Shown here: positions 1 through 47,231 of the stretch, in pieces
Layout: each line of letters starts with the position of its first letter
Position numbering within the stretch: position 1 is the stretch's first letter
NCBI GenBank assembly: GCA_031270985.1
Contig: JAISWR010000056.1
Location: 1-47,231 of the forward strand
Source: Bacteroidales bacterium
GTDB lineage: Bacteria; Bacteroidota; Bacteroidia; Bacteroidales; UBA4181
Direction: 5' to 3'
DNA length: 47,231 nucleotides
The notes under the pieces: model-generated
What the model saw: only the letters and a program-made list of their open reading frames with translations
Told to the model about the DNA's origin: nothing
Databases searched by the model: none
Made by a program: the position numbers and the translations under genes

Positions 1-300
1 CATACGGGAGCTGTTTTTATTTCGTTTTTTTTTGTTTGGGTTGGCCGGTGTTGCTATGGATTCGGGCATGTGTGGCAATAGGCTTTTTTCCTGTTTTTCT
101 CAATGGGACACCCAAAAAACCAAAAACTTTTTGGTAACTAATTGATATTAAACTGATCTAAAAACAATCAGAAAAAAGTGAGAAAAACAGGCGTCACGCT
201 GCATTACAATGCACGTGCGTAAACCGGAAAAACTCCGGATAGATCGCAGAGACGCCTTATATCCCGTTCCGGATATTTCTTCACATCTCCTTTCGTTGCA
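1..300. other. Non-coding left edge
   Basis: No convincing gene is seen. The first 190 bases are T- and A-rich and contain a 13-bp inverted repeat (listed separately). Between 205 and 300, downstream of the minus-strand gene ending at 301, there are several short hairpins, for example CCGGA and TCCGG around a 5-base loop at 224-238. None has a clear U-tract in the minus direction, so I do not call a terminator. A short plus-strand frame here overlaps the 3' end of the minus-strand gene and has no family resemblance. Confidence 0.6.
90..191. repeat. 13-bp inverted repeat pair
   Basis: CCTGTTTTTCTCA at 90-102 is repeated exactly in inverse as TGAGAAAAACAGG at 179-191, with 76 bases between. 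The arms are A/T-biased, so chance is possible. No transposase or recombinase lies inside. Confidence 0.45.
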
Positions 301-1230
301 TCATTTTCTGTATTCTTTCACGACTTCGCGCATTTGTAGACGGTACTGTTCCATCTGTTTTTTTGCTTTTTCTACCGATTCTTTCCACTCGCTGGCAATA
401 AGCGGGCTGAAAGAAAAGTTCTGCGACGACATGCCGACAGTATGGTTATGGAGGTTTTGCCGAATAATGCTGAGATAATAATCCGTGTTTTCGATATCAA
501 TCCGCCCCTTTAGAAACAGAATGGAAAAAACGAAAGGCTGACTCCTTACCACATAAATTTCGTTGTAGACGCCGTTCTTTTTTTGGAAAGACGCTATTGC
601 TGTTTTACTCACTCCGTTTACCATTTCCATGTAAGGTTCAAACTTCGAATCAATCAGTATTTTCCGGAAAGTTTCATAATGCGCGGACACATTCGGGCCG
701 GGAATGGACACGCTGCCGTAATTTTCGGGATAGAACTCGGCACGCTGCTGGTTTTCTCCGTTTCTTGTGGTGATGGATATGACTTTATAGGCGGCACGCT
801 GCTGGTTTTCTCCGTTTCCTGTGGTGATGGAGACTTTATCGGTGGATATCTCATCTTTCACGACTTCAATGGATATGATGTCTTCCGGATTCAGTCTGCT
901 CAGGGTGGATTCAACGCCATCTACCAGAATCGCGTATTCCGTGCTGTCGCTGATGTGGAGGAGGGGTTTTCCGAGGAAAGACGATGCAGCCGACTGTGAA
1001 CTTTCTCGTGCAGGTGCAGATTGAGGTTTCGAGGTGGAAACCGGTTTGCGGGCAATGGACTTTGATTCTCGCTCGAATATGTCCCGAAGCATTTCCTGTG
1101 ACAGGGACACCACAGAAACGTCGATCGCTGTCCGGTTTTTCTCCAGAAATTTTTCGATCAACGGACTTTGTGCATAAACGCTGCCGGCTGTTAAACAGGC
1201 TGTAAATATAAGAAAACTGTACTTTTTCAT
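301..1230 (-). CDS. Exported DUF4252-like protein with a TonB-plug-like segment
   Basis: A 309-residue protein with a clear Sec signal peptide (residues 1-20, ending AGSVYAQ). Residues about 22-55 and 180-285 resemble the DUF4252 family, small exported Bacteroidota proteins often encoded beside an ECF sigma factor. Function of the family is unknown. Between these parts lies a Ser/Pro-rich linker (about 61-85) and then residues 98-155, which read like the TonB-receptor plug signature: a VDGV strand, LNPEDIISIEVVKD, then two ITT-x-NG strands. The last part is an 18/17-residue tandem duplication. It is the third gene of a sigma / membrane protein / exported protein set, 24 bases behind the second. 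The family call is moderate; the plug resemblance is read by eye and could be convergent. Confidence 0.7.
   Translation of the reverse strand: MKKYSFLIFTACLTAGSVYAQSPLIEKFLEKNRTAIDVSVVSLSQEMLRDIFERESKSIARKPVSTSKPQSAPARESSQSAASSFLGKPLLHISDSTEYAILVDGVESTLSRLNPEDIISIEVVKDEISTDKVSITTGNGENQQRAAYKVISITTRNGENQQRAEFYPENYGSVSIPGPNVSAHYETFRKILIDSKFEPYMEMVNGVSKTAIASFQKKNGVYNEIYVVRSQPFVFSILFLKGRIDIENTDYYLSIIRQNLHNHTVGMSSQNFSFSPLIASEWKESVEKAKKQMEQYRLQMREVVKEYRK
738..842. repeat. 54/51-bp in-frame tandem duplication
   Basis: Two adjacent copies (738-791 and 792-842) start with CGGCACGCTGCTGG. They differ by two substitutions and one 3-base deletion, so the reading frame of the minus-strand gene is kept. 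They encode DKVSITTGNGENQQRAA and YKVISITTRNGENQQRAEF. The near-identity indicates a recent duplication. Confidence 0.9.
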
Positions 1231-1254
1231 GGTTTTAGGTTTTAGAATGATGTT

Positions 1255-1716
1255 TTAATATGTAATTTGTTCTTGATAAAAGTCGTCGTCCAGAAAATCC
1301 AGCGGATCATACTGTTCTTCCGAAGGTTCGGACATACGGTCGAGGGTCAGGATGGCGTATTTCTTCACCAGTTCGAGGTCGTTGCTGCAATGTCCGTCCA
1401 CCATCACGAAAGTGCCGGTGCATGTGACGGGCTGTTGCCGCTGAGCAAAACGCGACGGCAACCACACGGCAAGCGCTATGCAGGCTGCTGCCGCCGTCCA
1501 TACCCAATACTTGCCGTAATGCGACATTTGCCGCACGGGAGTTTCTCTTTCCCGTCTCTTGCGGGCGATACATTCGAATATCGGGCGGTATGGTTGCCAT
1601 TCATCAGCGACATGCGCCGAAATAAAATATGTGCGCAAGCGCTGTTCGTCCTCATCGGAGGATGTGCCTTCGAAATACCGTTCCAGCAATTTTTTGATGT
1701 CATCTGCTTGGTTCAT
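1255..1716 (-). CDS. Small single-pass membrane protein, putative anti-sigma factor
   Basis: A 153-residue protein not recognisable by one strong motif. The N-terminal 60 residues are charged and helical (DIKKLLERYFEG, a pattern seen in the N-termini of Bacteroidota anti-sigma and FecR-like proteins). One hydrophobic segment follows at about 71-87 (WVWTAAAACIALAVWLP), then an acidic C-terminal tail outside. Its start lies inside the 3' end of the sigma-factor gene (17-nt overlap), so the two are probably translationally coupled. The position right after an ECF sigma factor and the N-in single-pass topology support an anti-sigma role by inference. It lacks a full FecR domain. Confidence 0.65.
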   Translation of the reverse strand: MNQADDIKKLLERYFEGTSSDEDEQRLRTYFISAHVADEWQPYRPIFECIARKRRERETPVRQMSHYGKYWVWTAAAACIALAVWLPSRFAQRQQPVTCTGTFVMVDGHCSNDLELVKKYAILTLDRMSEPSEEQYDPLDFLDDDFYQEQITY

Positions 1717-2218
1717 GTTGTTGGATGTGATTGATTTTAAAAAATATGTCCTTCACTTTTTTTCGCGCTCTCGACAGGTTCATCCGCACTGCAGCCGTGT
1801 TGCAACCCATGATCTCTGCTATCTCATCCGGCAGGTAGCCTTCTACGTCGCGCAGTTGCATCACCATGCGTTGCGTATCGGGCAAACGGTCTATGATTCT
1901 GGCAACCAGCGCAATCAAATCTTTGTTTTCCGTCTGTTCGGCAGGCGTCTGTCCCGTTTCCGGAATATCTGCGGAATATCCGTCCGTCGGTTTCTTCGCT
2001 TTGAGCCTGTTGCGGCAGGTGTTTTTTAGTGTTTGCGTCGCATAGGCTTCAATATTCCTGCAAACGGACAACTGATCGCGTATTTCCCAGAGTTTGAGCA
2101 TGACCTCCTGAGCCACATCTTCGGCGTCGTGCGTATTGCCCGTCATTCTCAGTGCCATACGGAACAACTTATCCCTGACGGGAAACACTTTTGTGCGAAA
2201 CTCCTGAATTTCCTTCAT
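1700..2218 (-). CDS. ECF RNA polymerase sigma factor (sigma-70 family)
   Basis: A 172-residue ECF-type sigma factor. Region 2 covers about residues 12-80 and includes the HDAEDVAQEVMLKLW helix that contacts core polymerase and the -10 element. Region 4 covers about 110-165, with an LPDTQRMVMQLRDVEG start and a GCNTAAVRMNLSRARK recognition helix. I chose the ATG at 2218 rather than the in-frame ATG at 2245, because the best promoter -7 box (2243-2250) would put transcription start near 2236, downstream of the earlier codon. It heads a three-gene set with the putative anti-sigma protein and the exported DUF4252-like protein. Target genes cannot be told. Confidence 0.93.
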   Translation of the reverse strand: MKEIQEFRTKVFPVRDKLFRMALRMTGNTHDAEDVAQEVMLKLWEIRDQLSVCRNIEAYATQTLKNTCRNRLKAKKPTDGYSADIPETGQTPAEQTENKDLIALVARIIDRLPDTQRMVMQLRDVEGYLPDEIAEIMGCNTAAVRMNLSRARKKVKDIFFKINHIQQHEPSR

Positions 2219-2242
2219 TTTATGTATAAGACAATCACGGCG

Positions 2243-2250
2243 CAAAAATA
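2243..2250 (-). promoter_or_regulatory. -7 promoter box (TATTTTTG) for the ECF sigma operon
   Basis: The minus strand reads TATTTTTG, an exact match to the Bacteroidota TAnnTTTG -7 element, about 25 nt before the chosen ATG. No clear TTG -33 element lies at the expected distance, so strength or sigma dependence is uncertain. Confidence 0.5.
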
Positions 2251-2390
2251 TAACATGAAAGGCATAAAATTTTTATGTCGCGTTTGTTCATTCCGTGGAA
2301 TGAATTGCTCGGTAGAAGCCCTATTTTCAAAGACGCCAAGGGCTAAAAGGCGGACGTTAAAGCGGCGTTCGCAAAACGGGCAAATTTATT

Positions 2391-3515
2391 TCAGCAGGAT
2401 ACGGGATGGGCGTAGATTCCCAAAAAGATATTGCTGAAGAGTTGTCTGTCTTCTGCTGTTGCTGTTGCTGCTGCTTTTTTGAAATGTTCTGCGAACAGGG
2501 CTTTTTCTTCGTCGGTGTAATGTGCTGCATACCGGTCGGTTTTTGACAGCATGTCGCAAGCGATATAGTTGTTGCACGTCAGTCGGTAATTTTGTCGAAT
2601 CCGGCTGTCTATCAGCAGTGCTACCTGTTTGTTGAATTTATTGCCGGTGAGTTCGCCGAAAGGCATGAAATCGGCTTCGGTGATCGGTTTGCCGACGGCG
2701 AAATGTACACTGCCTTTGAATTGATGGATACCGGTAAGGATGCTGTTCAAATCTTCGCCGGGTTTTTTCATATAGCTGCCTGTGCGTTGTAAGGAGCAAA
2801 GTTCCGTTGCTTTGAGCAGGTCGCAAGGCTCCCACAGATATGACACCGCTACGGGGACGATATTCAGTTTTGCCAGCGCTTTTGCGGGATGCTCCGCGCG
2901 GCTCATGTGGAACATTTTGATGATGCCCTGGTCGGTAGCGTCTATTCCGTCTTTGGTGCGTCCGTTGCGTTGCGCAATCCATATGGATTCGTGTTTTTCC
3001 TGCAAGGCGTGGTAGATATAGGCGGACAGGTGCAGAGAGTTGGCGTAAAATTCCTTTGCAGTGACGCTACGGATCACTTTGAACATTTTGTTGGATTTGC
3101 CGATGTCTATTGCCAGCGGGGAATCCATCAGGTTGCTGCCGAAAGTGATTTCGGTGGTGGGATGTCCCACACAGTGCAGTGCATACTGTAGCAGCGAGGA
3201 GTCCAGCATGATGTCTCTGTGGTTGGATACGAAAAGGTAGCGTTGTGCCTTGTCCAGCTGTTCAATGCCGCTGCATGAAAAAGAGCTTGTGCTGCGGGCA
3301 ATCACCTGTTCGTTAAAGGTTTTCATCACCTGCGATTGAAATTCGTAAATGGTTGTATAACCTTTCAACATGTTTTTCACGTCCTCCGGTGTTCTGTCGG
3401 GGTACACGTAAGCGGCTAACAGCGGGAAATACTCGCTTTCAACGATGCGTCGCATGGCGACGGGAATTTCTTCGTCACGGTAGGGGCGCAGATCGTCAAA
3501 TTCCGGATTTTTCAT
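2391..3515 (-). CDS. Glycerol acyltransferase-like protein (PlsB/PlsC superfamily)
   Basis: A 374-residue predicted acyltransferase without a signal peptide or clear membrane span. The superfamily signature appears as VSNHRDIMLD (about 96-105), followed by an ESIWIAQRNGRTKDG block (acyl-acceptor phosphate-binding region) and a later VHFAVGKPI block. These are hallmarks of enzymes moving an acyl group from acyl-CoA or acyl-ACP to a glycerol-phosphate-type acceptor. The spacing after the His differs slightly from classic H-x4-D PlsC enzymes, so the acceptor is not certain. The chosen ATG (3515) lies 20 nt inside the end of the upstream acyl-CoA-ligase-like gene; an in-frame ATG at 3533 is possible. 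The pair probably works on one lipid or acyl substrate. Confidence 0.8.
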   Translation of the reverse strand: MKNPEFDDLRPYRDEEIPVAMRRIVESEYFPLLAAYVYPDRTPEDVKNMLKGYTTIYEFQSQVMKTFNEQVIARSTSSFSCSGIEQLDKAQRYLFVSNHRDIMLDSSLLQYALHCVGHPTTEITFGSNLMDSPLAIDIGKSNKMFKVIRSVTAKEFYANSLHLSAYIYHALQEKHESIWIAQRNGRTKDGIDATDQGIIKMFHMSRAEHPAKALAKLNIVPVAVSYLWEPCDLLKATELCSLQRTGSYMKKPGEDLNSILTGIHQFKGSVHFAVGKPITEADFMPFGELTGNKFNKQVALLIDSRIRQNYRLTCNNYIACDMLSKTDRYAAHYTDEEKALFAEHFKKAAATATAEDRQLFSNIFLGIYAHPVSC

Positions 3516-4809
3516 GATTCTTACGTTTATCAATAAATTTTATAGATTTGCGGCTCATATCGGGGAAGTTTATTTTACGGATTGTTTCCGCCGGACATAT
3601 TTCTATATCCGGAGCGACGCGGATTCGGGCGCGGAAGCGGTCTTTGAGGTCTTTCACCGCTTCGGCGGGCTGTTGGCGGAGTCCTACGCGTACCAGCACC
3701 GCATCGGTTCCATTGTCGTTGTCGCTCACCTCCACCACATAATTTTCAACGTAAGGGGTGTTGTCCAGCACGTCGAATATGGCGGGCGGGTACAGCGTAG
3801 TGCCTTTATATTTCACCATGTGGTTGGCACGTCCCACCACTGGGCTTACCCGCATGGAAGTCCGTCCGCATTTGCACGGTGCGGTATGGATGCTCATCAG
3901 GTCGCCGGTTTTGAAGCGGAGCAACGGCATGCCTTCCACGCCCAGGGTGGTCACTACAAGTTCTCCCACATCGCCTTCGTGCACCGGATTTCCTTTTTCG
4001 TCCATCAGTTCACAGATAATCAGTTCGGGATGGTGGTGTCCGCCGCATCCGTAGCGGCATTCGGCAAAAGTGGTCGCCATTTCGGTGGAAGCGTAGGTGG
4101 AATACAACTCCACATCCCATTTTTCTTTGATGCGCTGTCCGAGCAGGTTTAGCGAGAAGTCTTGATCGCGAAGGTTTTCGCCGATACATACTACTTTTTT
4201 CACGCTGGACGTGCGGTAATCGATGTTGTGTTCTTCGGCGTATTTGATGATGTGCAGGATGAATGAAGGCACGCACATCACCGTGTTGGGGCGGATGCGG
4301 CAAATGGTGTTCCACTGTAATTCGGGAATACCGTTGCCCACGCGGATGATGCCCGCTCCGAGTGCACGCAGACCGAGGAAATACGCCAATCCTGCCATGA
4401 ACCGTTTGTCTATGGTGGTCATCAGTTGTACAATGTCTGCGGAGGTAGTGCCCGTGCAAAGGAACGATATTTGTTCGTTATAGGCAAGCCTGTCCAAATC
4501 CCTGTCGGTCATGGCAAAGGTGACGGGATCACCCAGCGTGCCGGATGTGGTGATGTAGTCAATGATTTTTTCGCGCGGCACGCACACAAACTCGTCATTA
4601 TGGAGTTGCAAGTCTTTCTTTTCGGTGAACGGAATGTGTTGCAAGTCTTCCAAGCGTTTGATGTTCCCCGTATCAATGTGATGATCGCGGAACATCCGCC
4701 GGTAAAACGGAGAGCAACGGCTCAGATATTGCAGGGCCGTTTGCATTTTCTCCTCCTGAAAACGTTTGATCTCTTCTTTCGGTCGGTATTCTATTTCGGG
4801 TTCGTTCAT
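3496..4809 (-). CDS. PaaK-like acyl-CoA ligase (AMP-forming)
   Basis: A 437-residue ANL-superfamily adenylating enzyme of the phenylacetate-CoA-ligase (PaaK) type. Motifs: the ATP-phosphate loop TTSGTLGDP (87-95), the YSTYASTEMA adenine-binding block, the metal-site-like CRYGCGGHHHPE stretch, GDVGELVVTTLG, and FKTGDLM. The C-terminal swinging domain ends in a conserved-looking RKINFPDMSRKS lysine region. The length matches PaaK (about 430). It activates a carboxylic acid as acyl-AMP and then acyl-CoA; the substrate cannot be read from sequence. It overlaps the next gene, an acyltransferase, which suggests activation and transfer of the same acyl group. No other phenylacetate catabolism genes are nearby, so a phenylacetate role is doubtful. 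Confidence 0.85.
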   Translation of the reverse strand: MNEPEIEYRPKEEIKRFQEEKMQTALQYLSRCSPFYRRMFRDHHIDTGNIKRLEDLQHIPFTEKKDLQLHNDEFVCVPREKIIDYITTSGTLGDPVTFAMTDRDLDRLAYNEQISFLCTGTTSADIVQLMTTIDKRFMAGLAYFLGLRALGAGIIRVGNGIPELQWNTICRIRPNTVMCVPSFILHIIKYAEEHNIDYRTSSVKKVVCIGENLRDQDFSLNLLGQRIKEKWDVELYSTYASTEMATTFAECRYGCGGHHHPELIICELMDEKGNPVHEGDVGELVVTTLGVEGMPLLRFKTGDLMSIHTAPCKCGRTSMRVSPVVGRANHMVKYKGTTLYPPAIFDVLDNTPYVENYVVEVSDNDNGTDAVLVRVGLRQQPAEAVKDLKDRFRARIRVAPDIEICPAETIRKINFPDMSRKSIKFIDKRKNHEKSGI

Positions 4810-4857
4810 GACGGTTTAAATTTTACGGCACAATGGCCGTTTCCGATCTTCGGGTGG

Positions 4858-4865
4858 CAAAGATA
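4858..4865 (-). promoter_or_regulatory. -7 promoter box (TATCTTTG) for the ligase/acyltransferase pair
   Basis: The minus strand reads TATCTTTG 49 nt before the ligase ATG. No good -33 box is visible. It is divergent from the plus-strand box at 4933. Confidence 0.55.
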
Positions 4866-4932
4866 GTAAAGATAAAAACGAGTTGTAATATTCTGGCGAA
4901 TAAAAAATAGGATAATTTTTTCCAAAAGGTTG

Positions 4933-4940
4933 TATCTTTG
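4933..4940 (+). promoter_or_regulatory. -7 promoter box (TATCTTTG) for the LTA-synthase-family gene
   Basis: An exact TAnnTTTG match that predicts a start near 4947 and a leader of about 80 nt before the ATG at 5028. The -33 region is poor. Confidence 0.55.
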
Positions 4941-5027
4941 CGTCCGGATGCAGTCAAAACCGGCAGTCAGAAGATGAATTTTATACGGGGATTGAATGCG
5001 ACCGATGTTTTGTTTTAATAAATCCGA

Positions 5028-6872
5028 ATGTACCGCAAAAAGCGTATTCTTTTCTTTTTGTACTACTTCCTGTATTGGATGGTGTTCTTTCTGACGGCAC
5101 GGCTGGTTTTCATGCTGTACCGGCACGATTTGTCGTTTGCGCTGAATATTCGCGAATGGGGAAATATTTTTCTGTATGGAGCGTGGATGGACGCATCCGT
5201 AAGCGGGTACATCTCCGCTGTTGTCGCACTGTTGCTTGCGTGTACGACTTTTTCCGGAGGCGTCGTCGCATCGCGCACAGTGTCGGCATACACATACATC
5301 GTTGCTGCCATAGCGGGATTGATGACGGTTGCCGATGCGGAATTATACGGCCATTGGGGATTCAGACTCGACAGCACGCCGTTGATGTACCTCAAAACGC
5401 CCAAAGAAGCCTTTGCGTCCATCGGCACCGGGAAAATCATATTGCTGCTGGCATTATTCGCTCTTTTTACTTGTGCGGCAGGATGGATTTACCGCACCGC
5501 TGTGCACGCTACGCTCAAAAAATCCGGACGGACAGGATGGGCAGGTATTCCCGTTTTCCTGTTTGCCGCCGCGCTGATGATTCTTCCCATACGCGGCAAT
5601 TTAGGCGTTGCTCCGATGAACGTCGGGTTTGTTTATCATTCCGAAAAGATTTTTGCCAATCATGCGGCAATCAATGTGGTATGGAATGTGGGGAAATCGC
5701 TGTCGGAATCCGAGAAAATTTCCGAATATGCTTATATGGACAAACAACAAGCTGAAGCGCTGTTTGAAAAAACGCATCCGTCGCAACGTGAAACCGGTAA
5801 ATTGCTGCACACGGAACGTCCCAATGTAATTGTGATGATTTTCGAAAGTTTTTCCAACCGTATGATAGCGGCGTTGGGTGGAAAAACGGGCGTTACGCCC
5901 AATCTCAACCGCCTGTGCAGGGAAGGAATCGCATTTTCCGGCATCTATTCCGTCGGCGATCGCACGGACAAGGGATTGTTGGGCGTTTTAAGCGGATACC
6001 CTGCACATCCCACGGCAAGAGTGATAAAATATCCCGAAAAAACCCGCCGTTTGCCTTTCCTGAGCAAGGATTTTAAACAGGCGGGCTATCACACCGAACA
6101 TGTTTCGGGTTTTGACAACAAATTTTCCAACATCATGTCCTATCTAAGCAATGCGGGCTATGACAGGATTACCGATCGCAACGATTTCCCTGCGGAAACC
6201 TACCGCGATGCCAAATGGGGCGTTCCGGATCATTATGTGTTTGAAAAACTGCTGGAACGCTGCAACGATACTGGCCAGCCGTTTTTCAAATCGTTTATCA
6301 CCTTGAGCAGTCATGAGCCTTTTGATGTCCCGATGCTCACGGTAATTGAAGGCAGCGACGACGAAAGCCGTTTTCTGAATGCCGCATACTATACCGACCG
6401 TGCATTGGGCGCATTCATTGACAGCGCTCGCCACAGCGCATGGTGGGACAATACACTGATTGTCATCACCGCCGATCATGGCACGGGGCTTCCGGGCTAC
6501 TTGCCGGCACACGATCCCGAACGTTTCCACATCCCCATGATATGGACGGGCGGCGCTGTTGCCGTGAAAGACACCGTAATCACCACCGTTGCCACTCAAA
6601 CGGATATTGCCCGCACCGTTCTTGCGCAGTTGGGTATTCGCGGCGACGCCTACCGCTTCGGTAAGGATATACTGGGAACGCCTGTCAGCCGGTGCGCCTT
6701 CTACACATTCAACGACGGTTTCGGATGGGTGACCGACAGTGCGCGCATAGAGTTCGATAACGTCAGCCGCTCCGTCATCTATCGCGACGGAAATCTTTCC
6801 CCTGAAATGATTGAGCAAGGCAAAGCTACGTTGCAGGTGTTCGCGGAACATTTCAAGAATCTGGGACGATAG
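5028..6872 (+). CDS. LTA synthase-family membrane sulfatase/phosphotransferase
   Basis: A 614-residue inner-membrane enzyme. The N-terminal 200 residues hold about five hydrophobic spans (for example 8-30, 60-80, 85-105, 137-157, 175-192). The C-terminal part is an alkaline-phosphatase/sulfatase fold facing the periplasm. Visible active-site elements: NVIVMIFESFS with the metal-binding Glu (about 265), GDRTDKG with the candidate nucleophile Thr (about 312), and TADHGTG (about 481) for metal ligands. The family includes Gram-positive lipoteichoic-acid synthases and Gram-negative phosphoglycerol or phosphoethanolamine transferases. Bacteroidota make no LTA, so transfer of a phospholipid headgroup to a surface glycan or lipid is the likelier role. 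It is a single-gene unit, divergent from the acyl-CoA ligase. Confidence 0.85.
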   Translation: MYRKKRILFFLYYFLYWMVFFLTARLVFMLYRHDLSFALNIREWGNIFLYGAWMDASVSGYISAVVALLLACTTFSGGVVASRTVSAYTYIVAAIAGLMTVADAELYGHWGFRLDSTPLMYLKTPKEAFASIGTGKIILLLALFALFTCAAGWIYRTAVHATLKKSGRTGWAGIPVFLFAAALMILPIRGNLGVAPMNVGFVYHSEKIFANHAAINVVWNVGKSLSESEKISEYAYMDKQQAEALFEKTHPSQRETGKLLHTERPNVIVMIFESFSNRMIAALGGKTGVTPNLNRLCREGIAFSGIYSVGDRTDKGLLGVLSGYPAHPTARVIKYPEKTRRLPFLSKDFKQAGYHTEHVSGFDNKFSNIMSYLSNAGYDRITDRNDFPAETYRDAKWGVPDHYVFEKLLERCNDTGQPFFKSFITLSSHEPFDVPMLTVIEGSDDESRFLNAAYYTDRALGAFIDSARHSAWWDNTLIVITADHGTGLPGYLPAHDPERFHIPMIWTGGAVAVKDTVITTVATQTDIARTVLAQLGIRGDAYRFGKDILGTPVSRCAFYTFNDGFGWVTDSARIEFDNVSRSVIYRDGNLSPEMIEQGKATLQVFAEHFKNLGR

Positions 6873-6889
6873 ACAATCCGCCAAACAAA

Positions 6890-6922
6890 TCGTCGCCAAC
6901 GCTTATGGGCGTATGGCGACGA
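6890..6922. terminator. Hairpin between convergent genes
   Basis: TCGTCGCCA (6890-6898) pairs perfectly with TGGCGACGA (6914-6922). ACGC and GCGT extend the stem inside, with one bulged A and a TTATGG loop. It sits between the converging ends at 6872 and 6949, as a shared terminator would. There is no U-tract on either strand, so intrinsic termination is not certain. Confidence 0.55.
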
Positions 6923-6948
6923 CACAGAATCAAAAATAAATAAAACAT

Positions 6949-9174
6949 TCAAAAACTGTAATGTACACCAAACTCAACGGTAAAAGGACGGATATAGCTA
7001 CCGGACATCACTGTGCCGATTTTTCCTTTGGCAGTGGCTTCATCCACTAAATCGGTTCCTGAAATGGTGCCTTTGGCGCCGCGATCGCTCAGCAGGTTCA
7101 CCACATTAACGGAAACATCCAGACTTTTGTTGAAACTGTAATTGATTCCGGCAAAGGTTTCCCAACGACCGGAAAAATAAAGCGTGTTCGGCAGATTGGC
7201 ATACTGTTTGCTGAAATAACGGGCGCTGATCCACAGTTTCAAGTCGTTCCATGTGTAACTCGGGTCTATTTCCACCAGCACTTTGGAAATATCGTTCACC
7301 GTTTTTCCGTTAAAGTTGTAAGCGACCGTTTTTCCGTTGCCAAAGTCGGCTACTCCGGAATAGTTTTCGTATTTCGGATTCTGCAAAGTCAGCAGGAAAT
7401 GGAAGTCGAATCCTTTGAACGGCGAGGAAACAATATCGGTTGTCCAGCCCCATGTGCGTATGTCGTAACGGACGCTGGCGCGGGTGACCAGATTCAAATC
7501 CTGGGGATGGGTGAAATTGGCGGTGCTGCGGTACTCATCCCGCTGAATATAGGTAGCTTTTGAAACGATGCTGAACAGCGAATGGTTGTAATACAAGCCG
7601 AAAGTGCCTCCGGGAATCCGCGACTGTTTCAGGTCGGGATAGTTTCCGGCGGAATAATTTTCCAGATGTCCCGACTGTTCGTTGTAGGTGGCTTCAGCAA
7701 GCAGTCCGAATCCTTTTGTCAATTTGAATATGGCGTTCAGCACAAACGTTTTGTTGAAAAAATTTTCGCTGATGTTTGTTTTGGGCGTGTTGATGTAAAC
7801 GTTTCCACGGGGTGTACGATTGTCAATGTAGTCCCCGTGCAAGGCGAGATATTCCAGACGGATTCCGCCGTTGAGGGTAACGACGGGCGACACGTCCCAT
7901 TTGTCGGTGGCGAAGAGCGCTGTTTTATTTTCGCTGCCATTGTGGTATTCGTTACCTGCATCAATGTTTCCGTACGGGTTGGTTGCCGGATTGAGTTGGT
8001 TCGTCAGTTTGCGCGGGTTGGGCGCCACTTCCTGAAAATAAATAGCGCCTTCGGTCACAAACTGGTCTATTTTGTAGTTCCATTGGTTCAACCCAATTTT
8101 CCATTCGTGATTGCCGGAACGTTTTCCCAGTTCGATCAAAGAGGTGATTGACTTAATCGGTGTGCGCCTTGATGCGAGCACCAGTACGCCCTGTACATTT
8201 TCCCCGCGATATGCCGCGCCGTTGTCGGCATAGAGGTAATCGCCCGCCGAAGCAGCTTCCACGCCGGTCATGAGGGGCAGGAAAATACCCACCTTAGCCG
8301 TGTGGGCACGGATGATGTAGTTGAGGTGCAGTCCGTTGTCGAAATTGTTTTTTCCTATCAAATCAAGGGTGTGGGAAGTTGATCCGTAATCGTTGATTGC
8401 ATCGCGTTCGGTGTATTCACCCGTAAAAGCATCTTGCAACCAGAGTTGTTGTCCCGTCGTGTAAGAATCGTTTCCGATCTTGAATCCGCCTATTTCTTTC
8501 ACTTTGCCTTTCTCGCCGTAGATGTAAGGTGCAGACCAGTTTCCGGAAATGGAATTGCTGGTTATGTGCTTGTACAGCAACGACACCGATCCTTTTCCCG
8601 TGTTGCCGATTTGATAATCCTTTGTCAATGCGACTTTCCACAATTCCGTCTGGTCGTAATAAAAACGGTCGGCTTTTTTTATCCTGAATGCGCCCGGATC
8701 GTAATTGACATACGCTCCGACGGCATATTTCCATCCTTTTCCCAACGTGTTGCTCAGTGCAAAATCACCGTTCAGCAAACCGTAGTGATTGAAATTAAGA
8801 CTTCCGGCGACCTTGAAGGTATCGGTTCCCGTATTGTCGTAACTGCCGACCGAAAAACCGACATCCCCGACGTTCACGGCTGTTTCTCCCAAATCAAGGA
8901 GCTTCATGCCGGTGGTCATTGCGTCTGTGCGCCAAGCCGAAGGCGGCATTTCAGGCCAAAAGAAATAGACTACAGGCAAATCGTTTTCAAGTACGGTAGT
9001 GCCGCCCACGCTGGCAGGCAACCCGATATTCACATCGCGCGGTCCGGCATTGGCAGATGCGGCGTTGAGCATTATATTCCTGTCACCCTCTCCGGTAACG
9101 GATGTCTTTTCCTGAGAAAAAACAAACCCTTGGACAACTGCTACCATAAGGGCGATAATAATTGTTTTTTTCAT
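6949..9174 (-). CDS. TonB-dependent outer-membrane receptor
   Basis: A 741-residue outer-membrane barrel with a signal peptide (1-20, ending VFSQ) and a C-terminal aromatic end (VEFGVHYSF) typical for BAM recognition. The plug is short and begins soon after the signal, around residues 30-130 (DVNIGLPASVGG, ENDLPVVYFF). The rest alternates beta strands. There is no N-terminal carboxypeptidase-like domain and no SusD partner, so this is not a SusC pair. It starts 9 nt after the stop of the GH3 lipoprotein, so they are probably one operon. Together they may release and import a glycoside product. Substrate is unknown. Confidence 0.88.
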   Translation of the reverse strand: MKKTIIIALMVAVVQGFVFSQEKTSVTGEGDRNIMLNAASANAGPRDVNIGLPASVGGTTVLENDLPVVYFFWPEMPPSAWRTDAMTTGMKLLDLGETAVNVGDVGFSVGSYDNTGTDTFKVAGSLNFNHYGLLNGDFALSNTLGKGWKYAVGAYVNYDPGAFRIKKADRFYYDQTELWKVALTKDYQIGNTGKGSVSLLYKHITSNSISGNWSAPYIYGEKGKVKEIGGFKIGNDSYTTGQQLWLQDAFTGEYTERDAINDYGSTSHTLDLIGKNNFDNGLHLNYIIRAHTAKVGIFLPLMTGVEAASAGDYLYADNGAAYRGENVQGVLVLASRRTPIKSITSLIELGKRSGNHEWKIGLNQWNYKIDQFVTEGAIYFQEVAPNPRKLTNQLNPATNPYGNIDAGNEYHNGSENKTALFATDKWDVSPVVTLNGGIRLEYLALHGDYIDNRTPRGNVYINTPKTNISENFFNKTFVLNAIFKLTKGFGLLAEATYNEQSGHLENYSAGNYPDLKQSRIPGGTFGLYYNHSLFSIVSKATYIQRDEYRSTANFTHPQDLNLVTRASVRYDIRTWGWTTDIVSSPFKGFDFHFLLTLQNPKYENYSGVADFGNGKTVAYNFNGKTVNDISKVLVEIDPSYTWNDLKLWISARYFSKQYANLPNTLYFSGRWETFAGINYSFNKSLDVSVNVVNLLSDRGAKGTISGTDLVDEATAKGKIGTVMSGSYIRPFTVEFGVHYSF

Positions 9175-9183
9175 ATTTTGATG

Positions 9184-11499
9184 TTAGTTCTTTTTATATT
9201 TTTCTGTACGGGTATCGTGAATGACACCGTTCCAATTCAATCCGAAAGCAAAATCATAAATATTTCCCTCACTGTCTTTGTGACACTTCATGTCGAAAGG
9301 CATGTCTTCATACTGTTTTTCTACGGTGGACATGTTGGCGGGCATTTGCAGTGGCAGCAGTCCGGACGGCTCATACTTGCCCGAAATGATGTCCATCACC
9401 GCCTGATTGTTCACGCCGAAATGAATGATGATGCCGTCGGCTGCTTTTTCAAACTCGTTGAATACCATAGGTCGTGTCGCATTGACAACGACAACCGTCG
9501 GTTTGCCTTTCATCGCGCTCTTTGTGTCAAGAATCGCATTTAAATCTTTGGTGTTCAGTGCGGTGTAAGATTTTTTCTTGTATGAACGATTAGTCACAGA
9601 GGGGGCTATCACCGGATCGCCCGCGGCAATGCTGTGTGCACGAGCGTCAGTTGCCTTATAAGGAAGATATTGCAGCGTAATGGGCACGTAGCCGTTTCCG
9701 CCTGCTTCGCGATCATTCTTGTCATACCCGCCGCCGTCCGCATGAGCATGAGGGCTCGACACGAAGACAATGGCAAAATCAGCCTTTTGCGGGTCATCCG
9801 TCACGTTGTAGTATTTCTTCACTATGTCCAGATTGATCGGATAGTCTGTACGACTTTCAGAAGCGTCGCCCCACCAGCCAAGCACGGTCGGGAAAAAGAT
9901 GCGGGGAATATAGACGGTTTTCCGTTCTTTGACAGGGAGTAAGTGGCGTTTGTTTTTCAGCATCACCACAGATTTTATCTGTGCGTCGTAACCGGCTTTC
10001 ATAAAATTGGGATTACCCACGATACGTGCGCTTTCCTCTGGGTCAAGGTAAGGATTTTCAAACAATCCGATCCGGAAAATATTACGAAGCAGTCGGATAG
10101 CCGATTGTTCAAAGCGATTGCGCATGAACACTTCTCCGTGTTTGTCCACGCCTATTTGATAGGCTTCGATGACGGGCGCCATTTCGTTATTGCCGCCGAA
10201 CTGGTCTACACCGGCCATCAGCGTCATATAATGCCGTTGGGCGATGGAAAGGGATTCCACGCCCCACGGTTTTCCGTCGAAAACCTCCGGCATTTGTCCT
10301 TCGTTCCAAGTAATCGCCCAGTCGGTACACACCACGCCGTCGTATCCATACTGTCCGCGCAGCAAATGGTTAATCATGTAGCTGCTAAACCCGTTGCCGT
10401 AGTTCGTACTGTCCGTTGCCTGTCCGTAACTGATGGTGTAATAGGGCATCACAGCCGCCGCCTTTTGCGTTTTTCCGTCCAGTTTGAGGGCGCCTTCGAC
10501 AAACGGACGCTGGTGCATGGCAAAATTATTGCCGGGATATACCGCAAATTTTCCGAAAGCCCAATGGGCGTCACGTCCGCTCTCCACAGCGCCGCCACCT
10601 GGCCAATGTTTGATCATCGCGTTCACGCTGTGATAGCCCCACCCGTCGCGTATTTCGTATTTGCCTTCTGAGGTTTGGAAGCCGTCCGTGTAAGCACGTG
10701 CCATGTCGGTAGAGAGTTCCGGACTTTCGCCGAATGTCTGACCGATACGAAACCAGCGCGGTTCGGTGCCCAAATCAATCTGTGGAGAAAGCGCCGTCCC
10801 GATGCCTAAGGCACGATATTCCTGCGAAGCAATTTCGCCGAATTGCCGTACTGTCTGCGGATCGAAAGTAGCTGCCATCGCCAATCCGTCGGGCCACACG
10901 GAGATTTCCCCACCCGATCCGGCATTGAATTCGGCATTCACATTTTCGGAATGACGCGGGTCGGAACTCGTGTTGCAGGGAATGCCCAACCCGATACTTT
11001 CCGCGTAAGACTGCATGGCATTGTTCCACCGCGCGGCTGCCGCGGGACTTTGCACGGAAGTGACAAGCACATGGCGTACATTGTCGTTTTTCAGAAACGC
11101 TTTTTGCTCATCGTTCAAATCCCAAACATTGGCACCGCTTTCAGGGAAAGGCAATCCGTTATATAAGCCCGACGTAAAACCTTCCACTGGCGAAGGTACC
11201 GACTGATGACCGCTGTAGAGCATCAGCCCTGCAATTTGCTCCACGCTCATGCGAGCGGCAAGGTCACGGGCACGTTCGTCCACCGATAAACGCCAGTCTT
11301 CATAGGCATCTAACCGCCCGTTCTTGTTCAAATCCTTAAAACTCAAGCCATCCTTTTTGAGAATTTTTACGCCGGACGCCGGAGAATAACCGAGGGTAGC
11401 GCCGTCTTTGTTGACGATAATCTCAAAATCTTTTGTTTTATTCGTCCCGCATGATATCATCAATGCTAAAGACATTATTAAAATGATTCTTTTTTCCAT
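9184..11499 (-). CDS. Glycoside hydrolase family 3 lipoprotein (beta-glucosidase-like)
   Basis: A 771-residue GH3 enzyme. The N-terminus carries a lipoprotein signal with Cys at about 17 (LMISCGT), so it is likely anchored in the envelope. Residues about 54-67 (DLNKNGRLDAYEDW) look like an EF-hand/dockerin-type calcium loop, as seen in related GH3 proteins. The catalytic (alpha/beta)8 domain has KHWPGGG (about 297-303) and the nucleophile Asp in VVCTDW (about 392). The C-terminal alpha/beta sandwich follows to the end, with no added fibronectin-III domain. It probably removes terminal beta-linked sugars. It is the first gene before the TonB receptor; I found no good TAnnTTTG box in the 132 bases upstream, so read-through from mnmA is possible. 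Confidence 0.92.
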   Translation of the reverse strand: MEKRIILIMSLALMISCGTNKTKDFEIIVNKDGATLGYSPASGVKILKKDGLSFKDLNKNGRLDAYEDWRLSVDERARDLAARMSVEQIAGLMLYSGHQSVPSPVEGFTSGLYNGLPFPESGANVWDLNDEQKAFLKNDNVRHVLVTSVQSPAAAARWNNAMQSYAESIGLGIPCNTSSDPRHSENVNAEFNAGSGGEISVWPDGLAMAATFDPQTVRQFGEIASQEYRALGIGTALSPQIDLGTEPRWFRIGQTFGESPELSTDMARAYTDGFQTSEGKYEIRDGWGYHSVNAMIKHWPGGGAVESGRDAHWAFGKFAVYPGNNFAMHQRPFVEGALKLDGKTQKAAAVMPYYTISYGQATDSTNYGNGFSSYMINHLLRGQYGYDGVVCTDWAITWNEGQMPEVFDGKPWGVESLSIAQRHYMTLMAGVDQFGGNNEMAPVIEAYQIGVDKHGEVFMRNRFEQSAIRLLRNIFRIGLFENPYLDPEESARIVGNPNFMKAGYDAQIKSVVMLKNKRHLLPVKERKTVYIPRIFFPTVLGWWGDASESRTDYPINLDIVKKYYNVTDDPQKADFAIVFVSSPHAHADGGGYDKNDREAGGNGYVPITLQYLPYKATDARAHSIAAGDPVIAPSVTNRSYKKKSYTALNTKDLNAILDTKSAMKGKPTVVVVNATRPMVFNEFEKAADGIIIHFGVNNQAVMDIISGKYEPSGLLPLQMPANMSTVEKQYEDMPFDMKCHKDSEGNIYDFAFGLNWNGVIHDTRTEKYKKN

Positions 11500-11631
11500 A
11501 ACAGAGTACTAATAATTTTTGATTACCCTAAACCAACAACGGAAAGGCGATAATGTTCAAACCCGAAAAAAAGTTTTGTGTTACCGCATCAATAAACGGA
11601 CGGGGAGAGGTGTCCGCGTATTTGTTTGGCG

Positions 11632-12816
11632 TTAGCGTATCACTCCGGATCCCGTCAGTTCGTCGCCTTCATACCATGCGGCAAACTGTCCAGGGGTGAT
11701 ACCGCGTTGGGGTTCGTCGAAAAGGATATACATGCCTTCCTCCATGCGTAAAAGGGCAGCTTGCTGCAAAGGCTGGCGGTAGCGTATGCGCACCGACACA
11801 CGGCGGCTGTTGCCTTCGGTCAATGCCTTGTCGGGGCGGACCCAGTGGATGTCGGCGGCAGCGATAAAAAGCGCGGGACGGTACAGTCCCGGATGATTGC
11901 CGCCCTGCCCGACATAGATGATGTTGCGTTCCACATCGGTGCCAATGACAAAAAGCGGTTCCTTCATCCCGCCTACATTCAGTCCTTTGCGCTGTCCTGT
12001 GGTGAAAAAGTGAGCGCCCGCATGACGCCCCGCCACGCGTCCGTTTTCCGGACAGTATGTGTACGGGGTGGCAAGCGCCCTCAACCGTTCGTGCGGATGA
12101 TCGGGGATCGGTCGGGAAAAACCGTCGAATGTGGTGGGAATCTCAATGATGTCGCCTTCTTTGGCTTTGAGTTGCTGTTGCAAGAACACCGGCAAATCCA
12201 CTTTGCCTACAAAGCAAATGCCTTGCGAGTCCTTGCGTCGCGCGGTGACCAGTCCGTTTTCTTCCGCAATCCTGCGTACTTCGTGTTTCATCATGCGTCC
12301 GACAGGGAACAGCGCTGCGGATAATTGCCGCTGCGACAGCTGGCACAGGAAATAACTCTGGTCTTTACCCGGATCGTTTCCTGCCAGCAGGCGGTGGATG
12401 TCCACACCGTTTTCCGTAACGGTTTCCCTGCGGCAATAATGACCGGTGGCAACATATTGTGCTCCGCGCCGGAAAGCAGCTTGTGCGAACAGGTCGAATT
12501 TGATTTCGCGGTTGCACAGTATGTCGGGATTGGGCGTACGTCCGCGACGGTATTCGTCGAACATGTAGTCCACCACACGCTGCCGGTATTCTTTGCTCAG
12601 GTCTATGGTCTCAAACGGTATGTCCAATTTTCGTGCCACCAATTGCGCGAAAATGACATCGTCATGCCACGGGCAATCGCCGGACAGTGTCCCTTCCGTG
12701 TCGTGCCAGTTGATCATGAACAGACCCGTTACGTCATGCCCCTGTTGTTTCAACAACCATGCTGCAACACTGGAATCCACGCCTCCCGATAAACCGACTG
12801 CTATTTTTCCGGTCAT
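11632..12816 (-). CDS. mnmA: tRNA-specific 2-thiouridylase MnmA
   Basis: A 394-residue enzyme that thiolates uridine 34 in the wobble position of Lys, Glu and Gln tRNAs. The ATP pyrophosphatase loop is at the start (GLSGGVDSS, 8-16). The two catalytic cysteines are seen in NPDILCN (Cys101) and QGICF (Cys201). Length and the C-terminal beta-barrel part (TPGQFAAWY) fit the family; it is slightly longer than the E. coli enzyme. It begins 3 nt after the DUF59 gene, which follows sufE by the same spacing. MnmA needs a persulfide sulfur donor, and I see no TusA-E genes here, so SufE in the same operon is a plausible donor. Confidence 0.96.
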   Translation of the reverse strand: MTGKIAVGLSGGVDSSVAAWLLKQQGHDVTGLFMINWHDTEGTLSGDCPWHDDVIFAQLVARKLDIPFETIDLSKEYRQRVVDYMFDEYRRGRTPNPDILCNREIKFDLFAQAAFRRGAQYVATGHYCRRETVTENGVDIHRLLAGNDPGKDQSYFLCQLSQRQLSAALFPVGRMMKHEVRRIAEENGLVTARRKDSQGICFVGKVDLPVFLQQQLKAKEGDIIEIPTTFDGFSRPIPDHPHERLRALATPYTYCPENGRVAGRHAGAHFFTTGQRKGLNVGGMKEPLFVIGTDVERNIIYVGQGGNHPGLYRPALFIAAADIHWVRPDKALTEGNSRRVSVRIRYRQPLQQAALLRMEEGMYILFDEPQRGITPGQFAAWYEGDELTGSGVIR

Positions 12817-12819
12817 ACG

Positions 12820-13149
12820 CTACAACAGTCCCAATTCCAGCATGGCTTCCTCCGAAATCATGTCTTTCGACCACGGCGGGTCAAACACAAGTTCTATCTT
12901 GACGTCGCGCACTTCTTCGATAGATTCTACCGCTTCCTTTGCCTGCCGTACGATGTCGTCCGCTATAGGGCAGTTGGGCGCGGTGAGCGTCATGGTGACG
13001 AGTACATTGTTATTGTCGTCCGCATGTATGTTGTAAATCAGCCCCAAATCGTAGATATTCACCGGTATTTCCGGGTCGTAAACGCTTTTCAGTGCGGCGA
13101 CTATTTTGGTTTCCAACTGTAATAACTCTTTTATATCCTCACTCATCAT
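12820..13149 (-). CDS. DUF59/MIP18-family Fe-S assembly protein (SufT-like)
   Basis: A 109-residue DUF59 protein. The family signature is present as VYDPEIPVNIYDLGLIY (23-39) and MTLTAPNCPI with the conserved Cys60. Bacterial members (SufT, PaaD-like) help mature Fe-S proteins, but the exact biochemical step is not settled. It lies between sufE and mnmA with 3-nt gaps on both sides, which fits a role in sulfur or cluster trafficking. Confidence 0.92.
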   Translation of the reverse strand: MMSEDIKELLQLETKIVAALKSVYDPEIPVNIYDLGLIYNIHADDNNNVLVTMTLTAPNCPIADDIVRQAKEAVESIEEVRDVKIELVFDPPWSKDMISEEAMLELGLL

Positions 13150-13152
13150 ATA

Positions 13153-13581
13153 TTACTTTACATTAAGGCTGTCGAAAGCCAGCGCATAGAGTTTCATCTG
13201 TTTGACCATAGACAACAATCCATTAGAGCGTGTAGGCGACAGATTTTGCCGCAACCCGATTTTATCAATGAAATACAGATCGGCGTCCACAATGTCTTTG
13301 GGTTTTTGTCCGGACAGCACCCTGATGAGCAGTGCAATGATGCCTTTGGTAATGATGGCGTCTGTTTCGGCGGCATATATTACTGCGTCGTCCCGCATTT
13401 CTGCGGTGAGCCACACGCGGGACTGGCAACCGTTGATCAGGTATTCGTTGGTCTTGTTTTTCGGGTCAAACGGCACGATGTCCTTGCTGAGTTCTATCAG
13501 GTATTCATACCGGTCGAGCCACTCATCAAAAATCTCAAACTCCTTGATAACAGCGTCTTGTATGTCATTGATTGTTTCCAT
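13153..13581 (-). CDS. sufE: SufE-family sulfur acceptor
   Basis: A 142-residue SufE. The acceptor Cys52 is in INGCQSRVWL, the family's most conserved stretch. SufE takes persulfide sulfur from the cysteine desulfurase SufS and passes it on. The ATG at 13581 is chosen over an in-frame ATG at 13650, because METINDIQ matches usual SufE starts and the promoter box at 13604-13611 would start transcription between the two. First gene of sufE-DUF59-mnmA. The sufS/BCD genes are not in this window. Confidence 0.95.
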   Translation of the reverse strand: METINDIQDAVIKEFEIFDEWLDRYEYLIELSKDIVPFDPKNKTNEYLINGCQSRVWLTAEMRDDAVIYAAETDAIITKGIIALLIRVLSGQKPKDIVDADLYFIDKIGLRQNLSPTRSNGLLSMVKQMKLYALAFDSLNVK

Positions 13582-13603
13582 TTTTGATTTGATTATTGTG
13601 CTG

Positions 13604-13611
13604 CAAAAATA
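13604..13611 (-). promoter_or_regulatory. -7 promoter box (TATTTTTG) for the sufE operon
   Basis: The minus strand reads TATTTTTG, followed by about 23 nt to the sufE ATG. No TTG sits at the ideal 19-20 nt spacing. Confidence 0.55.
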
Positions 13612-13663
13612 CAAAGAACCTTTATCTTGTTCATGCAATTTTTGTACCATACGAAAGAAAAAA

Positions 13664-13694
13664 TTTGAAATCTTGATAAATTTTTATATCTTTA
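13664..13694 (+). promoter_or_regulatory. Promoter of the giant sensor kinase
   Basis: TTTG at 13664-13667, a 19-nt spacer, then TATCTTTA at 13687-13694, one mismatch from TAnnTTTG. It predicts a start near 13701 and a leader of about 70 nt that contains a 9-bp inverted repeat. Confidence 0.6.
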
Positions 13695-13699
13695 CAAAA

Positions 13700-13730
13700 A
13701 TATTTACAGGGAGGGTTATATTGTAAATAT
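13700..13730. repeat. 9-bp inverted repeat at the kinase transcription start
   Basis: ATATTTACA (13700-13708) and TGTAAATAT (13722-13730) are perfect inverse copies, 13 bases apart. They lie just after the predicted -7 box. This could be an operator for a dimeric regulator or a leader hairpin. Confidence 0.55.
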
Positions 13731-13769
13731 CGTCAATACAATGGTTTATGTTAAAGCTATAAAAGAGTT

Positions 13770-16700
13770 ATGGAGGAGCGTATCAAGCAATTGGAAAAAG
13801 AAAATGAGGCGCTAAAAAGACAATTGTCTCAACTGGAATCGGATAAAGGTACGGCATCCTCCGAAGTGTTGCCGGAGATGGACAAAATCTCGCTGACGGA
13901 CATTATTCCTTGTGAGGAACTGCAACAGTTACAAGATAGTTTTTCTGTCGTCAACGGGGTGACGTCAATCATTGTGGACACTTATGGCCATTCCGTCACA
14001 CGGACGAGCAATTGCAACAATGTATGCCGGCATATACTGTCTTCGCAACAGGAATGTTATGCAGGGAAACGATTGCTGGAAGAGGAATACACATTGGAAC
14101 ATCCGTGCAAACTGATAGAAGCGAAAGCGCCCATTTACATCGGTAAACGACATGTGGCCGACTGGAAAATCGGCATGTGCGGACTGGGAGGCGCCATTTC
14201 CCCTTTTATCTGGGAAGCCTGCAAAGACCACGAAGAATTTATGACTCTTCTGGAGAAACTCCACGAAAAAACAGAACAGCATTTCGAAAATATACGCAGC
14301 ATGTTGGAACTGATGGCAAACGAACTGTCCGGCATCGGTTACAACAAAATGAAAATCGCCGCCGACCTCATCAAGGAACAGCAGAACGAACTGAAATTGC
14401 TGGAAAGCCGGAATACCATACGCGGCATTTTCGACCATTCAAAAGACGGCATCATGCTTGCCGATGCCGACGGCGCCGTAAAAGAATGGAGCAACGGCTT
14501 CACATTCCTTAACGGCATCCCGAAAGAAGAAGCGACAGGAAAAAAGGTCTGGGATGTGGTGAAAACCGTCCTCGTTAGCGACGACATCACCGAAGACACG
14601 GAACAGTTCAGGAAAGATATTCTTCAGGTGACGGAACACCAACAACCCGTCACCGTCAATCATGTCAATCGACATGCAAAAACGGGAGAATTACGTTACG
14701 TTCAGGCAACATTTTTCCCGGTAACCGGATTGGGAAACCAAAAACACATGGTTGGCGCCATCGGACGGGACATCACCGAGGAAGTGAAAGCGCAAGAACT
14801 TGTGCGCATCAACGAGCAAAAACTGAAAAACAACAACGCCGTGCTGGAAAGCATCATGGCGACCATACCCGCACCGCTCTATGTCAAAAACAGCGAAGAA
14901 CGATACATCAGATGTAATGATGCTTTTCTTGACACGTTCGGCTATATGCGCGAACAGGTGATGGGCAAAAAGGCGGAAGAAATATTGGTAGAAAACAAGC
15001 ACACGGACAATGAGAATGACACCGCTGAACAGATAGAACCGAAAGCAGAACGGATACAATCGGAAGTGACGCTGAAAACCGCGGAAGGATTCCGCGAATT
15101 TATATCTTTCCGCAACGCAGTTTCCAACAAAGACAAGGTTGTCGGAATCCTGTTGGACGTCAGCGACCTGAAAGACGCCAAACAGAGTCTGCTGGTGGAA
15201 AAGGAACGATTGCAGGCTTTGGGGGACAACATCCCCGACGGATGCCTCTATCGTTTTTCATCCAACGCCACCGACGAAACCATGAAAATGGAATATCTGA
15301 GCGCATCGTTCGAAAACCTGACCAACCTCTCTATTCCCGACGCATTGGCAGACATCAGCAACCTTTTTATGCTGGTACACGCTGACGATCTTCCCATATT
15401 GATGCACAAAATACAGGAATGTATCATCACGATGGACGATTTCAGCATTGAAGTGCGTCTCAACGAAAATCCCGTCCGCTGGATTCAAATCCGTTCGCAT
15501 CCCCATTACGAAGGCAAAAGAATCGTGTGGGACGGCATTTTTATGGAAACCACACGCCAAAAATACGCCGAACAGGAACTGTTGGCGGAAAAAGAACGGT
15601 TGCAGACTTTGGGAGACAATATCCCCAACGGATGCCTTTACCGGTTCAGCCTTGATTCCGCCACAGGAGAAATGAACATGGAATATGTCAGCAAATCGTT
15701 CGAGGTTCTTCTGGGCATACCCACCCGCGCCATGGGAAGCATCAACCAATTTTTCGATCTGGTTCATCCCGATGATTTCGACAATGTGATGGTAAAATTG
15801 CAGGAATGCGTTTCCACCATGAGCGACTATAACGTAGAGTTCAGGCTCAACGTACCGTCCGTCCGCTGGATACAGATGATTTCGCATCCCCATCGGGAAC
15901 ACGAAGGAAAAGTGGTGTGGGACGGGATCATCCTCGACATTACCGACCGGAAAGAAACCGAGAAAACACTGCAGATGGAAAAGGAACGCATCGAAGCGCT
16001 GGGCAACAACATTCCCGACGGATGCCTCTATCAGCTCAGTCTCGATCCTGCCACAGAGCAGATGAAAATGGAATATCTCAGCGAGTCGTTCGTGCGGATT
16101 TCGGGCATACCCGCCGCCGAAGCAGTGGGAGACATCAACCAGCTCTTCGGGCTGATTCATCCCGACGATTTTTCCGGACTGATGGTAAAGATACAGGAAT
16201 GCCTCTCCACTATGGGCAACTTCAACGTGGAATTCATGCTCAACGTATCGCCCACCCGCTGGGTGCAGATGATCTCGCATCCCCATCGGGAACACAACGG
16301 AAAAGTGGTGTGGGACGGAATCATTCTTGACATCACCCGACGGAAAGAAACCGAAAAAATACTGAAAATGGAAAAGGAACGAATAGAAGCCCTGGGCGAT
16401 AACTTCCCCAACGGATGCCTGTTCCGTTTTCAACTGCTCCCCGCACAACTGCTCCCCGACACATGGGTGGAACATCTGCAACTTTCCTATGCCAGCGCAT
16501 CGTGGGAAAAAATCAGCAACGTACCATTGGAGGTTGCCATGCAGAACGCCGCAGCACTGTTCATGAAAATCTTCCCGGAAGACATGACGGCCGTCATGTC
16601 GCAAATGTTCGAGTGCATGTCAAAATACACGGACTTCAGTGTGGAGATGAGATATCATTATGACGAATCCGACATACGGTGGTTTCAGGCATCCGCCCGT

Positions 16701-19700
16701 CCGCATTACGAAGACGGCACGATTGTTATAGACGGACTTCTGCTCGACATCACCGAAAGGAAAAAAGTGGAAAAGGAACTGAACAGTTACCGCGACGAAC
16801 TGGAACGGTTAGTGAAAGAACGCACCGAAGAACTGGAAGCATCCACCGAAGAACTCTATGCCATCAACGAAGAACTGTCCGCCACCAACGAGGAATTTTC
16901 CGTTACCAACGAAGAGTTGCACCACAAAAACGAGCAGATGCAACAACTGATGCAGCAGTTGGAAAACAGCGAGGTGAAGATGCGCAACTTCATCGAACAA
17001 TCCATTGCAGGTATTGTCATCCTCGACAGTCAAGGACGCACCATAGAGTGGAATCCGGCACAGGAAAAACTGACCGGTATCTCACGCGAGGAAGCGATCG
17101 GAAAATATGAATGGGAAACCACGTTCATGGGATGTCCGGATGCGGAAAAAACGGAAGAAGTACGGCAGCAACTGAAACTTCAGTGCGAAAAATATCTGCT
17201 TCAAGATTTCTCCGAAACAGGTCATCCCCCCGTGGAAATGGACGAAGTGATACAAACCCCTTCGGGAGAAGAGCGGTACGTCCACGTATCACTCTTCACT
17301 ATCTCGCTGAACGACGGCAATCTCTACGGAAGAATCTTCCTGGACAACACGGAAAAACACCTTTCCGACAACGAACTGGAACAGTACCGCACCATGCTGG
17401 AAGAAATGGTGGAATACAGGACAAAAGAACTGACTGCCACTCAGGAACGCTTGGTTTCGCTGAGCGACAACCTGTCAAGCGGCACTATCTTCCAAATCCT
17501 CAACAACCGGTTCACTTACATCAGCGCCAACTTTACCCGCATGTTCCGCCTGAACATCGAAGCGGTGGAAGAAGACAACGCATTGTTTTACAACATTATT
17601 GAGGAAGAAGACAGAGCAAAACTCAACATGCTCTATGATGCGAACGTCCAAACCACGACTTGCGACGCCGAATGCAGGTTCAACAACGCCGGAGAAATCA
17701 AATGGGTACACATACAGGCAAGTTGCCGCGTACAGACCGACGGAAGCCGTGCATGGGACGGCTTCATGATCGACACCACCAACCGCAAACTCGCCGAACA
17801 GGAACTGGAAGAAATCAGAAAACGGCAGGGGATACTCATCAAAGTGCTGCAAATCGCACAATCGACGGAACACATGCCCGACGCCATCAACCTTGTACTC
17901 TCCAAAATAGGCGAATACACAGGCATTAGCCGGACGTACATCTTCGAAAAAACACCCGACGGGCGAACCATCAACAATACCTACGAATGGTGCGGCGAAA
18001 ACGTAGCCCCGATCATCCATACCCTGCAAAACATCCCCCTGTCCGACATGCAGCGATGGTTCAACATTTTTGAAAAAGGCCAGTATATTCAGACCTCCGA
18101 CATCACTACCATGCCCGACTTCGAATACAACATACTGAAGGGACAGGGCGTCAAATCCTTTCTGGTACTGCCGCTCGCCATCAACGGCGCAGTGTACGGT
18201 TTTGTAGGACTTGACGACTGCAACCACCACAGGGAATGGGCCAAAAGCGAAGTGGAACTGCTCATCAGCCTTTCACAGATCATCTCCGACACCACCCGGC
18301 GATTCAGGGCCGAAAACTCCATGCTGCTTTCGCAACAAACCATGCGCACCGTGCTGGACAACATCAACGCCAACATCTACGTCGCCGATTTCGACACCTA
18401 TGAAATCCTTTTCGCCAACAAAAAACTGCAGGAAGACGCCGGTCTCTCACAGGCACAGGGCAAACACTGCTGGAAACTGTTCAGCGGACTCGACCACGTG
18501 TGCGAATATTGCCCCAACCCCCATCTGCTGGACGAAAACGGAAAACCCGTCGGACTCTACCGCTGGGAACACTGGAACAGCAAGTACAACCGATGGTACG
18601 AATGTACGGACGCCGCCATCGAATGGGTGGACGGAAAACTGGCACACATGGAATACGCCATGGACATCACCGACCGAAAACTGGCCGAAGAAGCACGCCA
18701 AAAATCGGAAGAACTCTACCGACAACTGACCGTCGCATCGCCCGACGCCATCGTGGTGTGCGACTCGCAGGGCCTCGTGAAATACTGCTCGCCCAGAGCA
18801 ATGGAACTCTTCCTGACCTCCGAAGAGATGCACATGGAGAACCGGCTGAACATCTTCAAATTCATCCACCCGCACGAACAGCAGCGAATCGTAGAACTCT
18901 TCGCCACCATCACAAGCAACGACATCTATTACGTGCCGCAAATCCTCCTCACCCGCGAAGACCAGTCGGAATTTTTCGGCGAAATATCAACGGCCACCGT
19001 CAGGGACGACAAAAGCGACATCTTCACCGTTATCCTCGTGATACGCGACATCACCAAACGCAAAATGGACGAAATGGAACTCATCCGCGCCAAAGAAAAA
19101 GCGGAAGAATCCGACAAACTGAAATCAGCTTTCCTTGCCAACATGTCGCACGAAATACGGACGCCCATCAACGGCATCATCGGCTTCCTCGGCTTCCTGG
19201 ACGACGACAACCTCCCGCCGGCGCGACGGCAGGAATACATCAAAATTGTGAACAACAGCAGCAGCCAGCTGGTGAAGTTGATAGACGACATCATTGATGT
19301 GGCAAAGATCGAAGCCAAACAGATGACCATTCGCCCCATCCCGATGGCGCTCAACGAATTTATGCAGGAATTGCAGATATTCTTTGAAACCTACATACAG
19401 TCTGCCAATAAAGATAAGATTGTTCTTATTCTGGACGACAGTTCGTTTATTGATGACTGCCTGATTTATTGCGACCCCACACGCTTGCGACAGGTCATTT
19501 CCAACTTAATCAGCAATGCCGTCAAATTCACCGAAAAAGGTTATATCCGTTTCGGATACAGGCAACTGTCGTCCTCCATGTTGGAATTTGTGGTGGAAGA
19601 TTCGGGCATCGGTTTGCCCCCCGATCAATTAGAAGTCATTTTCGAGCGTTTCCGTCAAGCGGAACTGAAAAACAGCAGAAAATACGGCGGCACAGGGCTT

Positions 19701-20288
19701 GGACTCGCCATTTCACGCAGCCTGGTGCAACTGATGGGCGGCGATATCCGCGTGGAATCCGTTCAAGGCGAAGGCGCTTCATTCACCTTCACCATACTGT
19801 ACATCCCCGTCAATCCGAAAGACATCTCCTTATTCAAAGATGAGCCGGTGCAAAGTGCGCTGGAAAACTACGACGGAAAGACAGAAATGCAGGGACAAAG
19901 CGACAAAAGCGGCAAGCCGTTCAACAACACTTCCGTATTGATCGTAGAGCCTGAAATCATCAAACGCGCATATTTCAAAAACCTCCTCCTTGCCGCCGGA
20001 GTGGATATTATATTCGCTCAAAACGTCCAGCAGTGGGCGGACGCCATCACCAAACAAAAACATATTAACGTGGTGTTGGCTAATGCGGATGTGCTCAAAG
20101 ATGCGGAGAGCGAAACCATCAAGGGAATCAAATCCGTCAGATCGGGCTTGCCGCTGGTGTTGGCTGTTCCCGAACAAAACGAGTATTATCATAACCTAAT
20201 TAGTGAAACCCTGTGTAACAAAGTGCTGGATTTACCGACAGATTACAATCGACTGTATCAAACACTGAAAGAAGCGATGGCGGAATGA
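13770..20288 (+). CDS. Giant PocR-PAS-GAF hybrid sensor histidine kinase
   Basis: A 2172-residue cytoplasmic-looking kinase with no signal peptide or membrane span. In order: coiled coil (1-30); PocR-like ligand domain (about 40-190) with several Cys; PAS (215-340); PAS (350-470); four tandem near-copy PAS units (474-603, 604-733, 734-864, 865-1003); coiled coil rich in EEL repeats (1005-1065); PAS (1068-1195); PAS (1227-1350); GAF (1355-1510); PAS with Cys1567, Cys1578 and Cys1581 (1524-1640); PAS (1649-1775); HisKA with NMSHEIRTPINGI, His1794; HATPase with N-box (1906-1922), DSGIGLPP and GTGLGLAIS; then a receiver-like domain (2054-2165) in which the phospho-accepting Asp is Asn2105 and the conserved Lys is lost. 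Output must therefore go to a separate partner, not seen here. The stop overlaps the next start. Codon composition seems to shift near 19320. Confidence 0.93.
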   Translation: MEERIKQLEKENEALKRQLSQLESDKGTASSEVLPEMDKISLTDIIPCEELQQLQDSFSVVNGVTSIIVDTYGHSVTRTSNCNNVCRHILSSQQECYAGKRLLEEEYTLEHPCKLIEAKAPIYIGKRHVADWKIGMCGLGGAISPFIWEACKDHEEFMTLLEKLHEKTEQHFENIRSMLELMANELSGIGYNKMKIAADLIKEQQNELKLLESRNTIRGIFDHSKDGIMLADADGAVKEWSNGFTFLNGIPKEEATGKKVWDVVKTVLVSDDITEDTEQFRKDILQVTEHQQPVTVNHVNRHAKTGELRYVQATFFPVTGLGNQKHMVGAIGRDITEEVKAQELVRINEQKLKNNNAVLESIMATIPAPLYVKNSEERYIRCNDAFLDTFGYMREQVMGKKAEEILVENKHTDNENDTAEQIEPKAERIQSEVTLKTAEGFREFISFRNAVSNKDKVVGILLDVSDLKDAKQSLLVEKERLQALGDNIPDGCLYRFSSNATDETMKMEYLSASFENLTNLSIPDALADISNLFMLVHADDLPILMHKIQECIITMDDFSIEVRLNENPVRWIQIRSHPHYEGKRIVWDGIFMETTRQKYAEQELLAEKERLQTLGDNIPNGCLYRFSLDSATGEMNMEYVSKSFEVLLGIPTRAMGSINQFFDLVHPDDFDNVMVKLQECVSTMSDYNVEFRLNVPSVRWIQMISHPHREHEGKVVWDGIILDITDRKETEKTLQMEKERIEALGNNIPDGCLYQLSLDPATEQMKMEYLSESFVRISGIPAAEAVGDINQLFGLIHPDDFSGLMVKIQECLSTMGNFNVEFMLNVSPTRWVQMISHPHREHNGKVVWDGIILDITRRKETEKILKMEKERIEALGDNFPNGCLFRFQLLPAQLLPDTWVEHLQLSYASASWEKISNVPLEVAMQNAAALFMKIFPEDMTAVMSQMFECMSKYTDFSVEMRYHYDESDIRWFQASARPHYEDGTIVIDGLLLDITERKKVEKELNSYRDELERLVKERTEELEASTEELYAINEELSATNEEFSVTNEELHHKNEQMQQLMQQLENSEVKMRNFIEQSIAGIVILDSQGRTIEWNPAQEKLTGISREEAIGKYEWETTFMGCPDAEKTEEVRQQLKLQCEKYLLQDFSETGHPPVEMDEVIQTPSGEERYVHVSLFTISLNDGNLYGRIFLDNTEKHLSDNELEQYRTMLEEMVEYRTKELTATQERLVSLSDNLSSGTIFQILNNRFTYISANFTRMFRLNIEAVEEDNALFYNIIEEEDRAKLNMLYDANVQTTTCDAECRFNNAGEIKWVHIQASCRVQTDGSRAWDGFMIDTTNRKLAEQELEEIRKRQGILIKVLQIAQSTEHMPDAINLVLSKIGEYTGISRTYIFEKTPDGRTINNTYEWCGENVAPIIHTLQNIPLSDMQRWFNIFEKGQYIQTSDITTMPDFEYNILKGQGVKSFLVLPLAINGAVYGFVGLDDCNHHREWAKSEVELLISLSQIISDTTRRFRAENSMLLSQQTMRTVLDNINANIYVADFDTYEILFANKKLQEDAGLSQAQGKHCWKLFSGLDHVCEYCPNPHLLDENGKPVGLYRWEHWNSKYNRWYECTDAAIEWVDGKLAHMEYAMDITDRKLAEEARQKSEELYRQLTVASPDAIVVCDSQGLVKYCSPRAMELFLTSEEMHMENRLNIFKFIHPHEQQRIVELFATITSNDIYYVPQILLTREDQSEFFGEISTATVRDDKSDIFTVILVIRDITKRKMDEMELIRAKEKAEESDKLKSAFLANMSHEIRTPINGIIGFLGFLDDDNLPPARRQEYIKIVNNSSSQLVKLIDDIIDVAKIEAKQMTIRPIPMALNEFMQELQIFFETYIQSANKDKIVLILDDSSFIDDCLIYCDPTRLRQVISNLISNAVKFTEKGYIRFGYRQLSSSMLEFVVEDSGIGLPPDQLEVIFERFRQAELKNSRKYGGTGLGLAISRSLVQLMGGDIRVESVQGEGASFTFTILYIPVNPKDISLFKDEPVQSALENYDGKTEMQGQSDKSGKPFNNTSVLIVEPEIIKRAYFKNLLLAAGVDIIFAQNVQQWADAITKQKHINVVLANADVLKDAESETIKGIKSVRSGLPLVLAVPEQNEYYHNLISETLCNKVLDLPTDYNRLYQTLKEAMAE
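15189..16778 (+). repeat. Four tandem PAS-coding repeats (about 390 bp each)
   Basis: Units begin at 15189, 15579, 15969 and 16362 (spacing 390, 390, 393; the last unit runs to 16778). Each opens with a (V/A/M)EKER(L/I)-x-(A/T)LG(D/N)N(I/F)P(D/N)GCL signature and ends in WDG(I)-x-(L)DIT followed by charged linker. Units 2 and 3 are closest and share ISHPHREH and GKVVWDGIILDIT at DNA as well as protein level; unit 4 has diverged and carries an insertion. Clear internal duplication. Confidence 0.92.
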
Positions 20289-21229
20289 TGAATAAGATAC
20301 ATATCGTTTTATATTGCCTGATATGTCTTGCACCGGCATGTGCATCCATCCGCGAATGCCGGATAGAAACCCTGCAACCGCCGGAAATGCCGCTGAACAC
20401 GCCGATAGAAAAAATCGCCGTATATGCTCCGCCGAAACTTTTTTCAGAAGCAATTGTTTCCAATATTAAAACCGCGGACATCGCATCCGATTCGTTGATA
20501 TATAACATATTGTATTCATTAAAAATGTTCATCGAAGAAGCGCCGGGATTTGAGGAAAGCGTCGTATCCGTATTCATCGCCGATGGGGACATTCCCGACA
20601 AGGCGGATTATGACTGGCTGATAGAACTGAAACAACTCGATATCGAAAACAATATCGGAGCGCAATCAGGAAAACTATTCCTCCATGCGCGGTGTTCCGC
20701 ATTGTGGACGCTGCAAAATCGCGATGCAAGCGTGACGGATACTCGCTCCGACAACGATTCCCAAATATGGCTGGCAATCAGCGAAAACGACGGTAACTAC
20801 ATCATCTCCTACCTGCCCACCATTGCCGATGCATGGTGGGATTTGGGCATCGCTATCGCCCGTTCTTACGCCCGTTACATTACCCCGTACTGGTACACGG
20901 AAGATCGCCAATTTTTCATGCTGAACAAGTTCCCTGACCATTCCAGACGGGCATATGACGCCATGATGAACGGCAACTACCAAAAAGCGTTTGATATATG
21001 GGAGGAAATGTTAATTTTATGTGGAAAAAATGGAAAAACCAGCACAAAAAGCCAGATAACACTGAATATGGCTGTCGCCTGTGAATCGGAACACCGTTTG
21101 GACGAAGCGTTGGTGTGGGCACAACGATCGGTCGGTTATGCCGTGAATTACCTGAACGGAGGATACCCCGAATTTCTAAAATACCGACAAGAACAGGACA
21201 GCCTGCTGCGCCGACAAATCTCTCACTAA
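20285..21229 (+). CDS. DUF6340-like lipoprotein
   Basis: A 314-residue lipoprotein: a signal peptide with Cys at about 19 (CLAPACAS) is followed by a mature domain that resembles DUF6340, a Bacteroidota family without known function (my recognition is moderate). The C-terminal 110 residues (DAMMNGNYQKAFDIWEEM, LNMAVACESEHRLDEALVWAQRSV) look like tetratricopeptide-type helical repeats, so it may bind another protein. Its ATG at 20285 shares ATGA with the kinase stop (a second ATG is at 20288), so translation is probably coupled to the kinase. It precedes the M48 protease by 8 nt. Confidence 0.75.
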   Translation: MMNKIHIVLYCLICLAPACASIRECRIETLQPPEMPLNTPIEKIAVYAPPKLFSEAIVSNIKTADIASDSLIYNILYSLKMFIEEAPGFEESVVSVFIADGDIPDKADYDWLIELKQLDIENNIGAQSGKLFLHARCSALWTLQNRDASVTDTRSDNDSQIWLAISENDGNYIISYLPTIADAWWDLGIAIARSYARYITPYWYTEDRQFFMLNKFPDHSRRAYDAMMNGNYQKAFDIWEEMLILCGKNGKTSTKSQITLNMAVACESEHRLDEALVWAQRSVGYAVNYLNGGYPEFLKYRQEQDSLLRRQISH

Positions 21230-21237
21230 CCGCCGAT

Positions 21238-22488
21238 ATGTCACCACAACTTGTTTTTATCATCATCATTGCCATTTTTGCCGTTGATTTTTTATTGGAG
21301 AGTTATCTGGATTTCCTAAACATGAAATGCCTATCGGAAAAACCGCCTCCGGAACTCGAAGATATTTACGATAGCGGAAAATACGCGCAATCGCAGAGAT
21401 ACGAACGAGCTAACATACGTTTCGGATTGATTACCGGAACGTTTAATCTGATCATCATCCTGCTGATGTTCTTTTTGGACGGCTTTGCAACAATCAACAA
21501 TATGGCGACAGCCATCAGCGAACACCACATTGTACAACCGCTTATTTTTTTCGCCATTCTGGGTTTGTCGCTGGATTTGCTCAATATGCCCTTTTCCATT
21601 TACGATACTTTTGTGATCGAACAGCGCTTCGGGTTTAACACCACTACCCCGAAAATCTATATCGCCGACAAACTGAAAGAATGGCTGCTCACGGGCATCA
21701 TCGGCGGAGGCATCATGGCGGCAATCATTTGGATATACCTGCAAACCACTATCTATTTCTGGCTTTGGGCGTGGGCGTTGATATCCGCTTTTTCCCTGTT
21801 GATGGCAACATTCTATTCGTCGCTCGTAGTGCCGCTGTTCAACAAGCAAAAACCGCTTGGAGACGGAGAACTGAAAGACGCCATCACCCGCCATGCCGTC
21901 GAAGCAGGATTTCACATTGACCGCATCTACACCATTGACGGGTCGAAACGCTCCACCAAAGCAAACGCTTATTTTAGCGGAATAGGGCTGAAAAAACGTA
22001 TCGTGCTCTTTGACACCCTCATTAAAGATCTTGACACCGAAGAAATTGTCGCCGTACTGATGCACGAGATAGGACACTACCGCCAGAAACATATCATTTC
22101 GTCCATGTTGCTTTCCATGTTACAAACAGGCGTCATGCTGTTCATTCTCTCACTGTTTGTCGCCCACCCCGCCTTGTCGCAGGCATTGGGCGTAGCCGAG
22201 CCGAGTTTCCACATCGGATTGATAGCCTTCGGCATCCTGTTCAGCCCCATATCCGTTGCCGTCGGGCTAATGATGAACATCGTGTCGCGCAAGCACGAAT
22301 GTGAAGCCGACGCTTTTGCCGCCCGCTACGGGATGGGCAAAGGACTTATAAAGGCTTTGAAAAAACTGTCCGTCAACAATCTTTCCAACCTTACGCCACA
22401 TCCGCTGTATGTGTTTTTCCATTATTCGCATCCTACACTGCTTACGCGCATCGGAAAACTCACGTTGAAGGCGCTTCAGACAGCGTAA
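21238..22488 (+). CDS. M48 (Ste24/CAAX protease-like) membrane metallopeptidase
   Basis: A 416-residue integral membrane zinc protease of the Ste24 type. Hydrophobic spans are at about 3-20, 62-82, 98-118, 150-172, 178-198, 290-310 and 325-350. The zinc motif is LMHEIGHYRQKH (HExxH), and the third ligand is in HECEADAFA. The SIYDTFVIEQRFGFN block before the third span is family typical. I chose the ATG at 21238, 8 nt after the lipoprotein stop; an in-frame earlier start would lie inside that gene. Bacterial Ste24/HtpX relatives take part in membrane protein quality control; there is no evidence for CAAX processing here. It forms a three-gene set with the kinase and lipoprotein. Confidence 0.9.
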   Translation: MSPQLVFIIIIAIFAVDFLLESYLDFLNMKCLSEKPPPELEDIYDSGKYAQSQRYERANIRFGLITGTFNLIIILLMFFLDGFATINNMATAISEHHIVQPLIFFAILGLSLDLLNMPFSIYDTFVIEQRFGFNTTTPKIYIADKLKEWLLTGIIGGGIMAAIIWIYLQTTIYFWLWAWALISAFSLLMATFYSSLVVPLFNKQKPLGDGELKDAITRHAVEAGFHIDRIYTIDGSKRSTKANAYFSGIGLKKRIVLFDTLIKDLDTEEIVAVLMHEIGHYRQKHIISSMLLSMLQTGVMLFILSLFVAHPALSQALGVAEPSFHIGLIAFGILFSPISVAVGLMMNIVSRKHECEADAFAARYGMGKGLIKALKKLSVNNLSNLTPHPLYVFFHYSHPTLLTRIGKLTLKALQTA

Positions 22489-22545
22489 AAAACTTGTGGG
22501 ATGTAAAAAAGAATGGCGTCGCTAAAAAAGAATAAACCCCATTCC

Positions 22546-22576
22546 TTGCATCATATTAAATCGTTGGTTATTTTTG
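22546..22576 (+). promoter_or_regulatory. Promoter of purE
   Basis: TTG (22546-22548), a 20-nt spacer and TATTTTTG (22569-22576), a full Bacteroidota housekeeping promoter. It places the start near 22583 and supports the purE ATG at 22595. Confidence 0.75.
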
Positions 22577-22594
22577 TCGCTCAAAATATTTTTT

Positions 22595-23107
22595 ATGAAC
22601 ACAAAGGTAAGTATAATTATGGGAAGCCTCAGCGATTTGCCCGTCATGGAAAAAGCGGCAAAAATGCTGGACGAGTTCGGCATCCCGTTTGAGATCCATG
22701 CATTGTCGGCGCATCGCACACCGCGTCAGGCAATGGAGTTTGCTGTAGAAGCGTATGCGCGGGGCGTACGTGTGGTGATTGCGGGCGCGGGCGGAGCGGC
22801 GCATCTTCCCGGTGTTATTGCCGCATGGACGCCTGTTCCGGTGATTGGCGTTCCCATTAAAGCCTCTATTTCCATTGACGGGTGGGATTCCATACTGTCC
22901 ATCCTGCAAATGCCTCCCGGCATACCGGTGGCAACCGTGGGACTGGATGGCGCACAAAATGCCGCCATACTCGCCACGCAAATTCTGGCGACAGGCGATG
23001 ATGAGCTGATGCGGCGCATTATCACTTACAAGGAGGGATTGGAGAAAAAAATTTTACAGGCAAATGCAGAACTGTCGGCAGTGAAGTTTGCACATAAAAC
23101 GAATTAA
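22595..23107 (+). CDS. purE: N5-carboxyaminoimidazole ribonucleotide mutase PurE
   Basis: A 170-residue class I PurE, catalysing a carboxylation step of purine biosynthesis (N5-CAIR to CAIR). Family motifs: IMGSLSDLPVM near the start, SAHRTP (active-site His) and GAGGAAHLPG. The length is normal. The ATG at 22595 lies downstream of the predicted transcription start and fits the family N-terminus; upstream in-frame codons do not. No other pur gene is adjacent, so purE is transcribed on its own. Confidence 0.96.
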   Translation: MNTKVSIIMGSLSDLPVMEKAAKMLDEFGIPFEIHALSAHRTPRQAMEFAVEAYARGVRVVIAGAGGAAHLPGVIAAWTPVPVIGVPIKASISIDGWDSILSILQMPPGIPVATVGLDGAQNAAILATQILATGDDELMRRIITYKEGLEKKILQANAELSAVKFAHKTN

Positions 23108-23118
23108 CATTACTTTTG
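23087..23118 (+). promoter_or_regulatory. Promoter of hisIE
   Basis: TTTG (23087-23090), a 20-nt spacer and TACTTTTG (23111-23118). The -33 box lies inside the end of purE. Start is expected near 23125, about 19 nt before the ATG. Confidence 0.75.
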
Positions 23119-23143
23119 CATTTTGTAAATACAACGCTCAAAT

Positions 23144-23752
23144 ATGGAGATAAATTTGAATTTTAGTAAATTGGGAGGATTGGTTCCCGCAGTGATTCAG
23201 GATGTACTAACGGGGAAAATTCTGATGATAGGTTTCATGAACGAAGAAGCATACAACAAGACGGTAGAAAGCCGTCTGGTGACTTTTTTCAGCCGCACCC
23301 GTAATCGCTTGTGGACAAAGGGTGAAGAAAGCGGAAACCATTTGGATGTGGTAGAAATACTGGCCGACTGCGATAACGACACATTGCTGGTCAAAGCACG
23401 TCCGCGCGGTCCCGTGTGCCATACCGGTATGGACACCTGTTTCGGAGAAAAAAACGAAGCGGACGGCGTGCAGTTTATCGAATACTTGCAAAATCTCATC
23501 ATCCGCCGCAAAATAGAAATGCCCGAAGGCTCTTACACTACCAAACTGTTTCGTAGCGGTATCAACAAGATTGCGCAAAAAGTAGGCGAAGAAGCGGTAG
23601 AACTTGTGATTGAAGCAAAAGACGAAGCCGACGACCTGTTCCTGAACGAAGCCGCCGACCTCGTATATCATTTTTTGGTGCTGCTCACCGCACGCAATAG
23701 ACACCTGAATGATGTGGGAAAAGTGTTGCAGGAAAGACATAAAGAATCATGA
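23144..23752 (+). CDS. hisIE: Bifunctional phosphoribosyl-AMP cyclohydrolase / phosphoribosyl-ATP pyrophosphatase HisIE
   Basis: A 202-residue fusion for steps 2 and 3 of histidine synthesis. The HisI half (about 1-110) shows FMNEEAYNKT, SRTRNRLWTKGEESG and the metal-binding CDNDTLL and GPVCHTG motifs. The HisE half (about 115-200) has GSYTTKLF and KVGEEAVELVIEAKD with the metal-binding acidic residues. The arrangement and length are those of ordinary HisIE. No other his genes are near. An SDR and thiH follow on the same strand, 57 and then 8 nt apart. Confidence 0.96.
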   Translation: MEINLNFSKLGGLVPAVIQDVLTGKILMIGFMNEEAYNKTVESRLVTFFSRTRNRLWTKGEESGNHLDVVEILADCDNDTLLVKARPRGPVCHTGMDTCFGEKNEADGVQFIEYLQNLIIRRKIEMPEGSYTTKLFRSGINKIAQKVGEEAVELVIEAKDEADDLFLNEAADLVYHFLVLLTARNRHLNDVGKVLQERHKES

Positions 23753-23809
23753 CCCAATGTGTGAGGGAAAGACGTCGCCCGTCACCATCATATAAGCCAT
23801 TTTTCCACC

Positions 23810-24604
23810 ATGAATAAATTTTCCGGTAAGGTTATTTGGATAACGGGAGCCTCGTCGGGCATCGGCGAGGCATTAGCGTACGAGTGGTCGCGTCTCGGAG
23901 CGAGGATCATCCTTTCGGCGCGTCGCAAAAGCGAACTGGAACGCGTGAAATCCGCCTGCGCACATAGCGATTTGTGCACGGTTGTGCCGCTTGATCTTGC
24001 CGACCGGCAGCAGATTGAAACCGTTGCCGACAAAGTGTTGCAGCAATTCGGCGTTGTGGACATTCTGGTGAACAACGGAGGCATTAGCCAGCGATCGCTG
24101 ACCATTGAAACCGACATAGCAGTTGATCGCCGCATCATGGAAGTGGACTATTTCAGCGGTGTAGCGCTCACCAAAAAATTGCTTCCGGTTATGACGGCAA
24201 AAGGCGATGGACACATTGTCGTCATCAGCAGCATTGTGGGATTATTCGGATTCCCGCTCCGTTCCGCCTATTCAGCGGCAAAACACGCACTGCACGGATT
24301 TTATGAATCCCTGTGGGCGGAACTGCACACGCAGGGCATCCGCGTGACGATGGTTTGTCCCGGACGCATCCTCACTAATGTTTCCATCCATGCGCTCACC
24401 AAAGACGGAACGCCACACCGGGAAATGGATCACGGACAGAAGAACGGCATCACAGCGACTGTCTGCGCCCGAAAAATCATCAAAGCCGTCAGCCGCAACA
24501 AAAAGGAGGTATATATCGGCAAAACGGATTTGCTGATGGTTTATTTTAAACGATATATCCCCTGTCTGTATTACAGGTTGGTATCGAAAGTGCAGCCCCA
24601 ATAA
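23810..24604 (+). CDS. Short-chain dehydrogenase/reductase
   Basis: A 264-residue classical SDR with a Rossmann NAD(P) site TGASSGIGE (12-20), a VNNGG motif (about 84-88), a catalytic Ser in ISSIVG and YSAAK with Tyr154 and Lys158. An Arg-rich stretch after the second strand (LSARRKSE) suggests NADP preference. It resembles the DHRS7-type branch, but the substrate is unknown. It ends 8 nt before thiH and may be cotranscribed with it. Confidence 0.9.
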   Translation: MNKFSGKVIWITGASSGIGEALAYEWSRLGARIILSARRKSELERVKSACAHSDLCTVVPLDLADRQQIETVADKVLQQFGVVDILVNNGGISQRSLTIETDIAVDRRIMEVDYFSGVALTKKLLPVMTAKGDGHIVVISSIVGLFGFPLRSAYSAAKHALHGFYESLWAELHTQGIRVTMVCPGRILTNVSIHALTKDGTPHREMDHGQKNGITATVCARKIIKAVSRNKKEVYIGKTDLLMVYFKRYIPCLYYRLVSKVQPQ

Positions 24605-24612
24605 GCCGCAAA

Positions 24613-25728
24613 ATGAAGTTTACAGACGTCATCAAAGAATATGAGTGGGATACCGTGCAATCCCGTATCTATGCAAAAACGGCAAGGGATGTGGAACTCG
24701 CCTTAAGCAAAGAGGCGCCAAATACGGACGATTTCATGGCGCTGATTTCGCCTGTCGCCGCTCCATATCTGGAAAATATGGCAGCGTTGAGCCGTAAATA
24801 TACGCAACAGCGCTTCGGCAACACCATACAGTTCTACATACCGTTGTATCTCACCAATTCGTGCACTAACCACTGCATATACTGCGGTTTTAACTACCAC
24901 AACAATATCAAGCGCATCATCCTCAACGAGGAACAAGTGATACGCGAGATAGAAGCCATCAAAGCGATGGGCAATTTCCGCCACATCCTGCTGGTGACCG
25001 GAGAAAACCCGCGCGACGCTGGAACGGATTATATCGCCAACGCTATCCGATGGGTAAAACCTTATTTTTCATCCATATCCATCGAAGTGCAACCCCTGAC
25101 GGAAGCAGATTACAGAAGACTCACCGACGCCGGACTTAACGCGGTGTACTGTTATCAGGAAACTTACTGCAAAGACCATTATAAACTGTATCACCCCAAA
25201 GGCATGAAATCAAAATTCGAATGGCGGCTGGACAGTTTCGACCGTATGGGGCAAGCGGGAGTCCACAAAATTGGCTTAGGCACGCTGATAGGCTTGGAAG
25301 ACTGGCGTACGGAAGCCGTTTTCATGGCAATGCATTTGCGTTATTTGCAAAAAAATTACTGGCAAACCAAATATTCCGTTTCGTTCCCGAGAATGCGCCC
25401 CTACTCGAAACAGGCATTTCATCCCAACGTTGTGATGAGCGACAGCGAGTTGGCGCAGATGATTTTTGCCTGTCGTATTTTCGACCACGATGTGGAAATC
25501 ACCCTGTCCACACGCGAAAGCCAATCATTCAGAGACAATATGACCACGCTGGGCGTTACTTCACTGAGCGCCGGCTCCAAAACCGATCCGGGCGGGTACG
25601 CCGTTTATCGCAACGAACTGGAACAATGGACTGTCAACGACAACCGAACACCCTCAGAAGTGCTTCAATCCGTGAAAGCACAAGGCTATGACGTGGTGTG
25701 GAAAGACTGGGATTTAAGCCTGCAATAA
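24613..25728 (+). CDS. thiH: 2-iminoacetate synthase ThiH (radical SAM)
   Basis: A 371-residue radical-SAM tyrosine lyase that makes dehydroglycine for the thiazole part of thiamine. The cluster motif CTNHCIYC (Cys84, Cys88, Cys91) is complete. Other conserved blocks are NIKRIILNEEQV, LVTGENPRDAG, EVQPLTEADY, YQETYC and SFPRMRP. The normal neighbours thiC, thiG, thiS, thiF or thiE are absent, and no TPP riboswitch is seen upstream. A second thi locus would be needed elsewhere. It starts 8 nt after the SDR. Confidence 0.93.
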   Translation: MKFTDVIKEYEWDTVQSRIYAKTARDVELALSKEAPNTDDFMALISPVAAPYLENMAALSRKYTQQRFGNTIQFYIPLYLTNSCTNHCIYCGFNYHNNIKRIILNEEQVIREIEAIKAMGNFRHILLVTGENPRDAGTDYIANAIRWVKPYFSSISIEVQPLTEADYRRLTDAGLNAVYCYQETYCKDHYKLYHPKGMKSKFEWRLDSFDRMGQAGVHKIGLGTLIGLEDWRTEAVFMAMHLRYLQKNYWQTKYSVSFPRMRPYSKQAFHPNVVMSDSELAQMIFACRIFDHDVEITLSTRESQSFRDNMTTLGVTSLSAGSKTDPGGYAVYRNELEQWTVNDNRTPSEVLQSVKAQGYDVVWKDWDLSLQ

Positions 25729-25747
25729 AAAAAAATTTGCATATCTA

Positions 25748-25777
25748 TTGTCAAATAAAAAATAATGTATATCTTTG
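25748..25777 (+). promoter_or_regulatory. Promoter of the RRM gene
   Basis: TTG (25748-25750), a 19-nt spacer and TATCTTTG (25770-25777), close to the ideal Bacteroidota promoter. Start is expected near 25784. Confidence 0.8.
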
Positions 25778-25784
25778 CGCCATT

Positions 25785-25884
25785 GTTTGAGAATGTTAGA
25801 ACAAAATCATAGTCTTCGCTACTGTTTTTTCTTATTGTTTTCAACCAAGAATTAATTTTTTTATTTTTTATTTTTTTATTTTTT
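25785..25884 (+). other. T-rich 5' leader of the RRM gene
   Basis: About 100 nt of untranslated leader lie between predicted transcription start and ATG. The last 35 nt are almost only T and A, with repeated T6-A blocks directly before the start codon. No Shine-Dalgarno is present. An unstructured leader such as this could be bound by the RRM protein itself. Confidence 0.55.
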
Positions 25885-26208
25885 ATGAATATCTATATTT
25901 CAAATTTGAGTTTCAAAGTTGAAGACGGTGATTTGAGACAATTGTTCGAAGAGTACGGAGAAGTAACTTCGGCGAAAGTTATTACCGACAAGTTTACCGG
26001 TCGTTCGCGCGGTTTTGGTTTTGTGGAAATGCCCGATAATGAGGCATCCCTGAAAGCCATTTCTGAGTTGAATCAAGCAGAGTATGACGGCAAAGTACTT
26101 ACCGTCAATGAAGCCCGTCCCAAAGAGGACAGACCGAAAAACAACAATCGCGGATTCCGCAACAACAATGGTGGCGGATATGGCGATAGACAAAACAGGC
26201 GCTGGTAA
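25885..26208 (+). CDS. Small RRM-type RNA-binding protein
   Basis: A 107-residue protein with a single RNA recognition motif (about 1-80). RNP2 is IYISNL (3-8), and RNP1 is RSRGFGFVEM (about 40-49), with the aromatic residues that stack on RNA. The C-terminal 25 residues are Asn/Gly/Arg rich (NNNRGFRNNNGGGYG), a flexible tail known from similar bacterial RNA-binding proteins. Bacteroidota carry several such small RRM proteins; roles in post-transcriptional control are reported for relatives. It has its own promoter, a T-rich leader and a terminator. Confidence 0.95.
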   Translation: MNIYISNLSFKVEDGDLRQLFEEYGEVTSAKVITDKFTGRSRGFGFVEMPDNEASLKAISELNQAEYDGKVLTVNEARPKEDRPKNNNRGFRNNNGGGYGDRQNRRW

Positions 26209-26231
26209 TCCGGCACTACGGTGAAGTAAAG

Positions 26232-26261
26232 AGGCTGTCCGAAAAGGTCAGCCTTTTTTTT
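26232..26261 (+). terminator. Intrinsic terminator after the RRM gene
   Basis: A stem of AGGCTG (26232-26237) and CAGCCT (26249-26254), extended by CC/GG around a GAAAA loop after one mismatch, followed by a run of eight T (26254-26261). It overlaps the aconitase stop on the opposite strand. Confidence 0.88.
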
Positions 26262-28518
26262 ATGTAATTTTGAGCAGGGCATTGATGGCGCTTCCCGCCC
26301 GATACCATTTGACTTGCACAGCGTTGAATGTGTGGCACACGCGGAAACTCTCCGAAGTGCCGTCCGAGTGGCGTAGTTGCACCGTCAACGTCCGGTGAGG
26401 CGCAAAATGTTCAATGTCGGTAACGCTGATGCGGTCGTCTTCGCGTATTTTGTCATAATCCGTCCTGTTCTCGAAAGTGATCGCCAACATCCCCTGTTTT
26501 TTCAGATTGGTTTCGTGAATTCGTGCAAAACTTTTTGCCAGAATTACTTTCACATTCATGAAACGCGGTTCCATGGCGGCATGTTCACGCGATGAACCTT
26601 CGCCATAGTTTTCTTCAGCCACCACCACGGATGAAACACCTCGCGCTTTGTATTGTCCCGCCACCGCCGATACCGTTTCATACGTGTGGGTAAACGGGTT
26701 GAGCACCGCATCGGTTTTTCCGTTGAACGCATTCACCGCACCCATTAGCAGATTTTCGGATATGTTTTCCAAATGTCCGCGAAATCGCAGCCAGGGTCCT
26801 GCCATGGATATGTGATCGGTGGTACACTTGCCCGACGCTTTGAGCAGCAAGGGCATGTCCGTCAGATCGCGGTCATTGGCGGGCGGGAATGGTTGCAACC
26901 GTTGCAACCGTTTGGAGTCGGGCGCAATGTATATCTCCGCATTTTCACGGCAAGCGGGCGCAGAGTAGCCGTTATCTTTCACGTCGAATCCGTCGGGCGG
27001 GAAATCGCAGCCTTTCGGTTCTTTGAGTTTTATTTCGCGTCCGTCGGCGGTTTTCAACGTATCCGTCAGCGGATTGAAGCATAAATCGCCGGCAACGGTC
27101 AGCGCAACGGCAAGTTCGGGCGAAGCGACAAAAGCGAAAGTATTCGGGTTGCCGTCCGCACGTTTGGCGAAATTGCGGTTGAAAGAGGTCACAATGGTGT
27201 TTTTGCGCGTGTTGTCGTCTGTGTGGCGTTTCCATTGTCCGATGCATGGTCCGCAGGCATTCGCCATAACAACGGCGCCTGCTTTTTCAAAATCGCCCAA
27301 CAATTCGTCTCTTTCAGCCGTGTAGCGGATTTGTTCCGAACCCGGATTGATAATCAATTGCGCGGCGACAGGGATATTGTCCTCCAGCGCCTGCCGCGCT
27401 ACAGATGCTGCCCGGCTCAGATCCTGATACGACGAATTGGTGCATGAGCCGATAAGCCCTGCTTCTACGCGGCGAGGGTAGTCGTTTGCGCTCACTTTGG
27501 CGGCAAATTCGGAGATGGGAGTAGCCGCATCCGGCGTAAACGGCCCGTTGATGTACGGTTCCAGCGTTGAGAGGTCTATTTCGATGATGCGGTCGTAATA
27601 TTTTTCGGGCGATGCGTTCACTTCCGCATCGGCTTGCAGGTGAATCGCGATGTTTTCAGCCTGTTCCGCCACGGAAGCCCGTCCTGTTGCCCGCAGATAA
27701 TCTGCCATACGGTTGTCAAAAGGAAAGACGGAGGCTGTGGCGCCCACTTCCGCTCCCATGTTGCAAATGGTTGCCTTTCCGGTAGCCGAAAGGGAAGCAG
27801 CGCCGTCCCCAAAATATTCGATGATGGAGTTGGTGCCGCCTTTCACTGTGAGGATGCCGGCAAGTTTCAGGATGACATCCTTTGGCGAAGTCCACCCGTT
27901 CGGTTTTCCCGTCAAGCGGACACCGATCAGTCGAGGCATTTTCAGCTCCCACTCCATGCCGTTCATCACATCCACAGCGTCTGCGCCGCCCACGCCAACG
28001 GCAATCATTCCTAAACCGCCTGCATTGGGTGTGTGGGAATCCGTGCCTATCATCATGCCGCCCGGGAAAGCGTAATTTTCCAGTACTACCTGATGGATAA
28101 TACCTGCGCCCGGCTTCCAGAATCCGATGCCGTATTTGTCGGACACCGATTTCAAAAAATCATATACTTCACGGTTGTTTTCCAGCGCTATACGGATGTC
28201 GGGCGTCGCGCCTTCGTCGGCTAGTATCAGATGGTCGCAGTGGACGGTTGCCGGCACGGCGGATATTTTCCTGCCCGTATTCATGAATTGCAGCAACGCC
28301 ATTTGCGCCGTAGCATCCTGCATCGCCACCCTGTCCGGACGAAAATGTACGTAATCTTCTCCGCGCCGGTAGTCCTCCATCGCCGCGCCGTCAAACAAAT
28401 GTGCGTACAATATTTTTTCCGCCAGCGTCACCGGACGGCGAAGCCTAAGACGCACCTTGTCCGTTTTTTCGGCAAACTGTGCATAAAATTTTTGTAGCAT
28501 TTCGATATCGTGTACCAT
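26260..28518 (-). CDS. acnA: Aconitate hydratase
   Basis: A 752-residue aconitase of the mitochondrial-like type common in Bacteroidota. It converts citrate to isocitrate in the TCA cycle. The 4Fe-4S ligands are the Cys of IGSCTNSSY and the two Cys of [10 protein letters not shown]. Substrate motifs include [14 protein letters not shown] near residue 160, and [10 protein letters not shown] in the C-terminal swivel domain. Length matches the family. It begins 13 nt after the flavoprotein gene, so both may be on one transcript. Citrate synthase and isocitrate dehydrogenase are not adjacent. Confidence 0.95.
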
Positions 28519-28531
28519 AGGATTCTGTGAT

Positions 28532-29164
28532 TTAACGGATAAAATTCGTCGCTATTTTTGTTGCTTTAGGCGGCGGCGCGATATGGGCGGCGGCCTGTTT
28601 GAGCGCCAGCAGCCATGCCATATTTGCGCCCAGCACCTGCATGGTTTGTATGCCTTCCGCGTCCTGTGCGGCTTCTTCTTCTTTTTGCCCGTGTATGATG
28701 CCCCAATAATTAGATGTGGCGACAATCATTTCGGAAATGGTGAGGTAGTGGTACAGCGAATCCAGCGTGGAAGATCCTCCGGAGCGGCGTACCGCGGTCA
28801 CTGCCGCGCCGACCTTGTGACGCATCCAGTTGCCGTTGGCGCCGGAAACGTAGAACAACCGATCGAGGAAACATTTCATGATACCGGCAATGCCCGAATA
28901 ATACACCGGAGCGCCGAGTATGATACCGTCCGCGTCCTTGACGAGGGGCAGGAAATTGTTCAATTCGTCGTGGCGGATGGAGCATTTGTCGTCCTGATTC
29001 TTGGCGCATTGCCTGCACGAAATACATCCGTGGACGTTTTTGTTGCCGACATGGATGATTTGGAAATCAACTCCTTCACGCACTAATACATCTCCTGCCG
29101 TTTTCAGGGCAAACCATGTGTTCCCTTTTGCATGGGGACTTCCATTGATAGCTGTTACTTTCAT
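28532..29164 (-). CDS. Iron-sulfur flavoprotein / NADPH-dependent FMN reductase family
   Basis: A 210-residue flavodoxin-fold protein. The FMN phosphate loop is [10 protein letters not shown] (7-16). A compact cysteine motif follows at Cys47, Cys50, Cys53 and Cys61 (CISCRQC then KC), as in the 4Fe-4S iron-sulfur flavoprotein family. [11 protein letters not shown] binds the flavin ring. It probably transfers electrons in low-potential redox steps; partner unknown. It lies 44 nt after batA and 13 nt before aconitase. Confidence 0.88.
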
Positions 29165-29208
29165 TGAACTTGTGTTTTTGATTGTTTGTGCATATATCCA
29201 TCTATATT

Positions 29209-30192
29209 TTACGGGAATCGTCTTAATACGGTGTATTTCAGTATGATCTCCAGCAGCAACAGCAGCAATGCCACCTGTGCAAATTTCAGATATTCTTCGG
29301 ATTTTCGGTGGTGCTCTTGTACGCTGATTTTTGATTTTTCCAATTTATCTATTTCGTCATACACGGCTTTCAGTTTGTCGTTATCTGCGGCGCGAAAATA
29401 AAGACCTCCCGTCATTTCGGCGATGCGTTTAAGCAGGGGTTCGTCAATTTCCGTTTTCATGTCCTGGTAGCGGACACCAAAGGGGGTTTGTACGGGATAG
29501 GGCGCCATTCCCTGAGAACCTATACCGATGGTGTAAACGCGGATACCGAATGTTTTGGCGATTTCTGCGGCGGTTGCCGGGTTGATGGAGCCTTGGTTGT
29601 TGACGCCGTCGGTCAGCAGGATGATGACTTTGCTTGTTGCGTCGCTGTCTTTGATGCGAGTAACGGCATTTGCCAATCCCGTTCCGATAGCGGTGCCGTC
29701 TTCGATCATGCCGCTGCGCACGCTGTTGAACAGATTCACCAGTGCGGTATGGTCGGTCGTCAGCGGACACTGCGTGAAGCTTTCGCCGCTGAATATCACC
29801 AGCCCGATACGGTCGTTGGGGCGTCCGGCGACAAACTGTATAGCCATCCTTTTTGCCGCTTCCAAACGGTCGGGTTTGAGGTCTTGCGCCATCATGCTGC
29901 TCGATATGTCAAGCGCCATCATCACATCAATGCCTTCGGTGGTAACACTTTCCCACTGGTTGTTCCGTTGCGGACGCGCCAAAATGAGAATGAGCAGTGC
30001 CATTGCCAACATCCGCAACACAAACAGAGCGTGGCGCATGTAAGGACGGACGGTGTGGACGCCTTTCAAGCCTTCCACGGAAGACAGTCGCACGTGGGGA
30101 TGGGTTTTATCCCGCCACACGTACCAGCCTATTGCTGTTGCCCATATGATGAACAGCCAGAAAAACTGAGGATATGCAAAGGTATAGTCCAT
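29209..30192 (-). CDS. batA: BatA-type von Willebrand factor A membrane protein
   Basis: A 327-residue protein with hydrophobic spans at about 8-24, 55-72 and a last one at about 300-318, enclosing a VWA domain (about 88-280). The metal-ion site DISSS (95-99), a TD-type Thr (LTTDHTAL) and LLTDGVNNQG are complete. BatA belongs to the Bacteroidota aerotolerance (Bat) system, usually encoded with MoxR, a DUF58 protein and BatB-E. Here only the upstream partner is present; batB does not follow. The ATG overlaps the preceding stop as TAATG, showing tight coupling. Confidence 0.92.
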   Translation of the reverse strand: MDYTFAYPQFFWLFIIWATAIGWYVWRDKTHPHVRLSSVEGLKGVHTVRPYMRHALFVLRMLAMALLILILARPQRNNQWESVTTEGIDVMMALDISSSMMAQDLKPDRLEAAKRMAIQFVAGRPNDRIGLVIFSGESFTQCPLTTDHTALVNLFNSVRSGMIEDGTAIGTGLANAVTRIKDSDATSKVIILLTDGVNNQGSINPATAAEIAKTFGIRVYTIGIGSQGMAPYPVQTPFGVRYQDMKTEIDEPLLKRIAEMTGGLYFRAADNDKLKAVYDEIDKLEKSKISVQEHHRKSEEYLKFAQVALLLLLLEIILKYTVLRRFP

Positions 30193-31208
30193 TATTTTTG
30201 ATGTTCTGTTTTTGATTTTTGATGTTCCGCAGATTCGACGGTTGCATTACCTTTTTCGCCTGTCTTTTCCTGCGTTTCCACCATTTCTTTTTTTGTGTTG
30301 TTCACAAATAAATAACTGTCCAGCATGGATGTTTCGTTTTCATCCGGAAGTGGCTCTGATTTGGCAAATTTCGCCAAATCAGAAAGCGAAAACAGTTGTT
30401 GGAGGCGATTCATCAAATTGTTGTCCTCAAAGTTCGCCGCTTTCAGACCGTACAGTATCTCTTTTCCGGTCATTTCCATCGCTGCCACACCGAATCGACG
30501 TTCGATATACATCCGCACGATATCCGACAAACGGGTATAATACTCTTTAGTGCGGTTGTTCTGCCAAAGTTTTTCGTTCCGCAGGCGGTCCAACTCGCGC
30601 AAGGCAATCACATGCGGCGGATCAACGAGTTTCGGCGGTCCGAAAACAGGTTGATGTTTTCTCCGTTTTCCGAGTGCGTATATGAGGAAGACAATAATTG
30701 CCGCCAGCAGCAATATTACGCCTGCCAGCAGCAGCCACGGGTAAATGTCTGCCCAGCCCACGGGCAGTTGATATATCGGCTTGATGTCGGCAATTTGTTT
30801 CAGGGTATCGGTGGGCATCACCAGCACATCCACGTACAGCGGCGTGGTGGCGATGGTGTCGTGATAGCCGTTGTCTGTGAACGGGAAACGAATCTCAGGC
30901 AATTCCTGTCGACCGCTGTCAAAAGCAGTGATCACCACATCTTGCGTGAAACGGGTGACATCTGCCGAAACTGCTACCGAATCCACCGGCGTGACGCCGA
31001 TAATCTCAATATGAGCGGACAGTGCATTGTCCCATACGGGAAATTGCACCCGCACGTCGTTCCGTTTCTCCACCTCAACATGCAGTTTGATCTGGTCGCC
31101 AATAAGCATAACGGCGGTATCCAACCGCGCATTCGCCTGTATGGACTGCGCCTGCGCGCTTGCCGTCATTCCCAGCGCAATACATGCGCTTACCAACCAT
31201 CTGTTCAT
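30192..31208 (-). CDS. Bat-operon exported membrane protein upstream of batA
   Basis: A 338-residue protein with a signal peptide (1-20, ending SAQAQ), a beta-rich periplasmic part similar to the start of BatD-type proteins (about 25-150), one membrane span at about 155-178 (WLLLAGVILLLAAIIVF) and a charged cytoplasmic tail that ends in a Lys/Glu-rich stretch. In Bacteroidota Bat loci a protein with this topology lies between the DUF58 gene and batA; its biochemical role is unknown. Here the DUF58 and MoxR genes are missing upstream. Confidence 0.75.
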   Translation of the reverse strand: MNRWLVSACIALGMTASAQAQSIQANARLDTAVMLIGDQIKLHVEVEKRNDVRVQFPVWDNALSAHIEIIGVTPVDSVAVSADVTRFTQDVVITAFDSGRQELPEIRFPFTDNGYHDTIATTPLYVDVLVMPTDTLKQIADIKPIYQLPVGWADIYPWLLLAGVILLLAAIIVFLIYALGKRRKHQPVFGPPKLVDPPHVIALRELDRLRNEKLWQNNRTKEYYTRLSDIVRMYIERRFGVAAMEMTGKEILYGLKAANFEDNNLMNRLQQLFSLSDLAKFAKSEPLPDENETSMLDSYLFVNNTKKEMVETQEKTGEKGNATVESAEHQKSKTEHQK

Positions 31209-31234
31209 AAATTGTTCGACTGAAAAATTAACTG

Positions 31235-31242
31235 CAAAAATA
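31235..31242 (-). promoter_or_regulatory. -7 promoter box (TATTTTTG) for the short bat operon
   Basis: The minus strand reads TATTTTTG 27 nt before the ATG at 31208. No -33 TTG at the expected position. It suggests that the two bat genes are transcribed on their own in their present place. Confidence 0.5.
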
Positions 31243-31333
31243 ATTTATTTTGTGTATCGGGCGTATTAAAAAAAGTTAATTGACGATGCATGTCGATTGT
31301 TATTGTGCCGTGTGCATGAAAAAATGGAAGCGC

Positions 31334-31906
31334 CTATTGAATAACAGCCGTCAGGAACTGTCCGAAAAAATAAAAAATCAACAAATGTACCGCCGCCGCT
31401 GCTGCAAGCGACACCACCATGAATATGGGACGTCTTTCGACGCCTACACTCAGCATGTGGGGAATACCGCGCCAATATACATAAATGGCGTAGAAGGCGA
31501 GAATGGATAACTCGCTGAAAAAGGGAAACAGCGCCACGACGGCTATTACCGGATAAATGACGCCCGCCGTATGTGCCATCAAGGAAAAGACGCCACGCAT
31601 ATTGCGCGGCCCGATGTGCAGTATCATCAAAGCATTGACCAGAAATGCGGACAGGTACAGCCCTGCGCTGAGCGAACAGGCCAGCAAAAGAATTTTTCTG
31701 ACAATGTAGCCCCATATCTCTTCCGCTCGAGAAACAAACAGCAATGCCCCCAAGGCGGTGCACACGGCAATGAGGCAGATTGCCGGAAGCACAATCTCAC
31801 GGTAAACGGCTCTGTTGTCTTTTTCGCAGGAGGCAACAGCTGCCCATTGTGCGCCGGGACGGAGCAACAAATTACGGATCCGGTAAAAATAATCAACAGC
31901 GTTCAT
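31334..31906 (-). CDS. Yip1-family multi-pass membrane protein
   Basis: A 190-residue protein with about five hydrophobic spans after a conserved-looking cytoplasmic start (NLLLRPGAQWAAV, typical of Yip1/YIF1-like bacterial proteins). No catalytic motif is visible, and bacterial function is not established. The ATG at 31906 is chosen, because a promoter box at 31931-31938 would put transcription start near 31924, after the in-frame ATG at 31933. It lies between hypB and the bat pair on the same strand. Confidence 0.75.
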   Translation of the reverse strand: MNAVDYFYRIRNLLLRPGAQWAAVASCEKDNRAVYREIVLPAICLIAVCTALGALLFVSRAEEIWGYIVRKILLLACSLSAGLYLSAFLVNALMILHIGPRNMRGVFSLMAHTAGVIYPVIAVVALFPFFSELSILAFYAIYVYWRGIPHMLSVGVERRPIFMVVSLAAAAAVHLLIFYFFGQFLTAVIQ

Positions 31907-31930
31907 TTTATCAAGTGCGACATGTCGGGA

Positions 31931-31938
31931 CAAAATTA
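31931..31938 (-). promoter_or_regulatory. -7 promoter box (TAATTTTG) for the Yip1 gene
   Basis: The minus strand reads TAATTTTG, matching TAnnTTTG, 25 nt before the ATG at 31906. The -33 region is weak. Confidence 0.45.
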
Positions 31939-32000
31939 CATGAAAATTTTCAATTACTTACGGATGTACAAAATTTTCGGATTGAAATAATGGACAGCCA

Positions 32001-32711
32001 CTAATTATTGTACAGCCACTCGCACCATGTGTCTATTCCGACATTTTTCAATGCGGAAAGTGCAAAAATTTGCAAATGGCTGTTCACTTTCAGACAGTTG
32101 TCGTGCAATGTGGTGATGTTGGTGTTCAGATACGGCGACAAATCGATTTTGTTGATAATGCAAACGTCCGCTTCTTTGAAAATATGCGGGTATTTCAACG
32201 GTTTATCGTCGCCTTCGGTGGTGCTGATGATGACCACTTTCAGGGCTTCGCCCAAATCGAACAGGGCGGGACACACCAGATTGCCTACATTTTCGATGAA
32301 AAGCAAGGAGTCGTTTACGGGATGTAAGTGTTGCAGCGCGTGGTACACCATCGAAGCATCCAGATGACAGCCCGTTCCTGTGTTTACCTGAAAAACCGGA
32401 ATTTTCAGCGCCGCAATGCGATCGGCGTCGTTGGAGGTTTGCTGGTCGCCTTCAATCACATACAATGACTTCCGCCCCTGCATGAAACGGATGGTTTCCT
32501 CCAACAGGGTGGTTTTTCCCGAACCGGGAGAACTCATCAGATTCAGGCAAACAATATTTTTTGCTTCGAAATACCCTCTGTTACGCTCTGCCAGCAAATT
32601 ATTCCGTTGCAGAATGTCCTGTTCAACCGTAATAACCTGACGTTCAATGGTGTGATCATAGTGATGGTCATGATCATGATCTCGATTGCCACATCCGCAC
32701 GTTGTACACAT
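32001..32711 (-). CDS. hypB: Nickel-incorporation GTPase HypB
   Basis: A 236-residue GTPase that loads nickel into [NiFe]-hydrogenase, or with other partners into urease-like enzymes. The N-terminal metal motif CTTCGCG (Cys2, Cys5, Cys7) is complete and is followed by a short His/Asp-rich stretch (HDHDHHYDH) that can store nickel. The GTPase P-loop is SPGSGKTT (about 61-68), with NKIDL as the guanine-specificity motif. NTGTGCHLDASM holds the G-domain metal site. No hypA, hypC-F or hydrogenase genes are near. It has its own promoter and is divergent from the DUF4301 gene. Confidence 0.95.
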   Translation of the reverse strand: MCTTCGCGNRDHDHDHHYDHTIERQVITVEQDILQRNNLLAERNRGYFEAKNIVCLNLMSSPGSGKTTLLEETIRFMQGRKSLYVIEGDQQTSNDADRIAALKIPVFQVNTGTGCHLDASMVYHALQHLHPVNDSLLFIENVGNLVCPALFDLGEALKVVIISTTEGDDKPLKYPHIFKEADVCIINKIDLSPYLNTNITTLHDNCLKVNSHLQIFALSALKNVGIDTWCEWLYNN

Positions 32712-32755
32712 AATTTCAAATGATTACAAGCGACATTTTTGTGTTTTTGATGCTA

Positions 32756-32763
32756 CAAAGATA
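32756..32763 (-). promoter_or_regulatory. -7 promoter box (TATCTTTG) for hypB
   Basis: The minus strand reads TATCTTTG, 45 nt before the hypB ATG. No clear -33 box. Confidence 0.55.
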
Positions 32764-32825
32764 ATCTTTTTTACCGAAATATTTTTTGTCACTGAAAAGG
32801 AACGGCAGAGCGAGATAACAAGTGA

Positions 32826-32856
32826 TTGGAAATTCGAAAACTTTTATGTAAGTTTG
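32826..32856 (+). promoter_or_regulatory. Promoter of the DUF4301 gene
   Basis: TTG (32826-32828), a 20-nt spacer and TAAGTTTG (32849-32856). It predicts a start near 32863, 15 nt before the ATG at 32878, and rules against a 64-residue longer reading of the protein. Confidence 0.72.
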
Positions 32857-32877
32857 CCGCTAAAAATTTTCACGTTT

Positions 32878-34362
32878 ATGTTTTCTTCCAAAGATTTAAT
32901 ACAATTGTCCGCCAGAGGCATTACCCGCGAAGCAGCGGAACAGCAGATGGTATATTTCCGCACGGGTTTCCCTCCCTTGAAGATTGACAGGGCAGCGACC
33001 GTCGAAGACGGCATCCGTCGCCTGTCTGCCGGAGAGGTACAGGCGTTTGGGGCAGTGTTTGACGAAAAGCGCAAAAGCAGGAAATTGCTCAAATTTGTGC
33101 CTGCCTCCGGCGCTGCCACACGGATGTTTAAAGATTTGTACGAGTTCCTGTCGTCGGGCAGGGAAAGCGCCCCTGTAAGAGAGGTATTCGATCGTTTGTC
33201 GGAGTTTGCCTTTTACAGCGTGTTGAAACCCTTGCTGAGCAGAGATGGCGACAGAATGCGGACGGCGGAAACCATCCTGCTTGCCGGCGGACTGAACTAC
33301 GGCAGCCTCCCCAAAGGCATGTTGCTGTTCCACGCCTATCCTGACGGGGAGGTGCGTACCGTTATAGAGGAGCATCTGGCGGAAGGAGCGGAATATGCGT
33401 GTTGCGGCGACGGGGAAGTGCACCTGCATTTCACGGTGTCGTCCGAACACCAGGCAGGGTTTGAGGCGCTGGTACGCGAAAAAGTCGGCAAATACGCCGA
33501 AAGGTACGGGGTAAACTACCACGTCGGCTTTTCGCAACAGAAGCCCTCCACAGACACCATTGCCGCAGGCAAGGACAACCATCCGATGCGCAACGGCGAC
33601 GGCAGCCTCTTGTTTCGTCCCGGAGGACACGGCGCTTTGCTGGAAAATCTCAACGAGCAGTATGCCGACCTCATTTTTATCAAAAACATCGACAACGTAG
33701 TGCCCGACCACCTGAAATCCGTCACGGTTACTTACAAAAAAGCGTTGGCGGGGCTTCTTCTCCATCTTCAGGATACCGTTTTCGACTACGTCCGCAAGTT
33801 ACGCAGCACACCGACGCTTGATGGCGCAACGACAGCCGAAATCCGGTCTTTCCTCTCCAAGGAGTTGGCTTTTCACGTGCCGGCAGATTTTGAAGCCCGT
33901 TCGCCCGAAGCGCAACAGGCGTACCTCTTGCAGGTACTCAACCGCCCCATACGGGTGTGCGGCATGGTGAAAAACGAGGGAGAGCCGGGCGGAGGACCCT
34001 TTTGGGTGAACAATGCGGACGGATCCGTGTCCCTGCAAATCGCCGAATCATCACAGATTGACATGAACGATGCCGGACAAAGGGCAATTGTTGCGAAGTC
34101 CACGCATTTCAACCCTGTAGATCTGGTGTGTGCGGTCAAGGACGCCGATGGTAACCCGTTCAACCTGCTTGAATACCGCGACCCCGACACGGGGTTCATT
34201 TCCGTGAAATCGAAAGACGGCGCTGAGGTGAAAGCGCAGGAGTTGCCGGGCTTGTGGAATGGCACTATGGCAAGATGGAACACCGTTTTTGCAGAAGTGC
34301 CCGTCGAAACGTTCAACCCCGTGAAAACGCTCAATGACTTGCTGCGCCCGCAGCACCGATGA
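32878..34362 (+). CDS. DUF4301 family protein
   Basis: A 494-residue soluble protein of the DUF4301 family, found mostly in Bacteroidota and without known function. Conserved-looking blocks are KFVPASGAATRMFKDL (about 74-89), LPKGMLLFHAY, DNHPMRNGDGSLLFRPGGH and FIKNIDNVVP. The PASGAATRM and FRPGGHGAL blocks are reminiscent of nucleotide-sugar pyrophosphorylase or related phosphate-binding folds, but this is only an impression. The start is set by the promoter and by the family-like beginning MFSSKDLIQLSARGIT. It converges on the M16 protease gene with a 15-nt gap and no hairpin between. Confidence 0.88.
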   Translation: MFSSKDLIQLSARGITREAAEQQMVYFRTGFPPLKIDRAATVEDGIRRLSAGEVQAFGAVFDEKRKSRKLLKFVPASGAATRMFKDLYEFLSSGRESAPVREVFDRLSEFAFYSVLKPLLSRDGDRMRTAETILLAGGLNYGSLPKGMLLFHAYPDGEVRTVIEEHLAEGAEYACCGDGEVHLHFTVSSEHQAGFEALVREKVGKYAERYGVNYHVGFSQQKPSTDTIAAGKDNHPMRNGDGSLLFRPGGHGALLENLNEQYADLIFIKNIDNVVPDHLKSVTVTYKKALAGLLLHLQDTVFDYVRKLRSTPTLDGATTAEIRSFLSKELAFHVPADFEARSPEAQQAYLLQVLNRPIRVCGMVKNEGEPGGGPFWVNNADGSVSLQIAESSQIDMNDAGQRAIVAKSTHFNPVDLVCAVKDADGNPFNLLEYRDPDTGFISVKSKDGAEVKAQELPGLWNGTMARWNTVFAEVPVETFNPVKTLNDLLRPQHR

Positions 34363-34377
34363 GACAAAGAAGAACGG

Positions 34378-37293
34378 TCAATACCCGAAAATTTCTTCCT
34401 GTTTGAGGAATTGTACGGTTCCGATTTTGCGGAGTTTTTTCAAGTCCAATTCTTTGGCATTGCCCAGCAGCCCGTAATAATAGGTGCGGTTCTTTATCCA
34501 TTTTTCCTGAAATGCTTTGACATCGGCGAGGGTCATGTTTTGCACTTTTTCAAAAACCGCTCTGTTCCTGTCGTAGTCCACTCCCATGTTTTTAGCGTCA
34601 AGGTATGCGTCCAACACGCCTTCCTTGATGGTGCGCTGTGTACGCAAGCGTGCGATCAGGGCTTCTTTTGCGATGTTGAATGAATTTTCGCTTTCGGGCA
34701 TGTTTTCTATGATTCCGGCAAAAGCGTCTATCGCTTCCGAGGTTTTATCGTTTTGGGAAATAATGGTTGCCGTGAAGGTATAGGGCTTGTCCGCCTTGTT
34801 GGGAGCGGAAAGGAATGCTTGCGCCGAATAGGCTAAACCGCGTGCTTCGCGCATTTCCTGAAAGACAATGGAATTCATGTTGCTGCCGAAATATTCGTTG
34901 TACAGGGCGATATCTGCGTCGTTTTTCACGTCAAATCCGTCTCCGCGGTTGGAGTATTGTACATAATAGGTGTTTTTGGCGTCATATTCCGCAACAAATA
35001 CCTTGTTTTCGGTGGTTTCCACATACCGGATGTCTATTTTTCCCGTGATGGGTACCGGCGTTTCGGGCGTTTTGTGGTACCGGTTGACGGTGTCCGTCAC
35101 GGTATGGCTTTCCCACGGTCCGTAATACAGCACGGTATGTTCCTTTTGTGTCAGGTCTTTGACCTTTAGCAGCAAATCCGTCGATTGGAGCGACTGCAAG
35201 GCGTCATCCGTCAGGGTGGTGTTTTTGATGTAGTCCGGCCCGTAGATGAGGTAGCGGCGTAGGGCAGAGAAATTTGAGCTTTGGCTGAGTTTTGCGTTTT
35301 TGCGGGATTTCAGGATATCCGATTTCAGGTTTTCAAGCGTTTCTTCGTTGGGTTGTGCGTCATGGATGAGTTCTTCGGTCAATTTTATGGCACGGGACAT
35401 ATTCTCGCTCAATCCGTTGACGTGAAGGATGCATCTTTCGCTCTGAACGGATACGCCGAACGAGCAGGCGATGTTGTAAAATTCCGTCTTGATTTCTTCG
35501 GGTGATTTTGTGCTTGTGCCGAGATAATCTATGTAATTGAACGCCGTTTCGATGGTGGCATCGGTGTTGCTGCCGGTTTCAAAGACATACAGCAGGTTGA
35601 ACAAGTCTGTGGTTTCATTTTTTTTGTACAGCACAGGGATATTGGATTTTGCCTCCGTTTTTTTTATGTCTTTATTGAAATCCACAAAAACGGGATCAAT
35701 GGGTTTTACTTCCGTATTGCGTATTTCTTGAAGAAAATCGCTTGTTGCATCCCTGTTAGTAGCAATAGGGGTGATTTGTGGTTTTTCTATTTTCTTTTCG
35801 TTAGGGTCTTGTCCTTGACGTTTGTACACTACCACATAATTGTGGTCGCCGAATTTTTCTCCGGCAAAGCGCATGATGTCCTCTTTGGTGATTTTTCCCA
35901 ATCGGTCAACAATGTGTACCTGCCTGTCCCAGCTTATCCCGTTGATGAATGCGTCCACAAAAACGTCGGCGCGACCCTGATTGGAATCAAGGTATTGCAT
36001 GATTTGCAGTTTGTAATTATCAATGCTTGCTTTCAAAAGGGTTTCGTCAAAATCTCCGTTGCGAAGTTTGGCGACTTCGGCAAGCAACAAATTTTTTGCG
36101 TCGTCGAGTGTTTGTCCTTCTTTCGGGATGGCTTGCATTATCAGCATTCCGTAATCGCACAGCATTGATTGGTATGCGGCGGCATTCAGCACTTTTTGTT
36201 GCTGCATCAGATCGATGTCCACCAATCCTGCTCCTCCGTTGTAGAGGATGCTGGATGCGATGTTTGCCAGATCGGCGTCATCGCTGTTGGCACCGCCAAG
36301 CCGCCAAGCCAGAGCAACTCCTTCAGCTTCCACCCCGATAACATCTCTCACAACAGGCGCTGTGATGGGCGCTTCGGGCTGAAAGTGCAGCAGAGGCAGA
36401 TTTGCGTTGGGCTGCCATGTCCCGAAATATTTTTTGATGATACCGATGGTCGTGTCGGGATCAAAATCTCCGGAAAGACATATTGCCATGTTGTTGGGAA
36501 CGTACCATTCCTTATAAAAATTTTTGATATTTGTTATTGAAGGGTTTTTCAGCTGTTCCTGCGTACCCAGCACAGTTTGCGTGCCGTACGGATGATGGGG
36601 ATATAGCCCTGCAAGAATGTTTTGGCTGATTTTCCGCGAGTCGCTGGTCAATGATATGTTGTATTCTTCGTAAACGGTTTCCAGTTCCGTATGAAACCCG
36701 CGAATCACGGAATTTGTAAATCTGTTGGCTTGTATTTTCGCCCAGTTTTCCACCTGATTGCTCGGAATATCTTCGGTGTAGCAAGTGACGTCATAATTCG
36801 TGTATGCGTTTGTTCCGCTCGCCCCGATGGCCGACATCAGTTTGTCGTATTCGTTAGGAATGGCTATTTTAGCGGCCATACTGCTGATGCTGTCGATTTT
36901 TTGGTAAATTGCCTTACGTTCCGCCTCCCCGGACGTTTTGCGGTATATTTCAAACAGGTTTTCAATTTCGTCGAGCAGCGGTTTTTCGGCGACATAATCG
37001 GTGGTGCCGAAATGCTCCGTCCCTTTGAACATCAAATGCTCGAAATAATGCGCCAGACCCGTAGTTTCGGCGGGATCGTTTTTAGCGCCCGCTTTCACGG
37101 CAATGAAAGTCTGTATGCGCGGTTCTTCCTTGTTCACCGCCATATACACCTTCAACCCGTTGTCCAACGTATAGATACGCGCTTTCATAGGATCGCGGGC
37201 TACGGTTTCATAGTCCTTTTTCCCAAAATGGCACGAGTGTACGACAATCATAAATATGACCGAAACCGTCACTAATTGAAACTTTAATTTCAT
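34378..37293 (-). CDS. M16-family zinc metalloprotease lipoprotein
   Basis: A 971-residue double-length pitrilysin-type peptidase. The N-terminus is a lipoprotein signal (Cys21 in VVHSC). The inverted zinc motif HYFEH gives His82, catalytic Glu85 and His86; the third ligand is probably Glu210 in ELETVYEEYN. The second, inactive M16 half (from about 520) ends the clamshell and includes a FGSNMNSIVFQEMREARGLAY-type block typical for the family (about 815-835). It likely degrades peptides in the periplasm or at the outer membrane. It is a single-gene unit. Confidence 0.94.
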   Translation of the reverse strand: MKLKFQLVTVSVIFMIVVHSCHFGKKDYETVARDPMKARIYTLDNGLKVYMAVNKEEPRIQTFIAVKAGAKNDPAETTGLAHYFEHLMFKGTEHFGTTDYVAEKPLLDEIENLFEIYRKTSGEAERKAIYQKIDSISSMAAKIAIPNEYDKLMSAIGASGTNAYTNYDVTCYTEDIPSNQVENWAKIQANRFTNSVIRGFHTELETVYEEYNISLTSDSRKISQNILAGLYPHHPYGTQTVLGTQEQLKNPSITNIKNFYKEWYVPNNMAICLSGDFDPDTTIGIIKKYFGTWQPNANLPLLHFQPEAPITAPVVRDVIGVEAEGVALAWRLGGANSDDADLANIASSILYNGGAGLVDIDLMQQQKVLNAAAYQSMLCDYGMLIMQAIPKEGQTLDDAKNLLLAEVAKLRNGDFDETLLKASIDNYKLQIMQYLDSNQGRADVFVDAFINGISWDRQVHIVDRLGKITKEDIMRFAGEKFGDHNYVVVYKRQGQDPNEKKIEKPQITPIATNRDATSDFLQEIRNTEVKPIDPVFVDFNKDIKKTEAKSNIPVLYKKNETTDLFNLLYVFETGSNTDATIETAFNYIDYLGTSTKSPEEIKTEFYNIACSFGVSVQSERCILHVNGLSENMSRAIKLTEELIHDAQPNEETLENLKSDILKSRKNAKLSQSSNFSALRRYLIYGPDYIKNTTLTDDALQSLQSTDLLLKVKDLTQKEHTVLYYGPWESHTVTDTVNRYHKTPETPVPITGKIDIRYVETTENKVFVAEYDAKNTYYVQYSNRGDGFDVKNDADIALYNEYFGSNMNSIVFQEMREARGLAYSAQAFLSAPNKADKPYTFTATIISQNDKTSEAIDAFAGIIENMPESENSFNIAKEALIARLRTQRTIKEGVLDAYLDAKNMGVDYDRNRAVFEKVQNMTLADVKAFQEKWIKNRTYYYGLLGNAKELDLKKLRKIGTVQFLKQEEIFGY

Positions 37294-37322
37294 GGAATTG
37301 TTTTTTTATTTATATTCAACAA

Positions 37323-37330
37323 CAAAGGTA
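37323..37330 (-). promoter_or_regulatory. -7 promoter box (TACCTTTG) for the M16 gene
   Basis: The minus strand reads TACCTTTG, 30 nt before the ATG at 37293. A TTG lies 17 nt further upstream, slightly closer than ideal. Confidence 0.55.
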
Positions 37331-37626
37331 AAAAAAATATTATTCGTCAATATCAAATTTAAATCAAAAAAAACCTGCCTCCCTAAAAAGAGCCATTTGA
37401 ACAGCGTCGGGACTCCTGTTTCGGCTCAACATGCGTTTGGCGACAGAAATTTTTTTGTCGTGCATCTTTGCTTCGCTTATGGTCGCAAGTTTGGCGTTGT
37501 CTACATGAATATTTCATTACCTGAGAAAACGGTCGTCGAATCGAAAGCGGAAAACTAATTGGTGTGATTTGTTTGAATACCGGCTGACCGACTAAATGTT
37601 TTTTCGCTATCATTTCAATTATTCAT
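37331..37626. other. Non-coding spacer with a hairpin
   Basis: No supported gene. The left 50 bases are A-rich. Between 37390 and 37545 the composition becomes balanced and gene-like, and short frames are open on both strands, but none has a start signal or a family I recognise. A hairpin at 37441-37460 pairs CGACA with TGTCG and extends inward over A-T pairs and one G-T pair. The block may be a remnant or a dispersed repeat. Confidence 0.4.
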
Positions 37627-37634
37627 TACCTTTG
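37627..37634 (+). promoter_or_regulatory. -7 promoter box (TACCTTTG) for the polyprenyl synthase operon
   Basis: An exact TAnnTTTG match, 25 nt before the GTG start at 37660. The -33 region reads TTTTCG, a weak match. Confidence 0.6.
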
Positions 37635-37659
37635 TGCAGAAAACGAAAAATACGAATCT

Positions 37660-38646
37660 GTGAGATATACTTTGGAACAGTGTTGCGCGCTGGTTGAAGA
37701 GCAACTTGCTCAGGTGGACTTTGCGGGCAAACAGCCTGCGAACCTGTATGATCCGGTGGTTTATGCGCTGGGGGGCGGCGGCAAACGCATACGTCCCGCC
37801 CTGACGCTGATGGCGTGCGATCTCTTTGGCGGGGACATGCAGGCTGCCCTGACATCGGCGGTAGCCGTGGAGATCTTCCACAATTTTACGCTCGTGCACG
37901 ACGATGTAATGGACAATGCCGACGTCCGTCGGGGGCGTCCTGCGGTACACAAACGGTGGTCGGAAAGTGTCGCCATTCTCTCCGGCGATGCCATGCAGGT
38001 GTTGGCGTATCAGTACCTGTGCCGTACCGCGCAAACGGAAATATTGCCCGATGTGTTGCGGATTTTTTCGGAAACGACGTTGAAAGTATGCGAAGGACAG
38101 CAGTACGATATGGACTTCGAGCGGCGGCAGGATGTGTCCATCGAAGAATACCTGTACATGATACGGCTAAAAACCGCCGAATTGCTGGCAGGAAGCTTGA
38201 AAATAGGTGCGTTGTGCGGAGGCGCTCCGGCGCCGGACATTGACCGGCTGTACGCTTTCGGCATTGCGCTGGGGCTGTCCTTTCAGATTCGGGACGACCT
38301 GCTCGACGTGTATGCAGACCCTGCCGTGTTCGGCAAGCGACTGGGCGGCGACATTCTCAGCGGGAAAAAAACGTTTCTGCTGCTCACCGCACTAAAGCGG
38401 GCAGATGAGGCTACCCGCAAAACATTGCTCCACATCGCGGCAGACAAAACTATGGCGGATGAAGACAAGACAGCCACCGTGAAAGCTATTTATGATGCCC
38501 TGAAAGTAGATAAAGCTGCGGAACAGATGGTGGAAACCTACTGCAAAGAAGCGATAGAGCATCTGGACATGTTGCCCTTGCAGGACGAGACACGGAAAGA
38601 CGAATTGAAAAAACTCGCAACCGTGTTGCTGAAACGGAATAAATAA
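37660..38646 (+). CDS. Polyprenyl diphosphate synthase (trans-isoprenyl)
   Basis: A 328-residue all-helical prenyltransferase. The first Asp-rich motif is DDVMD (81-85) with the RRGRP that follows; the second is DDLLD (about 213-217). GGGGKRIRP (about 38-46) binds the diphosphate of the homoallylic substrate. It makes an all-trans polyprenyl diphosphate, perhaps for menaquinone side chains; the product length cannot be told, though a Phe at five residues before the first Asp may limit it. The start codon is GTG; no better ATG exists and the promoter box agrees. The LolC/E-type permease follows 9 nt later. Confidence 0.93.
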   Translation: MRYTLEQCCALVEEQLAQVDFAGKQPANLYDPVVYALGGGGKRIRPALTLMACDLFGGDMQAALTSAVAVEIFHNFTLVHDDVMDNADVRRGRPAVHKRWSESVAILSGDAMQVLAYQYLCRTAQTEILPDVLRIFSETTLKVCEGQQYDMDFERRQDVSIEEYLYMIRLKTAELLAGSLKIGALCGGAPAPDIDRLYAFGIALGLSFQIRDDLLDVYADPAVFGKRLGGDILSGKKTFLLLTALKRADEATRKTLLHIAADKTMADEDKTATVKAIYDALKVDKAAEQMVETYCKEAIEHLDMLPLQDETRKDELKKLATVLLKRNK

Positions 38647-38655
38647 CCGGAAGGT

Positions 38656-39867
38656 ATGAACTTCTCATTTCTTGTAGCACGCCGCTACCTGTTTGCGCCA
38701 AAGTCACACCACGCGGTGAACGTTATTTCGGCTGTGTCCGTTGTGGGAGTGGCTGTGGGAACAGTTGCACTGGTTATCGTGATGTCGGTGTTCAACGGTT
38801 TGGAGGACTTGGCGCAAACGCTGTACAGCACATTCGACCCCAACCTGAAAATCACCGCCGCCACAGGAAAAGGCTTTATTGCGGAGGCGACAAAACTTCA
38901 ACAACTGTACGCCGATCCCGACGTATTGACGTTTTCTCAAACCGTGGAAGAAAACGTGCTGGTACGTTACGGCGAACAACAGGAAATAGCCGTCCTGAAA
39001 GGTGTGGACGACAAATATTCCGGCGTTACCGGAATAGACACCATGATGCTCGACGGCGTGTTCCGGCTTTGGAACAACGACAATCCGGAGGCGGCGGTCG
39101 GGGCGATACTTGCCGGAAAACTGCATCTCGGACTGAACTTCACCACACCCGTCCATCTGTTTGTCATTCGAGGCAAGGCATCCGCCGTGCTGAACCCGGA
39201 AACGGCAATGAACCGGCGGTATATCTTTCCCTCAGGCGTTTTTTCCATCGACGAGGAGATCAATGCGCAATATCTGCTGGCTCCGCTGGCATTTGTCCGA
39301 GATTTGCTGGAAAACGACAGCATCACGGGGGCGATAGAAATAAAACTCCGGGCAGGCGTCAATGAGGAGAAAGCCCAAGAGCGTATTGCGGCAATGTTTG
39401 GACAGGATTTTGAGGTGAAAACCGCCTATCAGCAAAAGGAATTTTATTACCGCATGTTGCGGTACGAAAAATGGATAGGTTTCATGATTCTGGCATTTGT
39501 GCTGCTCGTTGCCTCTTTCAACGTAGTAGGGTCGCTTTCGATGCTCATGATTGAAAAAAAGAACGACATGTCCATATTGCGGAGCATGGGCGCGGACAAA
39601 CGATTGATAAGCCGGATTTTTGCGGCACAAGGGTGGATGATTGTCCTTGCCGGCGCCGTAGCCGGCATGATCGCAGGTGCGGCATTGTGCGAATTGCAGC
39701 GTATTACAGGATTTGTGGCATTTTCCAACACGGGAACTTTTGTGGTGGATGCATATCCTGTGGCGTTGCGGTGGCAGGATTTCATCATGATCATGCTTTC
39801 GGTAGTTTGCATCAGCCTTGTCACCGTTTATATCCCCGTCAATTATTTCGTAAAAAAATATCTGTAG
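38656..39867 (+). CDS. LolC/LolE-type ABC transporter permease
   Basis: A 403-residue inner-membrane permease of the lipoprotein-releasing (MacB/LolE) class. A membrane span at about 22-45 (NVISAVSVVGVAVGTVALVIV) is followed by a large periplasmic domain (about 48-270) and three C-terminal spans (about 275-300, 325-345, 375-395). The cytoplasmic IEKKNDMSILRSMGADKR loop is the usual contact to the ATPase. It likely extracts outer-membrane lipoproteins. The ATPase gene is not adjacent. Cotranscribed with the polyprenyl synthase (9-nt gap). Confidence 0.9.
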   Translation: MNFSFLVARRYLFAPKSHHAVNVISAVSVVGVAVGTVALVIVMSVFNGLEDLAQTLYSTFDPNLKITAATGKGFIAEATKLQQLYADPDVLTFSQTVEENVLVRYGEQQEIAVLKGVDDKYSGVTGIDTMMLDGVFRLWNNDNPEAAVGAILAGKLHLGLNFTTPVHLFVIRGKASAVLNPETAMNRRYIFPSGVFSIDEEINAQYLLAPLAFVRDLLENDSITGAIEIKLRAGVNEEKAQERIAAMFGQDFEVKTAYQQKEFYYRMLRYEKWIGFMILAFVLLVASFNVVGSLSMLMIEKKNDMSILRSMGADKRLISRIFAAQGWMIVLAGAVAGMIAGAALCELQRITGFVAFSNTGTFVVDAYPVALRWQDFIMIMLSVVCISLVTVYIPVNYFVKKYL

Positions 39868-39966
39868 CGGTCAATGAATGACACCGACAGGTGGCGCAGG
39901 CGCCCGTGACAATTTGAAATGCCCCCTCTGGATTGGGTATTTTGCCGTAATTTGAAATATTTCATG

Positions 39967-39974
39967 TAAATTTG
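39967..39974 (+). promoter_or_regulatory. -7 promoter box (TAAATTTG) for gpmI
   Basis: TAAATTTG matches TAnnTTTG and lies 42 nt before the gpmI ATG. TTTG at 39941-39944 is 22 nt upstream, a bit far. A GAAATATTTC palindrome (39954-39963) sits between them. Confidence 0.55.
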
Positions 39975-40016
39975 TCCATCGGTTTTAGATATTGAATAGA
40001 GTATAAAATAAAGAAT

Positions 40017-41543
40017 ATGAGCAAAAAAGCATTATTGATGATTCTCGACGGCTGGGGAATCGGTAAAAAAGACAAAAGCGATGTAATATACGTCACGCCA
40101 ACTCCTTACTGGGACAGCTTGTTGGCAAGTTATCCCCACTCGCAGTTACAGGCTTCCGGCGAAAACGTGGGTTTACCCGACGGACAGATGGGTAATTCGG
40201 AGGTGGGACATCTCAATATCGGCGCAGGTAAAATCGTATATCAGGATTTGGTAAAAATCAATATTGCCTGCCACAACAACAGCATTCTGCAAAATCCCGA
40301 AATAGTCAAAGCCTTCACATACGCCAAAGAAAACGGCAGGAACGTCCATTTCATGGGTTTGGTGTCCGACGGAGGGGTACACAGTTCCATGGATCATTTG
40401 TTCAAACTGTGCGATATCTCCAAAGAGTACGGGATTGAGAACACATTTATCCATTGTTTCATGGACGGGCGCGACACCGACCCTCGCAGCGGAAAAGATT
40501 TTATCGCTCAACTGGAACAGCATACGCGGAAATCAACGGGGAAAATCGCTTCCATTGTCGGGCGTTATTACGCTATGGACAGGGATAATCGCTGGGAACG
40601 GATAAAGGAGGCTTACGACCTGCTGGTGCACGGAAAAGGCGCTGCGTTTACAAATCCGGTGGAAGCCATGCAAGCGTCTTACGACAACAACGTAACCGAC
40701 GAGTTTGTCAAACCCATCATTATCATACAGGATGACGGAAAGCCGACGGGTGTCATTGCAGCAGGCGACATGGTGATTTGTTTCAATTTCCGCAATGACC
40801 GCGCCAAAGAAATCACCATTGCGCTGACACAAAAAGACATGCCGGAGCAGGAAATGAAAACCGTCCCGTTGCACTACTGTACGATGACGCCGTATGACGC
40901 CAAATTTACGGGATTGCATATTCTGTTTGACAAAGATAACGTGCAAAACACGCTGGGAGAAATCGTTTCAAAAATCGGAAAAAAGCAGTTGCGCATTGCC
41001 GAAACAGAAAAATACGCACATGTCACCTTCTTTTTTTCCGGAGGTCGCGAAGCGAAATTTCCGGACGAATCCAGAATCCTTATCCCTTCACCCAAAGTAG
41101 CCACGTATGACCTGAAGCCGGAAATGAGTGTCTATGAGGTGAAAAACGCGCTGGTGGCGGAACTCGGCAAAAACGTGTTCGACCTCATCGTGGTGAATTT
41201 TGCCAATGGCGACATGGTAGGGCATACCGGCGTATACGAAGCCATCGAAAAAGCAGTGACAGCGGTAGATGCCTGCGTAAAGGAGGTAATTGAAGCCGCC
41301 AAAGCCAACGGCTATGAAGCCATTATCATTGCCGACCACGGTAATGCCGACTATGCCATCAATCCCGACGGTTCACCAAACACGGCGCACTCGCTGAATC
41401 CCGTTCCGTTTATCTACGTCACCGCCAACAAAAAAGCAACTGTTGCCAACGGCATACTTGCAGACGTGGCGCCTTCCGTATGCCACATCATGAATATCGA
41501 AAAACCTGCGGAAATGACGGGAAAAAATTTGATCTCGGATTAG
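40017..41543 (+). CDS. gpmI: 2,3-bisphosphoglycerate-independent phosphoglycerate mutase
   Basis: A 508-residue cofactor-independent, metal-dependent mutase of glycolysis and gluconeogenesis. Asp11 in ILDGWG binds metal and Ser61 in [14 protein letters not shown] is the phosphorylated nucleophile. [38 protein letters not shown] and IADHGNADY complete the active site. The length is typical. Its stop overlaps the stop of parC on the other strand by 4 nt. Confidence 0.97.
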
Positions 41544-44218
41544 ATATCCAGCGTCATTTGTTTCGCCTTGCCGTCGTTCACTTCAAGTTTTATTTCCGGA
41601 AAACGGTCAATAATTCCTGCGGGCGTTGTATTGTCCGGTGACGGTACGGACGTTGACGGAGGCAACGGGGTTGTTTCTTCCACTTTGGCTATTTCCAGCG
41701 TGGAAAGTCGTTTACCTTTTGCGCGAATGCTTTTTACGGTGACAAACTCGTCGGCAATCACTGTTTCGGCAGGATGGCGTTTGCTGTCCCCGCCGAAGGT
41801 AATCCTGAAACGCGGGCGTATTTCTCTGCTAAGACATTTCAACTGCTGTGCGGCGTCGCCCACAAACGAGGAGAGCTGTACCGACAGGTCGAACGCAAAC
41901 CGTTTGATGTACCAGAAATTCGATTCGGGGTCGTAATATACTGCCGTGAAAGTAGTGGTAGCGTCAAACTTCTCCAACAGGAGAATGTTAGGCTCAAAGT
42001 GCAGAGTCACATCGCAGCTTGATGTGCGGTAATTCCCTTCGTCGGTTACAATCAACAGTTTATCTTTCGGGGTGAAAGCGCCCAACAGCGTTCCCCGCCC
42101 GTCTTCGTTCAGGCGTTGCACTTCGGCGTCCCACCAGACCTGTTTACCGCCGAGCGTGGATGCGCCTTTTTCTTTCAGTGTTATCTTGTGGATAGCGTAG
42201 CGGGTGAGAATATTTCCCTGTGCATTGCGTCCTTTGATGGCTACGTCGACAAAATTGACGTCCATGACGAGGTTGCGCAAGCGGGGACGGGGCTTGATGG
42301 TGATGCGCAGCAATTCGGCTTCACCGTTGGGGTTTGCGCTGAAATACAGCAGTTGCGATCCTGCCGCGCCCTTGGTGAGATGGTATTCCTTATCGCGTGT
42401 GACGCCGGAAACAGCGCATCGTTTGATCATCACCGGTCCGTTGCGCCCGTCGCGATACACTATATTGTAGATAGTGCGGTTGTCGTTGCGCTGGAACACA
42501 TTAACATATTGGAGATTCTTTCCGAAAAAGGCTTTTTCGGATACCTTGCTCACCGTGTATGAACCGTCTTTGCGTATCACGATGATTTCGTCCATGTCCG
42601 AACAGTCGCAGAGGTATTGGTCTTTCTTCAACCCGTAGCCAATAAATCCCTCTTCCCAGTTCACATACAGTTTTTCGTTTGCCACCGCCACGCGGGTAGC
42701 GGTGATGGTGTCAAAACTGCGCAATTCGGTCTTCCGTTCGTATCCCGCGCCGTATTTCTTCTTGATGCGCCTGTAGTAATCAATGGTATAGCGTACCAGA
42801 TGCAGCAGGTTGTCTTTCGCTTTTTCCATTTCGTCCTCAATGTCCCTGATGTGCTCTTCGGCTTTTTTGATGTCGAATTTGGAAATGCGGCGCACCGGTT
42901 TTTCAGTAAGTTTCACAATGTCATCCTGAGTGATTTCGCGGTGCAACAATGGCCGGAAAGGCGTAAATGCCGTGTCAATGCTTTTCAACTGTTCCTCCCA
43001 CGATGCCTGGTCTTTTTCCAACTCGCGGTAAATCCGCTGTTCAAAAAATATTTTTTCCAGCGATGAATAATGCCAGTCTTCTTCCAGTTCATTCAACCGT
43101 ATTTCCAATTCGCGCCTCAGTAAATCTTTTGTTCGGTCGGCGCTTTGCCTGAGAATATCGGACACGCCGAGGAATACAGGTAAATCGTTGTTGATAACAC
43201 AGGCATAGGTAGATATGGACACTTCGCAGGCGGTGAAGGCAAACAGTGCGTCCATAGTGAGGTCGGGCGATACGTCGTTAGCCAGATATATCACTATCTT
43301 TGCTTCTTTTGCCGTGTTGTCCACGATTTTTTTAATTTTGATTTTTCCTTTTTCGCTTGCTTTGACAATGGATTCTTTCAGTTTCCCTGTGTCCATTCCG
43401 AACGGTATTTCGGAAATAACCAATGTTTTGCCGTCCGGTTTATCAATGCGTGCACGTACTTTGACACGTCCTCCGCGTGCGCCGTCGTTGTAAGCGGAAC
43501 AGTCGGCAAGACCGCCCGTAGGGAAATCGGGGAACAATTCGAAAGGTTCGTTTTTCAGACAGGCAATTGCCGCATCAATGACTTCATTGAAGTTGTGCGG
43601 CAGCACTTTGGATGCCAGCCCCACAGCGATGCCTTCCACGCCTTGCACCAACAGCAACGGGAACTTTACGGGAAGCGTCACGGGTTCTTTGTTGCGCCCG
43701 TCGTAGGAAGCCATCCATTCTGTAGTTTTGACGTTGAAAGCCACGTCGAGGGCGAATTTCGACAGGCGTGCCTCAATGTAACGCGGAGCGGCGGCTTCAT
43801 CGCCCGTGAGGATGTTACCGAAGTTGCCTTGCGGCTCTATCAGCAGGTTTTTTTGCGCCAGTTGCACCAGCGCGTCGCCGATAGAGGCATCGCCGTGCGG
43901 GTGGAATTGCATGGTGAACCCGATGATGTTGGCTGCTTTGTTGAATCGCCCGTCGTCCATACGGAACATAGTGTGCAGGATACGGCGTTGCACGGGTTTC
44001 AGCCCGTCGTCCATGTGCGGCACAGCCCGTTCCAGAATGACGTATGACGCATAATCCAGAAACCATTCGCGAAACATCCCTTTGATGTGGTGCGTTGTAC
44101 CCTCTTCCACATTCAACAATGCATCATACTTGCCGCTTCCGCTTTCCGCTACGTCGTCTGCCGCATCATCCAGCGATTCGATGTTTTCTTCTTCTATTTC
44201 TTCTATTTCGTCCGACAT
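41540..44218 (-). CDS. parC: Topoisomerase IV/gyrase-type subunit A (ParC)
   Basis: An 892-residue type II topoisomerase A subunit of the branch usually named ParC in Bacteroidota. The catalytic Tyr is Tyr147 in [19 protein letters not shown] (78-86) and [14 protein letters not shown] (107-120) form the DNA-gate, the region where quinolone resistance changes arise. A very acidic tail (1-28) precedes the fold. The ATG at 44218 is chosen over one at 44305, because a -7 box at 44240-44247 lies between and the longer reading has an unrelated N-terminus. The C-terminal beta-pinwheel is degenerate compared with GyrA and lacks a clear GyrA box, which favours ParC. No parE partner is adjacent. Confidence 0.93.
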
Positions 44219-44239
44219 GCCTAAATAAAATTCTGCCGA

Positions 44240-44247
44240 CAAAGATA
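44240..44247 (-). promoter_or_regulatory. -7 promoter box (TATCTTTG) for parC
   Basis: The minus strand reads TATCTTTG 22 nt before the parC ATG. The -33 region is A-rich with no TTG. Confidence 0.6.
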
Positions 44248-44345
44248 CGCGGAATTTTGTTTTTTTTCTTTTGCCTATTAAGTGCTCTTTTGCGTGGAAA
44301 AGCATTTAACCGCCTGTCTTCCAAAATTCTGTCGTGTTGATAACT

Positions 44346-44756
44346 TTATTCTATCAATGAAGCGATGCTGGTATCCTGCAATTTTTTATACGTGTAAGAG
44401 CGAATATCGTAGAAAGTGCTGCGTATGCGGCAGGTTTTCTCATCCTTGCAGTGTTCGCACGGCTGGTAATATTTCTCCGACGTGCAGGGAAGCCATGCAA
44501 TGGTACCCTCGAACAATCGAATAATTTCAAGCAAGGTGACGTTATGGGGGTTCTTGATAAGGTAATACCCGCCGTTTTTACCGAGTTTACTGCTCAAATA
44601 CCCGTTGTTTTTCAGTTCCAGCAATATGGATTCCAAAAAACGTTTGGGAATTTTTTCACTTTCCGCTATCTCGTTAATCATCAGGACGCCTTTGCCGTAC
44701 TCTTTTGCCAGCCTGATGAGGGCTAACATGGAATATCTTGTTTTTTGCGTGAGCAT
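44346..44756 (-). CDS. Rrf2-family transcriptional regulator with four cysteines
   Basis: A 136-residue Rrf2 regulator. The winged helix-turn-helix covers about 1-65 (INEIAESEKIPKRFLESILLELKNNG; recognition around IPKRFLESIL, then LGKNGGYYL wing). Cys91, Cys100, Cys103 and Cys109 lie in PCTSEKYYQPC and EHCKDEKTC. IscR and its relatives bind a cluster through three Cys here, so Fe-S-based sensing of redox, NO or iron status is likely; the fourth Cys is noteworthy. It begins 2 nt after the Crp/Fnr gene, so the two regulators are cotranscribed. Confidence 0.93.
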   Translation of the reverse strand: MLTQKTRYSMLALIRLAKEYGKGVLMINEIAESEKIPKRFLESILLELKNNGYLSSKLGKNGGYYLIKNPHNVTLLEIIRLFEGTIAWLPCTSEKYYQPCEHCKDEKTCRIRSTFYDIRSYTYKKLQDTSIASLIE

Positions 44757-44758
44757 AT

Positions 44759-45451
44759 TTATCCTATTTTACTGATTTGTTTTAGTTTGTTTATGTCTTT
44801 TAGGTCTACCTTTTTCCCCGAAACCAACACAATTCCCTCTTGCTGCCATTTGGACAAAGTCATGATGATGTTTTCCACCGAACAGCAGGCAAACTCCGCA
44901 AGTTCTTTCCGCGTCAACGACAGGTTGAACGACGGTTTGAAATAAATTTCCTCCAGCAGATACAGGAATATGTCTGCTATTCTGCCTTCTTTCTGTTTGT
45001 TGGCAACGCTGATGAAGTTCAAGATAGAACGTTTGAACATTTTCGACTGTAATTGAAACAGCGCGACGCCGAATCTTCCGTTGTCTTTCAGCAGTTCGAA
45101 CAAAACGTTGGATTCTATCAGAAACACCTCGCAATCCTCTACGGCAACCACCGAAAAAAGGTTGTTGTCCTTGTAGAACAGGTTAGCGCCTCCCAGAATT
45201 TTCGGCGCCGACACCAGAGTCAAAATCGTGTTTTTCCCGTTTTCGGAAAGAAAATTGAACTTTACGATTCCGCTCTGAAGGAATGCAATATGCGTGGGCG
45301 GATGTCCCTGTTTCAAAATCGTTTCTCCTTTCTTGAACCTCAGATGAACAGACGTTTTCTCTATCCGTTTGAACTGTTCGGCCGAGATGAATTGTAGGGA
45401 AATCTTTTTGAATCCGCTGTAATAATTTTCAAGTGTGTCTTCCAATGCCAT
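44759..45451 (-). CDS. Crp/Fnr-family transcriptional regulator
   Basis: A 230-residue regulator with an N-terminal cyclic-nucleotide-like beta-roll (about 20-140, GETILKQGHPPTHIAFLQSGIV) and a C-terminal winged helix (about 170-215, LTRKELAEFACCSVENIIMTLSKWQQEG). The N-terminus lacks the Cys set of classical FNR; a Cys pair lies only in the recognition region. The ligand is not evident. It starts 46 nt from a perfect 22-bp palindrome that lies in its own predicted 5' untranslated region, which suggests autoregulation. The Rrf2 gene follows directly. Confidence 0.92.
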   Translation of the reverse strand: MALEDTLENYYSGFKKISLQFISAEQFKRIEKTSVHLRFKKGETILKQGHPPTHIAFLQSGIVKFNFLSENGKNTILTLVSAPKILGGANLFYKDNNLFSVVAVEDCEVFLIESNVLFELLKDNGRFGVALFQLQSKMFKRSILNFISVANKQKEGRIADIFLYLLEEIYFKPSFNLSLTRKELAEFACCSVENIIMTLSKWQQEGIVLVSGKKVDLKDINKLKQISKIG

Positions 45452-45496
45452 AATTATTCAATCAATTACGATGAAAAATTTCATTATTATACCATT

Positions 45497-45518
45497 AAAC
45501 ATGGAATATTCCATGTTT
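45497..45518. promoter_or_regulatory. Perfect 22-bp palindrome, candidate operator
   Basis: Arms AAACATGGAAT (45497-45507) and ATTCCATGTTT (45508-45518) are exact inverse copies with no spacer. The site lies between the divergent Crp/Fnr-Rrf2 operon and the sulfatase gene, just downstream of the predicted crp start, where a bound dimer would block transcription. Likely recognised by the Crp/Fnr or Rrf2 protein; it does not resemble a standard TTGAT-N4-ATCAA FNR box. Confidence 0.7.
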
Positions 45519-45537
45519 TTTTATGGAAAAATCAATG

Positions 45538-45545
45538 CAAATATA
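45538..45545 (-). promoter_or_regulatory. -7 promoter box (TATATTTG) for the Crp/Rrf2 operon
   Basis: The minus strand reads TATATTTG, which predicts a start near 45531, upstream of the palindrome. The leader is about 80 nt. No -33 TTG. Confidence 0.5.
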
Positions 45546-45585
45546 TGACTTTTTCTGCAGATAAAAATAATATCGGGAAAATTTT

Positions 45586-45593
45586 TATCTTTG
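45586..45593 (+). promoter_or_regulatory. -7 promoter box (TATCTTTG) for the sulfatase
   Basis: An exact TAnnTTTG match. Start is expected near 45600, so translation must start at the ATG at 45618 rather than at an upstream TTG codon at 45591. Confidence 0.6.
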
Positions 45594-45617
45594 CCGTGTC
45601 ATTTAATCCGTAAAAGT

Positions 45618-47069
45618 ATGAACCCACTATTTTCAAACAAGCGTTTTATCGGCGTGAAAGAAGGCGCGTTGCTCGGTCTTTGTTCCGTTACGCTCGTCGC
45701 TTGCCACCGGCAACAAAAAACCGACGACAGGCGACCCAACATCATCTATATCCTTGCCGACGACTTGGGTTACGGCGATTTAGGCTGCTACGGGCAACAA
45801 CTGATAAAAACGCCCAATATTGACCGGCTGGCAAAAGACGGCATGCGTTTTACCCGTTTCTATGCGGGATGTCCTGTCAGCGCCCCATCCCGCTCTTCGC
45901 TGGTAACAGGTCTGCACACGGGACATACGCCCATACGGGGTAATAAGGGAGTGCCGCCGGAAGGGCAGCATCCTCAACCTGCCGATACCTACACCATCGG
46001 CAAGATGCTACAGGCGGGAGGATACGCCACCGGATGCTTCGGCAAATGGGGATTGGGTTACCCCGGATCGGAAGGTATGCCAGAAAACCAAGGATTCGAG
46101 ACTTTCTTCGGATACAATTGCCAGACGCTGGCACACAACTACTATCCGCACCGCTTGTGGAGCAACAAAGATACCGTATGGCTGAAGGGCAACGAAGGAG
46201 AGGGAAAGGCGCAGTATGCACAGGATGTGATACATCGCGAAGCCATTCGTTTTATCCGCGACAACAAGGACAAACCGTTTTTCGCCTACCTCACCTATGT
46301 ATTACCCCACGCCGAGCTTGTAACCCCCGAAGACAGCATCTCTGCCCTGTATGACGGGCAGTTCATGGAAACGCCTTTTAAAGGGGTGGATGACGGGCCG
46401 CGCTTTAAAAAAGGCGGTTACGGAAGTACACCACACCCCAAAGCCGATTTCGCAGCCATGATCACCCGCCTTGACGCCTACGTGGGCGAAGTGATGGACG
46501 TATTGCAAGAACTTGGTTTGGACAAAAATACCATTGTGGTGTTCACCAGCGATAACGGCCCGCACAGAGAAGGCGGCGCCGACCCCGACTTTTTCAAAAG
46601 TTACGGACCGTTACGCGGCATCAAACGCGACATGTACGAAGGCGGCATACGTGTGCCGTTCATCGCACGCTATCCGGAAAAGATACAGTCCGGCGCTGTC
46701 AGCAACCATGTCGCCGCTTTCTGGGACGTGATGCCCACCCTCGCCGAACTGACGGGAACACAAGCTGCCGCCAATACAGACGGCATCTCATTCCTGCCGG
46801 CATTGTTCGGACAGAAAGGACAACAACAGCATGACTATCTGTATTGGGAATTTCACGAACAGGGCGGAAAAATCGCCGTGATGAAAGGTGACTGGAAAGC
46901 CGTTTGGTTAAATGTAGGTAACCCGGAACGAATGAGCGTAGAACTGTACAACCTGTCGGAGGACATTCATGAAGACAGAAATCTTGCGGACGAACATCCG
47001 GATATTGTTGCCGAACTCACCAAAATCAAGAATACGTCCCGTGTCCCGTCGGATGTGTGGAATTTTTAA
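45618..47069 (+). CDS. Lipoprotein sulfatase (arylsulfatase family, serine type)
   Basis: A 483-residue family S1 sulfatase. A lipoprotein signal ends in VAC (Cys29). The active-site signature is SAPSRSSLVTG, with Ser88 as the residue changed to formylglycine, so an anaerobic radical-SAM maturase (anSME) is needed; none is in this window. Metal ligands are in ILADDLGYGD (45-54) and FTSDNGPH, with the second His/Lys set in GKWGLGYPG. It probably removes sulfate from a host or algal glycan or small aryl sulfate outside the cytoplasm. No sugar hydrolase or SusCD pair is adjacent on this side; the next gene lies beyond the edge. Confidence 0.93.
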   Translation: MNPLFSNKRFIGVKEGALLGLCSVTLVACHRQQKTDDRRPNIIYILADDLGYGDLGCYGQQLIKTPNIDRLAKDGMRFTRFYAGCPVSAPSRSSLVTGLHTGHTPIRGNKGVPPEGQHPQPADTYTIGKMLQAGGYATGCFGKWGLGYPGSEGMPENQGFETFFGYNCQTLAHNYYPHRLWSNKDTVWLKGNEGEGKAQYAQDVIHREAIRFIRDNKDKPFFAYLTYVLPHAELVTPEDSISALYDGQFMETPFKGVDDGPRFKKGGYGSTPHPKADFAAMITRLDAYVGEVMDVLQELGLDKNTIVVFTSDNGPHREGGADPDFFKSYGPLRGIKRDMYEGGIRVPFIARYPEKIQSGAVSNHVAAFWDVMPTLAELTGTQAAANTDGISFLPALFGQKGQQQHDYLYWEFHEQGGKIAVMKGDWKAVWLNVGNPERMSVELYNLSEDIHEDRNLADEHPDIVAELTKIKNTSRVPSDVWNF

Positions 47070-47168
47070 CCGCTTAACCCTATATTTTACCGTTTGTGTA
47101 TTTGAACTAACTCCGTCATATTTACCCCGTCTATGATTGTAATAGTTTAGTAAACAAAAGTATGTTAG

Positions 47169-47206
47169 GATTTTATAGACTACCTAATTAGGTAGTCTAT
47201 AAAATC
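47169..47206. repeat. Perfect 38-bp palindrome
   Basis: Left arm 47169-47187 (starts GATTTTATAGAC) and right arm 47188-47206 (ends GTCTATAAAATC) are exact inverse copies, with AATT at the centre. It is 100 nt after the sulfatase stop. The T-run precedes and the A-run follows the GC-rich stem part, the reverse of an intrinsic terminator. Confidence 0.85.
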
Positions 47207-47231
47207 AGTGTAATGGTTTAAATATTAATAT

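Follow-up and report, generated by a model that had tools for sequence, protein, structure and literature searches.

A recurring DUF6340 lipoprotein–M48 protease gene pair of Bacteroidota, probably placed by rearrangement behind an orphan sensor kinase in one species

The window, the whole 47,231-nucleotide stretch analysed here, comes from a Bacteroidales MAG of 146 contigs and 85% completeness, which may be of the termite-gut type; no second assembly of the species was found. It carries three closely spaced genes on the same strand, flanked by two promoter-like sites:

13664–13694, + strand: promoter-like site of the Bacteroidota type (TTTG-N19-TAnnTTTA) with one mismatch, lying some 75 nt ahead of the start codon of the kinase; weak
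13770–20288, + strand: giant soluble sensor histidine kinase, 2172 aa (ORF call and Pfam)
19932–20285, + strand: receiver-like kinase tail without a phosphorylatable Asp (orthologue alignment; PF00072)
20285–21229, + strand: DUF6340 lipoprotein (Pfam, alignment, AlphaFold)
21238–22488, + strand: Ste24-type M48 membrane metalloprotease, 416 aa, HEIGH...E (Pfam)
22545–22576, + strand: promoter-like site before purE with one mismatch (consensus match); weak

The kinase TGA (20286–20288) overlaps the DUF6340 ATG by 4 nt, with the junction sequence GCGGAATGATGAAT, and the M48 ATG at 21238 lies 8 nt past the lipoprotein stop. An earlier note on this DNA had described this three-gene layout, the overlap and the spacing, and all are seen in the sequence. 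Its description of the first gene product as a soluble sensor kinase of 2172 residues agrees with the ORF length, the Pfam domains and the lack of a transmembrane segment, and its DUF6340 and Ste24-type M48 identities are borne out by Pfam and, for M48, by the nearest solved structures.

The kinase comprises an N-terminal PocR domain (residues 44–191), several PAS domains, a GAF domain, HisKA (1785–1849) and HATPase_c (1902–2009) in Pfam. HisKA retains an intact H-box and is combined with HATPase_c, identifying the protein as a histidine kinase, and no transmembrane segment was detected along its length, the highest 19-residue hydropathy (1.74) falling within the GAF domain. Its start codon is supported because the orthologue in the congener G009 aligns from residue 1. 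Four tandem PAS units of ~130 aa are encoded at window positions 15143–16425 with a repeat period of 390–393 nt; the copies are 69–81% identical, the closest two reaching 81% over 295 nt. Length differences among the kinase orthologues correspond mostly to whole PAS units of ~130 residues, and therefore the PAS number expands and contracts. At the C-terminus, PF00072 matches in 5/6 kinase orthologues, with a similarity to response regulators that is weak, and the phosphoacceptor position holds Asn in the window kinase and four orthologues (5/6), Asp being retained in G008. The tail is therefore probably a pseudo-receiver conserved across the genus. The window kinase thus lacks the C-terminal receiver with phosphoacceptor Asp that defines a hybrid histidine kinase, and a phosphorelay through the tail is unlikely, the Asp having gone from most orthologues.

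The lipoprotein matches DUF6340 (PF19867) with E 4.9e-15 and 55.9 bits against a gathering score of 26.4, and this is its sole Pfam match at E <= 0.001. It begins with a lipobox-like segment whose Cys is invariant in 12/12 aligned homologues, the −2 Pro of the window copy being unusual. AlphaFold2 prediction on 12 DUF6340 sequences (mean pLDDT 85) yields an alpha/beta LptE/PelC/CsgG-like domain (about residues 34–201) followed by a TPR domain (about 213–307). The first domain aligns with the folds of LptE, PelC, HpaA/NMHA-type, TraT and CsgG-like lipoproteins (Foldseek E about 1e-5; VIA Z about 10–12). Unlike LptE, the protein has no match to the LptE profile PF04390 and adds the TPR domain, and a fold in common with LptE-type proteins does not equal a common function. 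The possibility that DUF6340 is a missing LptE was rejected, since the window genome has its own true LptE elsewhere, on contig C12. Tandem DUF6340 genes occur at L139, L155 and L169, where M48 is absent, and before M48 at L055, L118 and L128; such tandems suggest heteromers. Among the papers covered by a literature search, none names DUF6340.

The third protein matches both M48 profiles (PF16491, E 6.9e-54, 182.8 bits; PF01435, E 2.2e-35, 122.6 bits), both above cut-off, and contains HEIGH at residue 276, the Glu ligand E354 and several hydrophobic segments. Among solved structures it is closest to Ste24p (structure match with E 1e-89) and ZMPSTE24. Together, the domains, the HExxH motif with its Glu ligand and the predicted membrane segments fit a Ste24-type M48 metallopeptidase.

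The earlier note had proposed that the three genes form a sensing-to-proteolysis module, and had named the failure of their order to extend beyond this species as the result that would speak against it. A family search returned 12 genomes: the window genome, eight congeners (G002–G009) and three from other genera. PocR genes are present in five of the eight congeners (G002, G006, G007, G008 and G009), each being the orthologue of the window kinase, with 55–66% identity over about 1750–2160 aligned residues and both the N-terminal PocR domain and the C-terminal tail in common. In all five, the orthologue stands alone elsewhere in the genome, without DUF6340 or M48 as a neighbour. An order-level sample of 149 genomes has PocR proteins in 25, and in none of these outside the window does a PocR gene lie on one contig with DUF6340 or M48; likewise, no related histidine kinase lies within three genes upstream of M48 at the 98 other M48 loci. 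The kinase–lipoprotein–protease order is thus absent from the five congeners bearing an orthologue, the 98 M48 loci and, the window apart, the 25 PocR genomes. As a conserved module the trio fails and is rejected, its gene order not being shared by related species. Judged by its distribution, the kinase is an orphan sensor specific to the genus and neighbours the pair in the window species only, and its link to the pair is most likely incidental.

The link between the lipoprotein and the protease behaves differently and is conserved far beyond the species, so that this part of the proposed coupling stands and the kinase drops out of it. DUF6340 directly precedes M48 in six of the eight congeners (G002, G004, G005, G006, G007 and G008; in G004 the M48 gene runs off the contig end), with a spacing of −4 to +20 nt, and the outer genes on both sides differ between species; every genome of the genus is a fragmented MAG. 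In G009, whose genome is 93% complete, the M48 locus (L031) lies near CinA without DUF6340; therefore, M48 can exist without a DUF6340 partner. Within the order-level sample, DUF6340 was found in 72 genomes, M48_N in 95 and both in 45. The two genes are adjacent in 11 of these 45, the window included, against about 0.007 adjacent pairs expected by chance. In all eleven cases DUF6340 is upstream on the same strand, and the ten besides the window come from nine family codes. The pairing is not obligatory, since the remaining 34/45 genomes keep the genes apart.

When GTDB genomes were scanned with the M48 alignment, 80 loci emerged, and nine distant genes upstream of M48 were confirmed as DUF6340 by Pfam. 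DUF6340 lies directly upstream in 27 of 98 M48 loci, which include two contigs counted twice, and in 25/96 once these duplicates are removed. In the phylogeny of DUF6340, the seven sequences from the genus, all paired, group in a single starred clade, and pairing is clustered across the tree (11 changes against 21.3 when shuffled, 0/500) without being confined to one origin. From this gene order and phylogeny, DUF6340–M48 is an old, recurring Bacteroidota gene pair. Literature searches on DUF6340, on PocR kinases in Bacteroidetes and on bacterial Ste24 in Bacteroidota returned no description of it. The earlier note had cautioned that M48 might be just a neighbour; in these comparisons M48 is recurrently paired with DUF6340, and the bystander is most likely the kinase.

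The pair extends into a wider neighbourhood. CinA lies directly downstream in 20/98 M48 loci, an SDR gene often stands before DUF6340 at these loci, and in many relatives M48 is beside CinA without DUF6340. Every species of the genus that has DUF6340 lacks SDR and CinA at the locus, yet all seven of them retain the pair. On these comparisons, the pair belongs to an old Bacteroidota neighbourhood, SDR–DUF6340–M48–CinA, of which the pair alone survives in the window genus. In several families, a ~695-aa protein without Pfam match is also repeatedly encoded immediately ahead of DUF6340 or M48, and at the 98 M48 loci it sometimes stands between genes of the neighbourhood:

Loci of the ~695-aa protein: L123, 4692–6782, − strand; L128, 782–2863; L056, L077, L090, L097 and L129

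Promoter-like sites were located by consensus match only, at a rate of about 0.3 such sites per kb. Exact consensus matches number four in the window against 1.4 expected, and one-mismatch sites are therefore weak evidence. The consensus scan detected no promoter-like site within the final 700 nt of the kinase gene or at the lipoprotein–M48 junction, and a promoter-like site lies 24–37 nt before DUF6340 in G004, G005 and G008, the first two being close relatives. Such an arrangement agrees, though weakly, with the pair having a promoter of its own in relatives and being transcribed by read-through from that of the kinase in the window species. A common transcript of the kinase and the pair is plausible there, and the site before purE suggests that the M48-bearing transcript ends before that gene.

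Known systems combine M48 proteases with similar partners. In Sinorhizobium meliloti, the M48-domain metalloprotease JspA and the lipoprotein LppA need each other and feed the ExoR–ExoS–ChvI pathway (PMC10659215), a pairing of protease and lipoprotein like the one found here. However, JspA is itself a LysM lipoprotein, whereas the window protease is a Ste24-type membrane protein; LppA has 148 aa, against about 315 aa with TPR for DUF6340; and the kinase of that system, ExoS, is bound by periplasmic ExoR, whereas the window kinase is a soluble protein without conserved linkage (PMC10659215). BepA of Escherichia coli likewise unites M48 protease activity and a TPR domain for recognition, serving the quality control of LptD/BamA in the envelope, but does so within one periplasmic polypeptide (PMC7950410). 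In the window, the TPR domain belongs to a lipoprotein of its own, and the protease is of the multi-pass membrane type. The window protease resembles Ste24/ZMPSTE24 and HtpX in matching PF16491 plus PF01435 and the Ste24p structures. Yet CAAX processing is not expected in the window bacterium, and a partner lipoprotein is not part of the eukaryotic system as known.

By analogy, the pair most likely constitutes an envelope protein quality-control unit of lipoprotein adaptor and membrane protease. The TPR and LptE-like domains of the lipoprotein would capture damaged or mis-assembled envelope proteins, which the predicted membrane M48 protease would then remove. For this adaptor–protease reading we infer interaction, substrates and common expression from the sequences, the predicted fold and the observed linkage. 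Direct contact between the two proteins is a proposal: DUF6340 would lie on the periplasmic side, whereas active sites of the HtpX/Ste24 type are considered to face the cytoplasm or the membrane.

With a probability of about 0.72, an old DUF6340–M48 pair, acting as envelope adaptor or sensor and protease, has been placed by rearrangement behind an unrelated orphan kinase, with no sign of a dedicated kinase-to-protease route. The rearrangement would have put the kinase directly before the pair in the window species. The pair, whose overlap with the kinase gene is directly visible, probably lost its own promoter and would be read through from the kinase; in its new position it is therefore probably co-transcribed with the kinase from the promoter of that gene. 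Placement behind the kinase may have altered expression of the pair in this species. A bolder version sees in DUF6340–M48 a so far undescribed Bacteroidota system of two components for envelope quality control, an LptE-like/TPR lipoprotein adaptor and a Ste24-type protease, which operon capture has newly wired to the giant cytoplasmic kinase in this species; this version is unlikely.

Three further explanations bear on the two junctions. The 4-nt stop/start overlap, the 8-nt spacing and the lack of a promoter-like site between kinase and pair would suit a recent regulatory innovation, in which the three genes are a functional module in the window species and ligand sensing by PocR/PAS controls expression or activity of the pair. 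Nevertheless, this gene order occurs in no other species, the kinase carries no output domain suited to acting on an envelope protein, and it ends in a degenerate receiver tail, leaving such a module distinctly improbable. A chimeric MAG contig, with the kinase–pair adjacency as an assembly artefact, is a very improbable account even for a genome so fragmented and incomplete and lacking a second assembly, given that a natural kinase C-terminus meets a natural lipoprotein N-terminus with a 4-nt overlap, which is rare in a random join, and that GC and GC3 are alike on both sides of the junction.

The DUF6340–M48 adjacency, for its part, could be inherited synteny of a conserved block with no functional link, as indicated by the position of the pair within the SDR–DUF6340–M48–CinA block in distant families and by the many relatives in which M48 adjoins CinA without DUF6340. 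In the wider Bacteroidota, part of the pairing may indeed be synteny of the whole block. Against this stands the window genus, in which the seven species with DUF6340 have lost SDR and CinA from the locus yet kept the pair, and we consider synteny without function a serious but doubtful explanation.

Under the preferred reading of an old pair rearranged behind an orphan kinase, the attractive kinase link is set aside as incidental and a concrete, undescribed DUF6340–M48 gene pair remains. The recurrence of DUF6340 before a Ste24-type protease provides a first testable hypothesis for the role of DUF6340, a domain present in about half of the sampled genomes of the order (72/149), in the Bacteroidota envelope.
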